Source: Methylomarinovum tepidoasis (GTDB lineage: Bacteria; Pseudomonadota; Gammaproteobacteria; Methylococcales; Methylothermaceae). Taken from it: 64,000 bases of DNA. Location: positions 1,689,001-1,753,000 of the forward strand of contig NZ_AP024718.1 in the NCBI RefSeq assembly GCF_030294985.1, in the 5' to 3' direction. The translations under genes were made by a program, and so were the position numbers. Of this stretch, positions 1-64,000 are shown piece after piece. Numbering within the stretch: position 1 is the stretch's first letter; each line of letters opens with the position of its first letter. The notes under the pieces are model-generated. The model searched no databases, had not been told where the DNA came from, and worked only from the letters and a program-made list of their open reading frames with translations.

Positions 1-1
1 C

Positions 2-616
2 GCCGATCTCAGCGCTTCCATGGCCGCGGCCGGATCCAAGCGGCTCCAGCTGGCGACCCTGACGGAAGGTCTGGCGATGGGGGCCCGCCGTTTGGGGGAC
101 TGTTTCGGGTTTGTCGGCTTCGACCGCCGGGTCCGGCGGGGTTGGGTCATGCCCCCGATGACTGCCACCGGCTGGGTGCGGAGCTGGTGCCAGCGCCTGA
201 ATGACCACCCCTGGCAAGGGGACGGCGCCCAGGGTGCTTTGCAACTGGCCCAGTGGCTGCCCACCAGACGCTGCCTGGTGGTTCTTGTCTCCGATTTTCA
301 CTGGCCTGACGGGCTGCTGCCGCAGGTTCTGGGCCGACTGGGGACGCATCTGGTGGTGCCGGTGGTGTTGTGGAGCCGCGCCGAGACGGAAGACTGGCCC
401 CGCTGGGGCATCCGCCGGGTGGTGGACGCCGAGACCGGGCGCGAGATTCTGGCCTGGTTGCATCCGCGTTGGCGGCACCGGCTCCAGGAGCGCTATCGGC
501 AACGGCGGCAGACCTTGCAACGCCTGTTCCGGACGTCGGGGTGCCAGCCGTTGTGGCTGGAAGACGCTATCGATCCAAGCAGGATCGAACGCCATTTTCA
601 TGCCCTAGCCGGATGA
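2..616 (+). CDS. mxaS: MxaS-like DUF58 protein (5' end cut by window)
   Basis: C-terminal 204 residues of a DUF58 protein; the reading frame is open to the left edge, so the start lies outside. The first visible codons encode a D-L-S-A-S-M motif, the metal-ion (MIDAS-like) DxSxS site at the start of DUF58/VWA folds. In methylotrophs the mxa operon carries a MoxR ATPase (mxaR) followed by this DUF58 protein (mxaS), and the order of the five genes that follow here (A, C, K, L, D) identifies it. Its role is thought to be in maturation or calcium insertion of MxaFI methanol dehydrogenase. The stop overlaps the next start (ATGA at 613-616). The name rests on synteny; the protein alone would only be called DUF58. 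Confidence 0.85.
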   Translation, partial: ADLSASMAAAGSKRLQLATLTEGLAMGARRLGDCFGFVGFDRRVRRGWVMPPMTATGWVRSWCQRLNDHPWQGDGAQGALQLAQWLPTRRCLVVLVSDFHWPDGLLPQVLGRLGTHLVVPVVLWSRAETEDWPRWGIRRVVDAETGREILAWLHPRWRHRLQERYRQRRQTLQRLFRTSGCQPLWLEDAIDPSRIERHFHALAG

Positions 617-1458
617 TGCGTGGTTTGGGATTGGCGATGCTGCTGGCGGTTTCCACTTTGATGGCCGGGGAGTCCATGCAGCCGCTTCCATACCGTGATT
701 ACGGCTGGTTCATCGGTGATGTGCTGACGCGTTGCTGGAGGGTGGCGGAACCGGGGAAGGTCCTGCCGCCGGAGCTGCCGCATTCTTTGAACCGGTGGCT
801 GACGGTGATCCGGGTTCACCGGCAGGGGAATCGGCTGTGCATCGACTACCAGGTGGACTATGCCCCGTTCACAACCGAAACCGTGACCATTCCGGCCTGG
901 AACCTGACCCTGCGGCAGCATGACGGAGAGAAGCCCCTGACGCTGGCGTCCTGGCGTTTGACTCTGGCTCCCCTGCGGCCGATCCAGAGCCTCAAGGGAG
1001 AACTGTTCCTGCAACCGGAACGCCTGCCGCCGCCGGAGGCCGCGCCATTGCGGCAGCGGTTCTGGATCGCCCTGGGTCTGATCGGGCTGGGACTGGGCGG
1101 CTTGTCATGGTACTGGCTCTGGGGACGGCGTGAGGTGAACTGGCCGTTTTGCCGCGCCTGGATCCGGATGGCCGGTTTCGAAGACGACGAAGCCGGTCGA
1201 TTGCAGGCCTATCTCTGCCTGCACCGGGCTTTGGACAGCTACCGGGGAGGAAGCTGGTGGGGGAGATTGGACGACATGCTGGCGCGCTATCCGGGCTGGG
1301 GGAGCTTGGCGGATGAATTGAAAGCCTTTGCCGCCAGTTCTGCCGGATTGTTTTTCGCCGCCGGGGCGGCGGAGGCACCGTGGCCGTTGGAACGCCTGCG
1401 CCGGCTGGCGCGGCGGTTGGCGCTGGAGGAGCTTCGCCGTGGCGGTCTGGTCCGTTGA
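613..1458 (+). CDS. mxaA: MxaA, methanol dehydrogenase calcium-insertion protein
   Basis: A 281-residue protein beginning M-M-R-G-L, with an N-terminal signal or anchor segment (about residues 5-20), a periplasmic beta-rich region, one central membrane span (about 155-175) and a basic cytoplasmic tail. MxaA is required for placing calcium in the MxaF active site in known methylotrophs. I chose the ATG at 613 because it overlaps the mxaS stop; the ATG at 616 is equally possible. The sequence family is divergent, so the call relies mainly on gene order between the DUF58 gene and the VWA gene. Translation is coupled on both sides: the next gene starts inside this one. Confidence 0.8.
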   Translation: MMRGLGLAMLLAVSTLMAGESMQPLPYRDYGWFIGDVLTRCWRVAEPGKVLPPELPHSLNRWLTVIRVHRQGNRLCIDYQVDYAPFTTETVTIPAWNLTLRQHDGEKPLTLASWRLTLAPLRPIQSLKGELFLQPERLPPPEAAPLRQRFWIALGLIGLGLGGLSWYWLWGRREVNWPFCRAWIRMAGFEDDEAGRLQAYLCLHRALDSYRGGSWWGRLDDMLARYPGWGSLADELKAFAASSAGLFFAAGAAEAPWPLERLRRLARRLALEELRRGGLVR

Positions 1459-2422
1459 CCTGGGCAATCCCTTGGGGTTGCTGCTGTTGCCGGCGATCCT
1501 GATGCCCTGGCTGGCATCCCCGCTGCGGCCTCGGGCCTGCGTCTGGAATGCGCTGCTCCCGGGCGGTCGGGTTTCAAAATGGCTGACCCGGCTGGTGCCG
1601 CTGGCAGGAAGCCTGACGCTGGGCGCGCTGATACTGGCCCTGGCGGGTCCCGCACTCCCGGAACGGGCGGTGGAGCGCATTGGCCGGGGGGCCCATCTGG
1701 TGCTGTTGCTCGACCGTAGCAACAGTATGGACAATACCTTCGCTGGCCGTGCGCCCAGCGGTGAAGAGGAATCCAAAGGCCAAGCGGCGGCGCGGTTGTT
1801 GTCCCGTTTTCTGGCGCACCGGCCCCACGACTGGATCGGGGTGGTCGGGTTCAGCACCGGCGCTTTGTACCAATGCCCCCTGACCGGTCGCCGCGCCCCC
1901 AACCAGGCGGCGGTCGCCACCGTCGCCTTGCCGGGTCTGGCTTACACCAACGTGGCCAAAGGCTTGGCCCTGGCGTTGGATTTCTTCGCCGATCTGCCTT
2001 TGAGCGGTTCCCGCGCCGTGGTGCTGGTTTCCGACGGCGCCGCGGTGATCGAGCCCAGGATCCAGCACGAACTGCGCATTGCCTTCAAGCGTCACCAGGT
2101 ACGGTTCTACTGGATCTTTCTCCGCGGCGCCGACAGTCCCGGCATCCGCGAGAAGCCCACCGACCCGGCCCAGGACAATCCTCACGCCCGCCCCGAATAC
2201 TATCTGCATCAGTACTTTCAGACGCTGGGCGTGCCGTATCAGGCCTTCGAGGCAGACACCCCCAAGATGCTCGAACGGGCCATCGCCACCATCGATCGCC
2301 TGGAAAAGCGTCCCTTCCACTATGTGGAAATCCGACCCCGCCGGGAACTGGACGGAACGCTGTACTGGCTGGCGTTTCTGGGCGTTCTGGGATTGCTTGG
2401 CGTCAAGATGTTGGAGGTGTGA
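1439..2422 (+). CDS. mxaC: MxaC, VWA-domain membrane protein
   Basis: A 327-residue protein with two N-terminal hydrophobic spans (about residues 7-25 and 49-67), a von Willebrand A domain with a complete MIDAS motif D-R-S-N-S-M beginning at Asp92, and a C-terminal span at the very end. This is the layout of MxaC/BatA-type proteins, which act with the MoxR ATPase in methanol dehydrogenase maturation. I picked the GTG at 1439: it has a GGAGGA ribosome site about 8 bases upstream and gives a normal N-terminus, while the longer frame from 1328 reads arginine-rich antisense-like sequence inside mxaA. It overlaps mxaA by 20 bases and ends in a GTGATG junction with mxaK. Confidence 0.85.
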   Translation: MAVWSVDLGNPLGLLLLPAILMPWLASPLRPRACVWNALLPGGRVSKWLTRLVPLAGSLTLGALILALAGPALPERAVERIGRGAHLVLLLDRSNSMDNTFAGRAPSGEEESKGQAAARLLSRFLAHRPHDWIGVVGFSTGALYQCPLTGRRAPNQAAVATVALPGLAYTNVAKGLALALDFFADLPLSGSRAVVLVSDGAAVIEPRIQHELRIAFKRHQVRFYWIFLRGADSPGIREKPTDPAQDNPHARPEYYLHQYFQTLGVPYQAFEADTPKMLERAIATIDRLEKRPFHYVEIRPRRELDGTLYWLAFLGVLGLLGVKMLEV

Positions 2423-2976
2423 TGGCGACCTGGTGTTACCGGATCAGCGTGTTTTTGTTTTTGGCGGGCATCGGTCTAGGCGCGGCGACCGGCTGGCAAT
2501 GGCGCCAACAGACAACCGAGGCCGGTCGTATCCGGAAGCTGGCCGAAGGTCAGGGGCATCCCCCCGACGCCGACGCCTCTCCCCTGCTACGCCTGGCTTG
2601 GGCCAATCATCTGGTTCAGCGGAGGCGGTATGAGGAAGCATTGACGATCTACAGCGATCTGCTCGAATCCGCTCCGGCCGGTTTGATGCCCTGGATCCAT
2701 TACAACCTGGGCAATCTGTATTTGCGTCGTGCCCGTGAACAGGTGGAAAAAACCGCCTTCGACGAGGCCATCCCGCTGGTGGCACTGGCCAGGGGGGCTT
2801 ATCGGCGGGCGCTGCGCCGCAGACCGGATCTGTGGGCGGCGCGTTACAACCTGGAGGCGGCGATACGCCTGTTGCCGGAGATCGAACGCATTGAAGCGAA
2901 AACCAAGGAAGGTAAGGAACCTGCCGAGGAGGCATTGTGGACCCGGGTGCCGGGATTTCCAAGGGGATTGCCGTGA
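2422..2976 (+). CDS. mxaK: MxaK, TPR-like membrane-anchored protein
   Basis: A 184-residue protein with one N-terminal membrane span (about residues 8-25) and helical repeats resembling TPRs (about 55-150; note Y-E-E-A-L and H-Y-N-L-G-N-L). The C-terminus ends V-P-G-F-P-R-G-L-P, a tail I associate with MxaK. It is needed for active Mxa methanol dehydrogenase in model methylotrophs, probably as a scaffold for the VWA partners MxaC and MxaL. Start and stop overlap its neighbours: the ATG shares bases with the mxaC stop, and the stop lies in a GTGA that opens the small reading frame described next. Confidence 0.85.
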   Translation: MATWCYRISVFLFLAGIGLGAATGWQWRQQTTEAGRIRKLAEGQGHPPDADASPLLRLAWANHLVQRRRYEEALTIYSDLLESAPAGLMPWIHYNLGNLYLRRAREQVEKTAFDEAIPLVALARGAYRRALRRRPDLWAARYNLEAAIRLLPEIERIEAKTKEGKEPAEEALWTRVPGFPRGLP

Positions 2977-3083
2977 GCACTTTCGATTTCCACCGCCTGC
3001 ACGCGGAGAACGCAGAGGAAAAAATTTTTTCTGAGCATTCCGTGTCTCTGTGGTGTGCTTTCAAGCCGTTGGGGTTCCGATGA
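2973..3083 (+). other. 36-codon bridging reading frame between mxaK and mxaL
   Basis: This short frame begins with a GTG that overlaps the mxaK stop (GTGA) and ends with a TGA that overlaps the mxaL ATG (ATGA). It therefore links the two genes without a gap for the ribosome. Most of it is made of the palindromic repeat at 2991-3055, so the peptide (M-S-T-F-D-F-H-R then repeat-encoded residues) is unlikely to be a functional protein. The first eight codons may be the old N-terminus of mxaL, displaced when the repeat arrived. That is an inference from position and frame only. Confidence 0.5.
2991..3055. repeat. Imperfect palindromic repeat inside the mxa operon
   Basis: About 65 bases with two arms around a central A6T6 tract. 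The left arm contains CGCGGAGAACGCAGAGG and the right arm reads, on the other strand, CACGGAATGCTCAG. The outer ends are CACC and GGTG. The block separates two genes that are normally directly adjacent. Its look is that of a small interspersed (REP/MITE-like) element; only one copy is present in this window, so its family membership is not proven here. Confidence 0.55.
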
Positions 3084-4087
3084 GGCGGCGCTTGCAAGAT
3101 TGGCGCATGTGGCTGCTTGTGGCGGTGGCCGGGGTGATGGTTGCGATTCTGATCCGTCCTCACGGCTGGCGGGAGCGGCCCGGTTATCCGTTGGTGGCGG
3201 TGCTGGACATCACCCGCAGCATGAATACCCGCGATGTGATATTAGGGGGGCGCAAGGTGGACCGGCTGCGCTTCGCCAAGGACCGGCTGCGCCGGTTGCT
3301 CCGGCAGTTGCCTTGCGGTTCGACGCTGGGGTTGGGATTGTTCACCGAGCGCCGCAGCACCTTGCTGATGCTGCCTGTGGAAGTCTGCCGTCACTATTAC
3401 GAATTGAGCCGGGTTATCGGCCGCATCGATTGGCGCATGGCCTGGGCCGCCGACAGCCGGATCGCCAAAGGACTCCACGACGCCATGGGGTTGCTGCAGC
3501 GTCCCGAACTGAAGGGCGCAGGGCTGCTGTTCATCACCGACGGTCATGAGGCGCCGCCGGTCAATCCCCGCTATCGGACCCGGTTCGATGACGTGAAAGG
3601 TCAAGTCAAGGGGTTGTTGGTCGGGGTCGGCGGCGACACGCCAACGCCCATTCCCAAATATGACGAATCCGGCAAGCCCCAGGGGTTCTATCGTCCAGAG
3701 GACGTGCCTCACCGTTCCACCTTCGGGGAACCGCTCAAGGCGCCCACGGAGCGGCCGGGGTTTCATCCCCGCAATGCCCCTTTCGGCGGCGAGTGGGTGC
3801 TGGGGCAGGAGCATCTGTCGTTCCTGCACGCCGACTATTTGCGCCAACTGGGAGAAGAAGCCGGTCTGGGCTTTCACCGTCTGCGGACTGCGGCACAGTT
3901 GCTGGCAGTGATCGATCGGCTGGGGGTGCAGCGGCTGACTATCCAGCCGTGGGACTGGCGCCCCTGGCTTGCGGCGTTGGCGTTGCTGTTGCTGACCGGA
4001 CTGTATGGCATGGTCCGTTGGCAGGAACGCAGGGCCCCACTGGCAAAACCAAGTTTTTATTCCACTGACAACAAGGAGACAGGATGA
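3080..4087 (+). CDS. mxaL: MxaL, VWA-domain membrane protein
   Basis: A 335-residue protein with an N-terminal span (about residues 10-28), a VWA domain with a MIDAS-type D-I-T-R-S-M starting at Asp43 and a second span near the C-terminus (about 295-315). With MxaC it forms the pair of VWA proteins of the mxa maturation set. The ATG at 3080 is preferred over the GTG at 3050 because it overlaps the TGA of the bridging frame and avoids reading the repeat as protein. There is no strong Shine-Dalgarno sequence, which fits translation by coupling. It ends in an ATGA overlap with mxaD. Confidence 0.85.
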   Translation: MRRRLQDWRMWLLVAVAGVMVAILIRPHGWRERPGYPLVAVLDITRSMNTRDVILGGRKVDRLRFAKDRLRRLLRQLPCGSTLGLGLFTERRSTLLMLPVEVCRHYYELSRVIGRIDWRMAWAADSRIAKGLHDAMGLLQRPELKGAGLLFITDGHEAPPVNPRYRTRFDDVKGQVKGLLVGVGGDTPTPIPKYDESGKPQGFYRPEDVPHRSTFGEPLKAPTERPGFHPRNAPFGGEWVLGQEHLSFLHADYLRQLGEEAGLGFHRLRTAAQLLAVIDRLGVQRLTIQPWDWRPWLAALALLLLTGLYGMVRWQERRAPLAKPSFYSTDNKETG

Positions 4088-4617
4088 TGAAACCGTCGAT
4101 CAGGACTTTATTCTGGATTTTGGCGGGAATTTGCCTGCTGGCCGGACAGGCCCAGGCCCACGGTCCCACGCCGCAGAAATCCGATGCCGCCATCACCATG
4201 AAAGCGCCGCTGAAAAAGGTTTGGCAGGCGATCAAGGAACCCACGGCCATCTGCCGCTGGCATCCCTCGATCGATCGCTGCGACTACGATGCCGACAAAC
4301 AGGAACGGGTGTTTTATTTGCAAAGCGGCGAGCGCTTCAGCGAAGCGATTCTGGAAGTAAACGAGGCCAACCACACCGTCTATCTGCGTCAGGGAGAAGC
4401 CAACGTCAAGGCCCTGCCGGTCAGCTCCTATTCCACCCGCATCCAGGTGGAGGACAACGGCGACGGCACGGTTACGGTACGCTGGCGGGGACGCTATTAC
4501 CGCGGCGATACCGGAAATTTCCCGCCGCAACATCTCAATGACGAGGCAGCGGTGAAAGCGATGAATGCGTGGATAGAGAAGGGGCTGAAAGGCTTGAAAA
4601 ACGCTGTTGAAAGCTAA
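4084..4617 (+). CDS. mxaD: MxaD, periplasmic SRPBCC-family protein
   Basis: A 177-residue protein with a clear signal peptide (hydrophobic residues about 7-22, then Q-A-Q-A-H) and a START/SRPBCC-like domain. MxaD is reported to aid electron transfer between methanol dehydrogenase and its cytochrome cL. The gene has a good ribosome site (AAGGAGACAGG) and closes the recognised mxa block. About 200 bases follow before the next gene; I see no convincing terminator there. Confidence 0.8.
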   Translation: MMKPSIRTLFWILAGICLLAGQAQAHGPTPQKSDAAITMKAPLKKVWQAIKEPTAICRWHPSIDRCDYDADKQERVFYLQSGERFSEAILEVNEANHTVYLRQGEANVKALPVSSYSTRIQVEDNGDGTVTVRWRGRYYRGDTGNFPPQHLNDEAAVKAMNAWIEKGLKGLKNAVES

Positions 4618-4821
4618 ATATCTGGTCGCTTTCCCCTGATCGAAGGGGGCGGAGTCCAGTTTTGAGCCTGAGAGCTCGACCTCTGTCTTGTCCGGTTGCT
4701 GATGCTGGAACCGGCCTTGTGGGGGGCAGTGATCTTCGCCGCAGGCATCTGGCGTTTCCGGCGTCAGTTTGGTTGAATGGAGGCGGCTGAATGCTGCGTT
4801 CTGTGACAAGGAGGAAACCCG

Positions 4822-5136
4822 ATGAAGACCAAGATCCTGCTGACCATCTCGCTGCTGGCCTGCACCGCAGCCCTGGCCCGTCCTCCCGCCGGGCTGCCGC
4901 CGGTGGAGAAGCGCCTCGATCGTCTGGAGGAGCGCCTGCAGCTGACTCCGGAGCAGCGGCCCAAAGTGCGCGAGATCCTGCGGGAACAGCAGAAGAAGAT
5001 CCGGGCCATCCACGAGGAAACCCGCCGCCGTCTCAAGGAAGTGCTGACGGCCGAGCAGTGGGAGAAATTGCAGGAGATGCGCCGCAAGCGCATGGCGCGC
5101 TGGCGCGAGCGCATGGAAAAGCCCCGGAAGGACTGA
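4822..5136 (+). CDS. Periplasmic LTXXQ (CpxP/Spy-like) protein
   Basis: A 104-residue secreted protein: signal peptide ending near residue 19 (T-A-A-L-A), then an almost wholly helical, charged region with the L-T-P-E-Q and L-T-A-E-Q repeats typical of the CpxP/Spy family. These proteins are small periplasmic chaperones or metal/stress sensors. The AAGGAGG site 7 bases upstream of the ATG is very strong. It could be expressed from its own promoter or as the tail of the mxa operon. The exact role is not known. Confidence 0.75.
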   Translation: MKTKILLTISLLACTAALARPPAGLPPVEKRLDRLEERLQLTPEQRPKVREILREQQKKIRAIHEETRRRLKEVLTAEQWEKLQEMRRKRMARWRERMEKPRKD

Positions 5137-5138
5137 TG

Positions 5139-6098
5139 CTAGATGGCGTTGCGCAGCTCCAGGGCGGCGGGGTAGGGCGCCAGGTAGTACTGGCGGGCCA
5201 GATAGGGATCCCGGATGCGCTGCTGGTGGTGACGCAGCAAGGTAAGCGGAACCTCCAGGGTGGCTTCGCCGCGGCGGTAACGCTCGATGGCCTCGGCCAA
5301 TTCCCGGCGGTCGGCGGCGCTCAGGTGGCCGCTTAAGCAACCGGCCAGGCGCTGAAGGACGCCTGCGTGGTTGCCGCGCTGCGCCGGTTGCGCCAGGGCG
5401 CTCATCAGTTCGGTGAAATAGGCGGTGCCCAAGGCTTCCAGGGAAAGTCTGCAGACCTGGGCCAGGAGGCGGCCGAGACGGCGGTAGGCGGCCACGCTGT
5501 GGGCCATCACCAGGTACTTGTGGCGGGTGTGAAAGTCGATGAGCCTGGCGGGAGTGAGTCCTTCTGCGCGAAGCTGGCGCCAGCGCCGGTGAACGAAGAC
5601 CCGCTGGAGGAAATTTTCCCACAGCGCCGGATCGCGCAGCCGGCCTTCCTCCTCCACTGGCAGGCAGGGAAGATGACAGCGCACCCTGTGGGTGAACAGG
5701 CCGCTGCCGTAGTGGCGGAAATTCCCCTGTGGGTCTTTCACCGGGATTCTCTCCATGCCGCAGCTGGGAGATTTGCTCTTGGCGATGAAGCCGTCGGCCC
5801 GGGCCAGGAGCGGAATGTGATCGTGGGCGAAGCGCTGGAGCGCTTCGGTGTGGTCGCGGTCCGGATCATGGCACTCGCGCAGGCGGATTTGTCCGTCCGC
5901 CTCGACCAGATGCATCGGCGGCCGCGGGGTGCCCAGGCCCGCGCCCGCTTCCGGGCAGATGCCGCGGATTTCCAGATGCTCCGCCAGGACGTCGAGATGG
6001 GGGGCGTGCTTGTGGCCGCCGTCGTAGCGCACCGCCTGCCCCAGCAGGCAGGCGCTGGCGACGACGACGGGGCGCCCATTTTCGCGCGTGTCGCTCAA
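5139..6098 (-). CDS. DUF523 and DUF1722 (YbgA-like) protein
   Basis: About 319 residues. The N-terminal DUF523 half shows V-A-S-A-C-L-L-G, R-Y-D-G-G-H-K, C-P-E and S-K-S-P-S-C-G, conserved cysteines that probably bind a metal or cluster. The C-terminal half is DUF1722/YbgA (H-T-R-H-K-Y-L-V-M-A-H). The family has been linked to thiouracil desulfurisation and to DNA repair near photolyase genes, but no such neighbour is present. The start is uncertain: I used the TTG at 6098, just past the end of the upstream gene; ATGs at 6167 and 6209 would overlap that gene by 60-100 bases. Confidence 0.75.
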   Translation of the reverse strand: MSDTRENGRPVVVASACLLGQAVRYDGGHKHAPHLDVLAEHLEIRGICPEAGAGLGTPRPPMHLVEADGQIRLRECHDPDRDHTEALQRFAHDHIPLLARADGFIAKSKSPSCGMERIPVKDPQGNFRHYGSGLFTHRVRCHLPCLPVEEEGRLRDPALWENFLQRVFVHRRWRQLRAEGLTPARLIDFHTRHKYLVMAHSVAAYRRLGRLLAQVCRLSLEALGTAYFTELMSALAQPAQRGNHAGVLQRLAGCLSGHLSAADRRELAEAIERYRRGEATLEVPLTLLRHHQQRIRDPYLARQYYLAPYPAALELRNAI

Positions 6099-6105
6099 AG
6101 CCTCG

Positions 6106-6360
6106 TCAGGGCTTTTCGGTGTTGCCCTGCCGAGGGTCTGGGTCTTTCTTTTCCGGTGGGGCGTCATAGGTCGATGCCGCCAGGAGCGCAGGCTGCCCCG
6201 CCTCCCCATAGATCAAGTCCACCAGGCGCTTGAACCAGCGGGGACGGAACAGCACCACGTAGAGCATGATCAGGGTGGTGCCGGGAACCGGCAGGAAGCT
6301 GAACGCCACCATGAACAGTAGGAAGAAAAGGGTCAGAAGGCGAACGGTTCCGGGACTCAT
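6106..6360 (-). CDS. Small membrane protein with a module shared with the CBS proteins
   Basis: 84 residues, starting at the ATG with an AGGAGG site upstream (the longer frame to 6399 is rejected). It has one or two hydrophobic segments (about residues 6-38), then R-P-R-W-F-K-R-L-V-D-L-I-Y-G and a polar tail. The stretch L-Y-V-V-L-F-R-P-R-W-F resembles F-Y-V-V-L-A-R-P-K-W-F in the CBS protein at 37038 and L-P-R-W-L-L-E-M-V-H in the one at 36241. Function unknown; probably an inner-membrane anchor protein. Confidence 0.7.
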   Translation of the reverse strand: MSPGTVRLLTLFFLLFMVAFSFLPVPGTTLIMLYVVLFRPRWFKRLVDLIYGEAGQPALLAASTYDAPPEKKDPDPRQGNTEKP

Positions 6361-6426
6361 CGGGTTTCCTCCTCTCGTTGGTTCCGCTGTCTCCGCCATT
6401 GGAAGACTGGAAGACGCAGATGTTCC

Positions 6427-6807
6427 CTAGGGCGGGGCGTCCACCGGAGGCAGGCGCTGCAGCTCCTCGTCGGTGAACAGGCGCGAGCGGGTATGGAAGC
6501 GGACCCCTTCCGGCCCCTCCAGGGAGAACATGCCGCCGCGGCCCGGCACCACGTCGATGATGAGCTGGGTGTGGCGCCAGTATTCGAACTGGGGCCGGCT
6601 GATATAGAAGGGACAGCCGCCGATCTCCCCCAGCCGCACGTCCTGCTCGCCGACCCTGAATTCGCCTTGGGGATAGCACATGGGCGAAGAGCCGTCGCAG
6701 CAGCCGCCGGACTGGTGGAACATCAGCGGGCCGTGTTTTCCCTTGAGTTTTTCGATCAGTTCCAGGGCCGCCTCGGTGGCGACCACGCGGGGAACGGTTT
6801 CGGTCAT
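6427..6807 (-). CDS. DUF779 protein, partner of the aldehyde dehydrogenase
   Basis: 126 residues, starting at the ATG preceded by AGGAGGTGACGAC. It carries conserved cysteines (S-G-G-C-C-D-G-S-S-P-M-C) of the DUF779 family. This family is found next to ExaC/AldA-type aldehyde dehydrogenases in many bacteria, as it is here, 56 bases downstream of one. Its function is not established; a role as an accessory or metal-binding factor is a guess. A hairpin with a T-rich tail lies between the two genes, so it may be expressed at a lower level than the dehydrogenase or from read-through. Confidence 0.85.
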   Translation of the reverse strand: MTETVPRVVATEAALELIEKLKGKHGPLMFHQSGGCCDGSSPMCYPQGEFRVGEQDVRLGEIGGCPFYISRPQFEYWRHTQLIIDVVPGRGGMFSLEGPEGVRFHTRSRLFTDEELQRLPPVDAPP

Positions 6808-6819
6808 GTCGTCACCTCC

Positions 6820-6851
6820 TGAAAAGGAAAGACCCCGGTGGGGCCGGGGTC
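6820..6851 (-). terminator. Hairpin terminator or attenuator between aldehyde dehydrogenase and DUF779
   Basis: GACCCCGG (6831-6838), a five-base loop and CCGGGGTC (6844-6851) form a perfect 8-bp stem. Read on the minus strand the stem is followed by TTTCCTTTTC, a T-rich tail. It lies just past the dehydrogenase stop and directly before the DUF779 ribosome site, so it could attenuate transcription inside the operon. Confidence 0.65.
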
Positions 6852-6863
6852 GGGATGGACACC

Positions 6864-8384
6864 TTAGAAGAATCCCAGCGGCTTGGTGTCGTAGCTCACC
6901 AGAAGGTTTTTCACCTGCTGGTAGTGATCCAACATCATCTTGTGGGTCTCGCGGCCGATGCCGGACTGCTTGTAGCCTCCGAAGGCAGCGTGGGCCGGAT
7001 AGAGGTGGTAGCAGTTGGTCCACACCCGCCCGGCCTGGATGCCCCGGCCCATGCGGTAGGCACGGTTGGCGTTCAGGGTCCAGACCCCGGCGCCGAGACC
7101 GTAGAGGGTGTCGTTGGCGATCTTGAGAGCTTCATCTTCGTCCTGGAAGGTCGTCACCGCCAGCACCGGGCCGAAGATCTCCTCCTGGAAGATGCGCATC
7201 CTGTTGTGCCCCTTGAACACGGTCGGCTGGATGTAGTAGCCGCCGGCCAGGTCTCCGGGCATTTCCAGCGGGCCGCCGCCCACCAGGCATTCGGCCCCTT
7301 CCTGGCGGGCGATGTCCAGGTAGGAGAGGATCTTCTCCTTCTGCTCGCTGGAGGCCTGGGCCCCCATCATGGTGTCGGTATCGAGGGGATCGCCCACCTT
7401 GACGGCCTTGACCCGTTCGATGGCCCGGGGGATGAACTCGTCGTAGATGGAGGCCTGGATCAGGGCCCGTGACGGGCAGGTGCAGACCTCGCCCTGGTTG
7501 AGGGCGAACATCGTAAAGCCTTCCAGGGCTTTGTCGAGGTATTCCTCACCGCTCGTCATCACGTCCTCGAAGAAGATGTTGGGCGACTTGCCCCCCAGCT
7601 CCAGGGTGACGGGAATGATGTTCTCCGAGGCGTACTGCATGATCAGACGCCCGGTGGTGGTCTCGCCGGTGAAGGCGATCTTGGCGATTCTGGGGCTCTG
7701 GGCCAGGGGCTTGCCGGCCTCGACCCCGAAGCCCTGGACCACGTTAACCACCCCCGGCGGGATCAGATCCCCCACCAGGTCCAGCCAGACGCCGATGGAG
7801 GCCGGCGTCTGTTCGGCCGGTTTGAGGACCACGCAGTTGCCCGCCGCCAGCGCCGGGGCCAGCTTCCAGGCGGCCATCAGCAGGGGGAAGTTCCAGGGGA
7901 TGATCTGGCCCACCACGCCCAAAGGCTCGTGGAAGTGGTAGGCGACGGTCTTGTCATCCAGTTCGCAGATCCCGCCTTCCTGGGTGCGGACGGCGGCGGC
8001 GAAGTAGCGGAAGTGGTCGATGGCCAGGGGAATGTCAGCGGCCAGGGTCTCGCGGATCGGCTTGCCGTTGTCCCAGGTTTCCGCCACCGCCAGGGCTTCC
8101 AGGTTTTCTTCCATGCGGTCGGCGATCTTGAGCAGGATATTGGCGCGCTCGGCCGGTGAGGTCTTGCCCCAGGCGTCCTTGGCGGCATGGGCGGCATCGA
8201 GGGCCTTTTCCACGTCTTCGGTCGTGGAACGGGCCACTTCGCAGAAGGGCTGGCCGGTGACCGGAGTGATGTCCTCGAAGTACTGGCCCTTGACCGGCGG
8301 GGTCCACTGACCGCCGATGTAATTGTCGTAGCGGGGGCGGAAACTGACCTTGGCGCCATCGGTGTTGGGTCGGGCATACAGCAT
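6864..8384 (-). CDS. NAD-dependent aldehyde dehydrogenase (ExaC/AldB-like)
   Basis: 506 residues, full length for the ALDH superfamily. The glutamate motif L-E-L-G-G-K-S-P and the catalytic cysteine in G-E-V-C-T-C-P-S-R are both present, as is the NAD-binding F-T-G-E-T-T-T-G. The motif set matches the acetaldehyde-type dehydrogenases ExaC and AldB. In a methylotroph it could remove formaldehyde, acetaldehyde or longer aldehydes; the substrate cannot be read from sequence. The ATG at 8384 is chosen because GAGGAGG lies 7 bases upstream; a longer start at 8399 would sit inside this site. The two-component pair just upstream may control it. Confidence 0.9.
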
Positions 8385-8455
8385 TTTGGGCCTCCTCAAT
8401 CTGAACTTGAAAATCGCGGATTATTGTCGCGCGTCGGTCGCCCAAGTGGAAGGGA

Positions 8456-9097
8456 TCAATCGGTGGCGAGATTGTGCCGATAAGCCAGGCGCACCAGTTC
8501 CCCGAGGGTGCCGACCCCGAGCTTGCGTTTGATCTGGGTCATGTGGTTGGCAGCGGTCTTGTGGCTGATGTACAGCCGGGCGGCGATCTCCGGTACCGAC
8601 AGCCCCTGGGCGGCGAGGCAGAAGATCTCGAATTCCCGCTGGGTGAGGCGGGCAAGCGGATTTTCGGGGTCTTCTTTGCCGGGATGCCGCTTCCCCAGCT
8701 GGCTGGCGATGGCTTCGAGCACGTAGGTCCGTCCTTCGGCGATGCGGCGGATCGCCGCCGGCAGGATGTCGGGGTCGGCGTTCTTGGTGATGTAGCCTCT
8801 GGCGCCGGCTTCCAGGGCCCGTTTGGCGTATAACGCCTCTTCGTGCATGGTGAACACCAGGATCTTGGCCTCGGGATCGCGGCTGCAGATACGGCGGATG
8901 ACGGTCAGCCCGCCGGCGCCCGGCAGGGACAGGTCGAGCACCAGCACGTCGGGACGATGGGCGAAATAGCCTTGGTAGGCGCCGTCGCTGTCCTCGGCCT
9001 CGGCGATGATGCGGATGTCGCCGCTCTGATCCAGCAGAAACCGATGGCCGGCGCGGACAACGGCGTGGTCATCCGCCAGCATGACACGGATGGTCAC
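8456..9097 (-). CDS. NarL/LuxR-family response regulator
   Basis: 213 residues: receiver domain (about 1-120) with acidic D-D at residues 9-10, phospho-acceptor Asp55 in V-L-D-L-S-L-P and a conserved lysine in I-T-K-N, followed by a LuxR-type helix-turn-helix (about 145-210; L-T-Q-R-E-F-E-I). Its start lies within the end of the histidine kinase gene (29-base overlap), so the two form a cognate pair. Comparable regulators control methanol or ethanol oxidation in other bacteria (MxaB, ExaE/AgmR), and the aldehyde dehydrogenase next door is a plausible target. Confidence 0.9.
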   Translation of the reverse strand: MTIRVMLADDHAVVRAGHRFLLDQSGDIRIIAEAEDSDGAYQGYFAHRPDVLVLDLSLPGAGGLTVIRRICSRDPEAKILVFTMHEEALYAKRALEAGARGYITKNADPDILPAAIRRIAEGRTYVLEAIASQLGKRHPGKEDPENPLARLTQREFEIFCLAAQGLSVPEIAARLYISHKTAANHMTQIKRKLGVGTLGELVRLAYRHNLATD

Positions 9098-10421
9098 GGG
9101 CTTCCTCCTCGAAAGGCAATAGAATCGTCAACGTAAATCCCGCTCCCGGTGCGGTGGTCACCTGAAGACGGCCCCCTAAGCTTTCCGCCCGTTCGCGCAT
9201 GCCCCGAAGGCCATATCCCCGCTGCCGCAGGCGGGACGGTTCGGCGCCGGCGCCGTCGTCGCGGATTGCGATCCGCAGCCAGTTCTGGTGGGGTTCCAGG
9301 CGGATGGCGATTTTCCGGGGCTGGGCGTGCCTGAAGGCGTTGGTCAGGGCTTCCTGAACGATGCGGTAGACATGGATCTGGTGTTCCGCCGGCAGCCGTT
9401 CCACGAAGGGATCGCAGCGCAGGTCGATGGCGATGTCGGCGTGTTGTTGCCGCCAGCCGTCCGTCAGGGCGTCGAGGGCGGCGCACAGTCCCAGGTCGTC
9501 CAGCATCAGGGGACGCAGGCGGTGGATCATGGCGCGCAGGAGCGCGAACAGGTGATCGACCTGCGCGGCGATCAGCCCGGCGGCGCGCTCGGCCGCTTCG
9601 GTCTTAGGGTTGTTTCGGATCGACTGCGCCAGCATCTTGATGCCGCTGAGGGTTTGCCCCAGCTCGTCGTGCAGCTCCCGCGCCAGGGCCCGGCGTTCTT
9701 CCTCCTCCACCTTCAGCAGCTGCCGGGTCAGGCTGCGGTTGTCGCGGCGGGTCTGCTGAAGCACCTCGGCGCAGTGGTTGAAGGCCCGGGCGATGCGGTT
9801 CCACTCCGGCTCGGGGAAGTCCGGCAGACGATGGTCGTAGGCTTCCCGCTCCAGGGCCACCAGCCCGGTCAAGACCGTCTCCACCGGCTGGAAGGCGCGC
9901 CCCAGCACTTGGTACACCGCGAGGAAACAGCCGCCGGCCAAAAACAGGATCAGGCCGAGGAACAATTGGGTTTCCTCCCAGGCTTCGGCGATTTCGTCGG
10001 CCGGATCGGCCACCAGCCGCACCCGCAGCACCCGGCCCTGTCGGGTGGAGATGGCCTGTTCCAGGATGGCGGGCGGTGGCTGCACCAGGCGGGCGAACCA
10101 GGCCGGCACGTCAGAGGGGGGCCGGGAAAGGGGTGGGGGCAGGGGCGCCCCGTCCTGAAATATGAACAGGCGGACGTGACGCAACTGCCCCAGGCGTTCC
10201 AGCATCGCCCGCCAGGCGGCGGCCTGCTCGTCGGGCAGGGGCCCCTGCAGGTGGCTGGCTTCCACCATTTCCCAGGCCAGCTGCAGGGCAGAACGGGTTT
10301 CCTCGGCCACCGAATCGCGCACGTGACGGATGACCAGGGCGCTGCCGATGAAGGTGATGATCAGCAGGATGGCGGCGATGACGAGGTTGATCCGGGTTTT
10401 CAAATTCAGACGGGTAAACAC
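9069..10421 (-). CDS. Membrane sensor histidine kinase (NarX/UhpB type)
   Basis: 450 residues. Two membrane spans (about 11-31 and 152-172) flank a periplasmic sensing domain. They are followed by a HAMP-like linker, a HisKA_3 dimerisation domain with phospho-acceptor His251 (R-E-L-H-D-E-L-G-Q) and a HATPase domain with an N-box (E-A-L-T-N-A) and G-boxes (D-D-G-A-G, G-Y-G-L-R-G-M). It should phosphorylate the response regulator that overlaps its 3' end. The ligand is unknown; the periplasmic domain is not one I recognise. Confidence 0.9.
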   Translation of the reverse strand: MFTRLNLKTRINLVIAAILLIITFIGSALVIRHVRDSVAEETRSALQLAWEMVEASHLQGPLPDEQAAAWRAMLERLGQLRHVRLFIFQDGAPLPPPLSRPPSDVPAWFARLVQPPPAILEQAISTRQGRVLRVRLVADPADEIAEAWEETQLFLGLILFLAGGCFLAVYQVLGRAFQPVETVLTGLVALEREAYDHRLPDFPEPEWNRIARAFNHCAEVLQQTRRDNRSLTRQLLKVEEEERRALARELHDELGQTLSGIKMLAQSIRNNPKTEAAERAAGLIAAQVDHLFALLRAMIHRLRPLMLDDLGLCAALDALTDGWRQQHADIAIDLRCDPFVERLPAEHQIHVYRIVQEALTNAFRHAQPRKIAIRLEPHQNWLRIAIRDDGAGAEPSRLRQRGYGLRGMRERAESLGGRLQVTTAPGAGFTLTILLPFEEEARDHPCHAGG

Positions 10422-10501
10422 AGGCCCCTTCTCGACGATATTCCCCGAGGGCGGTATAGGAATAGGAACGTTTCCTTGGGTGCGCCACTGTTTTTAGGAA
10501 A

Positions 10502-11299
10502 TCAGGGCAGCACGTCGGGATGGAACAGTTGCCTGCCGCCGACCTTGAACTCGCCGATCAGCTTCTGCCCCACCGGCCCGGTGAGGAAGGCGGCGTAGCG
10601 CATGGCCGCATCGAAGTTGGCCTTGGGGCAGCGTTTCGGGTTGACGGCGATGATGTGGTAGGGGTTGTACAGGGCCGGGTCGCCTTCGAAGACGACGGTC
10701 AGATCCGGCAGCTTGTCCCGCATCGCCAGCCAGGTGCCGCGGTCGGTGAGCAGGTAAGCGAGCTTTTCGTGGGCGAATCCGAGCGCGGCTCCCATCCCCT
10801 GGCCGATTGAATAGTACCAGCCGCCTTGCGGTTCGATGCCGGCTTGCCGCCACAGCTGTTTTTCCTTCTTGTGGGTGCCCGAGTCGTCGCCGCGGGAGAC
10901 GAAGGGCGCCTTCGCCAGGGCGATTCTGCCGAGGGTTTCGGCGGCCGTTTTGGCCTGGCGGATGCCGGCTGGATCGTCCCTGGGGCCGGCGATGACGAAG
11001 TCGTTGTGCATCACCGCCAGACGGTCGATGCCATAACCGGCCTCGACGAACGCCTTCTCGGCGGCGGGGGCGTGCACCAGCACCGCATCCACGTCGCAGT
11101 TCCGGCCCAGCTTCAGCGCTTTGCCGGTGCCGACGGCGATCACGTCCACGGCGATGCCGGTGCGCGCCGTGAAGACTGGATTGATGGCCGCCAGCAGCCC
11201 GGAATTGTCGGTGCTGGTGGTGGTAGCCAGGCGCAGGCGTTCTGTGGCGGGCAGCGCTGGCGCCAGCAACAGAAGCAGCAGCAGGAAATGCAGTTTCAT
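10502..11299 (-). CDS. tupA: Tungstate ABC transporter substrate-binding protein (TupA-like)
   Basis: 265 residues with a signal peptide (residues 1-18) and the motif T-T-T-S-T-D-N-S-G-L-L right after it, the oxyanion-binding signature of TupA-type tungstate binders (also seen in related WtpA/PstS-like proteins). The later motifs V-S-R-G-D-D-S-G-T-H-K-K-E fit the same family. The permease and ATPase genes (tupBC) are not adjacent; the next gene upstream is holC, only 11 bases away. The binding protein may work with a transporter elsewhere. Tungsten use would fit the formate dehydrogenase in this window. Confidence 0.85.
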   Translation of the reverse strand: MKLHFLLLLLLLAPALPATERLRLATTTSTDNSGLLAAINPVFTARTGIAVDVIAVGTGKALKLGRNCDVDAVLVHAPAAEKAFVEAGYGIDRLAVMHNDFVIAGPRDDPAGIRQAKTAAETLGRIALAKAPFVSRGDDSGTHKKEKQLWRQAGIEPQGGWYYSIGQGMGAALGFAHEKLAYLLTDRGTWLAMRDKLPDLTVVFEGDPALYNPYHIIAVNPKRCPKANFDAAMRYAAFLTGPVGQKLIGEFKVGGRQLFHPDVLP

Positions 11300-11310
11300 T
11301 TTCGTTCGGT

Positions 11311-11742
11311 TCAGTCGATCTTGTGGGTTGCCGGTTCCAGCCCCTGGGACTGATAGAAGCGGTATTTTTGCCGCCCGGCCTGGCGCACCGCCTCGTCCTG
11401 ATCGACGATTTCGGCGAGGCGCCGGTAATGGGCCCAGTCCTCCGGCACGTCGGGGGCGAGGTTGATGAGGAAATCGTGAAAGTCCTCCGGTGCCGCGCCG
11501 GTGCCGATGAGGACGGCGGCCAAAGGATCGTTGTCGCGGTTCTCCGCCAGTGAGTGGGGGACGAAGCTGCCCTGGCGGAAGGTCCAGAGCAGCTCGTCCA
11601 GGATGCCCGCCTCGGCGGCATCGTTCACGCGGATGAAGATTTTGTGACCTGCTTTCCAGGCTTTTTCCGCCAGACGGCAGGCGAACACCCGCCGGGCGCT
11701 GGCGTCGGCGCCCGGCAGGACGTAGAAATCGACCCGGGTCAT
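11311..11742 (-). CDS. holC: DNA polymerase III chi subunit
   Basis: 143 residues, with the HolC features V-D-F-Y-V-L near the start, A-C-R-L-A-E-K-A-W, a central [11 protein letters not shown] and I-N-L-A-P-D-V-P. The chi subunit links the clamp loader to SSB. It follows pepA with a 4-base overlap, the order pepA-holC that is common in Gammaproteobacteria. The start is the ATG at 11742. Confidence 0.9.
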
Positions 11743-13226
11743 TCGAGCCGGTCGAGGAGGAACTGGGTCAGCAGCGGCACCGGGCGTCCGGTGGCCCCCT
11801 TGTTCTGGCCCGTGTTCCAGGCGGTGCCGGCGATGTCCAGATGGGCCCAGCGGAAGTTTTCGGCATAGCGGGCCAGGAAACAGGCGGCGGTGATGGTGCC
11901 GGCCTCACGGCCGCCGATGTTGGCCATGTCGGCGAAGTTGGACTTGAGCTGTTCCTGGTATTCCTCCCACAGGGGCAGCTGCCAGGCGCGGTCGAGGCTG
12001 GTTTCCCCGGCGTCGAGCAATTTCCGGCACAGATCGTCGTCGTTGCCCAGTAGTCCTGAGGCGTGGCGGCCGAGGGCGACGATGCAGGCGCCGGTCAGGG
12101 TGGCGATGTCGATGACCGTCTGCGGCTGGAAACGCTCGGCGTAGGTGAGGGCGTCGCACAGGATCAGGCGGCCCTCGGCGTCGGTGTTGAGCACCTCGAT
12201 GGTCTTGCCGGACAGGCTCTTGACGATGTCGCCGGGCTTCATCGCGTTGCCGTCGGGCAGGTTCTCCGAAGCGGGGACGATGCCCACCAGGTTGATGGGC
12301 AGCCCCAATTGCGCCACGGTTTCGAAGGTGCCGAGCACGCTGGCGCCGCCGCACATGTCGTACTTCATCTCGTCCATGTTCTGAGACGGCTTGATGGAGA
12401 TGCCACCGGCGTCGAAGGTCAGGCCCTTGCCCACCAGGGCGACGGGTTGGTCTTTGGCCTTGCCGCCGCGGTATTCCAGGACGATGAGCCTGGCCGGCTG
12501 GCGGCTGCCGCGGGAAACCGCCAGCAGCGCCCCCATCCCCAGCTTTTCCATATCCCCTTCTTCCAGCACCGTCGCCGTGATCTTGGCGTGGCGGTCGGTC
12601 AGTTTCCGGGCCTGTTCCGCCAGATAGGCGGGGGTGCAGACGTTGCCCGGCAGGTTGCCCAGATCCTTGGTCAGCTTCATGCCGGAAGCGATGGCCAGTC
12701 CCTCGCGGGCGCCGCGTTCGACCGCATCGCCTCGGGCCTTGTCCTCCAGGTGGAGATCGATCCGGGACAGGGCGGGCGGTTCGCCTGGTTCGCTTTTCAG
12801 CTCGGTGAAGCGGTACGTGGCGTCGGTGAACCGCTGCAGGATCTGACGGGCCTGCCAGCGGGCATCACGGTCGGGGACGGCGGCATCGGGCAGGGCGCAC
12901 AGCGCCTTCTTCACCGGCATCCCGACCACCGCCTTGGCGGTGGCATCGATGGCCTTGGCATAGCGTTTGGCGTCGAGCGCCTTCTTCTTGCCCAGACCGA
13001 CCACCAGAATCCGCTCCGCACGACAACCGTCGAGCTGGGGCAGGCGGAGGGTGTCGCCGGGCTCAGCCTTGAAGTTTTCGCGCTTGAGCACCCTGCCCAG
13101 GCGGCCGTCGGTGGCCTCGTCCAGGAGCTGGGCGGTGGGGGTGAGCTTGCGTTTGTCGTAAACCCCGACGATCAGACAGTCGGTGGGTTTTTTGAGCGGG
13201 TTTCCGGTGTGAAGGCTGAATTCCAT
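11739..13226 (-). CDS. pepA: Leucyl aminopeptidase (cytosol, M17 family)
   Basis: 495 residues, the normal PepA length. The M17 signatures are present: [11 protein letters not shown] (metal lysine and aspartate), M-K-Y-D-M-C-G-G-A and the family pattern N-T-D-A-E-G-R-L. It removes N-terminal residues from peptides using two metal ions; in some bacteria PepA also binds DNA. The ATG at 13226 begins M-E-F-S-L-H; a longer frame to 13322 would run into the gene upstream and is rejected. Confidence 0.95.
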
Positions 13227-13245
13227 GGCGCTACCCGATTGGGAA

Positions 13246-13497
13246 TCAGGAGGTTTCTTCGCTGGGTTGGCTCTGGACGGGACCAGTCTCGCCGCTCTGG
13301 TCTTCCTGGGCGAAACGGACACCGAAAAACATGGCGATGTAAACCTCCACCGCCAGCATGAGCATGTACAGCAAGGCAGGCAGGCGGGCGAAGGTGAGAC
13401 CGAAGAACAGGACCACGAAGGTGGCGGTGAGGGCGGGATGGGCCAGGAACTCCTCGGTGCGGATCTTGATCTTATAGGTATCAGGAATAGCGGTCAT
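13246..13497 (-). CDS. Small two-span membrane protein, unknown function
   Basis: 83 residues with an acidic, proline-rich tail and a hydrophobic core (about residues 20-62) that can form two spans. The ribosome site GAGGAGG is very strong. It is 19 bases upstream of pepA and probably starts that operon. I do not recognise the family. Confidence 0.7.
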
Positions 13498-13553
13498 CGG
13501 TAGTCATCCTCCTCAAGACTGTGGTTTTTTGAAAATCCAGCTACAAGCTTAGC

Positions 13554-13559
13554 ATTATA
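13554..13559 (-). promoter_or_regulatory. Candidate -10 element for the pepA-holC operon
   Basis: On the minus strand this is TATAAT, a perfect consensus -10 hexamer, about 57 bases before the start codon of the small membrane protein. No good -35 hexamer sits at 16-18 bases; the best match (CTGACA) is 14 away. Weak support. Confidence 0.35.
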
Positions 13560-13653
13560 AGGGCATCCGTCCCTGTCAGCGAGCGCCTTTATAGGTGCTG
13601 CAAGTTTGGGGCTGTGGTAGGATTTTCCTCCATCGCAACGCTGGAGTACCTTG

Positions 13654-13923
13654 ATGAGTGAAGAAAGCAAACGCCGATTGAGCGAAGGATTGGCGCGTCT
13701 GCGGGCGGAACTGGAGAATCTGGAGGCGGACGAGGCTACCCGCCAGCGCCTCGAGGATTTGGCCCTCCGGGTCGAGCGCCAGTTGGCGGAGGGTGGCGAG
13801 GAAAGCCATCACGGTCTGCTGGCGGAGCTGGAGGAGGAACTGCTCCGTTTCGAAGTGGAACATCCCCGCCTGACCGCCATTCTCAACGACATCATGGTAG
13901 CGTTGGCCAACATGGGGATTTGA
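13654..13923 (+). CDS. DUF4404 family protein
   Basis: 89 residues, almost entirely helical and acidic with heptad-like leucines (about residues 5-60), matching the DUF4404 family. It probably forms a coiled coil. I used the ATG at 13654 rather than the TTG directly in front of it. It is divergent from the pepA operon and 22 bases upstream of pcnB. Role unknown. Confidence 0.75.
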   Translation: MSEESKRRLSEGLARLRAELENLEADEATRQRLEDLALRVERQLAEGGEESHHGLLAELEEELLRFEVEHPRLTAILNDIMVALANMGI

Positions 13924-13945
13924 CATCAACCTGCCACGACGAGCC

Positions 13946-15313
13946 TTGCCGATTCTCAATCTGGTCAAAAAACTCCTGAAACCCGAGGAGGCGCCCAAGC
14001 CGGCTGCTGCCCATCCCGGTCCCCGCATCTATCCGCGATCCCAGCACTCGATTTCCCGGCGCCAGATCAGTCCGAACGCCCTCAAGGTGTTGTATCGGCT
14101 GCACAAGGCTGGGTTCCGCGCTTGCCTGGTGGGCGGCTGTGTGCGCGATCTGTTGCTGGGTCGCGAACCCAAAGATTTCGACGTCGCCACCGATGCCCAT
14201 CCGGAACAGATCCGCAAGTTGTTTCGCAACTGCCGTCTGATTGGCCGCCGTTTCCGCCTCGCTCATGTGCGTTTCGGGCGCGAGATCATCGAGGTGGCCA
14301 CCTTCCGTGCCGCCGCCCCCGAAGGGGCGGGGGATTGGGTCCGGGAAGAGGAAACCGGGCGGGTCTTGCGCGACAACGTCTACGGCACCATCGAGGAAGA
14401 TGCCTGGCGCCGGGATTTTACCGTCAACGCCCTGTATTACGACATCGCCGACTTCTCGGTGGTCGATTATGTCGGCGGCATGGAAGACCTGAAGGCCGGG
14501 GTGCTGCGTCTGATCGGCGAACCGGAGGTGCGTTACCGCGAGGATCCGGTGCGGATGCTGCGGGCTGTCCGTTTCATGACCAAGCTCGGCTTCGTGCTCG
14601 ACGAGTCCTGCCGGCTGCTGTTGCCGCGTCTGGCCCACTTGCTCGAAGACATTCCCCCGGCCCGCCTCTACGAGGAGGTGCTAAAGTTGTTCCTGTCCGG
14701 CTGTGCGGTGCAGACTTTCGAGGCGCTGCGCCGTTACGGCCTGTTCGGGCACCTGTTCCCGCTCACCGAGAGGGCCCTGGCCCGGCAGCCTGACGGGTTC
14801 CCCCTGACCCTGGTGGCCAAGGCGCTGGAGAACACCGACCGCCGCGTGGCCGAGGATGCGCCGGTGACGCCCTATTTCCTCTACGCGGCGCTGTTGTGGG
14901 AGCCGGTGCGCCTCGAAGCGCTGCGGCGTCAGGCCGAGGGGGCCACGTCGGCGGTGGCGGTACAGGAGGCCGCCAGCGAAGTGCTCAGCGCGCAGGTCCG
15001 TCACGTGGCCATCCCCAAGCGGGTGGCGCTGCCGATGCGCGAGGTCTGGACCTTGCAGCCCCGCTTCGAGCGCCGCCAGGGCGGCCGGCCGCTGCGGTTG
15101 CTGAGTCACCCCCGCTTCCGCGCCGCCTACGACTTTCTGCTGTTGCGCAGCGAGGCGGGAGAGATCGAGCCGGAGCTGGCCGAATGGTGGACCCGCTTCC
15201 AGCAGGCCGGCGAAAGCGAGCGCCGCAAGATGATCCAGGGGCCGGCCAGAGGCCGCCGCCGGCGGCGCCGTTCCCGCCGCCGTGCCAAACCCAGGGAGAC
15301 CAGCGAATCATGA
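13946..15313 (+). CDS. pcnB: Poly(A) polymerase I
   Basis: 455 residues. The class II nucleotidyltransferase head has L-V-G-G-C-V-R-D-L-L-L-G and the catalytic pair D-F-D-V-A-T-D-A, followed by the R-R-F / H-V motif (R-R-F-R-L-A-H-V) and an RNA-binding region. The C-terminus is a run of arginines (about 437-448), common in PcnB. It adds poly(A) tails that target RNA for decay. The start is a TTG: no ATG or GTG in frame lies nearby and the next codons read naturally. pcnB followed by folK and panB is a common gammaproteobacterial order, which argues for PcnB over CCA-adding enzyme. Confidence 0.92.
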   Translation: MPILNLVKKLLKPEEAPKPAAAHPGPRIYPRSQHSISRRQISPNALKVLYRLHKAGFRACLVGGCVRDLLLGREPKDFDVATDAHPEQIRKLFRNCRLIGRRFRLAHVRFGREIIEVATFRAAAPEGAGDWVREEETGRVLRDNVYGTIEEDAWRRDFTVNALYYDIADFSVVDYVGGMEDLKAGVLRLIGEPEVRYREDPVRMLRAVRFMTKLGFVLDESCRLLLPRLAHLLEDIPPARLYEEVLKLFLSGCAVQTFEALRRYGLFGHLFPLTERALARQPDGFPLTLVAKALENTDRRVAEDAPVTPYFLYAALLWEPVRLEALRRQAEGATSAVAVQEAASEVLSAQVRHVAIPKRVALPMREVWTLQPRFERRQGGRPLRLLSHPRFRAAYDFLLLRSEAGEIEPELAEWWTRFQQAGESERRKMIQGPARGRRRRRRSRRRAKPRETSES

Positions 15314-15798
15314 CCGCGATCCGCGCCTACATCGGCCTCGGCAGCAATCTGGGGGAACCGGTGCGCCAGCTCGAACGGGCGCGGGCCGCGATCGCTGATC
15401 TGGACGGGGTCAAGGAGGCCGCCTTTTCCAGTCTCTACCGCAGCCGCCCCATGGGGCCTCAGGATCAGCCCGACTACGTCAACGCGGTCATGGCGGTCGA
15501 TACTGAACTTGCAGCGCCGCAATTGTTGTCCGAACTCCAGGCCATCGAGGCCGCCCAGGGTCGGGTCCGGGAAGGCGATCGCTGGGGGCCGAGAACCCTG
15601 GATCTGGATCTTTTGCTCTATGGCCGCGCCTGCATCCGCACCGAGGATCTAACCGTGCCCCATTACGGTCTGGCCGAGCGCTGTTTCGTGCTCCTTCCCC
15701 TGGCGGAGATCGCGCCGGCGGATCTCTATGTGCCCGGCCACGGTCCGTTGTCCGAACTGGTCCGACACTGCCCCGCCGAGGGGCTGGAGCGTTTATGA
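15310..15798 (+). CDS. folK: HPPK, folate pyrophosphokinase
   Basis: 162 residues, the normal size for 2-amino-4-hydroxy-6-hydroxymethyldihydropteridine pyrophosphokinase. It shows Y-I-G-L-G-S-N-L-G at the start and the signature W-G-P-R-T-L-D-L-D-L-L-L-Y with the metal-binding aspartates. It transfers pyrophosphate from ATP to the pterin in folate synthesis. ATGA overlaps with pcnB upstream and panB downstream show coupled translation. Confidence 0.95.
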   Translation: MTAIRAYIGLGSNLGEPVRQLERARAAIADLDGVKEAAFSSLYRSRPMGPQDQPDYVNAVMAVDTELAAPQLLSELQAIEAAQGRVREGDRWGPRTLDLDLLLYGRACIRTEDLTVPHYGLAERCFVLLPLAEIAPADLYVPGHGPLSELVRHCPAEGLERL

Positions 15799-16592
15799 CC
15801 GCACCGATCACCGTTCCCGAACTGCGCGCGCGCAAGGCTCGGGGCGACAAGATCGCCTGCCTGACCGTGTACGACGCCACCTTCGCCCGGGTGCTGGAGC
15901 GGGCCGGGGTGGATGTGGCCCTGGTGGGGGATTCCCTGGGCGTGGTGGTTCAGGGGCAGCCGGCCACGGTGGCGGTGACCCTGGAACAGATGGCCTATCA
16001 TGTCGGCTGCGTGCGCCGCGGCCTGGAGTGTCCCCTGCTGCTGGCCGATCTGCCTTTCGCCAGCTATGCGCATCCACACCAGGCGGTCGCCAGCGGCGCC
16101 GAACTGATGCGGGCCGGCGCCCAGATGGTAAAGCTGGAGGGTGGCCGCCAGCGTTTGGAGGCGGTGAAGGCGCTGGTGGCAGAAGGCATCCCGGTGTGCG
16201 GCCACCTGGGCCTGCTGCCCCAGTCGATCCACCGTCTGGGCCGTTACCGGGTGCAGGGCAACGATCCCCAGACGGCCCAGCGTTTGCTGGAGGACGCCTG
16301 CCTGCTGGAGGAAGCCGGTGTTGACCTGCTGGTACTCGAGTGCATCCCGGCGACCCTGGCCGAGGCGGTCACCGCCGAAGTTGCCGTACCCACCATAGGC
16401 ATCGGCGCCGGGCCTCACTGCGACGGTCAGGTGCTGGTGCTTCACGATCTTCTGGGGCTGTGGTTCGAGGGCAGGCCGCCCCGCTTCGTGCAGGATTTCC
16501 TCGCCGCAGGGGGCAGCATCGAGGGGGCGGTGCGCGCTTACGTGGAGGCGGTCCGGAAGGGCCGCTTTCCCACCGCCGAACAATCCTACTGA
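15795..16592 (+). CDS. panB: Ketopantoate hydroxymethyltransferase
   Basis: 265 residues. Motifs V-G-D-S-L-G-V-V (metal-binding Asp), M-V-K-L-E-G-G, G-H-L-G-L-L-P-Q-S and I-G-I-G-A-G identify PanB. It adds a hydroxymethyl group from methylenetetrahydrofolate to ketoisovalerate, the first step of pantothenate synthesis. It overlaps folK by 4 bases. The next pantothenate gene, panC, is separated from it by a Uma2 gene. Confidence 0.96.
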   Translation: MTAPITVPELRARKARGDKIACLTVYDATFARVLERAGVDVALVGDSLGVVVQGQPATVAVTLEQMAYHVGCVRRGLECPLLLADLPFASYAHPHQAVASGAELMRAGAQMVKLEGGRQRLEAVKALVAEGIPVCGHLGLLPQSIHRLGRYRVQGNDPQTAQRLLEDACLLEEAGVDLLVLECIPATLAEAVTAEVAVPTIGIGAGPHCDGQVLVLHDLLGLWFEGRPPRFVQDFLAAGGSIEGAVRAYVEAVRKGRFPTAEQSY

Positions 16593-16604
16593 GGAGGGGG
16601 AGCG

Positions 16605-17204
16605 ATGTCCGTACGAGCCGAATCCCTGCGGCTGACGCCGCAGGCTTACCTCGAGGGGGAGAAGACCGCCTCGGTCAAACATGAATACCTCCAGGGCCAG
16701 GTATATGCCATGGTGGGGGCGGCGGACGGCCATGTGCGTCTGACCATGAATTTTGGTTTCCTGCTGCAATCCCACCTGCGTGGAACGCCCTGCAGCACTT
16801 ACATCTCCGACATGAAGGTCCGCATCGACGCGGGGGAGGCGTTCTTCTATCCGGACGTGCTGGTGACCTGCGATGCCGAAGACCGCAGGCGGGTTTATTT
16901 CAAGGATCATCCGTTGCTGGTGATCGAAGTGCTGTCGCCGACCACCGAGGGTTTAGACCGCGGGGAAAAGTTCGCCTGGTACCGGCGGCTTTCCGCTTTG
17001 CGGGAATACGTGCTGGCCGACCCGCGCCGTTATGCCGTGGACGTGTTCCGCCGCAACGATCAGGGACGCTGGGAATTGTTCAGCTTCGCCGGCGAAGCGG
17101 CACGGCTGGAGCTGGCCAGCGTCGATTTCAGCTGCGCCCTGGCGGCGGTGTACGAAGGGGTGGATTTCAGCCTGGCGACAGGGGACGCCGATGCGCCGGA
17201 TTGA
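16605..17204 (+). CDS. Uma2-family (DUF820) putative nuclease-fold protein
   Basis: 199 residues of the Uma2/DUF820 family, a PD-(D/E)XK-like fold. The expected core is visible: acidic F-F-Y-P-D-V-L-V near residue 85 and V-I-E-V-L-S-P-T-T near 105-115, followed by K-F-A-W-Y-R. The GGAGGGGG ribosome site is strong. It sits between panB and panC, and panC starts inside its last codons. The family is common in cyanobacteria and other phyla and is often multi-copy; its function is unknown. A second member lies at 19866. Confidence 0.85.
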
Positions 17205-18033
17205 CCGCATCACCGACCTGCGCGCCTGCCTGGAGGGTTGGCGCCGTGCCGGGCAGCGCATCGCCCTGGCGCCCACCATGGGCAACCTGCACGAAGGTCA
17301 CCTGCAGCTGGTGGATGCCGCCCGCCGCTGCGGCGACCGGGTGGTGGTGAGCATCTTCGTCAATCCGCTCCAGTTCGGCCCCGGCGAGGACTACGACCGC
17401 TATCCCCGCACCCTGGAGGCGGACTGCGCCAAGCTGGAGACGCGGGGCGCCGATCTGGTGTTCGCCCCATCTGTGGCCGAAATCTATCCCCGTTCCACGG
17501 CCGAATCCACCTTCGTCGAGGTGCTGGGGATCACCGAGATTCTCTGTGGCGCCAGCCGTCCCGGCCATTTCCGCGGCGTTGCCACGGTGGTGGCCAAGTT
17601 GTTCAATATCGTCCAGCCGGATGTGGCCGTCTTTGGCGAGAAGGATTATCAGCAGTTGCAGGTGATCCGCCGCCTGGTGGCCGATCTCGATTTCCCGGTG
17701 GAGATCGTCGGCGTGCCCATCGTGCGCGAGGCCGACGGCCTGGCGCTGAGCTCCCGCAACGGCTATCTCACCCCCGCCGAGCGGGCCAGGGCGCCGCTGC
17801 TCTACCGCAGCCTGTGTCAGGCCCGCGACGCCATCGCCGCAGGAGAGCGGGATTTTACCGCCCTGTGCCGACGCCAATTGGAATATCTGCAAAAGGCCGG
17901 TTTCCGGCCGGACTATTTCGAGATCCGCCGCCCCGATCTGGGGGAGGCGGGGCCGGACGACCGGCCACTGGTGATCCTGGCCGCCGCTTGGCTGGGCCGG
18001 ACCCGTCTGATCGACAATCTGCAGGCGCCATGA
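17191..18033 (+). CDS. panC: Pantothenate synthetase
   Basis: 280 residues. It has the class I synthetase-like motifs [26 protein letters not shown] and the C-terminal L-S-S-R-N. It joins pantoate and beta-alanine with ATP. The start ATG lies 14 bases inside the Uma2 gene, and the stop overlaps mtnB (ATGA), so the pan and mtn genes form one transcription unit. Confidence 0.96.
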
Positions 18034-18638
18034 GCGGCTTCGACACCCTCGCCGCCGAACTGGTCGAGGCCGGGCGGGAACTGTACCGCCGTGGCTGGGT
18101 GCCGGCCACCAGCGGCAATTTCTCCGCCCGCCTCGACGACGGCACCATCGCCATCACCGCCTCCGGCCGCCACAAGGGCAGGCTGACGGCTGGCGACATC
18201 CTGCGTATCGACGCCGAGGGCCGTTCCCTCGACGGCCGCCGTCCGTCGGCGGAAACCGGCCTGCATCTGGGGATCTACCGCCGCTTTCCCGAAGTGCGCG
18301 CCGTGCTCCATCCCCATTCCCCGGCGGCGGTGCTGGCCTCGCGCCTGTTCAAGGGCGAGCTGGTGCTGGCCGACCACGAGCTGCTCAAGGCCCTCGACGG
18401 CATCGACACCCACGCCCACCGCCTGGTGGTGCCGATCTTCGCCAACGACCAGGACATCCCGCGGCTGGCGCGCCAGGTGGATCAGTGGATCGAGCGCCAC
18501 CGCCGCCTGCACGCCTACATCATCGCCGGCCACGGCTTCTATGCCTGGGGACGCAGCGTGGCGGCGGCGCTGACGGCGGTGGAAGCCCTGGAATTCATGT
18601 TCGACTGTGAAGTGAGACTGTACGGAGTGAGATCATGA
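18030..18638 (+). CDS. mtnB: Methylthioribulose-1-phosphate dehydratase
   Basis: 202 residues of the class II aldolase fold with zinc-binding histidines in H-P-H-S-P and G-H-G-F-Y-A-W-G, and T-S-G-N-F-S-A-R near the N-terminus. It dehydrates methylthioribulose 1-phosphate in the methionine salvage pathway. Aldolases of this fold such as AraD or FucA are alternatives on sequence alone, but mtnD and mtnC directly downstream settle the role. Confidence 0.94.
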
Positions 18639-19198
18639 GCCTGTTGACCGTTTCCCCCGAGACCGGCTTCGAGCCGTTCGAAAAGATCACCGATCCCGAG
18701 GAAATCGCCGCCCGTCTGGACCGGATCGGTGTGCTGTTCGAGCGCTGGGAGGCCGGAGAACCCCTGCCGGCCGACGCCGGCCCCGAGGCCATCCTGGCCG
18801 CCTACGCCGACCCGGTGGAGCGCCTGAAGCGGCGATACGGCTTCAAGTCCGCCGACGTCATCGCCGTCACCCCGGACCATCCCGACCGCGAGGCGCTGCG
18901 GGCCAAGTTCCTTTCCGAGCACACTCACAGCGACTTCGAGGTGCGCTTCTTCGTCGGCGGCCGCGGACTGTTCTATCTCCATCCCGACGACAAGGTCCAC
19001 ATCGTCCTGTGCGAGGCCGGCGATCTCATCAGCGTGCCCGCCGGCGCCCGTCACTGGTTCGACATGGGCGCGCGTCCCGAGCTCAAGTGCATCCGCCTGT
19101 TCACCACCCCGGAAGGCTGGCAGGCCGATTACACCGGCAGCGACATCGCCGCGCGCTTCCCCAGGTTGGAGGACTGGCTGGCGAAGGTCGGGGCATGA
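18635..19198 (+). CDS. mtnD: Acireductone dioxygenase
   Basis: 187 residues with a cupin core. The metal ligands are E-H-T-H-S-D-F-E and a later histidine in G-A-R-H-W-F-D-M-G. With iron it yields the keto-acid precursor of methionine plus formate; with nickel it makes CO and methylthiopropionate in other organisms. The metal cannot be predicted here. ATGA overlaps on both sides. Confidence 0.95.
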
Positions 19199-19869
19199 TC
19201 CGCGCCATCCTCACCGACATCGAAGGGACCACCTCGTCCCTGAGCTTCGTCAAGGACGTGCTGTTTCCCTACGCCCGCCGGCGGCTGGCGGATTTCGTGC
19301 GGGCGCGTCGAAACGCGCCGGAAGTGCGGGAACTTCTGGACGAGGTCCGCCGCATCGCCGGCCGGGATCTTTCCCTGGACGAAGTCATCGCCCGGCTGGA
19401 AGCCTGGAGCGACCGGGACGAAAAGGCGCCGCCCCTCAAGGCGTTGCAGGGGATGATCTGGGAGGCCGGCTACCGGCGCGGCGACTTTCAGGGCCATGTC
19501 TATGCGGATGCGGCGGCGAAGCTGCGGGAATGGAAGGAGAAGGGGCTGGACCTGTACGTCTTCTCCTCCGGTTCGGTGCCGGCCCAGAAATTGTTGTTCG
19601 GCCACACTCCCTACGGGGATCTGACGCCGCTGTTCTCCGGCTATTTCGATACCCGCACCGGCCCCAAGCGCGAGGCCGAAAGCTATTGCCGCATCGCCGC
19701 GCGGATCGGACGGCCGCCGGCGGAAATCCTGTTCCTGTCGGATGTGCCTGAGGAACTGGACGCCGCCCGTGAAGCCGGCATGGAGACGGTGCAACTGGTG
19801 CGCGACGGTGAGCTGGACGACGGCGCCCGCCACCATCAGGTGCGCCGTTTCGACGAGATCGCGGTTTAA
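19195..19869 (+). CDS. mtnC: Enolase-phosphatase E1
   Basis: 224 residues of the HAD superfamily: D-I-E-G-T-T-S near the N-terminus (nucleophile region), F-S-S-G-S-V (motif II), K-R-E-A-E-S-Y (motif III) and [10 protein letters not shown] (motif IV). It catalyses both enolisation and dephosphorylation of the diketone intermediate, producing the acireductone used by MtnD. Its TAA overlaps the stop of the convergent Uma2 gene. Confidence 0.95.
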
Positions 19870-20426
19870 TCGGCCCAGAGGCTTCCGAGGCCGAAGGGTA
19901 CGGCCTGGAACGGTTCGGCGGCCACCGGGTCCTGGTCGGCGAAGGTGTGGAGCAGCAGCCACCGCCCGTCCTGGCGGCGATAGGCTTCCAGGGTGCGGGT
20001 TTCCGGATCCACCAGCCACAGCCAGGACACGCCGTGGCGCGCGTAGAGAGGCATCTTGCGCTTGCGGTCGGTCTTGCAGGTGGCCGGCGACAGCACTTCG
20101 CAGACCCAGTCGGGCGCCATCTCGAACCAAGCGGTGTCGGGCAGCCGGGGCAGCCGCTCGCGCCGCCAGCCCGCCAGGTCGGGCACGACCACGTCAGCGC
20201 CGAGGTGGACCTCCGGTTCGTCGAGAATCCACCAGCCGCCGGGGCCGCCGCTGCCTTTATGGTATGGATGAATGATTTCCCCGCCCAGCATGGATGCCGC
20301 GTGAGCGTGTCTGGGCGCCGGGCGGGGGTGGACGATCAGTTCGCCGTCGATGATTTCGGCCACCAGGTGTTCCGGGACCCGGCACAAATCCTCGTAGGTT
20401 GCCAGACGCTTCGCCGGTTCTGCCAT
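19866..20426 (-). CDS. Second Uma2-family protein
   Basis: 186 residues, Uma2/DUF820 family. Core motifs: [17 protein letters not shown] and V-C-E-V-L-S-P-A-T, with D-R-K-R-K after it. It is only distantly similar to the protein at 16605, so a recent tandem duplication is unlikely. I used the ATG at 20426 (M-A-E-P-A-K-R-L), as upstream residues look non-coding. Orientation is opposite to its neighbours. Confidence 0.85.
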
Positions 20427-20499
20427 GACGCTGCCTCGTGGGATTGGTAGAATTGCTGGAATCCAATTGTATCCCAACCATTCACGTCAAGGAGAAGTC

Positions 20500-20904
20500 A
20501 TGGGAGTGTCGATGCGTCGTTCCGCCTTCCTGATCGGGTTTGCGCTGCTGGCCGGTTGTGCCTCACAGTCCGGCGGTTCCAAGGCGCAGGCCGAAGCGTC
20601 CCCCGCGCCGCCGCGGCCGGTCAACGACTGGCCCACCCAGGCTCGTGTCGAGTACGTGTTCCAGTGCATGCGCGAGCACGGCGGGCAGAATTACGACAAC
20701 CTTTACCACTGCAGCTGCAAGGCGGACGAGGTGGCCAGGCGCCTGGACCATCAGACCTATTCCGAGGCGCAAGTGTTCAAGAACCTGAAATCGATGCCCG
20801 GTGAGCGCGGCGGGGTGTTCCGCGATCCGCCCCAGTCCAAGGTGTTGCGCGACCGCTTGAAACAGGCGGAAGCGGCGGCCGAGGTACATTGTTTCGTAAA
20901 ATGA
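20500..20904 (+). CDS. Predicted lipoprotein with conserved cysteines
   Basis: 134 residues. The N-terminus is a lipoprotein signal with lipobox L-L-A-G-C (Cys at about 20), so the protein should be anchored to a membrane in the periplasm. The mature part has F-Q-C-M-R-E-H-G-G and Y-H-C-S-C-K-A-D, four cysteines that could form disulfides or bind a cofactor. The AAGGAGAAGTC ribosome site is strong. It precedes the formate dehydrogenase operon by 88 bases. I do not recognise the family. Confidence 0.7.
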   Translation: MGVSMRRSAFLIGFALLAGCASQSGGSKAQAEASPAPPRPVNDWPTQARVEYVFQCMREHGGQNYDNLYHCSCKADEVARRLDHQTYSEAQVFKNLKSMPGERGGVFRDPPQSKVLRDRLKQAEAAAEVHCFVK

Positions 20905-20927
20905 AACTAAGCGGTCAACAATAGCAT

Positions 20928-20957
20928 TTGAATTCCGGGGCGTCCTTGGTTTAGATT
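20928..20957 (+). promoter_or_regulatory. Candidate promoter for fdhB-fdhA
   Basis: TTGAAT (20928-20933) and TAGATT (20952-20957) are separated by 18 bases and match the sigma-70 hexamers at four positions each. They lie 35-65 bases before the fdhB ATG. The element overlaps the hairpin described next. Only a sequence match. Confidence 0.35.
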
Positions 20958-20965
20958 TGCCCCGG
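20935..20965 (+). other. Inverted repeat in the fdhB leader
   Basis: CCGGGGC at 20935-20941 pairs perfectly with GCCCCGG at 20959-20965 around a 17-base loop. There is no T-tract after it, so it is not an ordinary terminator for the lipoprotein gene. It may be an operator or an RNA structure ahead of fdhB. Confidence 0.4.
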
Positions 20966-20992
20966 TGTCACCCAACTGTAAAGGTACAGCGC

Positions 20993-22672
20993 ATGGCTGC
21001 GGAACAGGCACGCAAGAAGAAAGGCCGGATCAACCGGGGACGGCCGGTGGACCTCAAAGCCCTGGAAGAGATCCGGGCATTGCTGGGGGACGAGCCCCGA
21101 TGCCGCGATTTGCTCATCGAACATCTGCACAAGATCCAGGATACCTACGGGCACATCTCCGCCCGGCACTTGCGGGCCCTGGCGCACGAGATGAATCTGT
21201 CTCAAGCGGAAGTGTACGAAGTGGCCACCTTTTATCACCACTTCGATGTCGTCAAGGAAGGCGAGACCCCGCCGCCGCCCCTGACCATCCAGGTGTGCGA
21301 ATCGCTGGCCTGCCAGATGAACGGCGCCCACGAGCTGATCGACGCCCTCAAACAGGCGCTCGGCGATCAGGTGCGGGTGTTGCCGGCGCCGTGTGTGGGC
21401 CGCTGCCAGCACGCCCCGGTGGCCGTCGTCGGCCAGAATCCCATCGACCGGGCGACGCCGGAGAAGGTGCGGGCGGCGGTCGAGGCCAAAGCGGTCGAGG
21501 CGCCGGTGCCCGATTACATCGACTACAACGCCTACCGGGCCCAAGGCGGATACGAGCTGCTGTTGGGGCTGGTGGAGGGCCGCCGCGATCCTGAAACCGT
21601 GATCGCGTCCCTCAAGGATGCCGGGCTGCGTGGCCTGGGGGGCGCCGGTTTCCCGGCCGGGGTCAAGTGGGACATCGTCAGAAAGCAACCGGCGCCGCGC
21701 TATCTGGCGGTCAACATCGACGAGGGGGAACCGGGCACCTTCAAGGACCGCCATTATCTGGAATCCGATCCCCACCGCTTCCTCGAAGGGGCGCTGGTGG
21801 CGGCCCGAGTGGTCGGTTGCGAGGCGATCTACATCTACCTGCGCGACGAGTACCCGGCGGCGCGCAAGATCCTCCAGACCGAGCTGGCCAGGTTGCAGGC
21901 CGATCCCCCGGTCAGGGGCTGGCTGCCGCCGATCCACCTGCGCCGCGGGGCCGGGGCCTACATTTGCGGCGAGGAGTCGGCCATGATCGAATCCATCGAG
22001 GGCAAGCGTGGCATGCCGCGCCTGCGGCCCCCTTATCTGGCGGAGGTGGGGCTGTTCGGCCGCCCGACCCTGGAGCACAACATGGAGACTCTGCACTGGG
22101 TGCGCGACATCGTCGAGAAGGGCCCGGACTGGTTCACCGCTTTCGGCCGTCACGGCCGCAAGGGGCTGCGGTCCTTCTCCGTCTCCGGGCGGGTCAAGAA
22201 GCCGGGGGTGCATCTGGCGCCGGCCGGCATCACCGTCAGGGAGCTGATCGACGAATACTGCGGCGGCATGCTCGACGGCCACGAATTCTACGGCTATTTC
22301 CCCGGCGGGGCTTCCGGCGGCATCTTGCCGGCCTCCCTGGGTGACATCCCGCTAGATTTCGATACGCTGAACCCTTACGGGTGTTTCATCGGCTCGGCGG
22401 CGGTGGTGGTCTTCTCCCAGCACGACAAGGCCAAGGATCTGGCCCTCAACGCCATCAAGTTCTTCGAGGACGAGTCCTGCGGCCAGTGCACCCCGTGCCG
22501 GGTGGGTACCGCCAAGGCGGCGCTGCTGCTGGAAAACGGCGAGTGGGACCGGGCGCGCCTGGACGACCTGTGTCAGGTGATGGCCGATGCCTCCATCTGC
22601 GGTCTGGGGCAGGCGGCGCCCAACCCCATCCGCTGCGTGTTCAAGTATTTCCCCCACGAACTGGAGGGCTGA
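20993..22672 (+). CDS. fdhB: NAD-dependent formate dehydrogenase beta subunit (NuoE-NuoF fusion)
   Basis: 559 residues. The N-terminal third is a NuoE-like thioredoxin-fold [2Fe-2S] domain with C-E-S-L-A-C and P-C-V-G-R-C cysteines. The rest is NuoF-like: glycine-rich R-G-L-G-G-A-G-F-P and E-P-G-T-F-K-D for NADH and FMN, and the [4Fe-4S] motif E-S-C-G-Q-C-T-P-C-R. The fused form matches the beta subunit of soluble Fdh1 of methylotrophs, not the separate FdsG/FdsB. It passes electrons from the alpha subunit to NAD. The ATG at 20993 has AAGG upstream; a longer frame to 20957 is less likely. Confidence 0.93.
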   Translation: MAAEQARKKKGRINRGRPVDLKALEEIRALLGDEPRCRDLLIEHLHKIQDTYGHISARHLRALAHEMNLSQAEVYEVATFYHHFDVVKEGETPPPPLTIQVCESLACQMNGAHELIDALKQALGDQVRVLPAPCVGRCQHAPVAVVGQNPIDRATPEKVRAAVEAKAVEAPVPDYIDYNAYRAQGGYELLLGLVEGRRDPETVIASLKDAGLRGLGGAGFPAGVKWDIVRKQPAPRYLAVNIDEGEPGTFKDRHYLESDPHRFLEGALVAARVVGCEAIYIYLRDEYPAARKILQTELARLQADPPVRGWLPPIHLRRGAGAYICGEESAMIESIEGKRGMPRLRPPYLAEVGLFGRPTLEHNMETLHWVRDIVEKGPDWFTAFGRHGRKGLRSFSVSGRVKKPGVHLAPAGITVRELIDEYCGGMLDGHEFYGYFPGGASGGILPASLGDIPLDFDTLNPYGCFIGSAAVVVFSQHDKAKDLALNAIKFFEDESCGQCTPCRVGTAKAALLLENGEWDRARLDDLCQVMADASICGLGQAAPNPIRCVFKYFPHELEG

Positions 22673-22675
22673 GCG

Positions 22676-25453
22676 ATGGCTGCCAATCCCGAATTCATCG
22701 AAGACCTCAAGACCGTCACCTTCACCCTCGACGGCCGGGAGATCACCGCCCACGAGGGGGAGACCATTCTGCAGGCGGCCAAGCGTCACGGCATCGAGAT
22801 TCCCCACCTGTGCTACAAGGAGGGTTACCGCGCCGACGGCAACTGCCGCGCCTGCGTGGTGGAGATCGAGGGCGAGCGGGTGCTGGCGCCGTCCTGTTGC
22901 CGCGCCCCCAAAGAGGGCATGAAGGTCCAAGCCAAAAGCGAACGAGCGCTCAAATCGCAGAAGATGGTCCTGGAGCTGCTGCTTTCCGACATGCCGGAGC
23001 AGGGCAAGTCCCCCTACCGGGACGATTCCGAACTGGATCTGTGGGCCGAAAAGCTGGGGGTGGCCGATCCCCGGTTCCCCGGCCGCCCGCAGCCGGCGCC
23101 GGATCTTTCCCACCCGGCGATGGCGGTCAACCTCGACGCCTGCATCCAGTGCACCCGCTGCGTGCGCGCCTGCCGCGAGGAACAGGCCAACGACGTCATC
23201 GGTTACGCCTTCCGCGGGGCCAAGTCGAAAATCGTCTTCGATTTCGACGATCCCATGGGGGACAGCACCTGCGTCGCCTGCGGGGAATGCGTCCAGGCCT
23301 GCCCCACCGGGGCTCTGATGCCGGCCGGCGATGTGGGCCATCTGCAGGTGGATAAGAAAGTGGATTCCACCTGTCCTTACTGCGGGGTGGGGTGCCTGCT
23401 GACCTTCAACGTCCGCGGCGACCGCATCCTCTACGTGGAAGGACGCGACGGCGAGACCAACCATAGCCGCCTCTGCGTCAAGGGCCGGTTCGGCTTCGAT
23501 TACGTCCATCATCCCCATCGCCTCACCAAGCCCCTGATCCGCCGCGAAGGGGCGCCCAAGACTACCGAGCTGCTTGACCCGGCGCGGATGCACGAGGTCT
23601 TCCGCGAGGCCAGCTGGGAGGAAGCGCTCGACAGGGCCGCCGGCGGCTTGAAACGCATCCGCGACCAGTACGGCCCCAAGGCGCTGGCCGGTTTCGGTTC
23701 GGCCAAGGGCAGCAACGAGGAGGCCTACCTGTTCCAGAAACTGGTGCGCACCGGTTTCGGCAGCAACAACGTCGATCATTGCACCCGCCTGTGCCACGCC
23801 TCCTCGGTGGTGGCGCTGCTCGAGTGCATCGGCTCGGGGGCGGTGTCGAATCCCGTGGCCGACGTGATGCAGGCGGAGGTGATCTTCCTCATCGGCTCCA
23901 ATGCCACCGTCAACCATCCGGTGGCGGCCACCTGGATCAAGAACGCTGCCCGTCGGGGGGCCAAGCTGATCGTCGCCGATCCGGTCCGCACCGAGATCTG
24001 CCGTTTCGCCACCCACGCCCTGCAGTTCCGTCCCGACACCGACGTGGCGCTGCTCAACGGCATCATGCACGTCATCGTCGAGGAGGGCCTGTACGATCAG
24101 GTATTCATCGACAAACGCACCGAAGGCTTCGACAACCTGCGCCATCACCTGAAGCACTACGCCCCCGAGCGGGTGGCCCCGGTGTGCGGCATTCCCGCCG
24201 ACACCATCCGTGAGGTGGCGCGGCTGTACGCGACCTCGAAGGCGTCGATGATCCTGTGGGGCATGGGCGTTTCCCAGCACGTTCACGGTACCGACAACGC
24301 CCGCTGCCTGATTTCCATGGCGCTGATGACCGGCCAGATCGGCCGTCCCGGCACCGGCCTGCACCCGCTGCGGGGGCAGAACAACGTCCAGGGCGCGTCC
24401 GACGTCGGCTTGATCCCGATGGTGTTCCCCGATTACCAGCCGGTAGGCAACCCCAAGGCGCGGGAATTCTTCGAACGGCTCTGGGACGCCAAGCTGGATC
24501 CGGAACCGGGCCTGACCGTGGTGGAAGTGATCCACGCCATCGAAAAAGGCCAGATCCGCGGCATGTACATCGAGGGCGAGAATCCGGCCATGTCCGATCC
24601 CAACGTCGCCCACGCCCGCGCCGCTCTGGCCAAGCTGGAGCATCTGGTGGTGCAGGACATCTTCCTCACCGAAACCGCCGGATTCGCCGACGTGGTGCTG
24701 CCGGCCTCGGCCTTCCCGGAGAAAACCGGCACCTTCACCAATACCGACCGCCGGGTCCAGCTCGGCCGCCAGGCCATCGACCCGCCGGGAGAGGCGCGTC
24801 AGGATCTGTGGATCATCCAGGAGATCGCCCGGAGGATGGGGCTGGATTGGCATTATCCCGGCCCCCGGGAAGTGTTCGAGGAAATGCGCCGGGCCATGCC
24901 CAGCATCGCCGGCATCACCTGGGAGCGGCTGGAAAAGGAGGATTCGGTCACCTATCCGTGCGAGAAGGAGGGCGACCCGGGGCAAGCGGTCATCTTCACC
25001 GAGAGCTTCCCCACGCCCACAGGCAAGGGGCTGTTCGTGCCGGCGGAATTCACCCGTGCCGCGGAACTTCCGGACGACGACTATCCCTTCGTCTTCATCA
25101 CCGGCCGCCAGCTCGAGCATTGGCACACCGGTGCCATGACCCGCCACGCCAGTGTGCTCGACGCCATCGAGCCGTATCCGGTGGTGCAGATCCATCCCCA
25201 GGATCTGGCGGATCTGGGGGTGGCGCCCGGGGATCTGGTGACGCTGGAGTCGCGCCGGGGGCGGGTCAGCGCCTATGCCCGGGCGAATGTCGGCATGCAG
25301 CGAGGGACAACTTTCATGGCCTTCTGTTACAACGAGGCCGCCGCCAACCTGTTGACCAACGAGGCTCTCGATCCGGACGCCAAGATCCCGGAGTTCAAGT
25401 TCTGCGCCATCAGGGTTCGCCCCGGAGGCGAGTTGCCGCCGCGAATCTGCTGA
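22676..25453 (+). CDS. fdhA: NAD-dependent formate dehydrogenase alpha subunit (Mo/W-bis-MGD)
   Basis: 925 residues. In order: a [2Fe-2S] domain (about 10-90; H-L-C-Y, G-N-C-R-A-C), two [4Fe-4S] clusters (C-I-Q-C-T-R-C-V-R-A-C, C-V-A-C-G-E-C-V-Q-A-C), a further cluster (C-P-Y-C-G-V-G-C) and the bis-MGD catalytic domain. The active-site residue is Cys373 in C-T-R-L-C-H, not selenocysteine. It oxidises formate to CO2. It starts 3 bases after fdhB. No fdsC/fdhD-like sulfurtransferase or small fdsD subunit follows; these must be elsewhere. The metal may be tungsten, as in other Fdh1 enzymes; the sequence does not prove it. Confidence 0.95.
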   Translation: MAANPEFIEDLKTVTFTLDGREITAHEGETILQAAKRHGIEIPHLCYKEGYRADGNCRACVVEIEGERVLAPSCCRAPKEGMKVQAKSERALKSQKMVLELLLSDMPEQGKSPYRDDSELDLWAEKLGVADPRFPGRPQPAPDLSHPAMAVNLDACIQCTRCVRACREEQANDVIGYAFRGAKSKIVFDFDDPMGDSTCVACGECVQACPTGALMPAGDVGHLQVDKKVDSTCPYCGVGCLLTFNVRGDRILYVEGRDGETNHSRLCVKGRFGFDYVHHPHRLTKPLIRREGAPKTTELLDPARMHEVFREASWEEALDRAAGGLKRIRDQYGPKALAGFGSAKGSNEEAYLFQKLVRTGFGSNNVDHCTRLCHASSVVALLECIGSGAVSNPVADVMQAEVIFLIGSNATVNHPVAATWIKNAARRGAKLIVADPVRTEICRFATHALQFRPDTDVALLNGIMHVIVEEGLYDQVFIDKRTEGFDNLRHHLKHYAPERVAPVCGIPADTIREVARLYATSKASMILWGMGVSQHVHGTDNARCLISMALMTGQIGRPGTGLHPLRGQNNVQGASDVGLIPMVFPDYQPVGNPKAREFFERLWDAKLDPEPGLTVVEVIHAIEKGQIRGMYIEGENPAMSDPNVAHARAALAKLEHLVVQDIFLTETAGFADVVLPASAFPEKTGTFTNTDRRVQLGRQAIDPPGEARQDLWIIQEIARRMGLDWHYPGPREVFEEMRRAMPSIAGITWERLEKEDSVTYPCEKEGDPGQAVIFTESFPTPTGKGLFVPAEFTRAAELPDDDYPFVFITGRQLEHWHTGAMTRHASVLDAIEPYPVVQIHPQDLADLGVAPGDLVTLESRRGRVSAYARANVGMQRGTTFMAFCYNEAAANLLTNEALDPDAKIPEFKFCAIRVRPGGELPPRIC

Positions 25454-25465
25454 CGGGGCGTTCTA

Positions 25466-25494
25466 TTGACTTTTTGAGGCAAATCCTTCAATTT
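25466..25494 (+). promoter_or_regulatory. Candidate promoter for xoxF
   Basis: TTGACT at 25466-25471 is a good -35 match; 17 bases on is CAATTT at 25489-25494, a poor -10. A highly expressed gene such as xoxF should have its own start site in this 128-base gap, and this is the best candidate I can see. Confidence 0.3.
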
Positions 25495-25509
25495 AGCGCT
25501 TCGAGGCGT

Positions 25510-25530
25510 GGGTAGGAAAAGTTCCCACCC
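25510..25530. promoter_or_regulatory. Dyad symmetry upstream of xoxF
   Basis: GGGTAGGAA and TTCCCACCC flank AAG, a 9-bp inverted repeat with one mismatch. It lies about 15 bases past the candidate -10 and 52 bases before the xoxF start. It could be an operator or a hairpin in the 5' leader of the transcript. Confidence 0.4.
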
Positions 25531-25582
25531 GGCCGCAAAATTTCGATCCCGACCACCTTCCAAAAACAACGAGGAGGATCTC

Positions 25583-27424
25583 ATGAAGAAAACCCTGAAA
25601 AACGGCCTGATCGCGTCCGCAGTCGCTACCGCTCTGCTGGCGAGCGGCGCCCAGGCCAACCAGGAGGTGATCAAGCTGTCCAAGAATCCGGCCAACTGGC
25701 CTGTCTGGGGCGGCAATTACTGGGGCACCCGCTACAGCGAGCTGGACCAGATCAACAACCGGAACGCCTCCAAGCTGATGCCCGCCTGGACTTTTTCCAC
25801 TGGCGTGTTGAAGGGCCATGAAGGCGGCCCGCTGTTCATCAACGGCGTGCTCTACGTCCACACCCCCTTCCCCAACAAGGTCATCGCCATCGATCCCAAG
25901 ACCCAGACCATCATCTGGCAGTACGTCCCGACCCAGGATGCCGACACCACCATCCCGGTGATGTGCTGTGACGTGGTCAACCGTGGTCTGGCCTATGGCG
26001 ACGGCAAGATCATCGTCCAGCAGGCCGACACTACCCTGACCGCCCTCGACGCCAAGACCGGCAAGGTGGTCTGGCAGGTCAAGAACGGCGATCCCAAGCT
26101 GGGCATGACCAACACCAACGCCCCGCTGGTGGTCAAGGACAAGGTGCTTACCGGCATCTCCGGGGGTGAGTTCGGGGTCCGCGGTTTCATCGCCGCCTAC
26201 AGCCTCAAGGACGGCAAGCTGGTGTGGAAGAAGTACAGCACCGGTCCCGACGACGAAGTCGGCCTCGACCCGAACAAGACCATGACCTGGATGGGCAAGG
26301 ACAAGGGCCTGCAGCCGGTCGGCAAGAATTCCTCCCTCAAGACCTGGGAAGGGGACCAGTGGAAGATCGGCGGCGGCACCACCTGGGGTTGGTACAGCTA
26401 CGATCCGCAGCTCAACCTGATCTACTACGGCTCCGGCAACCCCGGCACCTGGAATCCGGTGCAGCGCCCGGGTGACAACAAGTGGTCCATGACCATCTGG
26501 GCCCGCGATGCCGACACCGGCGTGGCCAAGTGGGTCTATCAGATGACCCCGCACGACGAGTGGGACTACGACGGCATCAACGAAATGGTGCTGGTCGATC
26601 AGAAGATCGGCGGCAAGATGCGCAAGACCCTGGTCCACTTCGACCGCAACGGCTTCGCCTACACCCTCGACCGCGAAACCGGCGAGGTGCTGGTGGCCGA
26701 GAAGTACGACAAGTCGGTCAACTGGGCCAAGTACGTGGACATGAAGACCGGCCGCCCGGTGGTCGATCCCAAGTACAGCACCGAGGAGAACGGCGAAGAC
26801 GTGACCACCGAGGACGTGTGTCCGGCGGCGCTCGGTTCCAAGAACCAGGGTCCGGTGGCCTATTCGCCGCGCACCGGTCTGTTCTACGTGCCGGGCAACC
26901 ACCTGTGCATGAACTACGAGCCCTTCGAGGTGGAATACACCCCGGGCCAGCCGTACGTGGGCGCCACTCTGACCATGTTCCCGGCCGGCCGCGACGTGTT
27001 CACCGGCAAGAAGGACGGCTCCCACAACCTGGGTCAGTTCACCGCCTGGGACGCCAAGACCGGCAAGATCGTCTGGTCCTACAAGGAGCCCTTCTCGGTG
27101 TGGAGCGGCGTGCTCGCCACCAAGGGTGACATCGTGGTTCACGGCACCCTGGAAGGCTACCTGAAGGTGCGCGATGCCAAGACCGGTAAAGAACTGTACA
27201 AGTTCAAGACCCCGTCCGGCATCATCGGCAACCCGAACACCTGGATGTTCGAAGGCAAGCAGTACATCGGCGTGCTGTCCGGCCTCGGTGGCTGGGCCGG
27301 CATCGGCATGGCTGCCGGCCTCGAAGGCGAGACCGAAGGTCTGGGCGCCGTCGGTGCCTACCGCTCGCTGGAGAAGGTCACCCAGCTGGGTGGCGTGCTG
27401 AGCGTCTTCACCCTGTCCAAGTAA
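25583..27424 (+). CDS. xoxF: XoxF, lanthanide-dependent PQQ methanol dehydrogenase
   Basis: 613 residues with a signal peptide ending near residue 26 (S-G-A-Q-A-N). It has the eight-bladed PQQ beta-propeller layout with W-containing repeats, the vicinal disulfide V-M-C-C-D, and E-W-D-Y-D-G-I-N-E, in which Asp328 is the catalytic base and Asp330 the extra lanthanide ligand. MxaF has alanine at the second site, so this is a Xox enzyme, most like the XoxF5 clade. It oxidises methanol in the periplasm. The ribosome site GAGGAGG is excellent. xoxG (cytochrome) and xoxJ are not next to it. Fdh genes lie directly upstream, a strong terminator downstream. Confidence 0.96.
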
Positions 27425-27458
27425 GACCTTTCAGGATCTGAAACGGCATTGACGCCAA

Positions 27459-27492
27459 CCCCGGTCGGGCCCGCGCCCGGCCGGGGTTTTTT
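27459..27492 (+). terminator. Rho-independent terminator after xoxF
   Basis: CCCCGGTCGGGC and GCCCGGCCGGGG form a 12-bp stem (one G-T pair) around CCGC, followed directly by six T residues. It sits 35 bases after the xoxF stop. Confidence 0.92.
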
Positions 27493-27533
27493 GTTTTATA
27501 CTGATGCCTTGCCGGGCTTTGCGAGGAGACCTC

Positions 27534-28421
27534 ATGGAAGAAATCGCTGCTTTCATCATGGCCAGTCGCTGGCGCGCCATGGCGGTGGCCGCTGTCTGCG
27601 CGCTGATCGGTATCTATTTCCTCCCTTTGATCGTGGTCAGTGGCGCGGTCATTGCCCTGGTGGTCCTGCGCCGGGGGTTGTGGGAGGGGGGGCTGGTCCT
27701 GATCGGTGCCGCGGTGTTGACCTGGCTGGGTTTCATGTGGCTGCCGCCGCGCCCCGGTTTCCCGTTCCCCTTGAGTTTCGTTCTGTGGCTGCCGCTGATG
27801 CCCGTGGCTCTGGTGCTGCGCAACACGTTTTCCCAGGGGGTTGCGCTGCTGACCCTGTGGGCGCTGATGGTCGCCTATGTGGGGCTGACCCATGCCCTGA
27901 CCGGTGACGTAACGGCGTTCTGGAAGCACTGGTTGGCGCTGGCGGTCGCCAACGTCAAGGGGGCGACCGTTTACGGTTTCGAGCGCGAGGGTACCCTGCG
28001 TCTGCTCAACGGCCTGGTGGCGATGTTGTACGCCTTGTGCGTCTTCGCCGCGCTGGCCCTGGCCCGCTGGTGGCAGGCGCTGCTCTACAATCCCGGCGGG
28101 TTCGGTGAGGAGTTCTATCACCTGCGCCTGCCGCGCTGGCTGCTGCCGTTGGCGATCGCCCTGATCTGGGGCGCCGGCTACATCGACAAGGTGCTGATGG
28201 TCGATCTGCTGCTGGTGAGCCTGGCGGTCTACACCATCCAGGGCCTGGCGATCCTGCACTGCCTGCTGGACCTGCAAAACGCCAGCGGCCTGTGGATGAT
28301 CCTGGTTTACGGGGCGCTGCTGTTCGTGCCCCAGTACGCCTTCGTCGCCGTGGCGACACTGGGTGCGATGGACAGCCTCATCGATCTGCGTGCCTGGGCG
28401 GCGCAGTCTTTGGGCGAATGA
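27534..28421 (+). CDS. Multi-pass membrane protein (DUF2232-like)
   Basis: 295 residues with about eight hydrophobic spans, resembling the DUF2232/YybS family of integral membrane proteins found in Proteobacteria. The ATG at 27534 has GCGAGGAG upstream. The gene ends in an ATGA overlap with the rhomboid gene. The function of the family is not known. The family call is moderate; the membrane topology is certain. Confidence 0.7.
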   Translation: MEEIAAFIMASRWRAMAVAAVCALIGIYFLPLIVVSGAVIALVVLRRGLWEGGLVLIGAAVLTWLGFMWLPPRPGFPFPLSFVLWLPLMPVALVLRNTFSQGVALLTLWALMVAYVGLTHALTGDVTAFWKHWLALAVANVKGATVYGFEREGTLRLLNGLVAMLYALCVFAALALARWWQALLYNPGGFGEEFYHLRLPRWLLPLAIALIWGAGYIDKVLMVDLLLVSLAVYTIQGLAILHCLLDLQNASGLWMILVYGALLFVPQYAFVAVATLGAMDSLIDLRAWAAQSLGE

Positions 28422-29089
28422 TCCCACTGCGCGACACGATCCCCTGCCACCGCACGCCGTGGGTGACCTGGTGCCTGATCGGCATCAACGTCACGATCTT
28501 CCTTTATCTGTGGTGGCTGCCGGAGGAGATCCGCCTCAAGATCCTCTATCTCTACGGTCTGGTGCCGGCCCGCTACACCCATCCCGAATGGGCCGCCTGG
28601 GTCGGGCTCGATCCGAATGACTATTGGCCCTTCCTCACCAACCTGTTTCTCCACGGCGGTTGGCCGCACATCATTTTCAATGCCTGGTTGTTGTGGATCT
28701 TCGGCGACAACGTCGAGGACCGCATGGGGTCGGGGCGATTCCTGGTTTATTACCTGCTGTGCGGTCTGATCGCCAATGGCGTGCACATGGCCATCAACGC
28801 CGATGCCACCCTCGCGGCGGTGGGGGCTTCCGGCGCCATCGCCGGGGTGATGGCCGCCTACTTCTACCTCTTCCCCCACGCCCAGGTGATCGTGTGGATT
28901 TTCCCGTTCCCCCTGTTCGTTCCGGTGCCGGCGATCCTGTTTTTGGGGTTGTGGGTCATTTTCCAGGCCTATCAAGCCACCACCGCCGGCGCGGGGGCGG
29001 CCTGGTGGGGGCATCTGGGGGGATTCGCCGCCGGTTTCCTGTTGCACCGCTTCTTCGTCCGCAGGGAGACGGACCATGACCCGGCGTGA
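28418..29089 (+). CDS. Rhomboid family intramembrane serine protease
   Basis: 223 residues with six or seven spans. The catalytic serine lies in V-G-A-S-G-A-I-A-G and the histidine in W-W-G-H-L-G-G-F-A-A-G; the loop H-G-G-W-P-H-I-I-F-N also matches rhomboids. It cleaves membrane-anchored substrates within the bilayer; the substrate here is unknown. It overlaps the upstream gene by 4 bases and glcD by 14. Confidence 0.92.
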   Translation: MIPLRDTIPCHRTPWVTWCLIGINVTIFLYLWWLPEEIRLKILYLYGLVPARYTHPEWAAWVGLDPNDYWPFLTNLFLHGGWPHIIFNAWLLWIFGDNVEDRMGSGRFLVYYLLCGLIANGVHMAINADATLAAVGASGAIAGVMAAYFYLFPHAQVIVWIFPFPLFVPVPAILFLGLWVIFQAYQATTAGAGAAWWGHLGGFAAGFLLHRFFVRRETDHDPA

Positions 29090-30530
29090 CGCGATGATCC
29101 GCCGCCTGCAGGCGATCGTGCCCGACGAGGCGATCCTGCGGCGACCGGAGGAGCTGAAACCCTACGAGTGCGACGGCCTGACCGCCTACCGGCGCGTGCC
29201 CTGGCTGGTGGTACTGCCGGAACACGAATCCCAGCTGGTTCGGATCTTGAAACTGTGCCATGACGAAAAGGTACCCCTGGTGGTGCGCGGCGCCGGCACC
29301 GGGCTTTCCGGCGGCGCGCTGCCTCTGGAGGAAGGGCTGCTGGTGAGCCTGGCGCGCTTCGACCGGATTCTGGAACTGGACCCGTTGGGCCGCACCGCTC
29401 GGGTCCAGCCCGGGGTGCGCAATCTCGCCATCAGCGGGGCGGCTCGTCCTCACGGGCTGTATTACGCCCCCGATCCCTCGTCGCAGATCGCCTGCAGCAT
29501 CGGCGGCAACGTGGCCGAGAACGCCGGCGGCATCCATTGTCTGAAATACGGCCTGACGGTGCACAACGTGATCGCCCTGCGCTGCCTGACGATGGAGGGG
29601 GAGACGGTGATTCTGGGAAGTGCCGGGCTCGACGGGCCCGGCTATGACCTTCTGGCTCTGGTGCACGGTTCCGAGGGACTGCTGGCGGTGGTGACGGAGA
29701 TCACCGTGCGCCTGTTGCCGCTTCCGGGTTGCACCCGCACCCTGCTGGCGGCCTTCTCCACGGTGGCGGCGGCTGCGGACGCGGTGGCGGCGGTGATCGA
29801 GGCCGGGCTGATTCCGGCGGCGATGGAGATGATGGACCGGCCCGCCATCGTCGCGGTGGAGGATTATCTCCAGGCGGGTTATCCCCGCGAGGCGGCCGCG
29901 CTGGTGATCTGCGAACTGGATGGCCCTGAGGCCCAGGTGGAGGCGGAAGCGGCCGCTGCCCGCCGTCAGTTCGAGCGTCACGGCGCTTTCCGGGTGCAGG
30001 TGGCCCAGGACGAGGCCGAGCGGCAGCGCTTCTGGCAGGGGCGCAAGTCCGCCTTTCCCGCCATCGGCCGCATCACCCCCGACTACTACTGTATGGACGG
30101 CACCATTCCCCGCCACCGGGTGGCCGAGGTGCTGGCCGGAATCGCCCGGCTGGCGGACAAATACGGCCTGCGGGTGGCCAACGTCTTTCATGCCGGGGAC
30201 GGTAATCTCCATCCCCTCATCATGTACGACGCCGCCGCCGGGGAGCTGGAGAAGGTCGAGCGCCTGGGGCGGGAGATTCTGGAACTGTGCGTCCAGGTCG
30301 GCGGCACCATCACCGGCGAGCACGGGGTGGGGGTGGAAAAACTCGATTCCATGTGCCGGCAATTCGGCGAAGGGGAGCTGCGCCTGTTCCACGCCGTCAA
30401 ACAGGCGTTCGATCCTCGGGGGCTGCTCAATCCCGGCAAGGCGGTGCCCACCCTGGCCCGCTGTGCCGAACTGGGCGGAATGCACGTACACCAGGGGCGG
30501 TTGCCTCATCCTGAACTGGTGCGTTTCTGA
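29076..30530 (+). CDS. glcD: Glycolate oxidase FAD subunit
   Basis: 484 residues. The FAD-binding PCMH domain shows V-R-G-A-G-T-G-L-S-G-G-A and S-I-G-G-N-V-A-E-N-A-G-G; the C-terminal cap has H-A-G-D-G-N-L-H-P and G-E-H-G-V-G-V-E-K, both typical of GlcD. With GlcE and GlcF it oxidises glycolate to glyoxylate at the membrane. The next two genes complete the enzyme, which rules out a D-lactate dehydrogenase call. In CO2-fixing or methane-oxidising bacteria it would recycle phosphoglycolate carbon. Confidence 0.94.
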   Translation: MTRRDAMIRRLQAIVPDEAILRRPEELKPYECDGLTAYRRVPWLVVLPEHESQLVRILKLCHDEKVPLVVRGAGTGLSGGALPLEEGLLVSLARFDRILELDPLGRTARVQPGVRNLAISGAARPHGLYYAPDPSSQIACSIGGNVAENAGGIHCLKYGLTVHNVIALRCLTMEGETVILGSAGLDGPGYDLLALVHGSEGLLAVVTEITVRLLPLPGCTRTLLAAFSTVAAAADAVAAVIEAGLIPAAMEMMDRPAIVAVEDYLQAGYPREAAALVICELDGPEAQVEAEAAAARRQFERHGAFRVQVAQDEAERQRFWQGRKSAFPAIGRITPDYYCMDGTIPRHRVAEVLAGIARLADKYGLRVANVFHAGDGNLHPLIMYDAAAGELEKVERLGREILELCVQVGGTITGEHGVGVEKLDSMCRQFGEGELRLFHAVKQAFDPRGLLNPGKAVPTLARCAELGGMHVHQGRLPHPELVRF

Positions 30531-30531
30531 T

Positions 30532-31584
30532 ATGGACTTGACCGAAGCATTGCAGGAACAGGTATCGACGTCCTGCCGTCGTGGCACGTCGCTACGGATC
30601 GTCGGCGGCGGCAGCAAAGCGTTCTACGGCCGTGCCGTCGAAGGCGAGGTGTTGGCGCTGGGCGAACACCGGGGAGTCGTCGCTTACCAGCCCAGCGAGC
30701 TGGTGGTGACCGTCCGCGGCGGCACTCCGCTGGCGGAACTGGAGCAGGTATTGGCGGCCGAGGGGCAGATGCTCGGTTTCGAACCGCCCCATTTCTGCCC
30801 GGCCACCGTCGGCGGGGCGGTGGCGGCGGGGCTTTCCGGGCCGCGGCGGCCCTTCGCCGGGGCGGTGCGGGATTTCGTCCTCGGCGTCAGACTGCTCACG
30901 GGACGCGGCGAGGTGTTGTCCTTCGGGGGGCAGGTGATGAAGAACGTGGCCGGCTTCGATCTGGCGCGGGTGCTGGCCGGTTCCCTGGGGACGCTGGGCG
31001 TCATCCTGGAGGTGTCGCTCAAGGTGCTTCCCAAACCGCCCCTGGAAGTGACCCTGCGCCGCCGCCTGCCGCCGCAGCAGGCGCTGGGCGCGATGGCGGA
31101 GCTGATGGGGCGCGATCTGCCCCTGAGCGGTTTGGCCTATGACGAGCCGTTTTTATATTTGCGCCTCAGCGGTCTGCCTGAGGTGATCGAGGAAACGGCG
31201 GCCGATCTGGGGGCGGAATATCTGCCTGACAACCGTTTCTGGCTGGATCTGCGAGAGCAGCGCCTGGCCTTCTTCACCGCAGGGGAAGAATCCCTGTGGC
31301 GGCTGGCTTGGCCCCCGGCCGCCCCCAACCCCGACCTGCCGGGCCGCTGGCTGCTCGACTGGGGCGGCGCCCAGCGCTGGCTCAGGACCACCGCTGAGCC
31401 GGACGCCATTTTCCAAGCGGCGGCGCAGGCGGGGGGGCACGCCACCTGGTTCCGGGGGCACGGTCCGGCCGATCCGGTGTTCCAGCCGTTGCCGCCGCAG
31501 CTGTTCAAGCTGCATAAAGCCCTCAAGGAAGCCTTCGATCCCAAGCGCATTCTCAATCCCGGCCGGATGTACGAGGATCTCTGA
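30532..31584 (+). CDS. glcE: Glycolate oxidase FAD-binding subunit GlcE
   Basis: 350 residues. The same PCMH fold as GlcD but shorter: I-V-G-G-G-S-K, E-P-P-H-F near residue 85 and V-M-K-N-V-A-G-F-D-L. It starts one base after the glcD stop and its own stop overlaps glcF (TGATG). A longer frame to 29920 exists but lies inside glcD and is rejected. Confidence 0.93.
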   Translation: MDLTEALQEQVSTSCRRGTSLRIVGGGSKAFYGRAVEGEVLALGEHRGVVAYQPSELVVTVRGGTPLAELEQVLAAEGQMLGFEPPHFCPATVGGAVAAGLSGPRRPFAGAVRDFVLGVRLLTGRGEVLSFGGQVMKNVAGFDLARVLAGSLGTLGVILEVSLKVLPKPPLEVTLRRRLPPQQALGAMAELMGRDLPLSGLAYDEPFLYLRLSGLPEVIEETAADLGAEYLPDNRFWLDLREQRLAFFTAGEESLWRLAWPPAAPNPDLPGRWLLDWGGAQRWLRTTAEPDAIFQAAAQAGGHATWFRGHGPADPVFQPLPPQLFKLHKALKEAFDPKRILNPGRMYEDL

Positions 31585-32804
31585 TGCAGGTCGAACTCGC
31601 TTCTCAATATCGCCAGGATCCGGTCGCCCGGCTGGCGGCCGATATCATCCGCGGCTGTGTCCACTGCGGCTTCTGTAACGCCACCTGTCCCACCTACCGG
31701 CTGTTGGGGGACGAGCTGGACGGTCCCCGCGGGCGGATCTATCAGATCAAGGACCTGTTCGAAGGTCTGCCCCCCACCGCCAGCCTGCAGAAGCACCTGG
31801 ACCGTTGCCTGACCTGCCGGGCCTGTGAAACCACCTGTCCTTCCGGCGTGGCCTACGGCCGCCTGCTGGATCTGGGGCGCGGTTGGGTGGCGCAGGCGGT
31901 GCCGCGTCCCTGGCGCCAGCGTCTGCTGCGGGCGGCGTTGCGCTTCTGGCTGCCCCATCCCCGGCGGCTGCGGCCGTGGTATCGGCTGGTCGAACCGCTG
32001 CGGCCGCTGCTGCCCCGTTCACTGCGCGTCCGTCTGGGGCGGGGCGGGCGCTTTACCTGGCCGCCGCCGCGCCATCCGCGCCGGATGCTGATTCTGGAAG
32101 GTTGTGTCCAGTCGGTGCTGGAACCAGGCATCGACGCGGCGGCCGCACGGGTGTTCGACTGTCTCGGCATCAGCCTGATCCGGGTGCCCGAAGCCGGCTG
32201 CTGCGGCGCCCTCAGCTATCATCTGGACGCCCAGACCGAGGGGCTCGATTTCGCCCGCCGCAACATCGACGCCTGGTGGCCCCACGTGGAAGCGGGCGCG
32301 GAAGCCATCCTCGTCACCGCCTCCGGCTGCGGGGTGATGGTGAAGGATTACGGCGAGCTGCTGGGCTGCGACCCCGCCTATCGCGACAAGGCCCGCCGGA
32401 TCGCGGAGCTGGCCCGGGATCCGGCGGAAATTCTCGCAGGTTTGGATCTGCGCCCGCTGCAGGTCGCCCCCTGCCGAGTGGCGTTCCAGTCTCCCTGCAC
32501 CCTGCAGCATGGCCAGCGCCTCGCCGGGGTGGTGGAAGGGATTCTGCAACGTTTGGGGTTCGCGCTGACGCCGGTACCCGACGCCCAGCTGTGCTGCGGT
32601 TCCGCTGGCGTCTATTCCCTGCTCCAACCCAGGCTGGCCGCCCGGCTGCGGGCACGAAAGATCGCCGCCTTGGAAAGCGGCGATCCGGATGTCATCGCCA
32701 GCGCCAACATCGGCTGCCTGCTGCACCTGGCGCCGGTGGCCACCAGGCCGGTGCGGCACTGGCTGGAGTTATTGGATACGACAGGCGCGCCGAATTCAGG
32801 GTAA
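31584..32804 (+). CDS. glcF: Glycolate oxidase iron-sulfur subunit
   Basis: 406 residues. Two [4Fe-4S] motifs near the N-terminus (C-V-H-C-G-F-C-N-A-T-C-P and C-L-T-C-R-A-C-E-T-T-C-P) and two cysteine-rich CCG domains (A-G-C-C-G-A-L and L-C-C-G-S-A-G). It accepts electrons from GlcDE and passes them to the quinone pool. It ends 9 bases into the convergent P460 gene. Confidence 0.94.
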   Translation: MQVELASQYRQDPVARLAADIIRGCVHCGFCNATCPTYRLLGDELDGPRGRIYQIKDLFEGLPPTASLQKHLDRCLTCRACETTCPSGVAYGRLLDLGRGWVAQAVPRPWRQRLLRAALRFWLPHPRRLRPWYRLVEPLRPLLPRSLRVRLGRGGRFTWPPPRHPRRMLILEGCVQSVLEPGIDAAAARVFDCLGISLIRVPEAGCCGALSYHLDAQTEGLDFARRNIDAWWPHVEAGAEAILVTASGCGVMVKDYGELLGCDPAYRDKARRIAELARDPAEILAGLDLRPLQVAPCRVAFQSPCTLQHGQRLAGVVEGILQRLGFALTPVPDAQLCCGSAGVYSLLQPRLAARLRARKIAALESGDPDVIASANIGCLLHLAPVATRPVRHWLELLDTTGAPNSG

Positions 32805-33299
32805 CGGTGCCGGCCGGGTGAAGACGAAATCGGTCTTGGCGGCGGCCTTGTGGCATTCGAAGCAGGGCTTGCCGCCGTCGTTGTCAAGGGGCTTGAGTTC
32901 CATCCCCACCCAGCGGGCGAAGCCCCAGCCGCCGGTGTCGGCGTATTTTTTGCTGTCCTTGACCATGAATTCGATGTGGGACAGGGTTCCCGGGACGATG
33001 GCGGGCTGCCACAAGGGGTGGCGGCTGTCCTTCCAGACCAGTTTCCCCAAGATGGCGCCGTCCGGCCAGGGATGGGTATTGCCTTTCCGGGTGGCCGTCA
33101 TGGCGGTGGTGTTGCCGACGATCACCCGCAGGGACTGGTTGTCGTCCCGGTGGGAAACCCCCAGCACCTGCCAGTGTTTGTAGGTGGCCGGCAGCTTGAT
33201 GCCGTTGGAAGGCGGCGGGGTGGCTTGTGCACCCAGGGGCAGGATCGCGGTTGCGAACAGAAATGCGAGCTTGCGCACTGGATTTCCTCCCATATTCAT
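32796..33299 (-). CDS. Cytochrome P460-family protein
   Basis: 167 residues from the ATG at 33299, which overlaps the feoC stop (ATGA). A GTG at 33278 with GGGAGG upstream is an equally good start and gives the compact signal peptide M-R-K-L-A-F-L-F. The mature part is the P460 fold with N-P-W-P-D-G-like H-P-W-P-D-G-A and a single haem-c site C-F-E-C-H near the C-terminus. Cytochrome P460 oxidises hydroxylamine to NO or N2O; the related cytochrome c'-beta binds NO. The lysine crosslink that separates the two cannot be assigned by eye. Confidence 0.85.
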   Translation of the reverse strand: MNMGGNPVRKLAFLFATAILPLGAQATPPPSNGIKLPATYKHWQVLGVSHRDDNQSLRVIVGNTTAMTATRKGNTHPWPDGAILGKLVWKDSRHPLWQPAIVPGTLSHIEFMVKDSKKYADTGGWGFARWVGMELKPLDNDGGKPCFECHKAAAKTDFVFTRPAPLP

Positions 33300-33532
33300 G
33301 TTTCCCCCTCATTGTCGGCAATCCAGCGATAGATTTCCACCGTCTGCAGCGGGCACAGGGTGCAGCCGCCGGGGCAGGGAGTGGCGGGCGGCAGCCTCTC
33401 CACCTCGCCGCGGCGGATGAGGCGTTCGAGCATGGGGCGGACGGTTTCCGGATCGCTGCCCAGAGCTTCGGCCAGTTCCTTGAGGGGAATCTGCCGCTGG
33501 CGGCGCAGCAGGGAGCGGAGCTCGAGGATCAC
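33296..33532 (-). CDS. feoC: FeoC-like regulator of ferrous iron transport
   Basis: 78 residues from a GTG that overlaps the feoB stop (GTGA). An N-terminal winged helix (L-K-E-L-A-E-A-L-G-S-D-P) is followed by four cysteines in T-P-C-P-G-G-C-T-L-C, the FeoC cluster region thought to bind Fe-S or sense oxygen; the fourth expected cysteine is less clear. It completes feoABC. Because the frame is hidden inside a longer out-of-frame reading, it is easily missed. Confidence 0.8.
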   Translation of the reverse strand: MILELRSLLRRQRQIPLKELAEALGSDPETVRPMLERLIRRGEVERLPPATPCPGGCTLCPLQTVEIYRWIADNEGET

Positions 33533-35874
33533 CGGCAGCAGCTGCGGTGGATCAGACCGGGTCCGCCGCCGCTGGGGGCCAGGGGTGGGGGCGGCTGACG
33601 CCGCAGCCGCAGGCTGAGCCAGAACAGGGCCAGGGCGGCGGCGACCGCGGCCATCCAGGCCAGCGAGGACAGGGGATGGCGGGGCAGGGTGGCGGCCTGA
33701 TAGAAGAAGGTGGCCACGCCGTAGGCCAGCCCGGTGGTCCAGCCCAGGGCGAACAGCATCCAGCGGCTGCCGGTCTCGCGGCGGATGGCGGCGGTGGCGG
33801 CCACGCAGGGGCTGTACAGCAGAACGAACAGCAGGTAGGCGAAGGCGCCGATACGGCCGTCGAAATGGCGCACCATGGCCCCGAAAGTGCTGCGGTGGAC
33901 TTCCTGAACGGTTGCCGCCTGTTCCAGATCGCCCCCGCTTTCCAGCACCCGCAGGCCCAGAGGATCGCCAAGGGCGTCGAGACTGTCGTGGAGATTGACG
34001 GGAATGGTGGCGATGGCCGCCGCCAGCTCGGCTTTCAAGTCGAAAGCCGTCGTCTCCGTTTCCAGAGGTGCTGCGGTCTCGTCCAGACGGCTGTAGAGGG
34101 TGTCGAGGGTCCCCACCACCACTTCCTTGGCCAGAACGCCGGTAAGGATGCCGACGGTGGCCGGCCAGTTGTCGTCTGCGATTCCCAGGGGGCGTAGCGC
34201 CGGCGTGACGGCCTGGGCGGCGGCCGCCAGCATGGAGCGGTGGGGGGCGACGTCGCCGAAGCGGCCGTCGGTGCCCCAAGCGTTGAGGAGGTTGACCACC
34301 ATCACCATGACGACGATGTATTTGCCGGCGTCGGTGACGAACCCCTTGAGACGCAGCCAGCTGTGCAACAGCAGGTTGCGGCCGCTCGGCAGCTGGTAGG
34401 CGGGCAGCTCCAGCAACAGCGGTTGCGGATCTCCCGGCAGCAAAGTGGATTTGAGCAGAAAGGCGGTGCCCATGGCCGCCAGGATGCCGACCAGATAGAG
34501 GAGGAACACCACGTTCTGTCCGCCCTGGGGGAAGAAGGCGGCGGCGAACAGAGCATAGACCGCCAGGCGTGCCCCACAGGACATGAACGGGGCCATCATC
34601 ACCGTGAGAATGCGTTCCCGTTCCCGTTCCAGGGTACGGGTCGCCATGATCGCCGGGACGTTGCAGCCGAAGCCGACGATCAGCGGCACGAACGCTTTGC
34701 CCGGCAGACCCAGCCTCTGCATCAGCCGATCCATGATGAAGGCGGCCCGGGCCATGTAGCCGGAGTCTTCCAGAAAGGTGAGAAACAGGTACAGAAAGCC
34801 GATGATGGGAATGAAGGTGGCGACCACCTGGATGCCCCCGCCGATCCCGTCCGCCAGCAGTACCTGGAGCCAGGTGGGCACACCCCAGCCGGCCAGCAGC
34901 CGCTTCATCCCCTCCACGAACAGGGCGCCGGCGGCTTGATCGAAAAAGTCCACGAAGGCGCCGCCGATGTTGATGGTGAAGGTGAACAAGGCGTACATGG
35001 CCAGCAGAAACACCGGCATCCCGAGCCAGCGGTTGAGCACCACGGCGTCGATGCGGTCCGACAGGGAGCGGGAGCCGGTGATGTGGCGGCGGGTCACCTG
35101 GCGGGCCAGTTCGTGGGCCTGGCGGTAGCGGGCGTCGGCGATGACAAGGTCCAGGTCCGGGCCCAGTTCTCCCTGCAACCGGGTGCGCAGTTCCCCGATC
35201 TGGGCGGCGAGCGTCTCCGGTAGCGGTTCGGGGGGTGGGTGACCGGCGAGCAGATGCAGGGCCAGCCAGCGTCCCGGCCGTGTGGGAGCGATCCGGGCCA
35301 GCGCCGGGGTGAGCCGGGCGATGGCCTGTTCCAGTGCTGGGGGATAGGTGATCTGGATCCTGGGTGGAACCGGCTCCCTGGCCTGGCGGGCGATGGCGGC
35401 CTTGAGGTCCTCCAGGCCGGTGCCGTCCCGGGCGACGATGGGCACCACCGGGGTGTCCAGCAGCCGGCTCAGCTCGGCGGCATCCACCTCGATGCCGCGG
35501 CTTTCCGCCAGATCCATCATGTTGAGCGCCAGGACCTGGGGAACGCCGGTTTCCGCCAGCTGCAGGGTCAGATACAGGGCCCGCTCCAGCTGGCTGGCAT
35601 CGGCGATGTTGACCAGCACGTCGGCCTGACGGGAGAGGATGAAGTCGCGGGCGATGCGCTCGTCGGGGGAGGTTTCCTCCGGGTCGAGGGAGTAGGTGCC
35701 GGGGAGATCGACGACCCGGAAGGTGGCGCCGCCGAAGCGATAGTCGCCCTCCTTGCGCTCCACCGTCACTCCCGGCCAGTTGCCGGTGCGCTGACGGGCG
35801 CCGGTCAGGCGGTTGAACAACGAGGTCTTGCCGGAATTGGGATTGCCGATCAGGGCGATGGTGTATGCGGTCAT
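33529..35874 (-). CDS. feoB: Ferrous iron transporter FeoB
   Basis: 781 residues. The cytoplasmic G domain has G-N-P-N-S-G-K-T-S (G1), V-D-L-P-G-T-Y-S (G3) and N-M-M-D (G4); the membrane part has two Gate domains (V-G-F-G-C-N-V-P-A and L-Y-S-P-C-V-A-A). It moves Fe2+ into the cytoplasm using GTP. The ATG at 35874 overlaps feoA by 4 bases and is preferred over a longer frame that runs through feoA. Confidence 0.95.
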   Translation of the reverse strand: MTAYTIALIGNPNSGKTSLFNRLTGARQRTGNWPGVTVERKEGDYRFGGATFRVVDLPGTYSLDPEETSPDERIARDFILSRQADVLVNIADASQLERALYLTLQLAETGVPQVLALNMMDLAESRGIEVDAAELSRLLDTPVVPIVARDGTGLEDLKAAIARQAREPVPPRIQITYPPALEQAIARLTPALARIAPTRPGRWLALHLLAGHPPPEPLPETLAAQIGELRTRLQGELGPDLDLVIADARYRQAHELARQVTRRHITGSRSLSDRIDAVVLNRWLGMPVFLLAMYALFTFTINIGGAFVDFFDQAAGALFVEGMKRLLAGWGVPTWLQVLLADGIGGGIQVVATFIPIIGFLYLFLTFLEDSGYMARAAFIMDRLMQRLGLPGKAFVPLIVGFGCNVPAIMATRTLERERERILTVMMAPFMSCGARLAVYALFAAAFFPQGGQNVVFLLYLVGILAAMGTAFLLKSTLLPGDPQPLLLELPAYQLPSGRNLLLHSWLRLKGFVTDAGKYIVVMVMVVNLLNAWGTDGRFGDVAPHRSMLAAAAQAVTPALRPLGIADDNWPATVGILTGVLAKEVVVGTLDTLYSRLDETAAPLETETTAFDLKAELAAAIATIPVNLHDSLDALGDPLGLRVLESGGDLEQAATVQEVHRSTFGAMVRHFDGRIGAFAYLLFVLLYSPCVAATAAIRRETGSRWMLFALGWTTGLAYGVATFFYQAATLPRHPLSSLAWMAAVAAALALFWLSLRLRRQPPPPLAPSGGGPGLIHRSCCR

Positions 35875-36104
35875 GGGGTTTCTTCCTGCACCAGGATGCG
35901 TTCGGCCAGATCGCGGCCGACGGCCATGCGGTCGTGATGGCGTCCGATCACCACCGAGCCGTTGCGGTTGCGCCATACCTGGATCGTCGTGCCCGGGGCC
36001 AGCCCCAGACTGAGGAGGCGCAGCCGGGTGCGTTTGTCGGCGACGTCGACGATGCGCACCGGGCGGCCGGCTGGGATGCCGCTGAGAGGTCGGGACGGGG
36101 TCAT
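35871..36104 (-). CDS. feoA: FeoA, SH3-like partner of FeoB
   Basis: 77 residues with the FeoA SH3-like fold (R-L-L-S-L-G-L-A-P-G-T-T-I near the middle). It is needed for FeoB activity. First gene of the feo operon. Confidence 0.93.
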   Translation of the reverse strand: MTPSRPLSGIPAGRPVRIVDVADKRTRLRLLSLGLAPGTTIQVWRNRNGSVVIGRHHDRMAVGRDLAERILVQEETP

Positions 36105-36122
36105 GGCGCTCTGAGGGAATAG

Positions 36123-36141
36123 TTAATGAGAACGATTATAG
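36123..36141 (-). promoter_or_regulatory. Probable Fur box upstream of feoABC
   Basis: TTAATGAGAACGATTATAG resembles the Fur consensus (two A/T-rich imperfect repeats around ATGAGAA / CGATTAT). It lies about 20 bases upstream of the feoA start, where a Fe2+-Fur repressor would block transcription. Confidence 0.65.
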
Positions 36142-36240
36142 TTTATGGTCGGGGCTTGTCCAGCCCCGGCGTTTCCGATTTCGCTCCGAACCCATTAAGA
36201 TAAAGGCGTTTTTGCAAAATTCCAGATCGAGTAAGCAGTC

Positions 36241-37014
36241 ATGGCGGAGCGACAGGCGCTGGCGCAACGGAAAAAAGCCAGGAAGAAAAAGAAGAAATCG
36301 CGTTCCTACAAGGGCAGGGCCCTGTTGTGGATCTTTCTGTTCATGGTCGCCGACGAGATTACCCCCGGTCTGCCGCTGGCCGAGGTTTTCCTGCTCGCCC
36401 TGCTGATCTTCCTGCCCCGTTGGTTGTTGGAAATGGTTCACCGGGTATACGAATATATGCCGGACCGCCAGTCCTGGCACACCGTCGGCGACATCTGCAA
36501 GCGGGATGTGATCACCGTGGCCCCGGATGCCCGGGCGCTGGAAGTGGCCCAGTTGATGCGCGACGAGCATCTGCGCAGCCTCATCGTGGTGGAGGCGCGG
36601 CCCTATGTGCCGGAAGCAGAAGAAGTCGCGGAAACCGAAGACAAAGCGGCGGGGAAAAAAGGCAAAGCGCTGGCCAAGACCGCCGGTACAAGCATCCAGG
36701 TGCCGGTGGGAATCGTCACCGACCGCGATCTGGCCCTTCGGGTCGAAGGACAGGGCCTGTTGTGGGAGGACACCCTGATCGAAGAGATCATGACGCCCGA
36801 TCCGGTGGTGGCCCGCGCCGACCAGGACGTCCATGCGGTGGTGGAGAAGATGCGCGAGATCGGCGCCCGCCAGTTGCCCATCGTCGACGAGCGCGGTCAC
36901 CTGATCGGGACGTTGAGCCTGGACGACACCATCGCTATGCTGTCCCACAGCCTCGACGACATGGTGGAACTGCTGCAGCGGGAAATTCAGCGCGAAGCGG
37001 AAGTCAGCCGCTGA
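36241..37014 (+). CDS. Membrane-anchored CBS-pair protein (first paralog)
   Basis: 257 residues. A very basic N-terminus (K-K-A-R-K-K-K-K-K), one or two hydrophobic segments (about 25-62), then L-P-R-W-L-L-E-M-V-H and two CBS domains (about 75-115 and 160-235) split by an acidic, lysine-rich insert. The second CBS holds V-T-D-R-D-L-A and G-T-L-S-L-D-D. Proteins of this type bind adenine nucleotides and often sense energy state. It is a neighbour and close relative of the next gene. The specific role is unknown. Confidence 0.8.
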   Translation: MAERQALAQRKKARKKKKKSRSYKGRALLWIFLFMVADEITPGLPLAEVFLLALLIFLPRWLLEMVHRVYEYMPDRQSWHTVGDICKRDVITVAPDARALEVAQLMRDEHLRSLIVVEARPYVPEAEEVAETEDKAAGKKGKALAKTAGTSIQVPVGIVTDRDLALRVEGQGLLWEDTLIEEIMTPDPVVARADQDVHAVVEKMREIGARQLPIVDERGHLIGTLSLDDTIAMLSHSLDDMVELLQREIQREAEVSR

Positions 37015-37037
37015 TTTTGATCTGAGGACGGAAAGTC

Positions 37038-37805
37038 ATGGCCGACAAGACCCCGGCGAAAAAGAAAAAACCCAAAAAGGAACGTGCCTACAAGACCAAG
37101 GTGATCCTCTGGACCGTCCTGCTGATGGTCATCGACGAGATCACCATCGGGATCCCCGAGGCCGATCTGGTGCTGTTCTACGTGGTGCTGGCACGGCCCA
37201 AGTGGTTCCTGGAGATGATCCACAAACTTTACAAATACGTGCCCCACCGCCGTGCCTGGCGGCCGGTCAGGCACGTCTGCCAGCGCCAGGTGGCCACGGT
37301 GACGGCGGACGCCAGCGTGACCGAGGCGGTGGAGAAGATGCGCGAGGCCGGCGTCCGCAGTCTGGTGGTGATCCGAGAGCAGACTCATAACCCTGCCGCC
37401 CAGGTCAGCCAGAAGAAGGGCTGGTTCGGCAAGCGGCGCAGGAAGAAGGCGTTGCCGGAGACGACGGCCGCCGAGGCCGAAACCATCCAGGTGCCCGTCG
37501 GCATGCTCAGCGACCGCGACGTGACCCTGTTGGTCGGGGCAGAGGGCCTGAGCGGCGAGGCGGTGACCGTGGCCGAGGTGATGCAGGACGACATCCCCCT
37601 GGCCCTGGAAAGCGAGGATCTGCATTCGGCGGTCACCAAGATGCGCGAGGCCGGCATGCGTCGCCTGCCGGTGGTGGACGAGCGCGGCGCGCTGGCAGGG
37701 CTTCTGAGTCTGGACGACACCATCACGGTGCTGTCCGAGGGACTCAACGACATGGTGGACCTGCTCGAGCGGGAAACGGAGCGCGAGGCCCGTCAGTCGG
37801 CCTGA
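37038..37805 (+). CDS. Membrane-anchored CBS-pair protein (second paralog)
   Basis: 255 residues with the same plan: basic start, hydrophobic region, R-P-K-W-F-L-E-M-I-H, and two CBS halves separated by an insert (about residues 115-150). S-D-R-D-V-T-L and G-L-L-S-L-D-D match the first paralog. The two genes are 23 bases apart in the same direction and probably arose by tandem duplication. The Aas-like gene starts 3 bases downstream. Confidence 0.8.
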   Translation: MADKTPAKKKKPKKERAYKTKVILWTVLLMVIDEITIGIPEADLVLFYVVLARPKWFLEMIHKLYKYVPHRRAWRPVRHVCQRQVATVTADASVTEAVEKMREAGVRSLVVIREQTHNPAAQVSQKKGWFGKRRRKKALPETTAAEAETIQVPVGMLSDRDVTLLVGAEGLSGEAVTVAEVMQDDIPLALESEDLHSAVTKMREAGMRRLPVVDERGALAGLLSLDDTITVLSEGLNDMVDLLERETEREARQSA

Positions 37806-37808
37806 GCC

Positions 37809-39953
37809 ATGCTGAAAGCCGTCGTCCGTCTGCTGCTGCGTCTTTGCTACCGTCTCCGCATCGAGGGGCTGGAACCGCTGCGGCGCTTCGAAGGGCCGGT
37901 GCTGATCGTCGCCAATCACCAGTCGTTTCTCGACCCGGTCATCCTCTGGGCCTTTCTGCCCGCTGGACCGACGTTCGCCATCAACACCCACATCGCCCGC
38001 CTGTGGTGGGTGCGGCCGTTTCTGCGTTTCGCCGAGGTGGTGCCGCTCGACCCGCTGCAACCGGCCTCCCTCAAGACCCTGATCCGGCGGTTGCAGGCGG
38101 GCCGGCGCATCGTCATCTTTCCCGAGGGGCGCATCACCACCACCGGGGCGCTGATGAAAATCTACGAGGGCCCGGGGCTCATCGCCGACCACGCCGGCGT
38201 GCTGGTGGTGCCGGTTCGCATCGACGGAGCTCAGTATTCGCCCTTCTCCCGTCTCGACTGCCGCTTTCCCCGGCGCTGGTTTCCCCGCATCCGCGTGGTG
38301 GTGCGGCCGCCCCGGGACATCCGCCCGCCGGAGGAAATCAAAGGCATCGCCCGCCGGCGCCGGGCCGGTGAAAATCTGGCGGCGCTGATGCGCGAGACGA
38401 TGTTCGTCACCACTCCCTATGATCGCACCCTGCTGGAAGCGGTCTGGGACGCCCGCCGCACGGTGGGGACGAGGCGGGCGGTGGTCGAGGACATCGAGCG
38501 GCGCCCGCTCGGCTATCATGGTCTGCTCACCCGGGTTCAGGTCATGGCCGCGTTGCTGCGGCGGCACCTGCGTCATCAGGGTCCCGTCGGAGTGCTGCTG
38601 CCGAGCGGCGTCGCTGCGGTCGTCGCGGTGTTGGCGCTGCAAAAGCACGGCCGGCTTCCGGCGATGCTCAACTATACCGCCGGTCCCGCCGGTCTGACCG
38701 GCGCCTGCCGCACCGGCACGATCCGGGAGGTGCTGACGGCGCGCCGTTTCGTCGAGCTTGCGGGGCTTTCCGAAGAGATCGCGGCGCTCGAGGCGGCGGG
38801 CATCGCCGTCCATTATCTGGAGGACTGGCGGGACGGGGTGGCCGCCTCCGACAAATTGGCGGCCTGGACCGCCGCCTGGTTCGGCGGTTCTTTTCGCAGC
38901 CGACCGGGGGCGGCGGCCGAGCCTGCGGTCATGCTGTTCACTTCCGGTTCCGAGGGGGCGCCCAAGGCGGTGCTGCTGTCCCACCGCAATCTGCTGGCCA
39001 ATTGTGCTCAGCTGGCGGCGGTGCTCGATTTCAATCCCACCGACACGGTCCTCAACGTGCTGCCATTGTTCCACGTCTTCGGCCTGGGACCGGGGACGCT
39101 GCTGCCGCTGGTGTTCGGCATCCGCACCTTCCTCTATCCCAATCCCCTGCATTACAAGGTGATTCCGGAACTGGCCTACGAGATCAACGCCACGGTGCTG
39201 TTCGGTACCAACACTTTCCTCCAGGGCTATGGCAGGCATGCCCACCCTTACGACTTTCATACCCTGCGCTACGTCTTCGCCGGCGCGGAGAAGCTCCAGG
39301 AGGAGGTGCGCCGGCTGTGGCTGGAGAAATTCGGCCTGCGGATTCTGGAGGGGTACGGCGCCACCGAAACCAGCCCGGTACTGGCGGTCAACACCCCCAT
39401 GCATTACCGCAGCGGCACCGTGGGCCGCTTTCTGCCGGGGATCGAATGGTGTCTGGAACCGGTGGAAGGGCTGGCGCAAGGCGGTCGCCTGCACGTGCGC
39501 GGACCCAACGTCATGCTCGGCTACTGGCTGCCCGAGCGGCCCGGAGAACTGGCGCCGCCGTCCTCGGGTTTCGGTGCGGGCTGGTACGACACCGGTGACG
39601 TGGCGATCGTAGACGACGACGGTTTCGTGACCCTGGCGGGCCGGCTGAAACGCTTCGCCAAGGTGGGCGGCGAGATGGTGCCCTTGAACGGCGTCGAATC
39701 CCTGGCCGCCCGAGTGTGGCCGGAACACCGCCATGCCGCCGTGGCGGTGGCCGATTCCCGGCGCGGCGAGGCGGTGGTGCTGGTGACCGAATGTCAAAAC
39801 GCCACCCTGGAAGCGCTGCAATCCTGCGCCCGCGAGCAGGGCGTTCCGGAGCTGTGGCTGCCGCGGCGGATCGTCACCTGCGCGGCGCTGCCGCTGCTGG
39901 GAAGCGGCAAGCTCGATTACCGTCGCATCCAGCAGCAGGTGTCAGCCGGCTGA
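37809..39953 (+). CDS. Aas-like fusion: acyltransferase and acyl-CoA/ACP synthetase
   Basis: 714 residues. The first part is a PlsC acyltransferase with N-H-Q-S-F-L-D (His37, Asp42) and F-P-E-G-R; the second is an AMP-forming adenylate domain with F-T-S-G-S-E-G-A-P-K, G-Y-G-A-T-E-T-S and Y-D-T-G-D-V-A. It resembles Aas, which reacylates lysophospholipid with fatty acid activated on ACP. It is shorter at the linker than the E. coli enzyme and has no clear transporter domain. The link with the CBS proteins upstream suggests control by nucleotides, which is only an idea. Confidence 0.88.
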   Translation: MLKAVVRLLLRLCYRLRIEGLEPLRRFEGPVLIVANHQSFLDPVILWAFLPAGPTFAINTHIARLWWVRPFLRFAEVVPLDPLQPASLKTLIRRLQAGRRIVIFPEGRITTTGALMKIYEGPGLIADHAGVLVVPVRIDGAQYSPFSRLDCRFPRRWFPRIRVVVRPPRDIRPPEEIKGIARRRRAGENLAALMRETMFVTTPYDRTLLEAVWDARRTVGTRRAVVEDIERRPLGYHGLLTRVQVMAALLRRHLRHQGPVGVLLPSGVAAVVAVLALQKHGRLPAMLNYTAGPAGLTGACRTGTIREVLTARRFVELAGLSEEIAALEAAGIAVHYLEDWRDGVAASDKLAAWTAAWFGGSFRSRPGAAAEPAVMLFTSGSEGAPKAVLLSHRNLLANCAQLAAVLDFNPTDTVLNVLPLFHVFGLGPGTLLPLVFGIRTFLYPNPLHYKVIPELAYEINATVLFGTNTFLQGYGRHAHPYDFHTLRYVFAGAEKLQEEVRRLWLEKFGLRILEGYGATETSPVLAVNTPMHYRSGTVGRFLPGIEWCLEPVEGLAQGGRLHVRGPNVMLGYWLPERPGELAPPSSGFGAGWYDTGDVAIVDDDGFVTLAGRLKRFAKVGGEMVPLNGVESLAARVWPEHRHAAVAVADSRRGEAVVLVTECQNATLEALQSCAREQGVPELWLPRRIVTCAALPLLGSGKLDYRRIQQQVSAG

Positions 39954-42074
39954 TTCCGGTACCGGGGCTGGTTTCGGCGATCGGCGCCGCTTGGGTGGTT
40001 GTTTGAGGTATTCCGCCGGTGTCTGGTACAGCTCCTTGAGGCGGAGGCGGAACTCGTTGGTGAGCACGAAGGCGTCGTGGCGGTTGCGCACCACCCTTGG
40101 GGTGATGAGCACCACCAGTTCCGTGCGTTTGATCCGTTCCGTGGTGGTGCCGAACAGGTGGCCGATGATCGGTAGTTTGTAGAGCCAGGGGATGCCGTCC
40201 TGGCTCTGGTCACGGTTGTCCTTGATCAACCCGCCGAGCACCAGGGTATCGCCGTCCTTGACCGCCACGGTGCTGGTGATCTGGCGCTGGATGATGGTGG
40301 GGTTGGGATTGCCCGGCAGCTGGCGGCCGATGTCGTCTACCTTCTGTTCCAAATCCATAATGACCAGACCGCCGGTGTTTACCCGAGGCTTGATCTTCAG
40401 TTGAACCCCGGTGTCACGTTGCTGATACGTAGCGGTGATGATGGGATTGGTGCCGCTGCTGCCGGTATTGGTCGCCTGCGAAGTCTGGAGAGAGATCTGG
40501 TCGCCCACGTTGATGGTGGCTTCGTGATTGTTGAGCACCATCAGTGAAGGGGAGGAAACCACGTTGAGTTTTCCCTGTTGGGCTGCCATTTGCAGAATCA
40601 CACCGATTTCCTGGGATTTGCTTTGCCATACATAACTGAAACCGGGTGCTAAGGCATTGAGAAGAGCCGTTTTGGCAGCGTCGCCCAGATTAAGTCCGTC
40701 AGTGCTGTATCCGGTGTTGCTGTATTTCTTGGGCAGCTTGTTCTGGGCGAACCATTCCAGCCCGTATTTGAGATCGTCACTCAGTGTCACTTCGATGATG
40801 GATGCGTCGATCAGCACCTGCAACGGCAGCCGGTCCAGGTCCTTGATGACCTTTTCGATTTCCCGGTACTGTTCCTGATTGGCGATGATGATCAGGGCGT
40901 TGTTGGGCTCATCGGCAATGATGCGCAGCGGGGTTTGGGTGCGGCGGGCGCTGCTCTGTGGCTGGTTGCGCCCCTTGAGGGTGACTCTCCTGCTGCCGGG
41001 CGCCACTTGGGTTCTCGGGACCTGGGTCTTGCCGGTGAAGATCTGATTCAGCGTTTCGGCCAACTTTTTGGCATCCATATTCTGGACCCGATAGACATGG
41101 ACCGAACCGGTTTCCTCGGATACCGCCCGGTCGAGGCGCTTGATCCAGGTTTGAGCCAGTTGCAGGTATTCCGGCTGTCGGGTGATGACCATCAAGGCAT
41201 TGAGACGGTCGATCGGGATCAAGCGTAAAAGGGAGGCGTCTTGCAGGACCTTTTTCCCGAGGGCCTTTTCGAGATCGGCGCTCAAGGTTTCGGCATCCAG
41301 GTTATGGAGCGGGAACAGCCCCACTGACATGCCCTTGAGGAAATTGACGTCGAAGGTGCGGACAACCTCGTCAGTGGCGCTCAATTCCGCGCTGGTGCCG
41401 GCCACCAGCAGTAGATTGCGGACCGGATCCGTATACAGCAGGGATTTAGGACCGAGCAGCGGTTGCAAGATTTTCTGGATCGATTCCACCTCCATGTAAC
41501 GCAAGGGATAGATCCGCACTTGAAAACCTGGTGGCAGATTGCTTCCGGTCAGGGACAAAGGTGCCCCTTGGGTAGCTTCGTCCATCGGTCCAATCCAATA
41601 GAAATCGCCTTTTTTGACCAAAGCCAGGCCGTTCATGCGCAGCACCAGTTCCAGGGCCGGGAGCACCTCTTCCCGGTTCAGGGGGCGGGTGGTCTGCAGG
41701 GTGATCTTACCTGCCGCCCGGGGGCTGAGAACGTAGTTGACCTTGAGAATGTCCCCCAGGATGACTTTGGCGACCTCCCCCAGGTCGGCGTCGTCGAAAT
41801 TGAGGGTGTATTTGCCTGGTTTGCGAGATGGGCGCGGATGACTCGGGGGACGAATCGTCTGTCCCGTGCCTAAGGTGATTTCCGCCTCCTTCAGCGGCGG
41901 TTCCAGCGGAGAGGCGCCCGCTTTGGATGGATTTTCCGAAGTTTCCGGGGGAACCGGGGGAACTTCAAGCAATTCCAGGGGCAATTTTTCCCCGGGACGG
42001 TGGGTCAGTGATTCGCAGGCGGCCAGTGCGCCGATCAGGGTCAGGGCGGTGATGGATTTGACGTGACGGATCAC
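39942..42074 (-). CDS. gspD: Type II secretion secretin (lipoprotein GspD)
   Basis: 710 residues from a GTG with an AGGAAAGAAG site upstream. The N-terminus is a lipoprotein signal (L-I-G-A-L-A-A-C, Cys about 20). N0 and N1-N3 domains follow (about 95-430; note Y-T-L-N-F-D-D-A-D), then the secretin core with V-V-S-S-P-S-L and T-E-L-V-V-L-I-T-P near the end. It forms the outer-membrane channel. A secretin with its own lipid anchor may need no pilotin, as in HxcQ. Its 3' end overlaps the convergent Aas-like gene by 12 bases. Confidence 0.9.
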   Translation of the reverse strand: MIRHVKSITALTLIGALAACESLTHRPGEKLPLELLEVPPVPPETSENPSKAGASPLEPPLKEAEITLGTGQTIRPPSHPRPSRKPGKYTLNFDDADLGEVAKVILGDILKVNYVLSPRAAGKITLQTTRPLNREEVLPALELVLRMNGLALVKKGDFYWIGPMDEATQGAPLSLTGSNLPPGFQVRIYPLRYMEVESIQKILQPLLGPKSLLYTDPVRNLLLVAGTSAELSATDEVVRTFDVNFLKGMSVGLFPLHNLDAETLSADLEKALGKKVLQDASLLRLIPIDRLNALMVITRQPEYLQLAQTWIKRLDRAVSEETGSVHVYRVQNMDAKKLAETLNQIFTGKTQVPRTQVAPGSRRVTLKGRNQPQSSARRTQTPLRIIADEPNNALIIIANQEQYREIEKVIKDLDRLPLQVLIDASIIEVTLSDDLKYGLEWFAQNKLPKKYSNTGYSTDGLNLGDAAKTALLNALAPGFSYVWQSKSQEIGVILQMAAQQGKLNVVSSPSLMVLNNHEATINVGDQISLQTSQATNTGSSGTNPIITATYQQRDTGVQLKIKPRVNTGGLVIMDLEQKVDDIGRQLPGNPNPTIIQRQITSTVAVKDGDTLVLGGLIKDNRDQSQDGIPWLYKLPIIGHLFGTTTERIKRTELVVLITPRVVRNRHDAFVLTNEFRLRLKELYQTPAEYLKQPPKRRRSPKPAPVPESAG

Positions 42075-42688
42075 GGTGACTTCTTTCCTGGTTTTTTGCT
42101 GGGTCGGTGGTTCGTGAACGGGTTGGCGAAAGGGTTGCGGGGACTTGGTTTCGTCCGCCGGGGCTGGGAAATCCTGCGCTTGGGGGCTTTGCGGGGTTTG
42201 ACCAGCTTGAGCGTGTGCGCCTGGCCGTTTTGGGTCAGGACGACGTGGTCGGCTTCGATGCGCTGCAGGCGCCAGCCGTCGATGGTTTCGTCCGGATGCA
42301 GGCGCACGACCTTTCCCCGCTTGTCGCGCAGCAGGATCAGGCGGGTTTCCGGGGTTTCCAGAATGCCGATCAGCTCGACCTCGGGCGGCGGTCCTTTGGC
42401 GGCGGCAGGTTCCGGCGTGGGTTCGTCGGCGCTTTCCTCCGCGACCGGACGGCGGCCTTCGAGAAACAGCGGGCGGGAGACGAAGGCCGACTCTGCAGAC
42501 AGCGGCGGAAGCTGGAATTCCTGCGCCGGTTCTGTCGCCGGTGCTTCCAGCTTGGGTGTCTCGACACCCGGCTGGGGTTGTAACAGCGTGCGGCGTAGGT
42601 GCGTGTATTCCGCTGCAAGGAACATCGCCATTCCCAGACATGCCGTTCCCAGGACGATTGTCGGCCAGTGTTTGCGGTGGAGGCTCAT
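42071..42688 (-). CDS. GspC/GspN-like inner-membrane secretion protein
   Basis: 205 residues: one N-terminal span (about 9-26), a proline/alanine-rich linker, a homology-region-like beta domain (about 100-165; V-E-L-I-G-I-L-E-T) and a very basic tail. It resembles PulC-type or GspN-like proteins that link the inner-membrane platform to the secretin. Similarity is weak; the call rests on position between gspM and gspD. GTGA overlap with gspD. Confidence 0.65.
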   Translation of the reverse strand: MSLHRKHWPTIVLGTACLGMAMFLAAEYTHLRRTLLQPQPGVETPKLEAPATEPAQEFQLPPLSAESAFVSRPLFLEGRRPVAEESADEPTPEPAAAKGPPPEVELIGILETPETRLILLRDKRGKVVRLHPDETIDGWRLQRIEADHVVLTQNGQAHTLKLVKPRKAPKRRISQPRRTKPSPRNPFANPFTNHRPSKKPGKKSP

Positions 42689-43299
42689 GAGGGTTCGGTC
42701 TTCATGTAACCGTAGACGGTCAGATCGACGTTGAGCTTGTCGAGCGGAATGAATTGCCGGGTTTTGGGATCGCGCCGGCCGCGGACGGGGCGGACGGTCA
42801 GGCGCTCGATAAGAAGGTAGGGCGGGTTGGCTTCGATTTCCTGCAGGATCTCCTGCAACTGACGGCTGGAAGCGGTGAAGCGGGCCCGCACTGAGATTTG
42901 GGTGAAGCCGTCTTCTTCCTTCGTTCCCAGCACCTGGGTGCTGGTGAGCTCTCCGCCTGCTGCGCGCACGATTTCCCCCAGGCGCTTCTGCAGTTCGGCC
43001 GACGCCAGGGCCGGGGTGGCGCCCTGGAGATAGTGGCGCCGGGCGGCCGGATCCTGTTGCAGTGCCTGCAGTCGCCCTTCCCACAAGGGGGCTTTGGCGG
43101 CGGTCCGTTGCAGCCGCTGCAACTGGAAGCGCAGGTCTTCGATCCGCTCCCGGTTGTCCGCCAGGATCTTCAGATAAGGGGCGATGGCAAGCCCATAGAG
43201 CAGCACCAGCGGCAGCAACAACAGTAGCACCGCAAGGATGCGCTGCCCCGTCTCATTCAGATTGGGATTCAGGCGTTTTATCGGGGCCATGATGAACAT
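42685..43299 (-). CDS. Type II secretion protein GspM-like
   Basis: 204 residues with one N-terminal span (about 21-44) and a ferredoxin-like periplasmic domain, the plan of GspM/PilO. It starts inside the end of the gspL-like gene. ATGs at 43299 and 43290 are both possible and neither has a good ribosome site, consistent with coupling. GspM pairs with GspL in the inner-membrane platform. Confidence 0.75.
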   Translation of the reverse strand: MFIMAPIKRLNPNLNETGQRILAVLLLLLPLVLLYGLAIAPYLKILADNRERIEDLRFQLQRLQRTAAKAPLWEGRLQALQQDPAARRHYLQGATPALASAELQKRLGEIVRAAGGELTSTQVLGTKEEDGFTQISVRARFTASSRQLQEILQEIEANPPYLLIERLTVRPVRGRRDPKTRQFIPLDKLNVDLTVYGYMKTEPS

Positions 43300-44317
43300 C
43301 CATGCTGATGCGGAACCGTTCCAGACCGCTGTGGCGGTCCTGGGTGATGGGAGAGATGAAATGCACGTTGTCGAAGTAGGGGGAATCTTCCAGCAGTCGT
43401 ACCAGTTTGGAAGCGGCGGGGGACCGGCCGTCGATGCGCAGCTGGCTGTCTTGATACCGCAATTGGGTCAGCCAGGTGTCGTCCGGCAGGCGGCGGCTCA
43501 GCTCCTCCAGCAGTTGCGTCAGGGCCGGGGTCTGAAGCTTCTTGTCCACCAGGAAGCGGCGCTGGCGTTTCAGCTCCGTCAGGCGCTGCTGGATGTCGGT
43601 GGCGCGGATGGCGGCCTTGCGGGCTTTGGCGACCTGCCGTTCCAGGATCTCGATCCGACGCTGCTGGAACAGGACGGGAAGCAGCAGGGCGGCGCCGATC
43701 AGGGCCAACAGTAAGGTGCCGAGCGCCAGATTCAGATGCCGAGACCAGCGCGGGCGCTGATCGCTTCGGCCTTCGGGCAGCAAGGCAAGTCCGGTCCTGG
43801 GCTGGCCGTGGTCGAGAACGGCGATGTCGTCGATGTTCAGGCCGGCGTCCTCGGCTTGGGCCAGCAGCGGGTCGAGCACCTGCCTGGGGACGACGATCAG
43901 CTCGACGACGATTTTGGCGTTGGCCTGTTCGACGATGCGGGTGTCGAAATAGACCTGATCGGCTTCGAACGGGGTGTGGCGGTCGATTTCGAAGCGGATG
44001 ACCTGACTCAGATTCTTGCGTGCCGCCGCAGGCAGGACCGTGCGCCGCACCAGGCATTGTCCCGGTTGCAGCAGCAGGGTGTATCTTTCTTCCGCGTCGG
44101 CCCTGCCGTCGTGGGCGACCGGCTGCAAGGGTCGGTCGTCCTCGGTCTGGCGCAGGATTTCCATTTCCCCTTCTGGCGTGAAGGTGATGAAATAAGGTTC
44201 CGCCTTCGGCCAGCGGCGCCGCAGGGTTTCCGGGATCAGCGCCGCCAGCTGCTGGCGCCACCACTGCCAGAAGCGTCGCAGGCTCGGCGGGAAGGCGAAA
44301 GAGGCGATCAAAAGCAT
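43253..44317 (-). CDS. Type II secretion protein GspL-like (PilN domain)
   Basis: 354 residues: a cytoplasmic actin-like part (about 1-200; E-I-D-R-H-T-P-F-E), a span near 200-222 and a PilN-like ferredoxin domain. It would bind the secretion ATPase. This is the first gene of the block; the gene upstream is divergent, so the ATPase (gspE), platform gspF and pseudopilins must lie elsewhere. Confidence 0.78.
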   Translation of the reverse strand: MLLIASFAFPPSLRRFWQWWRQQLAALIPETLRRRWPKAEPYFITFTPEGEMEILRQTEDDRPLQPVAHDGRADAEERYTLLLQPGQCLVRRTVLPAAARKNLSQVIRFEIDRHTPFEADQVYFDTRIVEQANAKIVVELIVVPRQVLDPLLAQAEDAGLNIDDIAVLDHGQPRTGLALLPEGRSDQRPRWSRHLNLALGTLLLALIGAALLLPVLFQQRRIEILERQVAKARKAAIRATDIQQRLTELKRQRRFLVDKKLQTPALTQLLEELSRRLPDDTWLTQLRYQDSQLRIDGRSPAASKLVRLLEDSPYFDNVHFISPITQDRHSGLERFRISMDVHHGPDKTPESQSE

Positions 44318-44396
44318 GCTGTGGTGGGGATTGCCGTCTGCGGAAGATGAATCCGTAAACCGGTCATTATAGATAACCTGGCGGAATGGAGCGAAG

Positions 44397-45656
44397 ATGT
44401 CGAACGAAAAGAATCATCTGACCCTGTGGATTTTCATCGCCATCGTCCTCGGGGTCCTGCTGGGGTTGTGGCGGCCCCACTGGGCGGTGGGTTTCGCCGT
44501 CGGTGGGGAGATCTTTCTGCGTCTGCTGAAGATGCTGGTGGTGCCGCTGGTGATGACCAGCGTCATGGCCGGGATCCTCGGTTTCGGGGACGTGCGCCGG
44601 CTGGGCAGGCCGGGCGCGGTGGCCATCGGCTATTATCTGACCACCACGGTGCTGGCGGTGATCGTCGGCATCGTTCTGGTCAATGCCTTCGAGCCCGGCG
44701 CCGGTGCGCCGCCGCCGGATACGGCGCTGTTGGAATCGGCCCGGGTGGCGAACAAGGAAATGGGCCTCGGCGCCATCGTCGAGCACATGGCGCTGATGCT
44801 GGTGACCGACAACGTGATCAAGGCGATGGCGGAGATGCAGCTTTTGCCTTTGATCGTCTTTTCCATGCTGTTCGCCGGCACCCTGACCATTCTGGGTCCG
44901 AAGGCCGAGACCGTCAGCCGCTTCATCGTCCAGCTGAACGAAGCCTTCCTGGCGCTCATCCTCGGTATCATGACGCTGGCGCCGCTGGGGATCTTTTGTC
45001 TGGTGACCGCCCGTTTCGGGGAGGCCCAGCTGCACGGCGCCTTTCTGCAGACCCTGCAGCAAACCGGCAGATACATGGGCACCGTGCTCACCGGTTTGGC
45101 CTTTCACGCCTTCGTGACGCTGGCTTTGCTGCTGTGGATCTTCGCTCGCCGCTCCCCCTGGCGGTTTCTGGGGGCGATGTCACCGGCGCTGCTGACGGCC
45201 TTTTCCACCGCCAGTTCCTCGGCCACCCTGCCGGTGACCTTGGAGGCGGCGGTGGACCGGGGCGGAGTGCGGCGGGAAGCGGCCGAATTCGTCATTCCCC
45301 TCGGGGCGACCATCAACATGGACGGCACCGCCCTGTACGAGGCGGTGGCGGCGATCTACATCGCCCAGGTGCTGGGCGTGGATCTGAACCTGATGCAACA
45401 GGTCACCGTGGCGCTGACCGCCACCTTGGCGGCCATCGGCGCCGCCGGCATTCCCGAGGCGGGGTTGGTGACCATGGTGATCGTGCTGAGCGCGGTGGGG
45501 CTGCCGACCGAATACATCGGCATTCTGCTGTCGGTGGACTGGCTCCTGGACCGCTTCCGCACCGCGGTCAACGTCTGGGGCGACAGCGTCGGTTGCGCCA
45601 TCGTCGAGCGGGTGTTGCCGGTGCCGGCTCAGGCCGACAGCAGCCACCATTCGTAG
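44397..45656 (+). CDS. Dicarboxylate/amino acid:cation symporter
   Basis: 419 residues of the DAACS (GltP/DctA) family with eight or more spans. Signatures are S-S-A-T-L-P-V-T (serine-rich hairpin) and N-M-D-G-T-A-L-Y-E (substrate and Na+ binding). It imports glutamate, aspartate or C4-dicarboxylates with Na+ or H+; the specific substrate is not predictable. The ribosome site GGAGCGAAG is modest. Its 3' end overlaps the convergent DUF5658 gene by 28 bases. Confidence 0.9.
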   Translation: MSNEKNHLTLWIFIAIVLGVLLGLWRPHWAVGFAVGGEIFLRLLKMLVVPLVMTSVMAGILGFGDVRRLGRPGAVAIGYYLTTTVLAVIVGIVLVNAFEPGAGAPPPDTALLESARVANKEMGLGAIVEHMALMLVTDNVIKAMAEMQLLPLIVFSMLFAGTLTILGPKAETVSRFIVQLNEAFLALILGIMTLAPLGIFCLVTARFGEAQLHGAFLQTLQQTGRYMGTVLTGLAFHAFVTLALLLWIFARRSPWRFLGAMSPALLTAFSTASSSATLPVTLEAAVDRGGVRREAAEFVIPLGATINMDGTALYEAVAAIYIAQVLGVDLNLMQQVTVALTATLAAIGAAGIPEAGLVTMVIVLSAVGLPTEYIGILLSVDWLLDRFRTAVNVWGDSVGCAIVERVLPVPAQADSSHHS

Positions 45657-46065
45657 CCGATCAGCAGGGCATAGACGCCAAACAGCAACGGCAGGAAGGA
45701 CGTTGCCGGCCGGTTCAGCAGGCGATGGCGGTGATGCAGCAGGACGAAGATCACCGCCAGGCTGGTGCCGAGGTATTTGACGTAGAAAAACGGATAGGTG
45801 CCCAGTTCGAGCAGCAAGCGCATCAGCGGATTGATCTCGATACCGCCCCGGGCCAGGATCATCAGCGTCAGGAGCGCGTCGAGGGCGCAGGCGGCGACGA
45901 TCCCCAAGCTCCACAGCAGCAGCCGGTGGTCTTCGTAGTAATCGACATAATGGGGACGGTCTTGCTCTTCGGCACGTCGCGGCCCTCGGCGCCGTCCCCG
46001 TATCAGGGCGTACCAGAACGTGCGCCAGCCAAGTCGGCGGCGTTCCGGTTGGCGGCGGCGGTCGG

Positions 46066-46069
<4 letters not shown>
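45629..46069 (-). CDS. DUF5658-like membrane protein
   Basis: 146 residues from an ATG with GGAGGAGAAA upstream (a longer frame to 46390 is rejected). An arginine-rich N-terminus is followed by about three spans with D-A-L-L-T-L, G-G-I-E-I-N-P-L-M and Y-V-K-Y, features of DUF5658. Function unknown. It overlaps glgX by 4 bases. Confidence 0.7.
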
Positions 46070-48189
<2,120 letters not shown>

Positions 48190-48294
48190 AAACTTCAGTC
48201 TAGTCCAAAGGACGAAATACTTTACCACCAAACTGGGTTAAAATGATTTGCTTTCCTTGAAGATCACGAGCCCTATCTCACGGAGAGAAGTCTT

Positions 48295-50313
48295 ATGCCA
48301 GGCCGCAACCTGCTCGTCACCAGCGCCCTGCCGTATGCCAACGGCCCCATCCATCTGGGCCATCTGGTGGAGTACATCCAGACCGACATCTGGGTCCGCT
48401 TCCAGAAGCTGCGGGGCAACGTCTGCTGGTACGTCTGTGCCGACGACGCCCACGGCACGCCGATCATGCTCAAGGCCCAGGAGGAGGGAATCACCCCGGA
48501 AGCGCTGGTCGAGCGCATCGGCCGCGAGCACCGCGCCGATTTCGCCGGCTTCGAGATCGGCTTCGACTGTTACCACAGCACCCATTCCCCGGAGAACCGC
48601 GAGCTGGCCACGGAGATCTACCGCCGCCTGAAGGCGAAGGGTTATATCGAAGCCCGTACCATCACCCAGTTCTACGATCCGGTCAGGCGGATGTTCCTGC
48701 CGGACCGGTTCATCAAGGGCGAGTGTCCTCGATGTGGCGCCAAGGACCAGTATGGGGACAATTGCGAGGTGTGCGGCGCCACCTATTCCCCCACCGAGCT
48801 GAAGAATCCGGTTTCCGCCGTTTCCGGGGCGACGCCGGTGGAGAAGGAGACCGAACATTTCTTCTTCAAGCTGTCGGCTTTCGCGTCCTTCCTCAAGGAA
48901 TGGGTCCATCAGCCCGGCCACCTGCAGCCGGAAGTGGCCCACAAGGTGGACGAGTGGCTGCAGGGCGGCCTCAAGGACTGGGACATCACCCGTGACGCCC
49001 CGTACTTCGGCTTCGAGATTCCCGACGCCCCCGGCAAGTATTTCTACGTCTGGCTCGACGCCCCCATCGGCTACATGGCCAGTTTCAAACGCCTGTGTCG
49101 GGAAAAGGGCCTGGATTTCGACGCCTGGTGGGGACCGGACAGCGATGCCGAGCTGTACCACTTCATCGGCAAGGACATCATCTATTTCCACGCCTTGTTC
49201 TGGCCGGCGATGCTCCACGGGGCCGGTTTCCGCACCCCCACCGCCATCCACGCCCACGGCTTTCTCACCGTCAACGGCGAAAAGATGTCCAAGTCCCGCG
49301 GCACCTTCATCAAGGCCCGCACCTATCTGGACCATCTCGATCCCCAGTATCTGCGCTACTATTTCGCCGCCAAGCTGGGGCCGGGCGTGGACGACATCGA
49401 CCTCAACTTCGAGGACTTCACCCAGCGGGTCAACGCCGACCTGGTGGGCAAGGTGGTCAACATCGCCTCGCGCTGCGCCGGTTTCATCAAAAAGCGTTTC
49501 GACAACCGCCTGGCCGGTCATCTGCCCGATCCCGACCTGTTCGTGCGCTTTCTCGAGGCCGGCGAGGAGATCGCCGCTCTGTACGAAAAGCGCGAGTTCG
49601 GCAAGGCCATGCGGGAAATCATGGCCCTGGCCGATGCCGCCAACCAGTTCATCGACGAACACAAACCTTGGGTCATCGCCAAAGAACCGGGCCGGGAGGG
49701 CGAACTGCAGGCAGTCTGCAGCGAAGGCATCAATCTGTTCCGCATCCTGGTCGCCTATCTCAAGCCGGTCCTGCCCAAGCTGGCGCGGGAGGCGGAGGCT
49801 TTTCTGGCCATCGAGCCTCAGGAATGGCCCGAGGTGGCGACTCAGCCGCTGCTCGATCACGTCATCAATGACTTCAAGCCGCTGCTGACCCGCGTCGATC
49901 CGGCCAAAATCGAGCAGATGATCGAAGCCTCCCGGGAAAGCCTGGCGCCGGCGCCCCAGCGGGCACCGGCGGTGGAGCCTGTCGCGCCGGAAATCGAGTT
50001 CGCCGATTTCGCTAAGATCGACCTGCGCATCGCCCGCATCGTCAAGGCCGAGCACGTGGAGGGGGCGGAGAAGCTGCTCAAGCTGACCCTGGATCTGGGC
50101 GGCGAGACCCGCACCGTATTCGCCGGCATCAAGGCCGCCTACGATCCCAAAACCCTTACAGGGCGGCTGACGGTGATGGTGGCCAACCTCAAGCCGCGCA
50201 AGATGCGCTTCGGGGTGTCCGAAGGCATGGTGTTGGCGGCCGGTCCCGGCGGCAAGGATCTGTACCTGCTGTCACCGGACGAAGGGGCCGAGCCGGGGAT
50301 GCGGGTCAAGTGA
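48295..50313 (+). CDS. metG: Methionyl-tRNA synthetase
   Basis: 672 residues. Class I synthetase: P-I-H-L-G-H-L (HIGH) near residue 20, a zinc knuckle with C-P-R-C-G-A and C-E-V-C-G-A, the K-M-S-K-S loop and a C-terminal EMAPII-like tRNA-binding domain (about 570-672). It charges tRNA-Met. A GGAGAGAAG site lies upstream. Divergent from glgX, with a 105-base promoter region that contains an A/T-rich stretch but no clear hexamer pair. Confidence 0.97.
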
Positions 50314-50317
50314 AGCC

Positions 50318-50689
50318 ATGACGGCAACCGGCGGCAGATTCGCCCGGGTGGCGAAGATCGACGAGACCTGTTGCATCGGCTGTGCCCGCTGCCTGGATGC
50401 CTGCCCGGTGGACGCTATCGTCGGCGCGCCCAACTGGATGCATACGGTGATCGCCGCCGAATGCATCGGCTGCGCATTGTGCCTGCCACCGTGTCCGGTG
50501 GAATGCATCGACATGCTGCCGGCGCCGGAGTCCCTCCGCCCGCGGACGGCCGAGGAACGCCGCGCCCGCAGCGAGCAGGCCAAGGCCCGCTACCGGGCGC
50601 GCCGGCGGCGTCTCGAGGAGGAAGCGGCCAGGCACCGGGCTAGGCTGGAAGCCAGGAAAGCGGCGCTGAAACGGAGACGGGCGGTTTGA
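50318..50689 (+). CDS. RnfB-like two-cluster ferredoxin
   Basis: 123 residues. Two [4Fe-4S] motifs, [13 protein letters not shown] and [12 protein letters not shown], as in the ferredoxin part of RnfB/RsxB, but without the usual N-terminal span and Fe-S domain. The last 50 residues are a highly charged helix rich in Arg, Glu and Ala. It is 4 bases after metG and overlaps nth (TTGA). The pairing rnfB-nth is common; here the rest of Rnf is absent. Confidence 0.82.
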
Positions 50690-51348
50690 ATCAGAAAAAG
50701 CGCAGGCTGATTTTCGAACGTCTGGCCAAGGCCATTCCCAATCCCACCACCGAGCTCGAGTACCGCACGCCCTTCGAACTGCTGGTGGCGGTGGTGCTGT
50801 CGGCGCAGGCCACCGACAAGAGCGTCAACCGGGCCACCGCGGAATTGTTCAAGGTGGCCGACACGCCCGAGAAGATGCTGGCGCTGGGCGAGGAGGGGCT
50901 GAAGCGTTACATCCGTCACATCGGCCTTTACAACACCAAGGCGCGCAATCTCATCGCTCTGTGCCGGCAGCTGATCGAGAAACACGGCGGCCAGGTGCCG
51001 CGGACGCGCAAGGAGCTGGAAGCCCTGCCCGGCGTGGGACGCAAGACCGCCAACGTCATTCTCAACACCCTCTACGGCGAGCCGACCATCGCCGTCGATA
51101 CCCACATTTTCCGGGTTGCCAACCGCACCGGCCTGGCGCCGGGCAGGACCGTGCGCGAGGTGGAGGAGAAGCTGAACCGCTACACCCCCGAGGAATTCAA
51201 GCAGGACGCCCACCATCTGTTGATCCTGCACGGTCGCTACGTGTGCACCGCCCGCAATCCCAAGTGCGACCGGTGCGTCATCCGCGACTTGTGCGAATAC
51301 CCGGAAAAGCGCCTGGAAAGGACCGGCGACAGGGCGGCAACGGGCTGA
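50686..51348 (+). CDS. nth: Endonuclease III
   Basis: 220 residues, starting at a TTG (TTGA overlap) with GGAGACGG upstream. The helix-hairpin-helix with catalytic lysine [10 protein letters not shown], the catalytic Asp in V-D-T-H-I-F-R-V and the Fe-S cluster C-x6-C-x2-C-x5-C near the end are all present. It removes oxidised pyrimidines and nicks abasic sites. Confidence 0.96.
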
Positions 51349-51393
51349 TTCTGATATGATTTTTCATCAAAAAGACTCAAGAGGAGGTGCGTC

Positions 51394-51951
51394 ATGGCGC
51401 TGATGGAAACCCCGCTGTGCGAGTTCGGAAAACCCTGTCCCGACTTTGCCCTGCCCGGTGTCGATGGCCGTATCTGGACCCGGGATCAATGCAAAGGGCC
51501 CAACGGCCTGTTGGTGATGTTCATCTGCAACCACTGTCCCTACGTGAAGGCGATACTCGACATTTTGATCGAGGACTGCCGCGAGATCTCCCGTCACGGC
51601 ATCGGTTGCGTGGCCATCAATCCCAACGACACCGAACGCTATCCGGAGGATTCCTTCGACAACATGAAGCGCATCGCCGCGGAGAAACAGTTCCCGTTTC
51701 CCTATCTGCTCGACGAAACCCAGGCGGTCGCCCGGGCCTTCGGCGCCATCTGCACCCCGGATTTCTTCGGCTACAACGCCGGGCTGCAGCTGCAGTACCG
51801 CGGCCGCCTGATCGAAGGCGGCAAGAATCCAGTGCCCGGCGCCCGCCACGAACTGCTGGAGGCCATGAAGCAGATCGCCGCCACCGGCCGGGGGCCCGAG
51901 GTGCAGTATCCCAGCATGGGCTGCTCCATCAAGTGGCGGGAAAACGCCTGA
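51394..51951 (+). CDS. Thioredoxin-like/peroxiredoxin-family protein
   Basis: 185 residues. A thioredoxin fold of the AhpC/TSA type with [11 protein letters not shown] (C-x2-C) and [10 protein letters not shown]. No signal peptide. It probably acts as a cytoplasmic thiol peroxidase or reductase. GAGGAGGTGCGTC is an excellent ribosome site. Confidence 0.85.
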
Positions 51952-52003
51952 TGGGGGAGCGCCCATTTCCCGTTCATCACTCGTTCATCCGACAGGAGGA
52001 AGC

Positions 52004-53185
52004 ATGGCCATCAAGAAAATCACCGATTTGAAACTCAAGGGCAAACGGGTGCTGATCCGCGCCGACCTCAACGTGCCGATCAGCGACGGTAAAGTCACCT
52101 CCGACACCCGCATCCGCGCCAGTATTCCCACCATCCGTTACGCCCTGGAACAGGGCGCCGCCTGCGTGATGGTCATGTCCCATCTGGGCCGCCCCAAGGA
52201 AGGGGAATACGATCCCCAATATTCCCTGGCGCCGGTGGCGGAACGCATGTCCGAACTGATGGGGCTGCCGGTGCGGTTGGTCAGGGACTGGATCGACGGG
52301 GTGCAGTGTCAGGTGCCCGGTGAGCTGGTCCTGCTGGAGAACGTCCGCTTCCTGAAAGGGGAGAAGAAGAACGATCCGGAACTGGGCCGGAAGATGGCCG
52401 CCCTCTGCGACGTCTTCGTGATGGATGCTTTTGGCACCGCCCACCGGGCCCAGGCATCCACCCATGCGGTGGCTCAGTTCGCCCCCGAGGTATGCGCCGG
52501 CCTGCTGCTGGCCAAGGAACTGGAGGCCCTGTCGAAGGCGCTGGAAAATCCCGACCGTCCGTTGCTGGCCATCGTAGGCGGTTCCAAGGTATCCACCAAG
52601 CTGACGGTGCTGGAAACTTTGGCCCAGAAAGTGGATCAATTGATCGTGGGCGGCGGCATCGCCAATACCTTCATCGCCGCTGCCGGCCATCCGGTGGGCA
52701 AATCGCTTTACGAGGAAGATCTGATCCCGGAAGCCAAGCGCCTGATGGAACAAGCCCGGGCCCGCGGCGCCGAGATTCCCATCCCGGTGGACGTGGTGGT
52801 GGCCAAGGCGTTTTCCGAGGACGCCGAGGCGGTTACCAAGCCGGTGGAGGAAGTGGCCGAGGACGAGATGATCCTCGACATCGGTCCCAAAACCGCCGAT
52901 CTCTACGCCGACAGGATCATGCAGGCAGGCACCATCGTCTGGAACGGGCCGGTGGGGGTGTTCGAGATCGAGCAGTTCAGCCACGGCACCCGCTGCATCG
53001 CCGAGGCCATCGCCAAAAGCCCGGCGTTCTCCATCGCCGGCGGCGGCGACACCCTGGCGGCGATCGAGCGGTTCGGCGTCGCCGACGGCATTTCCTACAT
53101 GTCCACCGGCGGCGGCGCGTTTCTGGAATTCCTCGAAGGCAAGAAACTGCCGGCTGTGGAGATTCTGGAACAACGGGATTGCTAA
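52004..53185 (+). CDS. pgk: Phosphoglycerate kinase
   Basis: 393 residues. The N-terminal signature [17 protein letters not shown] and the C-terminal nucleotide-binding G-G-G-D-T-L-A-A are clear. It interconverts 1,3-bisphosphoglycerate and 3-phosphoglycerate in the glycolytic and CO2-fixing pathways. It stands alone here, not with gap or fba. Confidence 0.96.
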
Positions 53186-53207
53186 TTCGCAACAGATTTG
53201 TTATACG
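53179..53207 (+). promoter_or_regulatory. Candidate promoter for rpoZ-spoT-recG
   Basis: TTGCTA (53179-53184, overlapping the end of pgk) and TATACG (53202-53207) are 17 bases apart, a reasonable sigma-70 match. It lies 27 bases before the rpoZ start. Confidence 0.45.
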
Positions 53208-53233
53208 AATACAACAAGACTTGAGGGAAATCC

Positions 53234-53491
53234 ATGGCCCGAATCACCGTAGAAGACTGCCTCGACAAGGTCGAAAACCGTTTCGAACTGGTGTTGCTCG
53301 CCACCAAGCGGGCCCGCCAGCTGCTCGCCGGCGCCGAACCCCTGGTCCCCTGGGGTGACGACAAGGCCACCGTGGTGGCCCTGCGGGAAATCGCCGCCGG
53401 CAAGCTCGACATCGACAAGCTGCGCGATCTGGACATGAACGGCGGTGTCGACCCGCTGCTGGGGTCAGCGCCGCAACCGCAAACGATCTAG
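53234..53491 (+). CDS. rpoZ: RNA polymerase omega subunit
   Basis: 85 residues beginning M-A-R-I-T-V-E-D-C, with N-R-F-E-L-V and A-T-K-R-A-R-Q, the RpoZ signature. It helps assemble RNA polymerase and, in Gammaproteobacteria, forms part of the ppGpp site. It precedes spoT by 10 bases as is usual, but gmk is not upstream; pgk is. Confidence 0.96.
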
Positions 53492-53501
53492 GGAACTCGC
53501 C

Positions 53502-55655
53502 ATGGCGGAACCGGCCCTGCAACTCCAACGCCCCCAGGATTTCCTGGCGGAGCGCTTGCTGGAGACGGCGGCCGGTTATCTGCCTGCGGAACAGCTTGAG
53601 CAAGTCCGTCAGGCGGTCGAGTTCGCCGACGAGGCCCATGCCGACCAGTTCCGCCTCAGCGGCGAACCCTACGTCTGCCATCCCATCGAAGTGGCGACGA
53701 TTCTGGCCGAGCAGATGAAGATGGATACGGCCGGAATCGTCGCCGCGATCCTCCACGACGTCATCGAAGACACCCCGGTCACGAAGGCGCAGCTTGCCGA
53801 GTTGTTCGGCGACGAGGTGGCCGGGCTGGTGGACGGGGTCACCAAGCTGACCCAGCTCGACTCCAAATCCAAGCAGGAGCTCCAGGCGGAATCCCTGCGC
53901 AAGATGATCCTGGCCATGGCCCAGGATCTGCGCGTCATCCTGGTCAAGCTCGCCGACCGCCTGCACAACATGCGCACCCTGGGGCCGATGGCCCCCGCAC
54001 GGCGGCGCCGCTTCGCCCGTGAAACCCTGGAGATCTACGCCCCGCTGGCCAACCGTCTGGGGATGAACCGCATTCGCCTCGAGCTGGAGGAGCTGGCCAT
54101 GCAGGCCATGCACCCGATGCGCTACCGGGTGTTGAAGCTGGCGGTCAAGCGGGCCCGGGGCAACCGCAAGGAAGTGGTCGCCACCATCGAATCCAACCTG
54201 CGCCAGCGTCTGGAGGCAGCAGGCATCGAGGGGGAAGTTCGCGGACGGGAAAAACACATCTTCAGCATCTACAAGAAGATGCGCGAGAAGGGCCTGACCT
54301 TCAATCAGGTCTTCGACGTCTACGCGGTGCGCATCGTGACCGCCGACGTGGATGCCTGTTACCGGGCGTTGGGGGTGGTGCACAGGCTCTACAAACCCGT
54401 ACCCGGACGGTTCAAGGATTACATCGCCCTGCCCAAGGACAACGGCTATCAATCGCTTCACACCGTGGTGGTCGGTCCTTACGGCGTGCCGGTGGAAGTG
54501 CAGATCCGCACCCGCGACATGCACCGGATCGCCGAAAACGGCATCGCCGCCCACTGGCTCTACAAAAAAGAGATCGCCGACACCGCCAAGGCCCGCGCCT
54601 ATGCCTGGATCAAGGAGTTCCTGGAGCACCAGCAGGGCGAGGGCGGGTCGCTGGAGTTTCTCGACAATCTCAAAATCGATCTCTTTCCTTCGGAGGTTTA
54701 CGTCTTCACTCCGGAAGGGGACATCGTCAAACTGCCCTATGGAGCGACCGCCCTGGATTTCGCCTACGCGGTCCACACCGAAGTGGGCAATCACTGCGTC
54801 GCCGCCCGTATCGATGGCCGGTTGATGCCGCTGCACACGCCCCTGGCCAACGGCCAGACGGTCGAGGCGGTGACCCAGGAACACGCCCGTCCCCATCCCT
54901 CCTGGCTCAGTTACGTGGTGACCGCCAAGGCCCGGAGTGCGGTCCGCGGCTACCTGCGCCAGCTCAAGCGCCGTGAGGCGGTGGGTCTGGGGCAGCGGAT
55001 GCTGGAGGCGGAGTTGCACAAGCTGGGCCTGAGCCTGGAGGCGATCCCCTCCGAAGCGCTGACCACCAAGCTGCAGGCCATCGGCTGCCGTGATCTCGAA
55101 CAGTTGTTCGAAGAGGTCGGCCTGGGCAACCGCATGGCGATGCTGGTGGCGCGCCAGCTGGCCGCCAGCGGTGACGGCGTCGATGTGGCGCTGGAGGAAA
55201 ACGGCAGCGGGGCGCCATTGATCATCCAGGGCACCGAGGGCATGGTGGTCAGTCTGGCCAAGTGCTGCCGGCCGATCCCCGGCGATCCGATCATCGGTTT
55301 CTTCCGCCCCGGCAAGGGCCTGGTGGTGCACCGCAGCGGCTGCAAGAACGCTCTGGAATTCCAGAAGAAACAGGTGACCTGGGTGCCGGCGGAATGGGAT
55401 CGCAACGTGGAAGGGGAGTTTCCCGTCGATTTGCGCATCGTCCTCCTCGACCGTCGCGGGGCGTTGGCCCGGGTGGCGGCGACCATCGCCGAGGCGGAGG
55501 CCAACATCGAGAACTTCCAGATCACCCAGCAGGACAGCCACACCAGCACCGATCTGGTCACTCTGACCGTCCGTGACCGTCGTCATCTGGCCCGGATCAT
55601 CCGCCGTCTGCGCCATCTGCCGGTGGTTCTGAAGATACAGCGAGCCCGCAGCTGA
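53502..55655 (+). CDS. spoT: Bifunctional (p)ppGpp synthetase/hydrolase
   Basis: 717 residues. An HD hydrolase domain (His85-Asp86 in I-L-H-D-V-I-E-D-T), a synthetase domain (about 240-350; R-E-K-H-I-F-S-I-Y-K-K and G-Y-Q-S-L-H), TGS (about 385-450) and a C-terminal ACT (about 640-717). The HD motif looks intact, so it should both make and degrade the alarmone. Position after rpoZ and before recG supports spoT over relA. Confidence 0.95.
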   Translation: MAEPALQLQRPQDFLAERLLETAAGYLPAEQLEQVRQAVEFADEAHADQFRLSGEPYVCHPIEVATILAEQMKMDTAGIVAAILHDVIEDTPVTKAQLAELFGDEVAGLVDGVTKLTQLDSKSKQELQAESLRKMILAMAQDLRVILVKLADRLHNMRTLGPMAPARRRRFARETLEIYAPLANRLGMNRIRLELEELAMQAMHPMRYRVLKLAVKRARGNRKEVVATIESNLRQRLEAAGIEGEVRGREKHIFSIYKKMREKGLTFNQVFDVYAVRIVTADVDACYRALGVVHRLYKPVPGRFKDYIALPKDNGYQSLHTVVVGPYGVPVEVQIRTRDMHRIAENGIAAHWLYKKEIADTAKARAYAWIKEFLEHQQGEGGSLEFLDNLKIDLFPSEVYVFTPEGDIVKLPYGATALDFAYAVHTEVGNHCVAARIDGRLMPLHTPLANGQTVEAVTQEHARPHPSWLSYVVTAKARSAVRGYLRQLKRREAVGLGQRMLEAELHKLGLSLEAIPSEALTTKLQAIGCRDLEQLFEEVGLGNRMAMLVARQLAASGDGVDVALEENGSGAPLIIQGTEGMVVSLAKCCRPIPGDPIIGFFRPGKGLVVHRSGCKNALEFQKKQVTWVPAEWDRNVEGEFPVDLRIVLLDRRGALARVAATIAEAEANIENFQITQQDSHTSTDLVTLTVRDRRHLARIIRRLRHLPVVLKIQRARS

Positions 55656-55657
55656 TC

Positions 55658-57721
55658 ATGGCGGCAGCCGCCGCGATGTCCATTCCTCCGGTTTTGAGTC
55701 TCAAGGGCGTCGGCCCGACGCTGGCGGCACGGCTGCAGAAGCTCGGCGTTTTCGACCTGCGCGACCTGCTCCTGCACGCTCCCATTCGCTACGAGGACCG
55801 GCGTACCGTGGTTCCCATCGCCGCCGCCGCGGGCAAGTGCCTGATCGAAGGCGAGGTGGTGCTCACCGAAGTGACCGGACGGCGCAGGCCGATGCTGGTC
55901 AGCCGGATACGGGACGGCAGTGGCGCCATGGACCTGCGCTTTTTCCATTTCAGCGCCGCCCTGCGTAACCGGTTGCTTCCCGGTAGCCGCTGGCGCTGTT
56001 TCGGTGAGGTCAGGGTGTCTGGCTTCGGTCGCGAGATGATCCATCCCGAACTGGAGCCGGCCCAGCAGGCCAGCGGGGGGATCGTGCCGGTCTACGCCAC
56101 CACCCCGGGACTCAGCCAGCGTACCCTGCGGCGCCTGCAGGGACAGGCGCTGGATCAGCTGGTCGCCGCCCCGCCGTGGTTGCCGGCGCTGCCGCCGGAA
56201 TCCCTGCCGCCACCGCTGCGGATGGCGCTGGTGGAAGCGCTGGCCGCCCTGCACCGTCCCGGCGTCGAGGCCGACCCCGCCGCCCTGACCGCGGGGCATC
56301 ATCCGGCCTGGCAGCGCTTGACCTTCGAGGAACTGTTGGCGCATCAGTTGGCTTTTCGGAACCAGGACCGTTTCCGGGCCGAGGGCAGGGCGCCGGCGCT
56401 GCCGCTGGTGGAGCAGGACCTGGAGCGGTTTCTGGCGCAGCTCCCTTTTCGGCTCACCGACGCCCAGCGGCGGGCGTTCGCCGAGATCCGCGGCGATCTG
56501 GCCGCCACCCGGCCGATGGGGCGGCTTTTGCAGGGGGATGTCGGTTCCGGCAAGACCGTGGTCGCCGCGCTGGCCGCCCTGTGCGCCGCCGCCAATGGCT
56601 GGCAGACCGCACTGATGGCACCGACGGAACTGCTGGCCGAGCAACACGCCCACACTTGGCGGACCTGGTTCGCGCCTCTGGGCGTGCGGCTGGCGCTGCT
56701 GACGGCCCGCACCGCCAGCCGCGAACGCCGCCGCCTGCTGGAAGCCGTCGCCGGGGGTGAGATCGATGTGGTCGTCGGCACCCACGCCCTGTTCCAGCGG
56801 GCGGTGGATTTCGCCCGCCTGGGACTGGTGATCGTCGATGAGCAGCACCGCTTCGGCGTCGATCAGCGCCTCGCCCTCAAGGCCAAGGCGGATGGGTGGA
56901 TCCCCCATTATCTGGTGATGACCGCCACCCCCATCCCCCGCACCCTGGCGATGCTGCGCTACGGCGATCTGGAGGTGTCGGTGATCGACAAGCTGCCGCC
57001 GGGGCGGCAACCGGTGGAAACCCGGGTGATGAGCGAGGCCCGCCGCACCGAACTGATCGCCCGGCTGCAGGATTGGCTCGCCGGCGGCCGCCAGGCTTAC
57101 TGGGTCTGTACCCTGATCGAGGAATCCGAGGTGTTGGCCGGGGAGGCGGCGGAAAAGACGGCGGAACGGCTCGCCGGGGAGCTTCCCGGCGTGCGCATCG
57201 GGCTGGTGCACGGGCGTATGAAAGGCGCCGACAAGGAAGCGGTGATGGCGGCCTTCAAGGCCGGCGACATCGACCTTCTGGTGGCGACTACCGTGATCGA
57301 GGTGGGCGTGGATGTGCCCAACGCCGGCCTGATGGTGATCGAGAACGCCGAACGCTTAGGGTTGGCCCAGCTGCACCAGCTGCGGGGCCGGGTGGGGCGG
57401 GGGCCGGGGCAGAGCTACTGCATCCTGCTTTACCGCCCCCCGCTGACGGAGGCGGCGCGCCAGCGCCTCGACTATCTGCGCCGCTGCCACGACGGTTTCA
57501 CCCTGGCGGAAAAGGATCTGGAACTGCGCGGGCCGGGAGAGGTGCTCGGGACTCGCCAAAGCGGGGCCCTGCAGTTTAAAATGGCCGATCCGGTGCGCGA
57601 CCGCCAATGGCTGCCCCAGGTGCGGCAGGCGGCCGAATGGCTCGAACGCCACGCCCCGGAACGCATCCCCCCGCTGCTGGCCTTCTGGATCGGCAGCGGC
57701 GACCGTTACGCCGACGTTTGA
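55658..57721 (+). CDS. recG: ATP-dependent DNA helicase RecG
   Basis: 687 residues. An OB-fold wedge domain (about 50-150), Walker A G-D-V-G-S-G-K-T (about 293-300), motif II D-E-Q-H-R (Asp394) and the later helicase motifs V-A-T-T-V-I-E-V-G-V and Q-L-R-G-R-V-G-R. It remodels stalled forks and Holliday junctions. It starts 2 bases after spoT. Confidence 0.96.
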   Translation: MAAAAAMSIPPVLSLKGVGPTLAARLQKLGVFDLRDLLLHAPIRYEDRRTVVPIAAAAGKCLIEGEVVLTEVTGRRRPMLVSRIRDGSGAMDLRFFHFSAALRNRLLPGSRWRCFGEVRVSGFGREMIHPELEPAQQASGGIVPVYATTPGLSQRTLRRLQGQALDQLVAAPPWLPALPPESLPPPLRMALVEALAALHRPGVEADPAALTAGHHPAWQRLTFEELLAHQLAFRNQDRFRAEGRAPALPLVEQDLERFLAQLPFRLTDAQRRAFAEIRGDLAATRPMGRLLQGDVGSGKTVVAALAALCAAANGWQTALMAPTELLAEQHAHTWRTWFAPLGVRLALLTARTASRERRRLLEAVAGGEIDVVVGTHALFQRAVDFARLGLVIVDEQHRFGVDQRLALKAKADGWIPHYLVMTATPIPRTLAMLRYGDLEVSVIDKLPPGRQPVETRVMSEARRTELIARLQDWLAGGRQAYWVCTLIEESEVLAGEAAEKTAERLAGELPGVRIGLVHGRMKGADKEAVMAAFKAGDIDLLVATTVIEVGVDVPNAGLMVIENAERLGLAQLHQLRGRVGRGPGQSYCILLYRPPLTEAARQRLDYLRRCHDGFTLAEKDLELRGPGEVLGTRQSGALQFKMADPVRDRQWLPQVRQAAEWLERHAPERIPPLLAFWIGSGDRYADV

Positions 57722-57735
57722 CCCCACAGCGATCA

Positions 57736-58350
57736 TTGCCTTTGAAGCCGCTCGCTCCCAGTCTGCTGCTCGCCAACGATCCGCACTGGTTCGTTCCCGG
57801 ATTTTGGTCCGCCAGGCGTCCGCCTCTCCAGGTGCTGAGCTGGCTGGCGGAAACCGGTTCCCTCACCGCCCGCCTCCAGGCCCTGGCCGGCACAGTGGAG
57901 GTACAGGTATTGCGCCAGGGGCGGGGCCGGGCGCTGGCGAGCGAACGCTGCCGGCTCGCTTACCGGCCCCGGCTGCTATGGGTGCGGGAAGTGGTGCTGG
58001 CACACCGGGGGACGCCGCTGCTGGCGGCGCGGACGGTAGCCCCGCCGGCGACTCTGAAAGGGGCGGGGGCCGGCGTTGCCCGTCTGGGAACCCGGCCGCT
58101 GGGGGCGCTGCTGTTCACCGATCCGGGGGTGCGCCGGCGGGGCTGCGAATGGACCCGCCTCGTTTCCCGGAACTGGAAAGCGCCGTTGCCGCGCCCCGAC
58201 TGGGGCCGGCGCATTCTCTACACCATCGACGGGCGCCCGCTGCTGGTCGCCGAATTCTTTTTGCCCTCCTTGTTCGAATTAGCTGAGGCGACAGCCTGCT
58301 CCATTTCCGCCGCAAGGGTAAATGTGCCAACTGCCACGAGATCGGCCTGA
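57736..58350 (+). CDS. ubiC: Chorismate lyase with an altered C-terminus
   Basis: About 204 residues from a TTG at 57736 (57742 is an alternative). L-A-E-T-G-S-L-T-A-R-L, R-E-V-V-L, T-R-L-V-S-R-N and R-P-L-L-V-A-E-F-F-L-P identify UbiC. It converts chorismate to 4-hydroxybenzoate for ubiquinone; ubiA follows 1.2 kb on. The normal family C-terminus falls near position 58280; the last 20-25 residues are read out of frame from a peroxidase fragment. The active part appears complete, so the protein may still work. Confidence 0.8.
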   Translation: MPLKPLAPSLLLANDPHWFVPGFWSARRPPLQVLSWLAETGSLTARLQALAGTVEVQVLRQGRGRALASERCRLAYRPRLLWVREVVLAHRGTPLLAARTVAPPATLKGAGAGVARLGTRPLGALLFTDPGVRRRGCEWTRLVSRNWKAPLPRPDWGRRILYTIDGRPLLVAEFFLPSLFELAEATACSISAARVNVPTATRSA

Positions 58351-58788
58351 GCGATTCGCTGTTCACCGACAACCGCTTCTACAATCTCGGGGTGGACTTC
58401 GAGCGACTGAAGGCCAAATTCACCCGTTTCGTCGCTGCCTACAGGCAGATGAAGGCAGGCGTCGATCTATGATCCCCGCGAGTGCTCCGAACTGGGGCGT
58501 TTCCTGATAACGGGGCAGGTGGCTGACATTGGTAAGTTTCGCACCCCCACCCTGCGCAACGTCAGCCTGGCCGGTCCCTACATGCACGATGGTAGCCAGA
58601 AGACCCTGGAGGACGTGGTGGACTATTACGATCGGGGCGGTGAGAAGAATCCCTTCCTGGACCCGGCCATTTATCCATTGCACCTGAGCGAACAGGAGAA
58701 AGCCGATTTGGTGGCCTCCCTGAAATCCCTGAGCAATCCGGCTTGCCTGTTCAGTCCGGGCAGTTTTCCCCGTTCTGGTGAGAGATGA
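58296..58788 (+). pseudogene. Remnant of a MauG/dihaem cytochrome c peroxidase
   Basis: Only the C-terminal haem domain remains, in two frames. Frame one (58296-58472) encodes K-G-K-C-A-N-C-H and F-T-D-N-R-F-Y-N-L-G-V and stops at TGA. Frame two (58471-58788) continues with G-K-F-R-T-P-T-L-R-N-V and P-Y-M-H-D-G, the conserved end of the family. A single lost base at about 58468-58471 would explain the shift, since D-L-Y-D-P-R reads through when one base is added. The N-terminal haem domain and start codon are missing, cut at the ubiC junction. Confidence 0.8.
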
Positions 58789-58789
58789 T

Positions 58790-59245
58790 TTACCCGGATT
58801 CCCACCTGCGGCCAGGCCTGTTGCGACCGCCACGTCCAGGCAGTCCTCCCCGTTCCACACAACGCTGGAAAGCGGGCAGATGATTGTCCCGGGAGGCTCG
58901 TTGCAATTCCTGCAACACCGCCTGCACATCCGGAAATTGTCTGGCCTGATCCAGCAGCCGCTCGTACATTTCCATATTTTCGATTTCCGCCTCCACGCCC
59001 TGTTGGCAGGCTGCCAACAGTGACGCAGGGGGTTCTATCCGCGTGGGCCAGTCATCCGCAGGAATCGGAACATGGTATTTTTCGAACAACGGCAGCAGCG
59101 CCTGGATATGGCGTTCCTCGGCTTCCACGATATTGCTGAAGGGCCTGACATCGCCAAATTTCTCGATGACTTTACGGTACAGGGCGCGGGCCTTGTATTC
59201 ATCCTGAATGGCCTCGTTGAGGATGGATGCGACTGTATCGTTCAT
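58790..59245 (-). CDS. Ferritin-like DUF2202 protein
   Basis: 151 residues, a four-helix bundle with likely metal ligands in Q-D-E-Y-K-A and E-A-E-E-R-H-I, then E-A-E-I-E-N-M-E-M-Y-E-R. This is the DUF2202 ferritin-like family. It may bind a di-iron centre. The C-terminus is basic and glycine-rich. The ribosome site GGAGAGA is good. It ends against the peroxidase remnant, and the local base composition is less GC-rich than the flanks. Confidence 0.8.
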   Translation of the reverse strand: MNDTVASILNEAIQDEYKARALYRKVIEKFGDVRPFSNIVEAEERHIQALLPLFEKYHVPIPADDWPTRIEPPASLLAACQQGVEAEIENMEMYERLLDQARQFPDVQAVLQELQRASRDNHLPAFQRCVERGGLPGRGGRNRPGRRWESG

Positions 59246-59503
59246 GATTCTCTCCAGGCTGGTTCATTCGGAACCGGCACCCAAGGTCTTGGCTGCTGCA
59301 AGCCACGGTTTCGCCGGTTGCCAATAATGCCATTCGGATGAAGGGTATCCTGTCTTGACATTGGGGTCCACTTCAAGAAGGCAACCGCCAGCACATTGTC
59401 TTGATTCTGCCTCGGCGTTTGGCGGAATCGGGGCGAAATAGGCTGAGCGTTCGCTTAAAATGCAACAATCTGGCACCAGAGAAAAGCGTGGAAAACCGGG
59501 AAA

Positions 59504-60388
59504 ATGAAATCAAGTGTTATCAATCGGTCGGTTGACTGGCGTGACCGCCTGCGGCAGTACGTCTATCTGATGCGGCTGCACCGCCCCATCGGCATCTTCC
59601 TGTTGCTGTGGCCGGCTTTGTGGGCCTTGTGGATCGCCGGGAACGGCCGTCCCGATCCTGTGATCGTGGCGGTCTTCATCCTGGGTGTGGTGCTGATGCG
59701 CTCGGCGGGCTGCGTCATCAACGATTACGCCGACCGCCGCTTCGACCCCCACGTACGCCGGACCTGCGACCGTCCCCTGGCGGCCGGCAGGGTCACTCCC
59801 GGGGAGGCGCTGATCCTGTTCGCGGTGTTGTGCGGGCTGGCGTTCGTGCTGGTGTTGTTCCTCAACCGGCTCACCATCGCCCTGGCCTTCGTCGCCGCCT
59901 TTCTGGCCGCTTCCTATCCCTTCATGAAACGCTACACCCATCTGCCCCAGGCCTATCTGGGGCTGGCCTTCGGCTGGGCGGTGCCGATGGCCTTCGCCGC
60001 CCAGACCGGTGCCGTGCCAGCCGTCGCCTGGTGGTTGTTGCTGGCGACGCTGCTCTGGGCTTTAGCCTACGATACCATGTATGCGATCGTCGACCGTGAG
60101 GACGATCTTCGTATCGGGGTCAAATCCACCGCCATCCTGTTCGGCCGCCACGACCGTCTCATCATCGGCCTGATCCAGCTGGCGATGCTGGCGGTGCTGG
60201 CCTGGGTCGGTCGCCTGGCGGGGCTGGGGGAGGGGTATTGGGCCGGTCTGCTGGCGGCGGCCGGCTTCATGGCCTACCAGCAGTGGCTCATCCGTGAGCG
60301 CGACCCTGGGCGCTGTTTCCAGGCGTTCCTCAACAACAATTGGCTGGGGGCGGTGGTGTTTCTGGGGATTCTGCTGGATTATCTGTGA
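59504..60388 (+). CDS. ubiA: 4-hydroxybenzoate polyprenyltransferase
   Basis: 294 residues with eight or nine spans and the two aspartate-rich motifs N-D-Y-A-D-R-R-F-D and D-R-E-D-D. It attaches the polyprenyl tail to 4-hydroxybenzoate, the step after UbiC. The pair is split by the peroxidase remnant and the ferritin-like gene. I used the ATG at 59504. Confidence 0.94.
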
Positions 60389-60486
60389 CGTGCGCTCAGG
60401 TGACGGTAGTGGTGCCAGCAGTAACCGACGCTGGCGGCGATGGTGGTCAGCAGACTGCCGGTGAGAACGAGTTCGACGCTGGACAT
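60379..60486 (-). CDS. 35-residue single-span membrane peptide
   Basis: [10 protein letters not shown] followed by a hydrophobic span (about residues 5-24) and a C-terminal tail with [11 protein letters not shown]. The ribosome site AGCGGAGGTATGAGTC is close to ideal, which supports translation. It ends 10 bases inside the 3' end of the opposite gene ubiA. No family known to me; too short for ordinary gene finders. Confidence 0.55.
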
Positions 60487-60573
60487 GACTCATACCTCCG
60501 CTGTGTGATCGTTTCGGGGTAAGCATGGTTCAAGGCGCCCCCGGCGTCTGTGACCGGACTCACGCTTCGCCGC

Positions 60574-61266
60574 TCAGGCCCGCGCGATCACCCAAACCGA
60601 AACTTCGATCACACCGGCGCGTTTCAGGGTGAGGGCGATTTCGGCCACGGTGGCGCCGGTGGTCATGACGTCGTCGATCAGGGCGACGTGGCGGCCACGG
60701 ACGGCCGGATCAGCTGCGAAGGCCCCGCGCAGATTGCGCCGCCGGTCGCGGGCGCTGAGGCCCTGCTGGGGCGGGGTGAGGCGGATCCGCCGGCACAGGC
60801 CGGGCTGCAGAGGGATTTCCAGGCGCTGGCCGACCACCCGGGCGATCTCCAAGCTCTGATTGAAACCGCGCTGGCGCAGGCGGCGGGGGTGCAGCGGCAC
60901 CGGCACCAGGCGATCGGGGCGGGGGGCGCTGTCGAGCCGCCGCGCCAGGCATTCCCCGAACAGGCGCAGCGGCGGCCGCAGGCCACGGTATTTGGCGGCG
61001 GTCATCAGGTGGTCCACCGGCGGCTGGTAGTGCCACAGGGCGACGGTGCGTTCGAACGGAGGCGGCCGCCGCAGGCAGGCCCCGCAGGCCGGCGCGGCGG
61101 TGGGAAGGGGCCGGGCGCAGACGGGGCAGGGGTGTTCGATCCAAGGCAGCTCGGCTTCACAGGCAAGGCACAGATCCAGCGGCTTCCGTCCCGGCCCGCC
61201 GCAAAGAAGACAGCGGGGCGGCAGGAGATGGAACTGGATCGCTTTCAGCCAATGGTAAACTTTCAT
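60574..61266 (-). CDS. comF: ComF-family phosphoribosyltransferase-like protein
   Basis: 230 residues. An N-terminal zinc-finger region with C-L-L-C, C-L-A-C, C-P-V-C and C-G-A-C, then a PRTase domain with [13 protein letters not shown] and R-G-F-N-Q-S. ComF helps DNA uptake and ssDNA handling in transformation. Divergent from the bio operon with a shared 76-base intergenic region, a common arrangement (comF/gntX next to bio genes). Confidence 0.88.
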
Positions 61267-61287
61267 TCGTTCTTTCCAGTTGACAGC
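61251..61287 (+). promoter_or_regulatory. Candidate BirA operator upstream of bioB
   Basis: ATGGTAAAC and GTTGACAGC are 18 bases apart, the same spacing and half-site type as the E. coli operator (TTGTAAAC, N18, GTTTACAA). It overlaps the -35 hexamer of the candidate bio promoter, so biotinyl-AMP-bound BirA would block transcription of bioB and probably comF. Confidence 0.5.
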
Positions 61288-61307
61288 CGCGGAGGGTGCG
61301 CTAACAT
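61280..61307 (+). promoter_or_regulatory. Candidate promoter for bioBFH
   Basis: TTGACA (61280-61285, perfect -35) and TAACAT (61302-61307) with a 16-base spacer, 36 bases before the bioB ATG. Confidence 0.6.
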
Positions 61308-61342
61308 CGCCTTCCAAGTCTAATGCGTTCCCGGAGGATAGG

Positions 61343-62329
61343 ATGGCGATGTCCGCAGCTGAACTGGCCCCGCAGGATGACCTGCGCCATGACTGGTCCC
61401 GGGAGGAAATCCTGGCGCTGTTCGACGAGCCTTTCAACGACCTGCTGTTCCAGGCCCAGACGGTGCATCGGCGTCACTTCGACCCCAACGAAGTCCAGGT
61501 CAGCACCCTGCTGTCGATCAAGACCGGTGGTTGCCCGGAGGACTGCGCTTACTGCCCCCAGAGCGGCCGTTACGAGACCGGGCTGGAACGCGAATCTCTG
61601 CTGCCGCTCGACGCCGTGGTCGAGGCCGCCCGGGCCGCCAAGGCCAAAGGGGCGACCCGCTTCTGCATGGGGGCGGCCTGGCGCGCCCCCAAGGACCGCG
61701 ACATCGAGCAGGTGGCGGAAATGGTGGCGCAGGTCAAGTCCCTGGGGCTGGAGACCTGCATGACCCTGGGGATGTTGACCGCAGACCAGGCCCGCAGGTT
61801 GCGCCAGGCAGGCCTCGACTACTACAACCACAACCTCGACACCTCGCCGGAATACTATCCGCAGATCATCAGCACCCGCACCTACGAAGACCGTCTGCGT
61901 ACCCTCGAACACGTGCGCGAGGCGGGGATGGCGGTGTGCTGCGGCGGCATCGTCGGCATGGGGGAGGACCGCGAGGACCGCGCCGGCCTGCTGCAACAGC
62001 TGGCCAATCTGCCGAAACATCCCGAGAGCGTGCCCATCAATTTGCTGGTCCAGGTGGAGGGAACCCCGCTGCACGGCCGGGAAGCCCTCGATCCCATCGA
62101 ATTCGTGCGCACCGTCGCCGTGGCCCGCATCCTCATGCCTGCATCGCGGGTGCGGCTGTCGGCCGGACGCGGCGACATGAGCGACGAGATGCAGGCGCTG
62201 TGCTTCCTCGCCGGGGCCAATTCGGTGTTCTACGGCGAGAAGCTGCTGACCACCGACAATCCCGAGGCCGACGCCGACCGCCGCCTGTTCGAACGTCTGG
62301 GGTTGAAATTCTCCGGTGCGTGTCACTGA
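61343..62329 (+). CDS. bioB: Biotin synthase
   Basis: 328 residues. The radical SAM motif [10 protein letters not shown] is present, as are the residues for the auxiliary [2Fe-2S] cluster region (N-H-N-L-D-T-S, R-L-S-A-G-R). It inserts sulfur into dethiobiotin. The ATG at 61343 has GGAGGATAGG upstream; a longer frame to 61280 covers the promoter and is rejected. Confidence 0.97.
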
Positions 62330-63467
62330 GCTGAGCGCCGCCCTGGCGGCGCGCCGTGCCGCCGGACTTTACCGTCACCGCCATGTGCTCGACAGCCCCC
62401 AGGGGGCGGAGGTGGTGGTGGACGGCCGCCGGGTGGTCAACTTCTGCAGCAACGATTATCTGGGTCTGGCCAACCATCCCAAGGTGGTCGCCGCCTGGCG
62501 GCGGGGGGCGGAAGTCTATGGTGTCGGCAGCGGCGCTTCCCATCTAGTCTGTGGTCACCTGCGTCCCCATCACGCCCTGGAGGAGGAGTTGGCGGCCTTC
62601 ACCGGCCGTGACCGCGCTCTGCTGTTTTCCACCGGCTATCAGGCCAACCTCGGCGTCATCGGTGCGTTGGTGGCGCGCGGCGGGCGGGTGTTCGAGGACC
62701 GTCTCAATCACGCCTCGCTGCTGGACGGTGCCCGTCTCGCCGGAGCACGGCTGCGCCGCTATCCTCACGGGGATCTTAAGGTGCTGGAACGCTGGCTGGC
62801 GCGGGGGGAGGAAGCGCTGATCGCCACCGACGCGGTTTTCAGCATGGACGGCGATCTGGCGCCCTTGCCACAGCTGGCGGAACTGGCCCGCCGCCACGAT
62901 GCCTGGTTCCACGTGGACGACGCCCACGGCTTCGGGGTTCTGGGGAAGACGGGGGCCGGAACCCTGTCCCATTTCGGCCTGGGGCAGAAACAGGTGCCCA
63001 TTCTGATGGCGACCCTGGGAAAGGCCCTGGGGGTGTTCGGCGCTTTCGTCGCCGGCAGCGGCGATCTGATCGAATGGCTGCTCCAGAGCGCCCGCACCTA
63101 CATTTACACCACCGCCCTGCCGCCGGCCCTGGCGGAGGCGGCGCGGGCGGCCCTGCGGCTGGTGCGGGACGAGGATTGGCGCCGTCGGCATCTGCAAGCC
63201 CTGATCGCCCGTTTCCGCCGCGGCGCAGAGCAGCTCGGTCTGCCGCTGCTGACGTCGCCGACTCCGATCCAGCCGCTCGTCGTCGGCGACAACGAGCGGG
63301 CGCTGCGCTGGAGCCGGTGGCTGCTGGAACGGGGATACTGGGTGGCGCCAATCCGCCCGCCCACGGTGCCGGCCGGGAGCGCACGGCTGCGGATTACCCT
63401 CAGCGCCGCCCACAGCGAGGAACAGGTGGACGGTCTGCTGGCGGCCCTGGCTGAACTGGCGGCGTGA
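62316..63467 (+). CDS. bioF: 8-amino-7-oxononanoate synthase
   Basis: 383 residues, starting with a GTG that lies 14 bases inside bioB. PLP-enzyme motifs: [17 protein letters not shown] and the PLP lysine in T-L-G-K-A-L-G. It joins alanine and pimeloyl-ACP. GTGA overlap with bioH. Confidence 0.96.
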
Positions 63468-64000
63468 TCCGGCTGGCGGTCAGGCGGGTGGGCTGCGGCC
63501 CGCCGCTGGTGTTGCTTCCCGGCTGGGCCATGCACAGTGGCGTCTGGGGCGCGCTGGTCGAGGATTTGGCCCCTCATTTCCAGCTGCTGCTGGTGGATCT
63601 TCCGCCGATTTATCGCGCCGACGCTGCGCCGGCATTGATCGCCGCCTTGGCGGAACAGGTCCCGGCGGCGGGCTGGCTGGGGTGGTCCCTGGGGGGGCAG
63701 CTGGCGCTCCAGGTGGCGCGCCGCCATCCCGAGCGGGTCACCGGCCTGGTGCTGGTGGCCAGCAATCCCCGCTTTCTGGCCGCGCCCGACTGGCCGGGCA
63801 TGGCGGCGGTTGCACTCTCCGACCTGGAGCGGCGGGTCCGGGAGGACCCGGTGCGCGCCCTGCGCCGCTTCCTGGCCCTGGTGGCGAAGGGCGGCCCTGC
63901 GGCCCGCTCCCTGACGCAATTGTGGCGGCAGCGGCCGCCACCGCCTCTGGAAACGCTGCTGGCCGGCCTGTCCTGGCTGCGGGAATGGGATTTGCGCGCC
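63464..64000 (+). CDS. bioH: Pimeloyl-ACP methyl ester esterase (3' end cut by window)
   Basis: 179 codons visible from the GTG at 63464, open to the right edge. An alpha/beta hydrolase with L-L-P-G-W-A-M-H near the start and nucleophile motif G-W-S-L-G-G-Q, both characteristic of BioH. It releases pimeloyl-ACP for BioF. Its position after bioF fits the order bioB-F-H-C-D. Confidence 0.92.

Follow-up and report, generated by a model that had tools for sequence, protein, structure and literature searches.

A probable insertion of accessory DNA at the ubiC-ubiA junction of Methylomarinovum tepidoasis, with a remnant of a dihaem peroxidase gene

Background

Insertions of accessory DNA that leave pseudogene remnants in housekeeping operons are a well-known kind of event. 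The locus considered here lies in the window (the whole stretch of 64,000 nucleotides that was analysed, from the genome of the deep-sea methane-oxidising bacterium Methylomarinovum tepidoasis) and resembles such insertions in its empty site, its foreign composition and its truncated genes, but differs from them in that the breakpoint falls inside a stop/start overlap, which gives one protein a new C-terminus and the next a new N-terminus.

Three described families are closest to its parts. With the UbiC chorismate lyases (PF04345; E. coli structures 1fw9 and 1jd3) the window protein aligns over the whole fold region and in the catalytic residues, and it differs from them by about 22 residues encoded by foreign DNA after the last conserved motif. 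The MauG/MbnH dihaem peroxidases (TIGR04039, TIGR03791 and PF03150) share their C-terminal haem-2 domain with a piece of the locus that differs from them in having no start, no haem-1 domain and a split frame. The IS3-family insertion sequences (NF033516) are represented by a 24-base stretch that agrees at every base with the presumed end of an element in a relative, but this presumed end stands alone, with no transposase.

According to its description (PMC10950024), strain IN45 has a genome composed of a 2.42 Mbp chromosome and a 20.5 kbp plasmid, and Q-8 makes up 96.3% of its quinones; the main text makes no mention of ubiC, chorismate, peroxidase or pseudogene. A preliminary description of the locus had proposed that a deletion or insertion fused ubiC to a degraded dihaem cytochrome peroxidase gene.

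Data and methods

The comparison set comprised nine same-genus relatives (G001 to G009), of which G003 is the nearest, and starts of open reading frames were taken as candidate codons. The order as a whole was represented by 301 genomes, in each of which two candidates were scored. The genes recG, comF-like, bioB and bioF were named by reading their proteins, without a family search.

Results

The ubiC and ubiA genes belong to a run that consists of recG (55658-57721), ubiC, ubiA, the comF-like gene, bioB and bioF (features of the locus in Table 1). They overlap or abut in all nine same-genus relatives, and in G003 the ATG of ubiA lies inside ubiC, giving a 17-base overlap. When the window is aligned with the DNA of G003, similarity ends in ubiC at about 58280 and resumes in ubiA at about 59532, and the proteins encoded on the two sides are 94.5% (RecG) and 96.5% (UbiA) identical to those of this relative, the latter value being the highest among the nine. 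Roughly twelve bases, where the end of ubiC and the start of ubiA would overlap, have given way to the DNA in between. The lesion placed at 58260-58788 by the preliminary description is real, but the event reaches to about 59531 and takes in the ferritin-like gene, an IS-like end and a new start of ubiA.

Table 1. Features of the locus (positions in the window)
Feature	Position	Strand	Basis and remarks
ubiC, chorismate lyase	57742..58350	+	TTG start assumed; PF04345, structures, nine-relative alignment
Inserted DNA, about 1.25 kb	58283..59531		Missing here from 9/9 same-genus relatives; edges +/- a few bases
MauG/MbnH-like dihaem peroxidase, C-terminal fragment	58305..58788	+	Profile, structure and DNA alignments
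DUF2202 ferritin-like gene, 151 residues, apparently intact	58790..59245	-	PF09968 32.9 bits, cut-off 22
P-type ATPase 3' tip, last ~11 codons	59264..59298	-	DNA alignments to relatives
IS3-family terminal-repeat-like 24 bases	59352..59375	-	24/24 identity to a G009 stretch
ubiA, 4-hydroxybenzoate octaprenyltransferase	59504..60388	+	TIGR01474 338 bits, cut-off 275.45

The G+C content of the insert is 56.4%, while windows of equal length average 65.2%, and values as low are found in 5 of 1256 sliding windows, those covering the insert included. The sole other stretch of the window that is about as G+C-poor (40251-41749, step 250) falls within a secretin-like open frame (39942-42641, minus strand; named by reading only). 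Neither a target-site duplication nor a flanking repeat was found at the insert, just short chance-like pairs. The segment 59240-59540 has no second copy in its own genome (other matches of at most 25 bases, best E 0.64), and 59299-59350 together with 59380-59531 found no match among the 301 genomes of the order, with two candidates scored per genome. Across 57500-60500 no structured RNA reached the Rfam gathering scores, a consensus scan gave no promoter or terminator in 58200-59600 (chance expectation 0.5 and 1.4), and no sigma-70-like promoter was found for ubiA.

The UbiC protein scores 94.5 bits against PF04345 in a profile search (cut-off 23.6) and reaches a best E of 5e-18 against the E. 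coli chorismate lyase structures, with an alignment that runs as far as the conserved FLP motif. Against PRK11655, a stricter model of NCBIfam, it scores 81.1 bits, under the cut-off of 191. The catalytic Arg and Glu of E. coli UbiC (R76 and E155) correspond, by counting positions in the alignment, to R82 and E171 of the window protein, and this pair is invariant in ten sequences. Both the PF04345 score and the retained Arg/Glu pair place the protein in the UbiC family, and it is the single UbiC match in the whole window genome. TIGR04444, presumably the accession for a second chorismate lyase route, gave no match in this genome, the control having been detected in only 1 of 14 genomes and there below cut-off.

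Beyond the usual UbiC end the frame stays open to the TGA at 58348-58350, and the tail that follows the FFLP/FFMP motif is 27 residues long here, compared with 5-14 in all nine relatives. About 22 of the 27 residues are encoded by insert DNA (from about 58283 to the TGA), and in the alignment the tail has no counterpart among the UbiC ends of the nine relatives. It is read in frame 1 and overlaps only the first peroxidase piece, whose own frame is frame 3, so the tail is without peroxidase sequence. An in-frame fusion was thereby ruled out, and UbiC and the peroxidase, to judge from their frames, are not a functional fusion. Of the earlier proposals, the extension of the UbiC frame by 20-25 residues out of another frame of peroxidase DNA stands, and an insertion with an empty site in nine of nine relatives did join two unrelated genes; a fused protein finds no support. 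The contrary case, a UbiC of the same length with no similarity to a peroxidase, was encountered in none of the nine same-genus relatives. At the other end of the insert, the start codon and the first ~10 residues of ubiA derive from inserted DNA, homology to the G003 gene beginning at about 59532.

The peroxidase fragment is read in frame 3 to about 58470 and then, from about 58474, in frame 1, which is also the UbiC frame. Its first piece keeps the haem-2 motif CANCH, and its second piece scores 82 bits against TIGR04039 and 62.8 bits against the MauG model TIGR03791 and has the di-heme enzyme 6e1c as the top match of a structure search (E 4.9e-19, 71.8 bits). The local DNA alignment score of the fragment is 653, compared with a maximum of 39 over 200 mononucleotide shuffles, and its DNA is 83% identical to an intact G005 copy. 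Descent from the family is indicated by identities of 82-88% to the G002, G005 and G009 copies and of 77% to that of G007. The 82 bits fall short of the TIGR04039 cut-off of 362.85, as do the 275-280 bits of three intact peroxidases of relatives.

The alignment with relatives that keep an intact peroxidase (five copies in four genomes) shows the fragment and its lesion in each comparison. The match begins at residue 203 of the 367 of the G007 copy, whose CASCH sits at residue 60, which agrees with the earlier claim that the first haem domain and the start are gone: about 200 N-terminal residues are missing, and with them the start, the signal peptide and the first CXXCH. CANCH is thus the only haem motif of the window piece, compared with CASCH as well in the four intact relatives examined, and no continuous frame with an export signal is present. 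A one-base shift had been proposed near 58470; all five alignments show instead a net 17-base deletion at about 58444-58468. The left edge lies at 58305 against two copies, with weaker similarity extending to 58279-58294 against three, and the right edge at 58775-58789 against four copies and at 58710 against G007. Judged by its sequence, the remnant is dead and could not make a dihaem enzyme. An origin by duplication within its own genome was ruled out, the two other matching genes being just 40 and 47% identical.

Tail to tail with the peroxidase piece, one base apart, and opposite in strand to the ubi genes lies the DUF2202 gene, whose protein scores above the gathering cut-off of PF09968 and which may still be working or expressed. 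Orthologues 75-79% identical are present in G002, G005, G006, G007 and G009, and no match was found in G001, G003, G004 and G008. In relatives a P-type ATPase gene lies upstream of the DUF2202 gene, and the DNA match that extends past the DUF2202 start (G005, G007, G002 and G009) stops exactly at 59298, inside the 3' end of the ATPase gene; the G006 match in this region stops at 59224. The suggestion that the ferritin-like gene belongs to the same event is therefore well founded, as the gene lies within the insert and keeps the 3' tip of its usual ATPase neighbour.

The stretch of G009 that is identical to the 24 bases at 59352-59375 follows an IS3-family transposase frame (NF033516, 297 bits, cut-off 160) and starts 51 bases beyond its final codon. 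The exact 24-mer is present in two of the ten genus genomes, once in the window genome, and occurs with one mismatch in G043 and with two in G010, where a motif scan found no transposase near these variants. Around a second transposase copy of G009 (79% identical), the 24-mer is absent within 7 mismatches in the surrounding 6 kb. Four of the 301 genomes of the order, its own included, match the part of the insert that holds the 24-mer, and the other three match only there. The insert holds one such stretch only, and not a transposase between two terminal repeats; from the position in G009, the 24 bases could tentatively be read as the end of an IS3 element. Past the presumed IS3 end in G009 (G009:C13:1061-1300, L102) lies the apparent start of another helix-turn-helix, transposase-like gene, named by reading only.

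A peroxidase search of 41 genomes (its own and 40 relatives) gave some match in 37, mostly distant. Close matches of 77-88% in long open frames are found in G002, G005 (two copies), G007 and G009, and G006 has an 80% match in a short frame. The DUF1264 gene that adjoins the peroxidase gene is found, among the ten genus genomes, in G002, G005, G006, G007 and G009 only, with no match in the other five, the window's own included. The same relatives have the ATPase at 73-100% identity (100% being the query genome, G005), the window genome having no match above 35%, the value of its best one. DUF1264, ATPase, DUF2202 and peroxidase are thus common to the same five of the nine relatives, the peroxidase being decayed in G006.

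In these five relatives the peroxidase and DUF2202 genes were not seen side by side, with the 3' side of DUF2202 out of view in G007: a distance of 1.95 Mb separates them in G006, and in the others they are on different contigs. By tblastn, DUF2202 was found in none of the 80 named peroxidase loci fetched, many of them short, and DUF1264 in 19. In these 19 loci (L110-L119, L122-L129 and L168) the DUF1264 gene ends 0.86-1.22 kb before the MauG-like C-terminal match, a recurring pair, and many of the loci are labelled as methane-oxidiser groups or mollusc symbionts. In the literature searched we found no paper naming both MauG and DUF1264, and none with MbnH, MbnP and diheme together.

A second, independently decayed peroxidase copy was read by eye in G006 (G006:C1, about 138.9-139.4 kb; L038, L108), where an internal loss has brought an N-terminal and a C-terminal part together, next to an open DUF1264 frame; the peroxidase gene seems to be prone to loss within the genus. 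Of the two peroxidase copies in the G005 bin, one shares 96% identity with the G002 copy at a synonymous divergence of 0.05 (G005:C273 and G002:C9; L104, L106), which suggests that the gene was transferred recently or that the contig is a contaminant.

Between the window genome and G003, dN/dS is 0.36 for the UbiC core, 0.10 for UbiA and 0.17 for RecG. For UbiC in other pairs, calculated on stop-to-stop frames, it is 0.18 (G004/G008), 0.15 (G002/G007) and 0.14 (G005/G009), and the higher value in the window/G003 pair could reflect some relaxation in this pair. Up to EFFLP, UbiC differs from that of G003 at 24 positions, of which 8 are placed in the window genome and 11 in G003, 5 being unplaceable; with 8 against 11 polarised changes, no faster decay of UbiC was seen in the window strain. 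Synonymous divergence from the nearest G005 copy is 0.52 and 0.70 for the two peroxidase parts, compared with 1.49 for ubiA of the same pair. Against G009 the values are 0.92 and 0.43 for the peroxidase parts and 0.86 for ubiA, so that they are not clearly lower; for the comparisons with G002, G007 and the other G005 copy, the peroxidase values are saturated or nearly so. These divergences would thus back a horizontal sharing of the gene only in part.

Discussion

The reading that we consider very probable is that about 1.25 kb of accessory DNA was inserted at the ubiC-ubiA junction, in one or several steps, and subsequently decayed; the simplest timing is after this lineage and that of its closest relative had parted. 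The insert would consist of pieces of two loci, one with the dihaem peroxidase and its DUF1264 partner and the other with the P-type ATPase and the DUF2202 gene, both presumably related to metal or redox stress, and what looks like a leftover end of an IS3-family element would lie within it. With the last codons and the stop of ubiC removed, the frame would run on through ~22 meaningless residues; with the start of ubiA removed, an ATG inside the insert would take over; and the overlap of the two genes, which would couple their translation, would have come to an end. The outcome would be a dead peroxidase remnant, a ferritin-like gene that possibly works and two active Ubi enzymes. As no target-site duplication was seen, transposition, transformation with illegitimate joining, and the settlement of an island followed by deletion are all possible routes.

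The last of these routes supposes that a larger stress island, with intact peroxidase, DUF1264, ATPase and DUF2202 genes, settled between ubiC and ubiA and then underwent internal deletions. It differs from the preferred reading by the order of steps only, so that our confidences in the two overlap, and taken by itself we hold it to be possible but rather unlikely. In its favour are the presence of all four genes in one and the same set of five relatives (with a decayed peroxidase in G006), the truncation of both the peroxidase and the ATPase piece, and the IS-like end; against it, no locus seen in those relatives has the peroxidase and DUF2202 genes side by side (with the DUF2202 3' side out of view in G007), the 80 named peroxidase loci, many of them short, gave no DUF2202 gene by tblastn, and the right junction cuts ubiA almost exactly at its start. 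We give next to no credence to an old insert that was precisely lost in the nearest relative and in the rest of the genus, for which nothing speaks except that the genes exist at other places in the genus: nine of nine relatives, the nearest included, keep the overlap or abutment, and it is implausible that exact losses restored the overlap time after time.

That the frame break and the join are an artefact of assembly or sequencing is very improbable, for the lesion is a net 17 bases and not a homopolymer slip, the ATPase tip and DUF2202 have the same order as in relatives, and the IN45 genome, according to its description, is complete and was assembled from PacBio and MiSeq data with Pilon correction (PMC10950024). 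An adaptive role, in which the added residues alter UbiC (for example in product release) or the new spacing alters the expression of ubiA, has a slim chance of being correct; UbiC and UbiA are still constrained (dN/dS 0.36 and 0.10), so both products seem to be used, but the tail comes from a frame unused by the peroxidase and has no counterpart in the nine relatives, and no sign of selection on it was found. Slimmer still is the prospect that the UbiC tail and the new ubiA start and spacing have been kept for an altered ubiquinone synthesis, for instance with less product inhibition of UbiC or with separate expression of the two genes, the chance insertion having thus turned into a functioning change of regulation.

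To return to the insertion with later decay, IN45 makes ubiquinone-8, and both Ubi enzymes presumably still work for that reason. 4-Hydroxybenzoate is thus presumably made and prenylated in this strain by the scarred UbiC and UbiA.

Conclusions

The locus is an everyday example of accessory genes that were inserted and then decayed, by a mechanism of a known kind, and in itself adds no new biology. The case is clean and fairly recent: DNA inserted into a stop/start overlap gave one ubiquinone enzyme a different end and the following one a different beginning. For annotation it is a warning, as neither the tail of UbiC nor the N-terminus of UbiA in this strain should be read as a family feature. 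The ubiquinone pathway evidently survived the insertion, and the locus hints that genes presumed to serve in stress are passed around, and fall into decay, among methane oxidisers of the deep sea.
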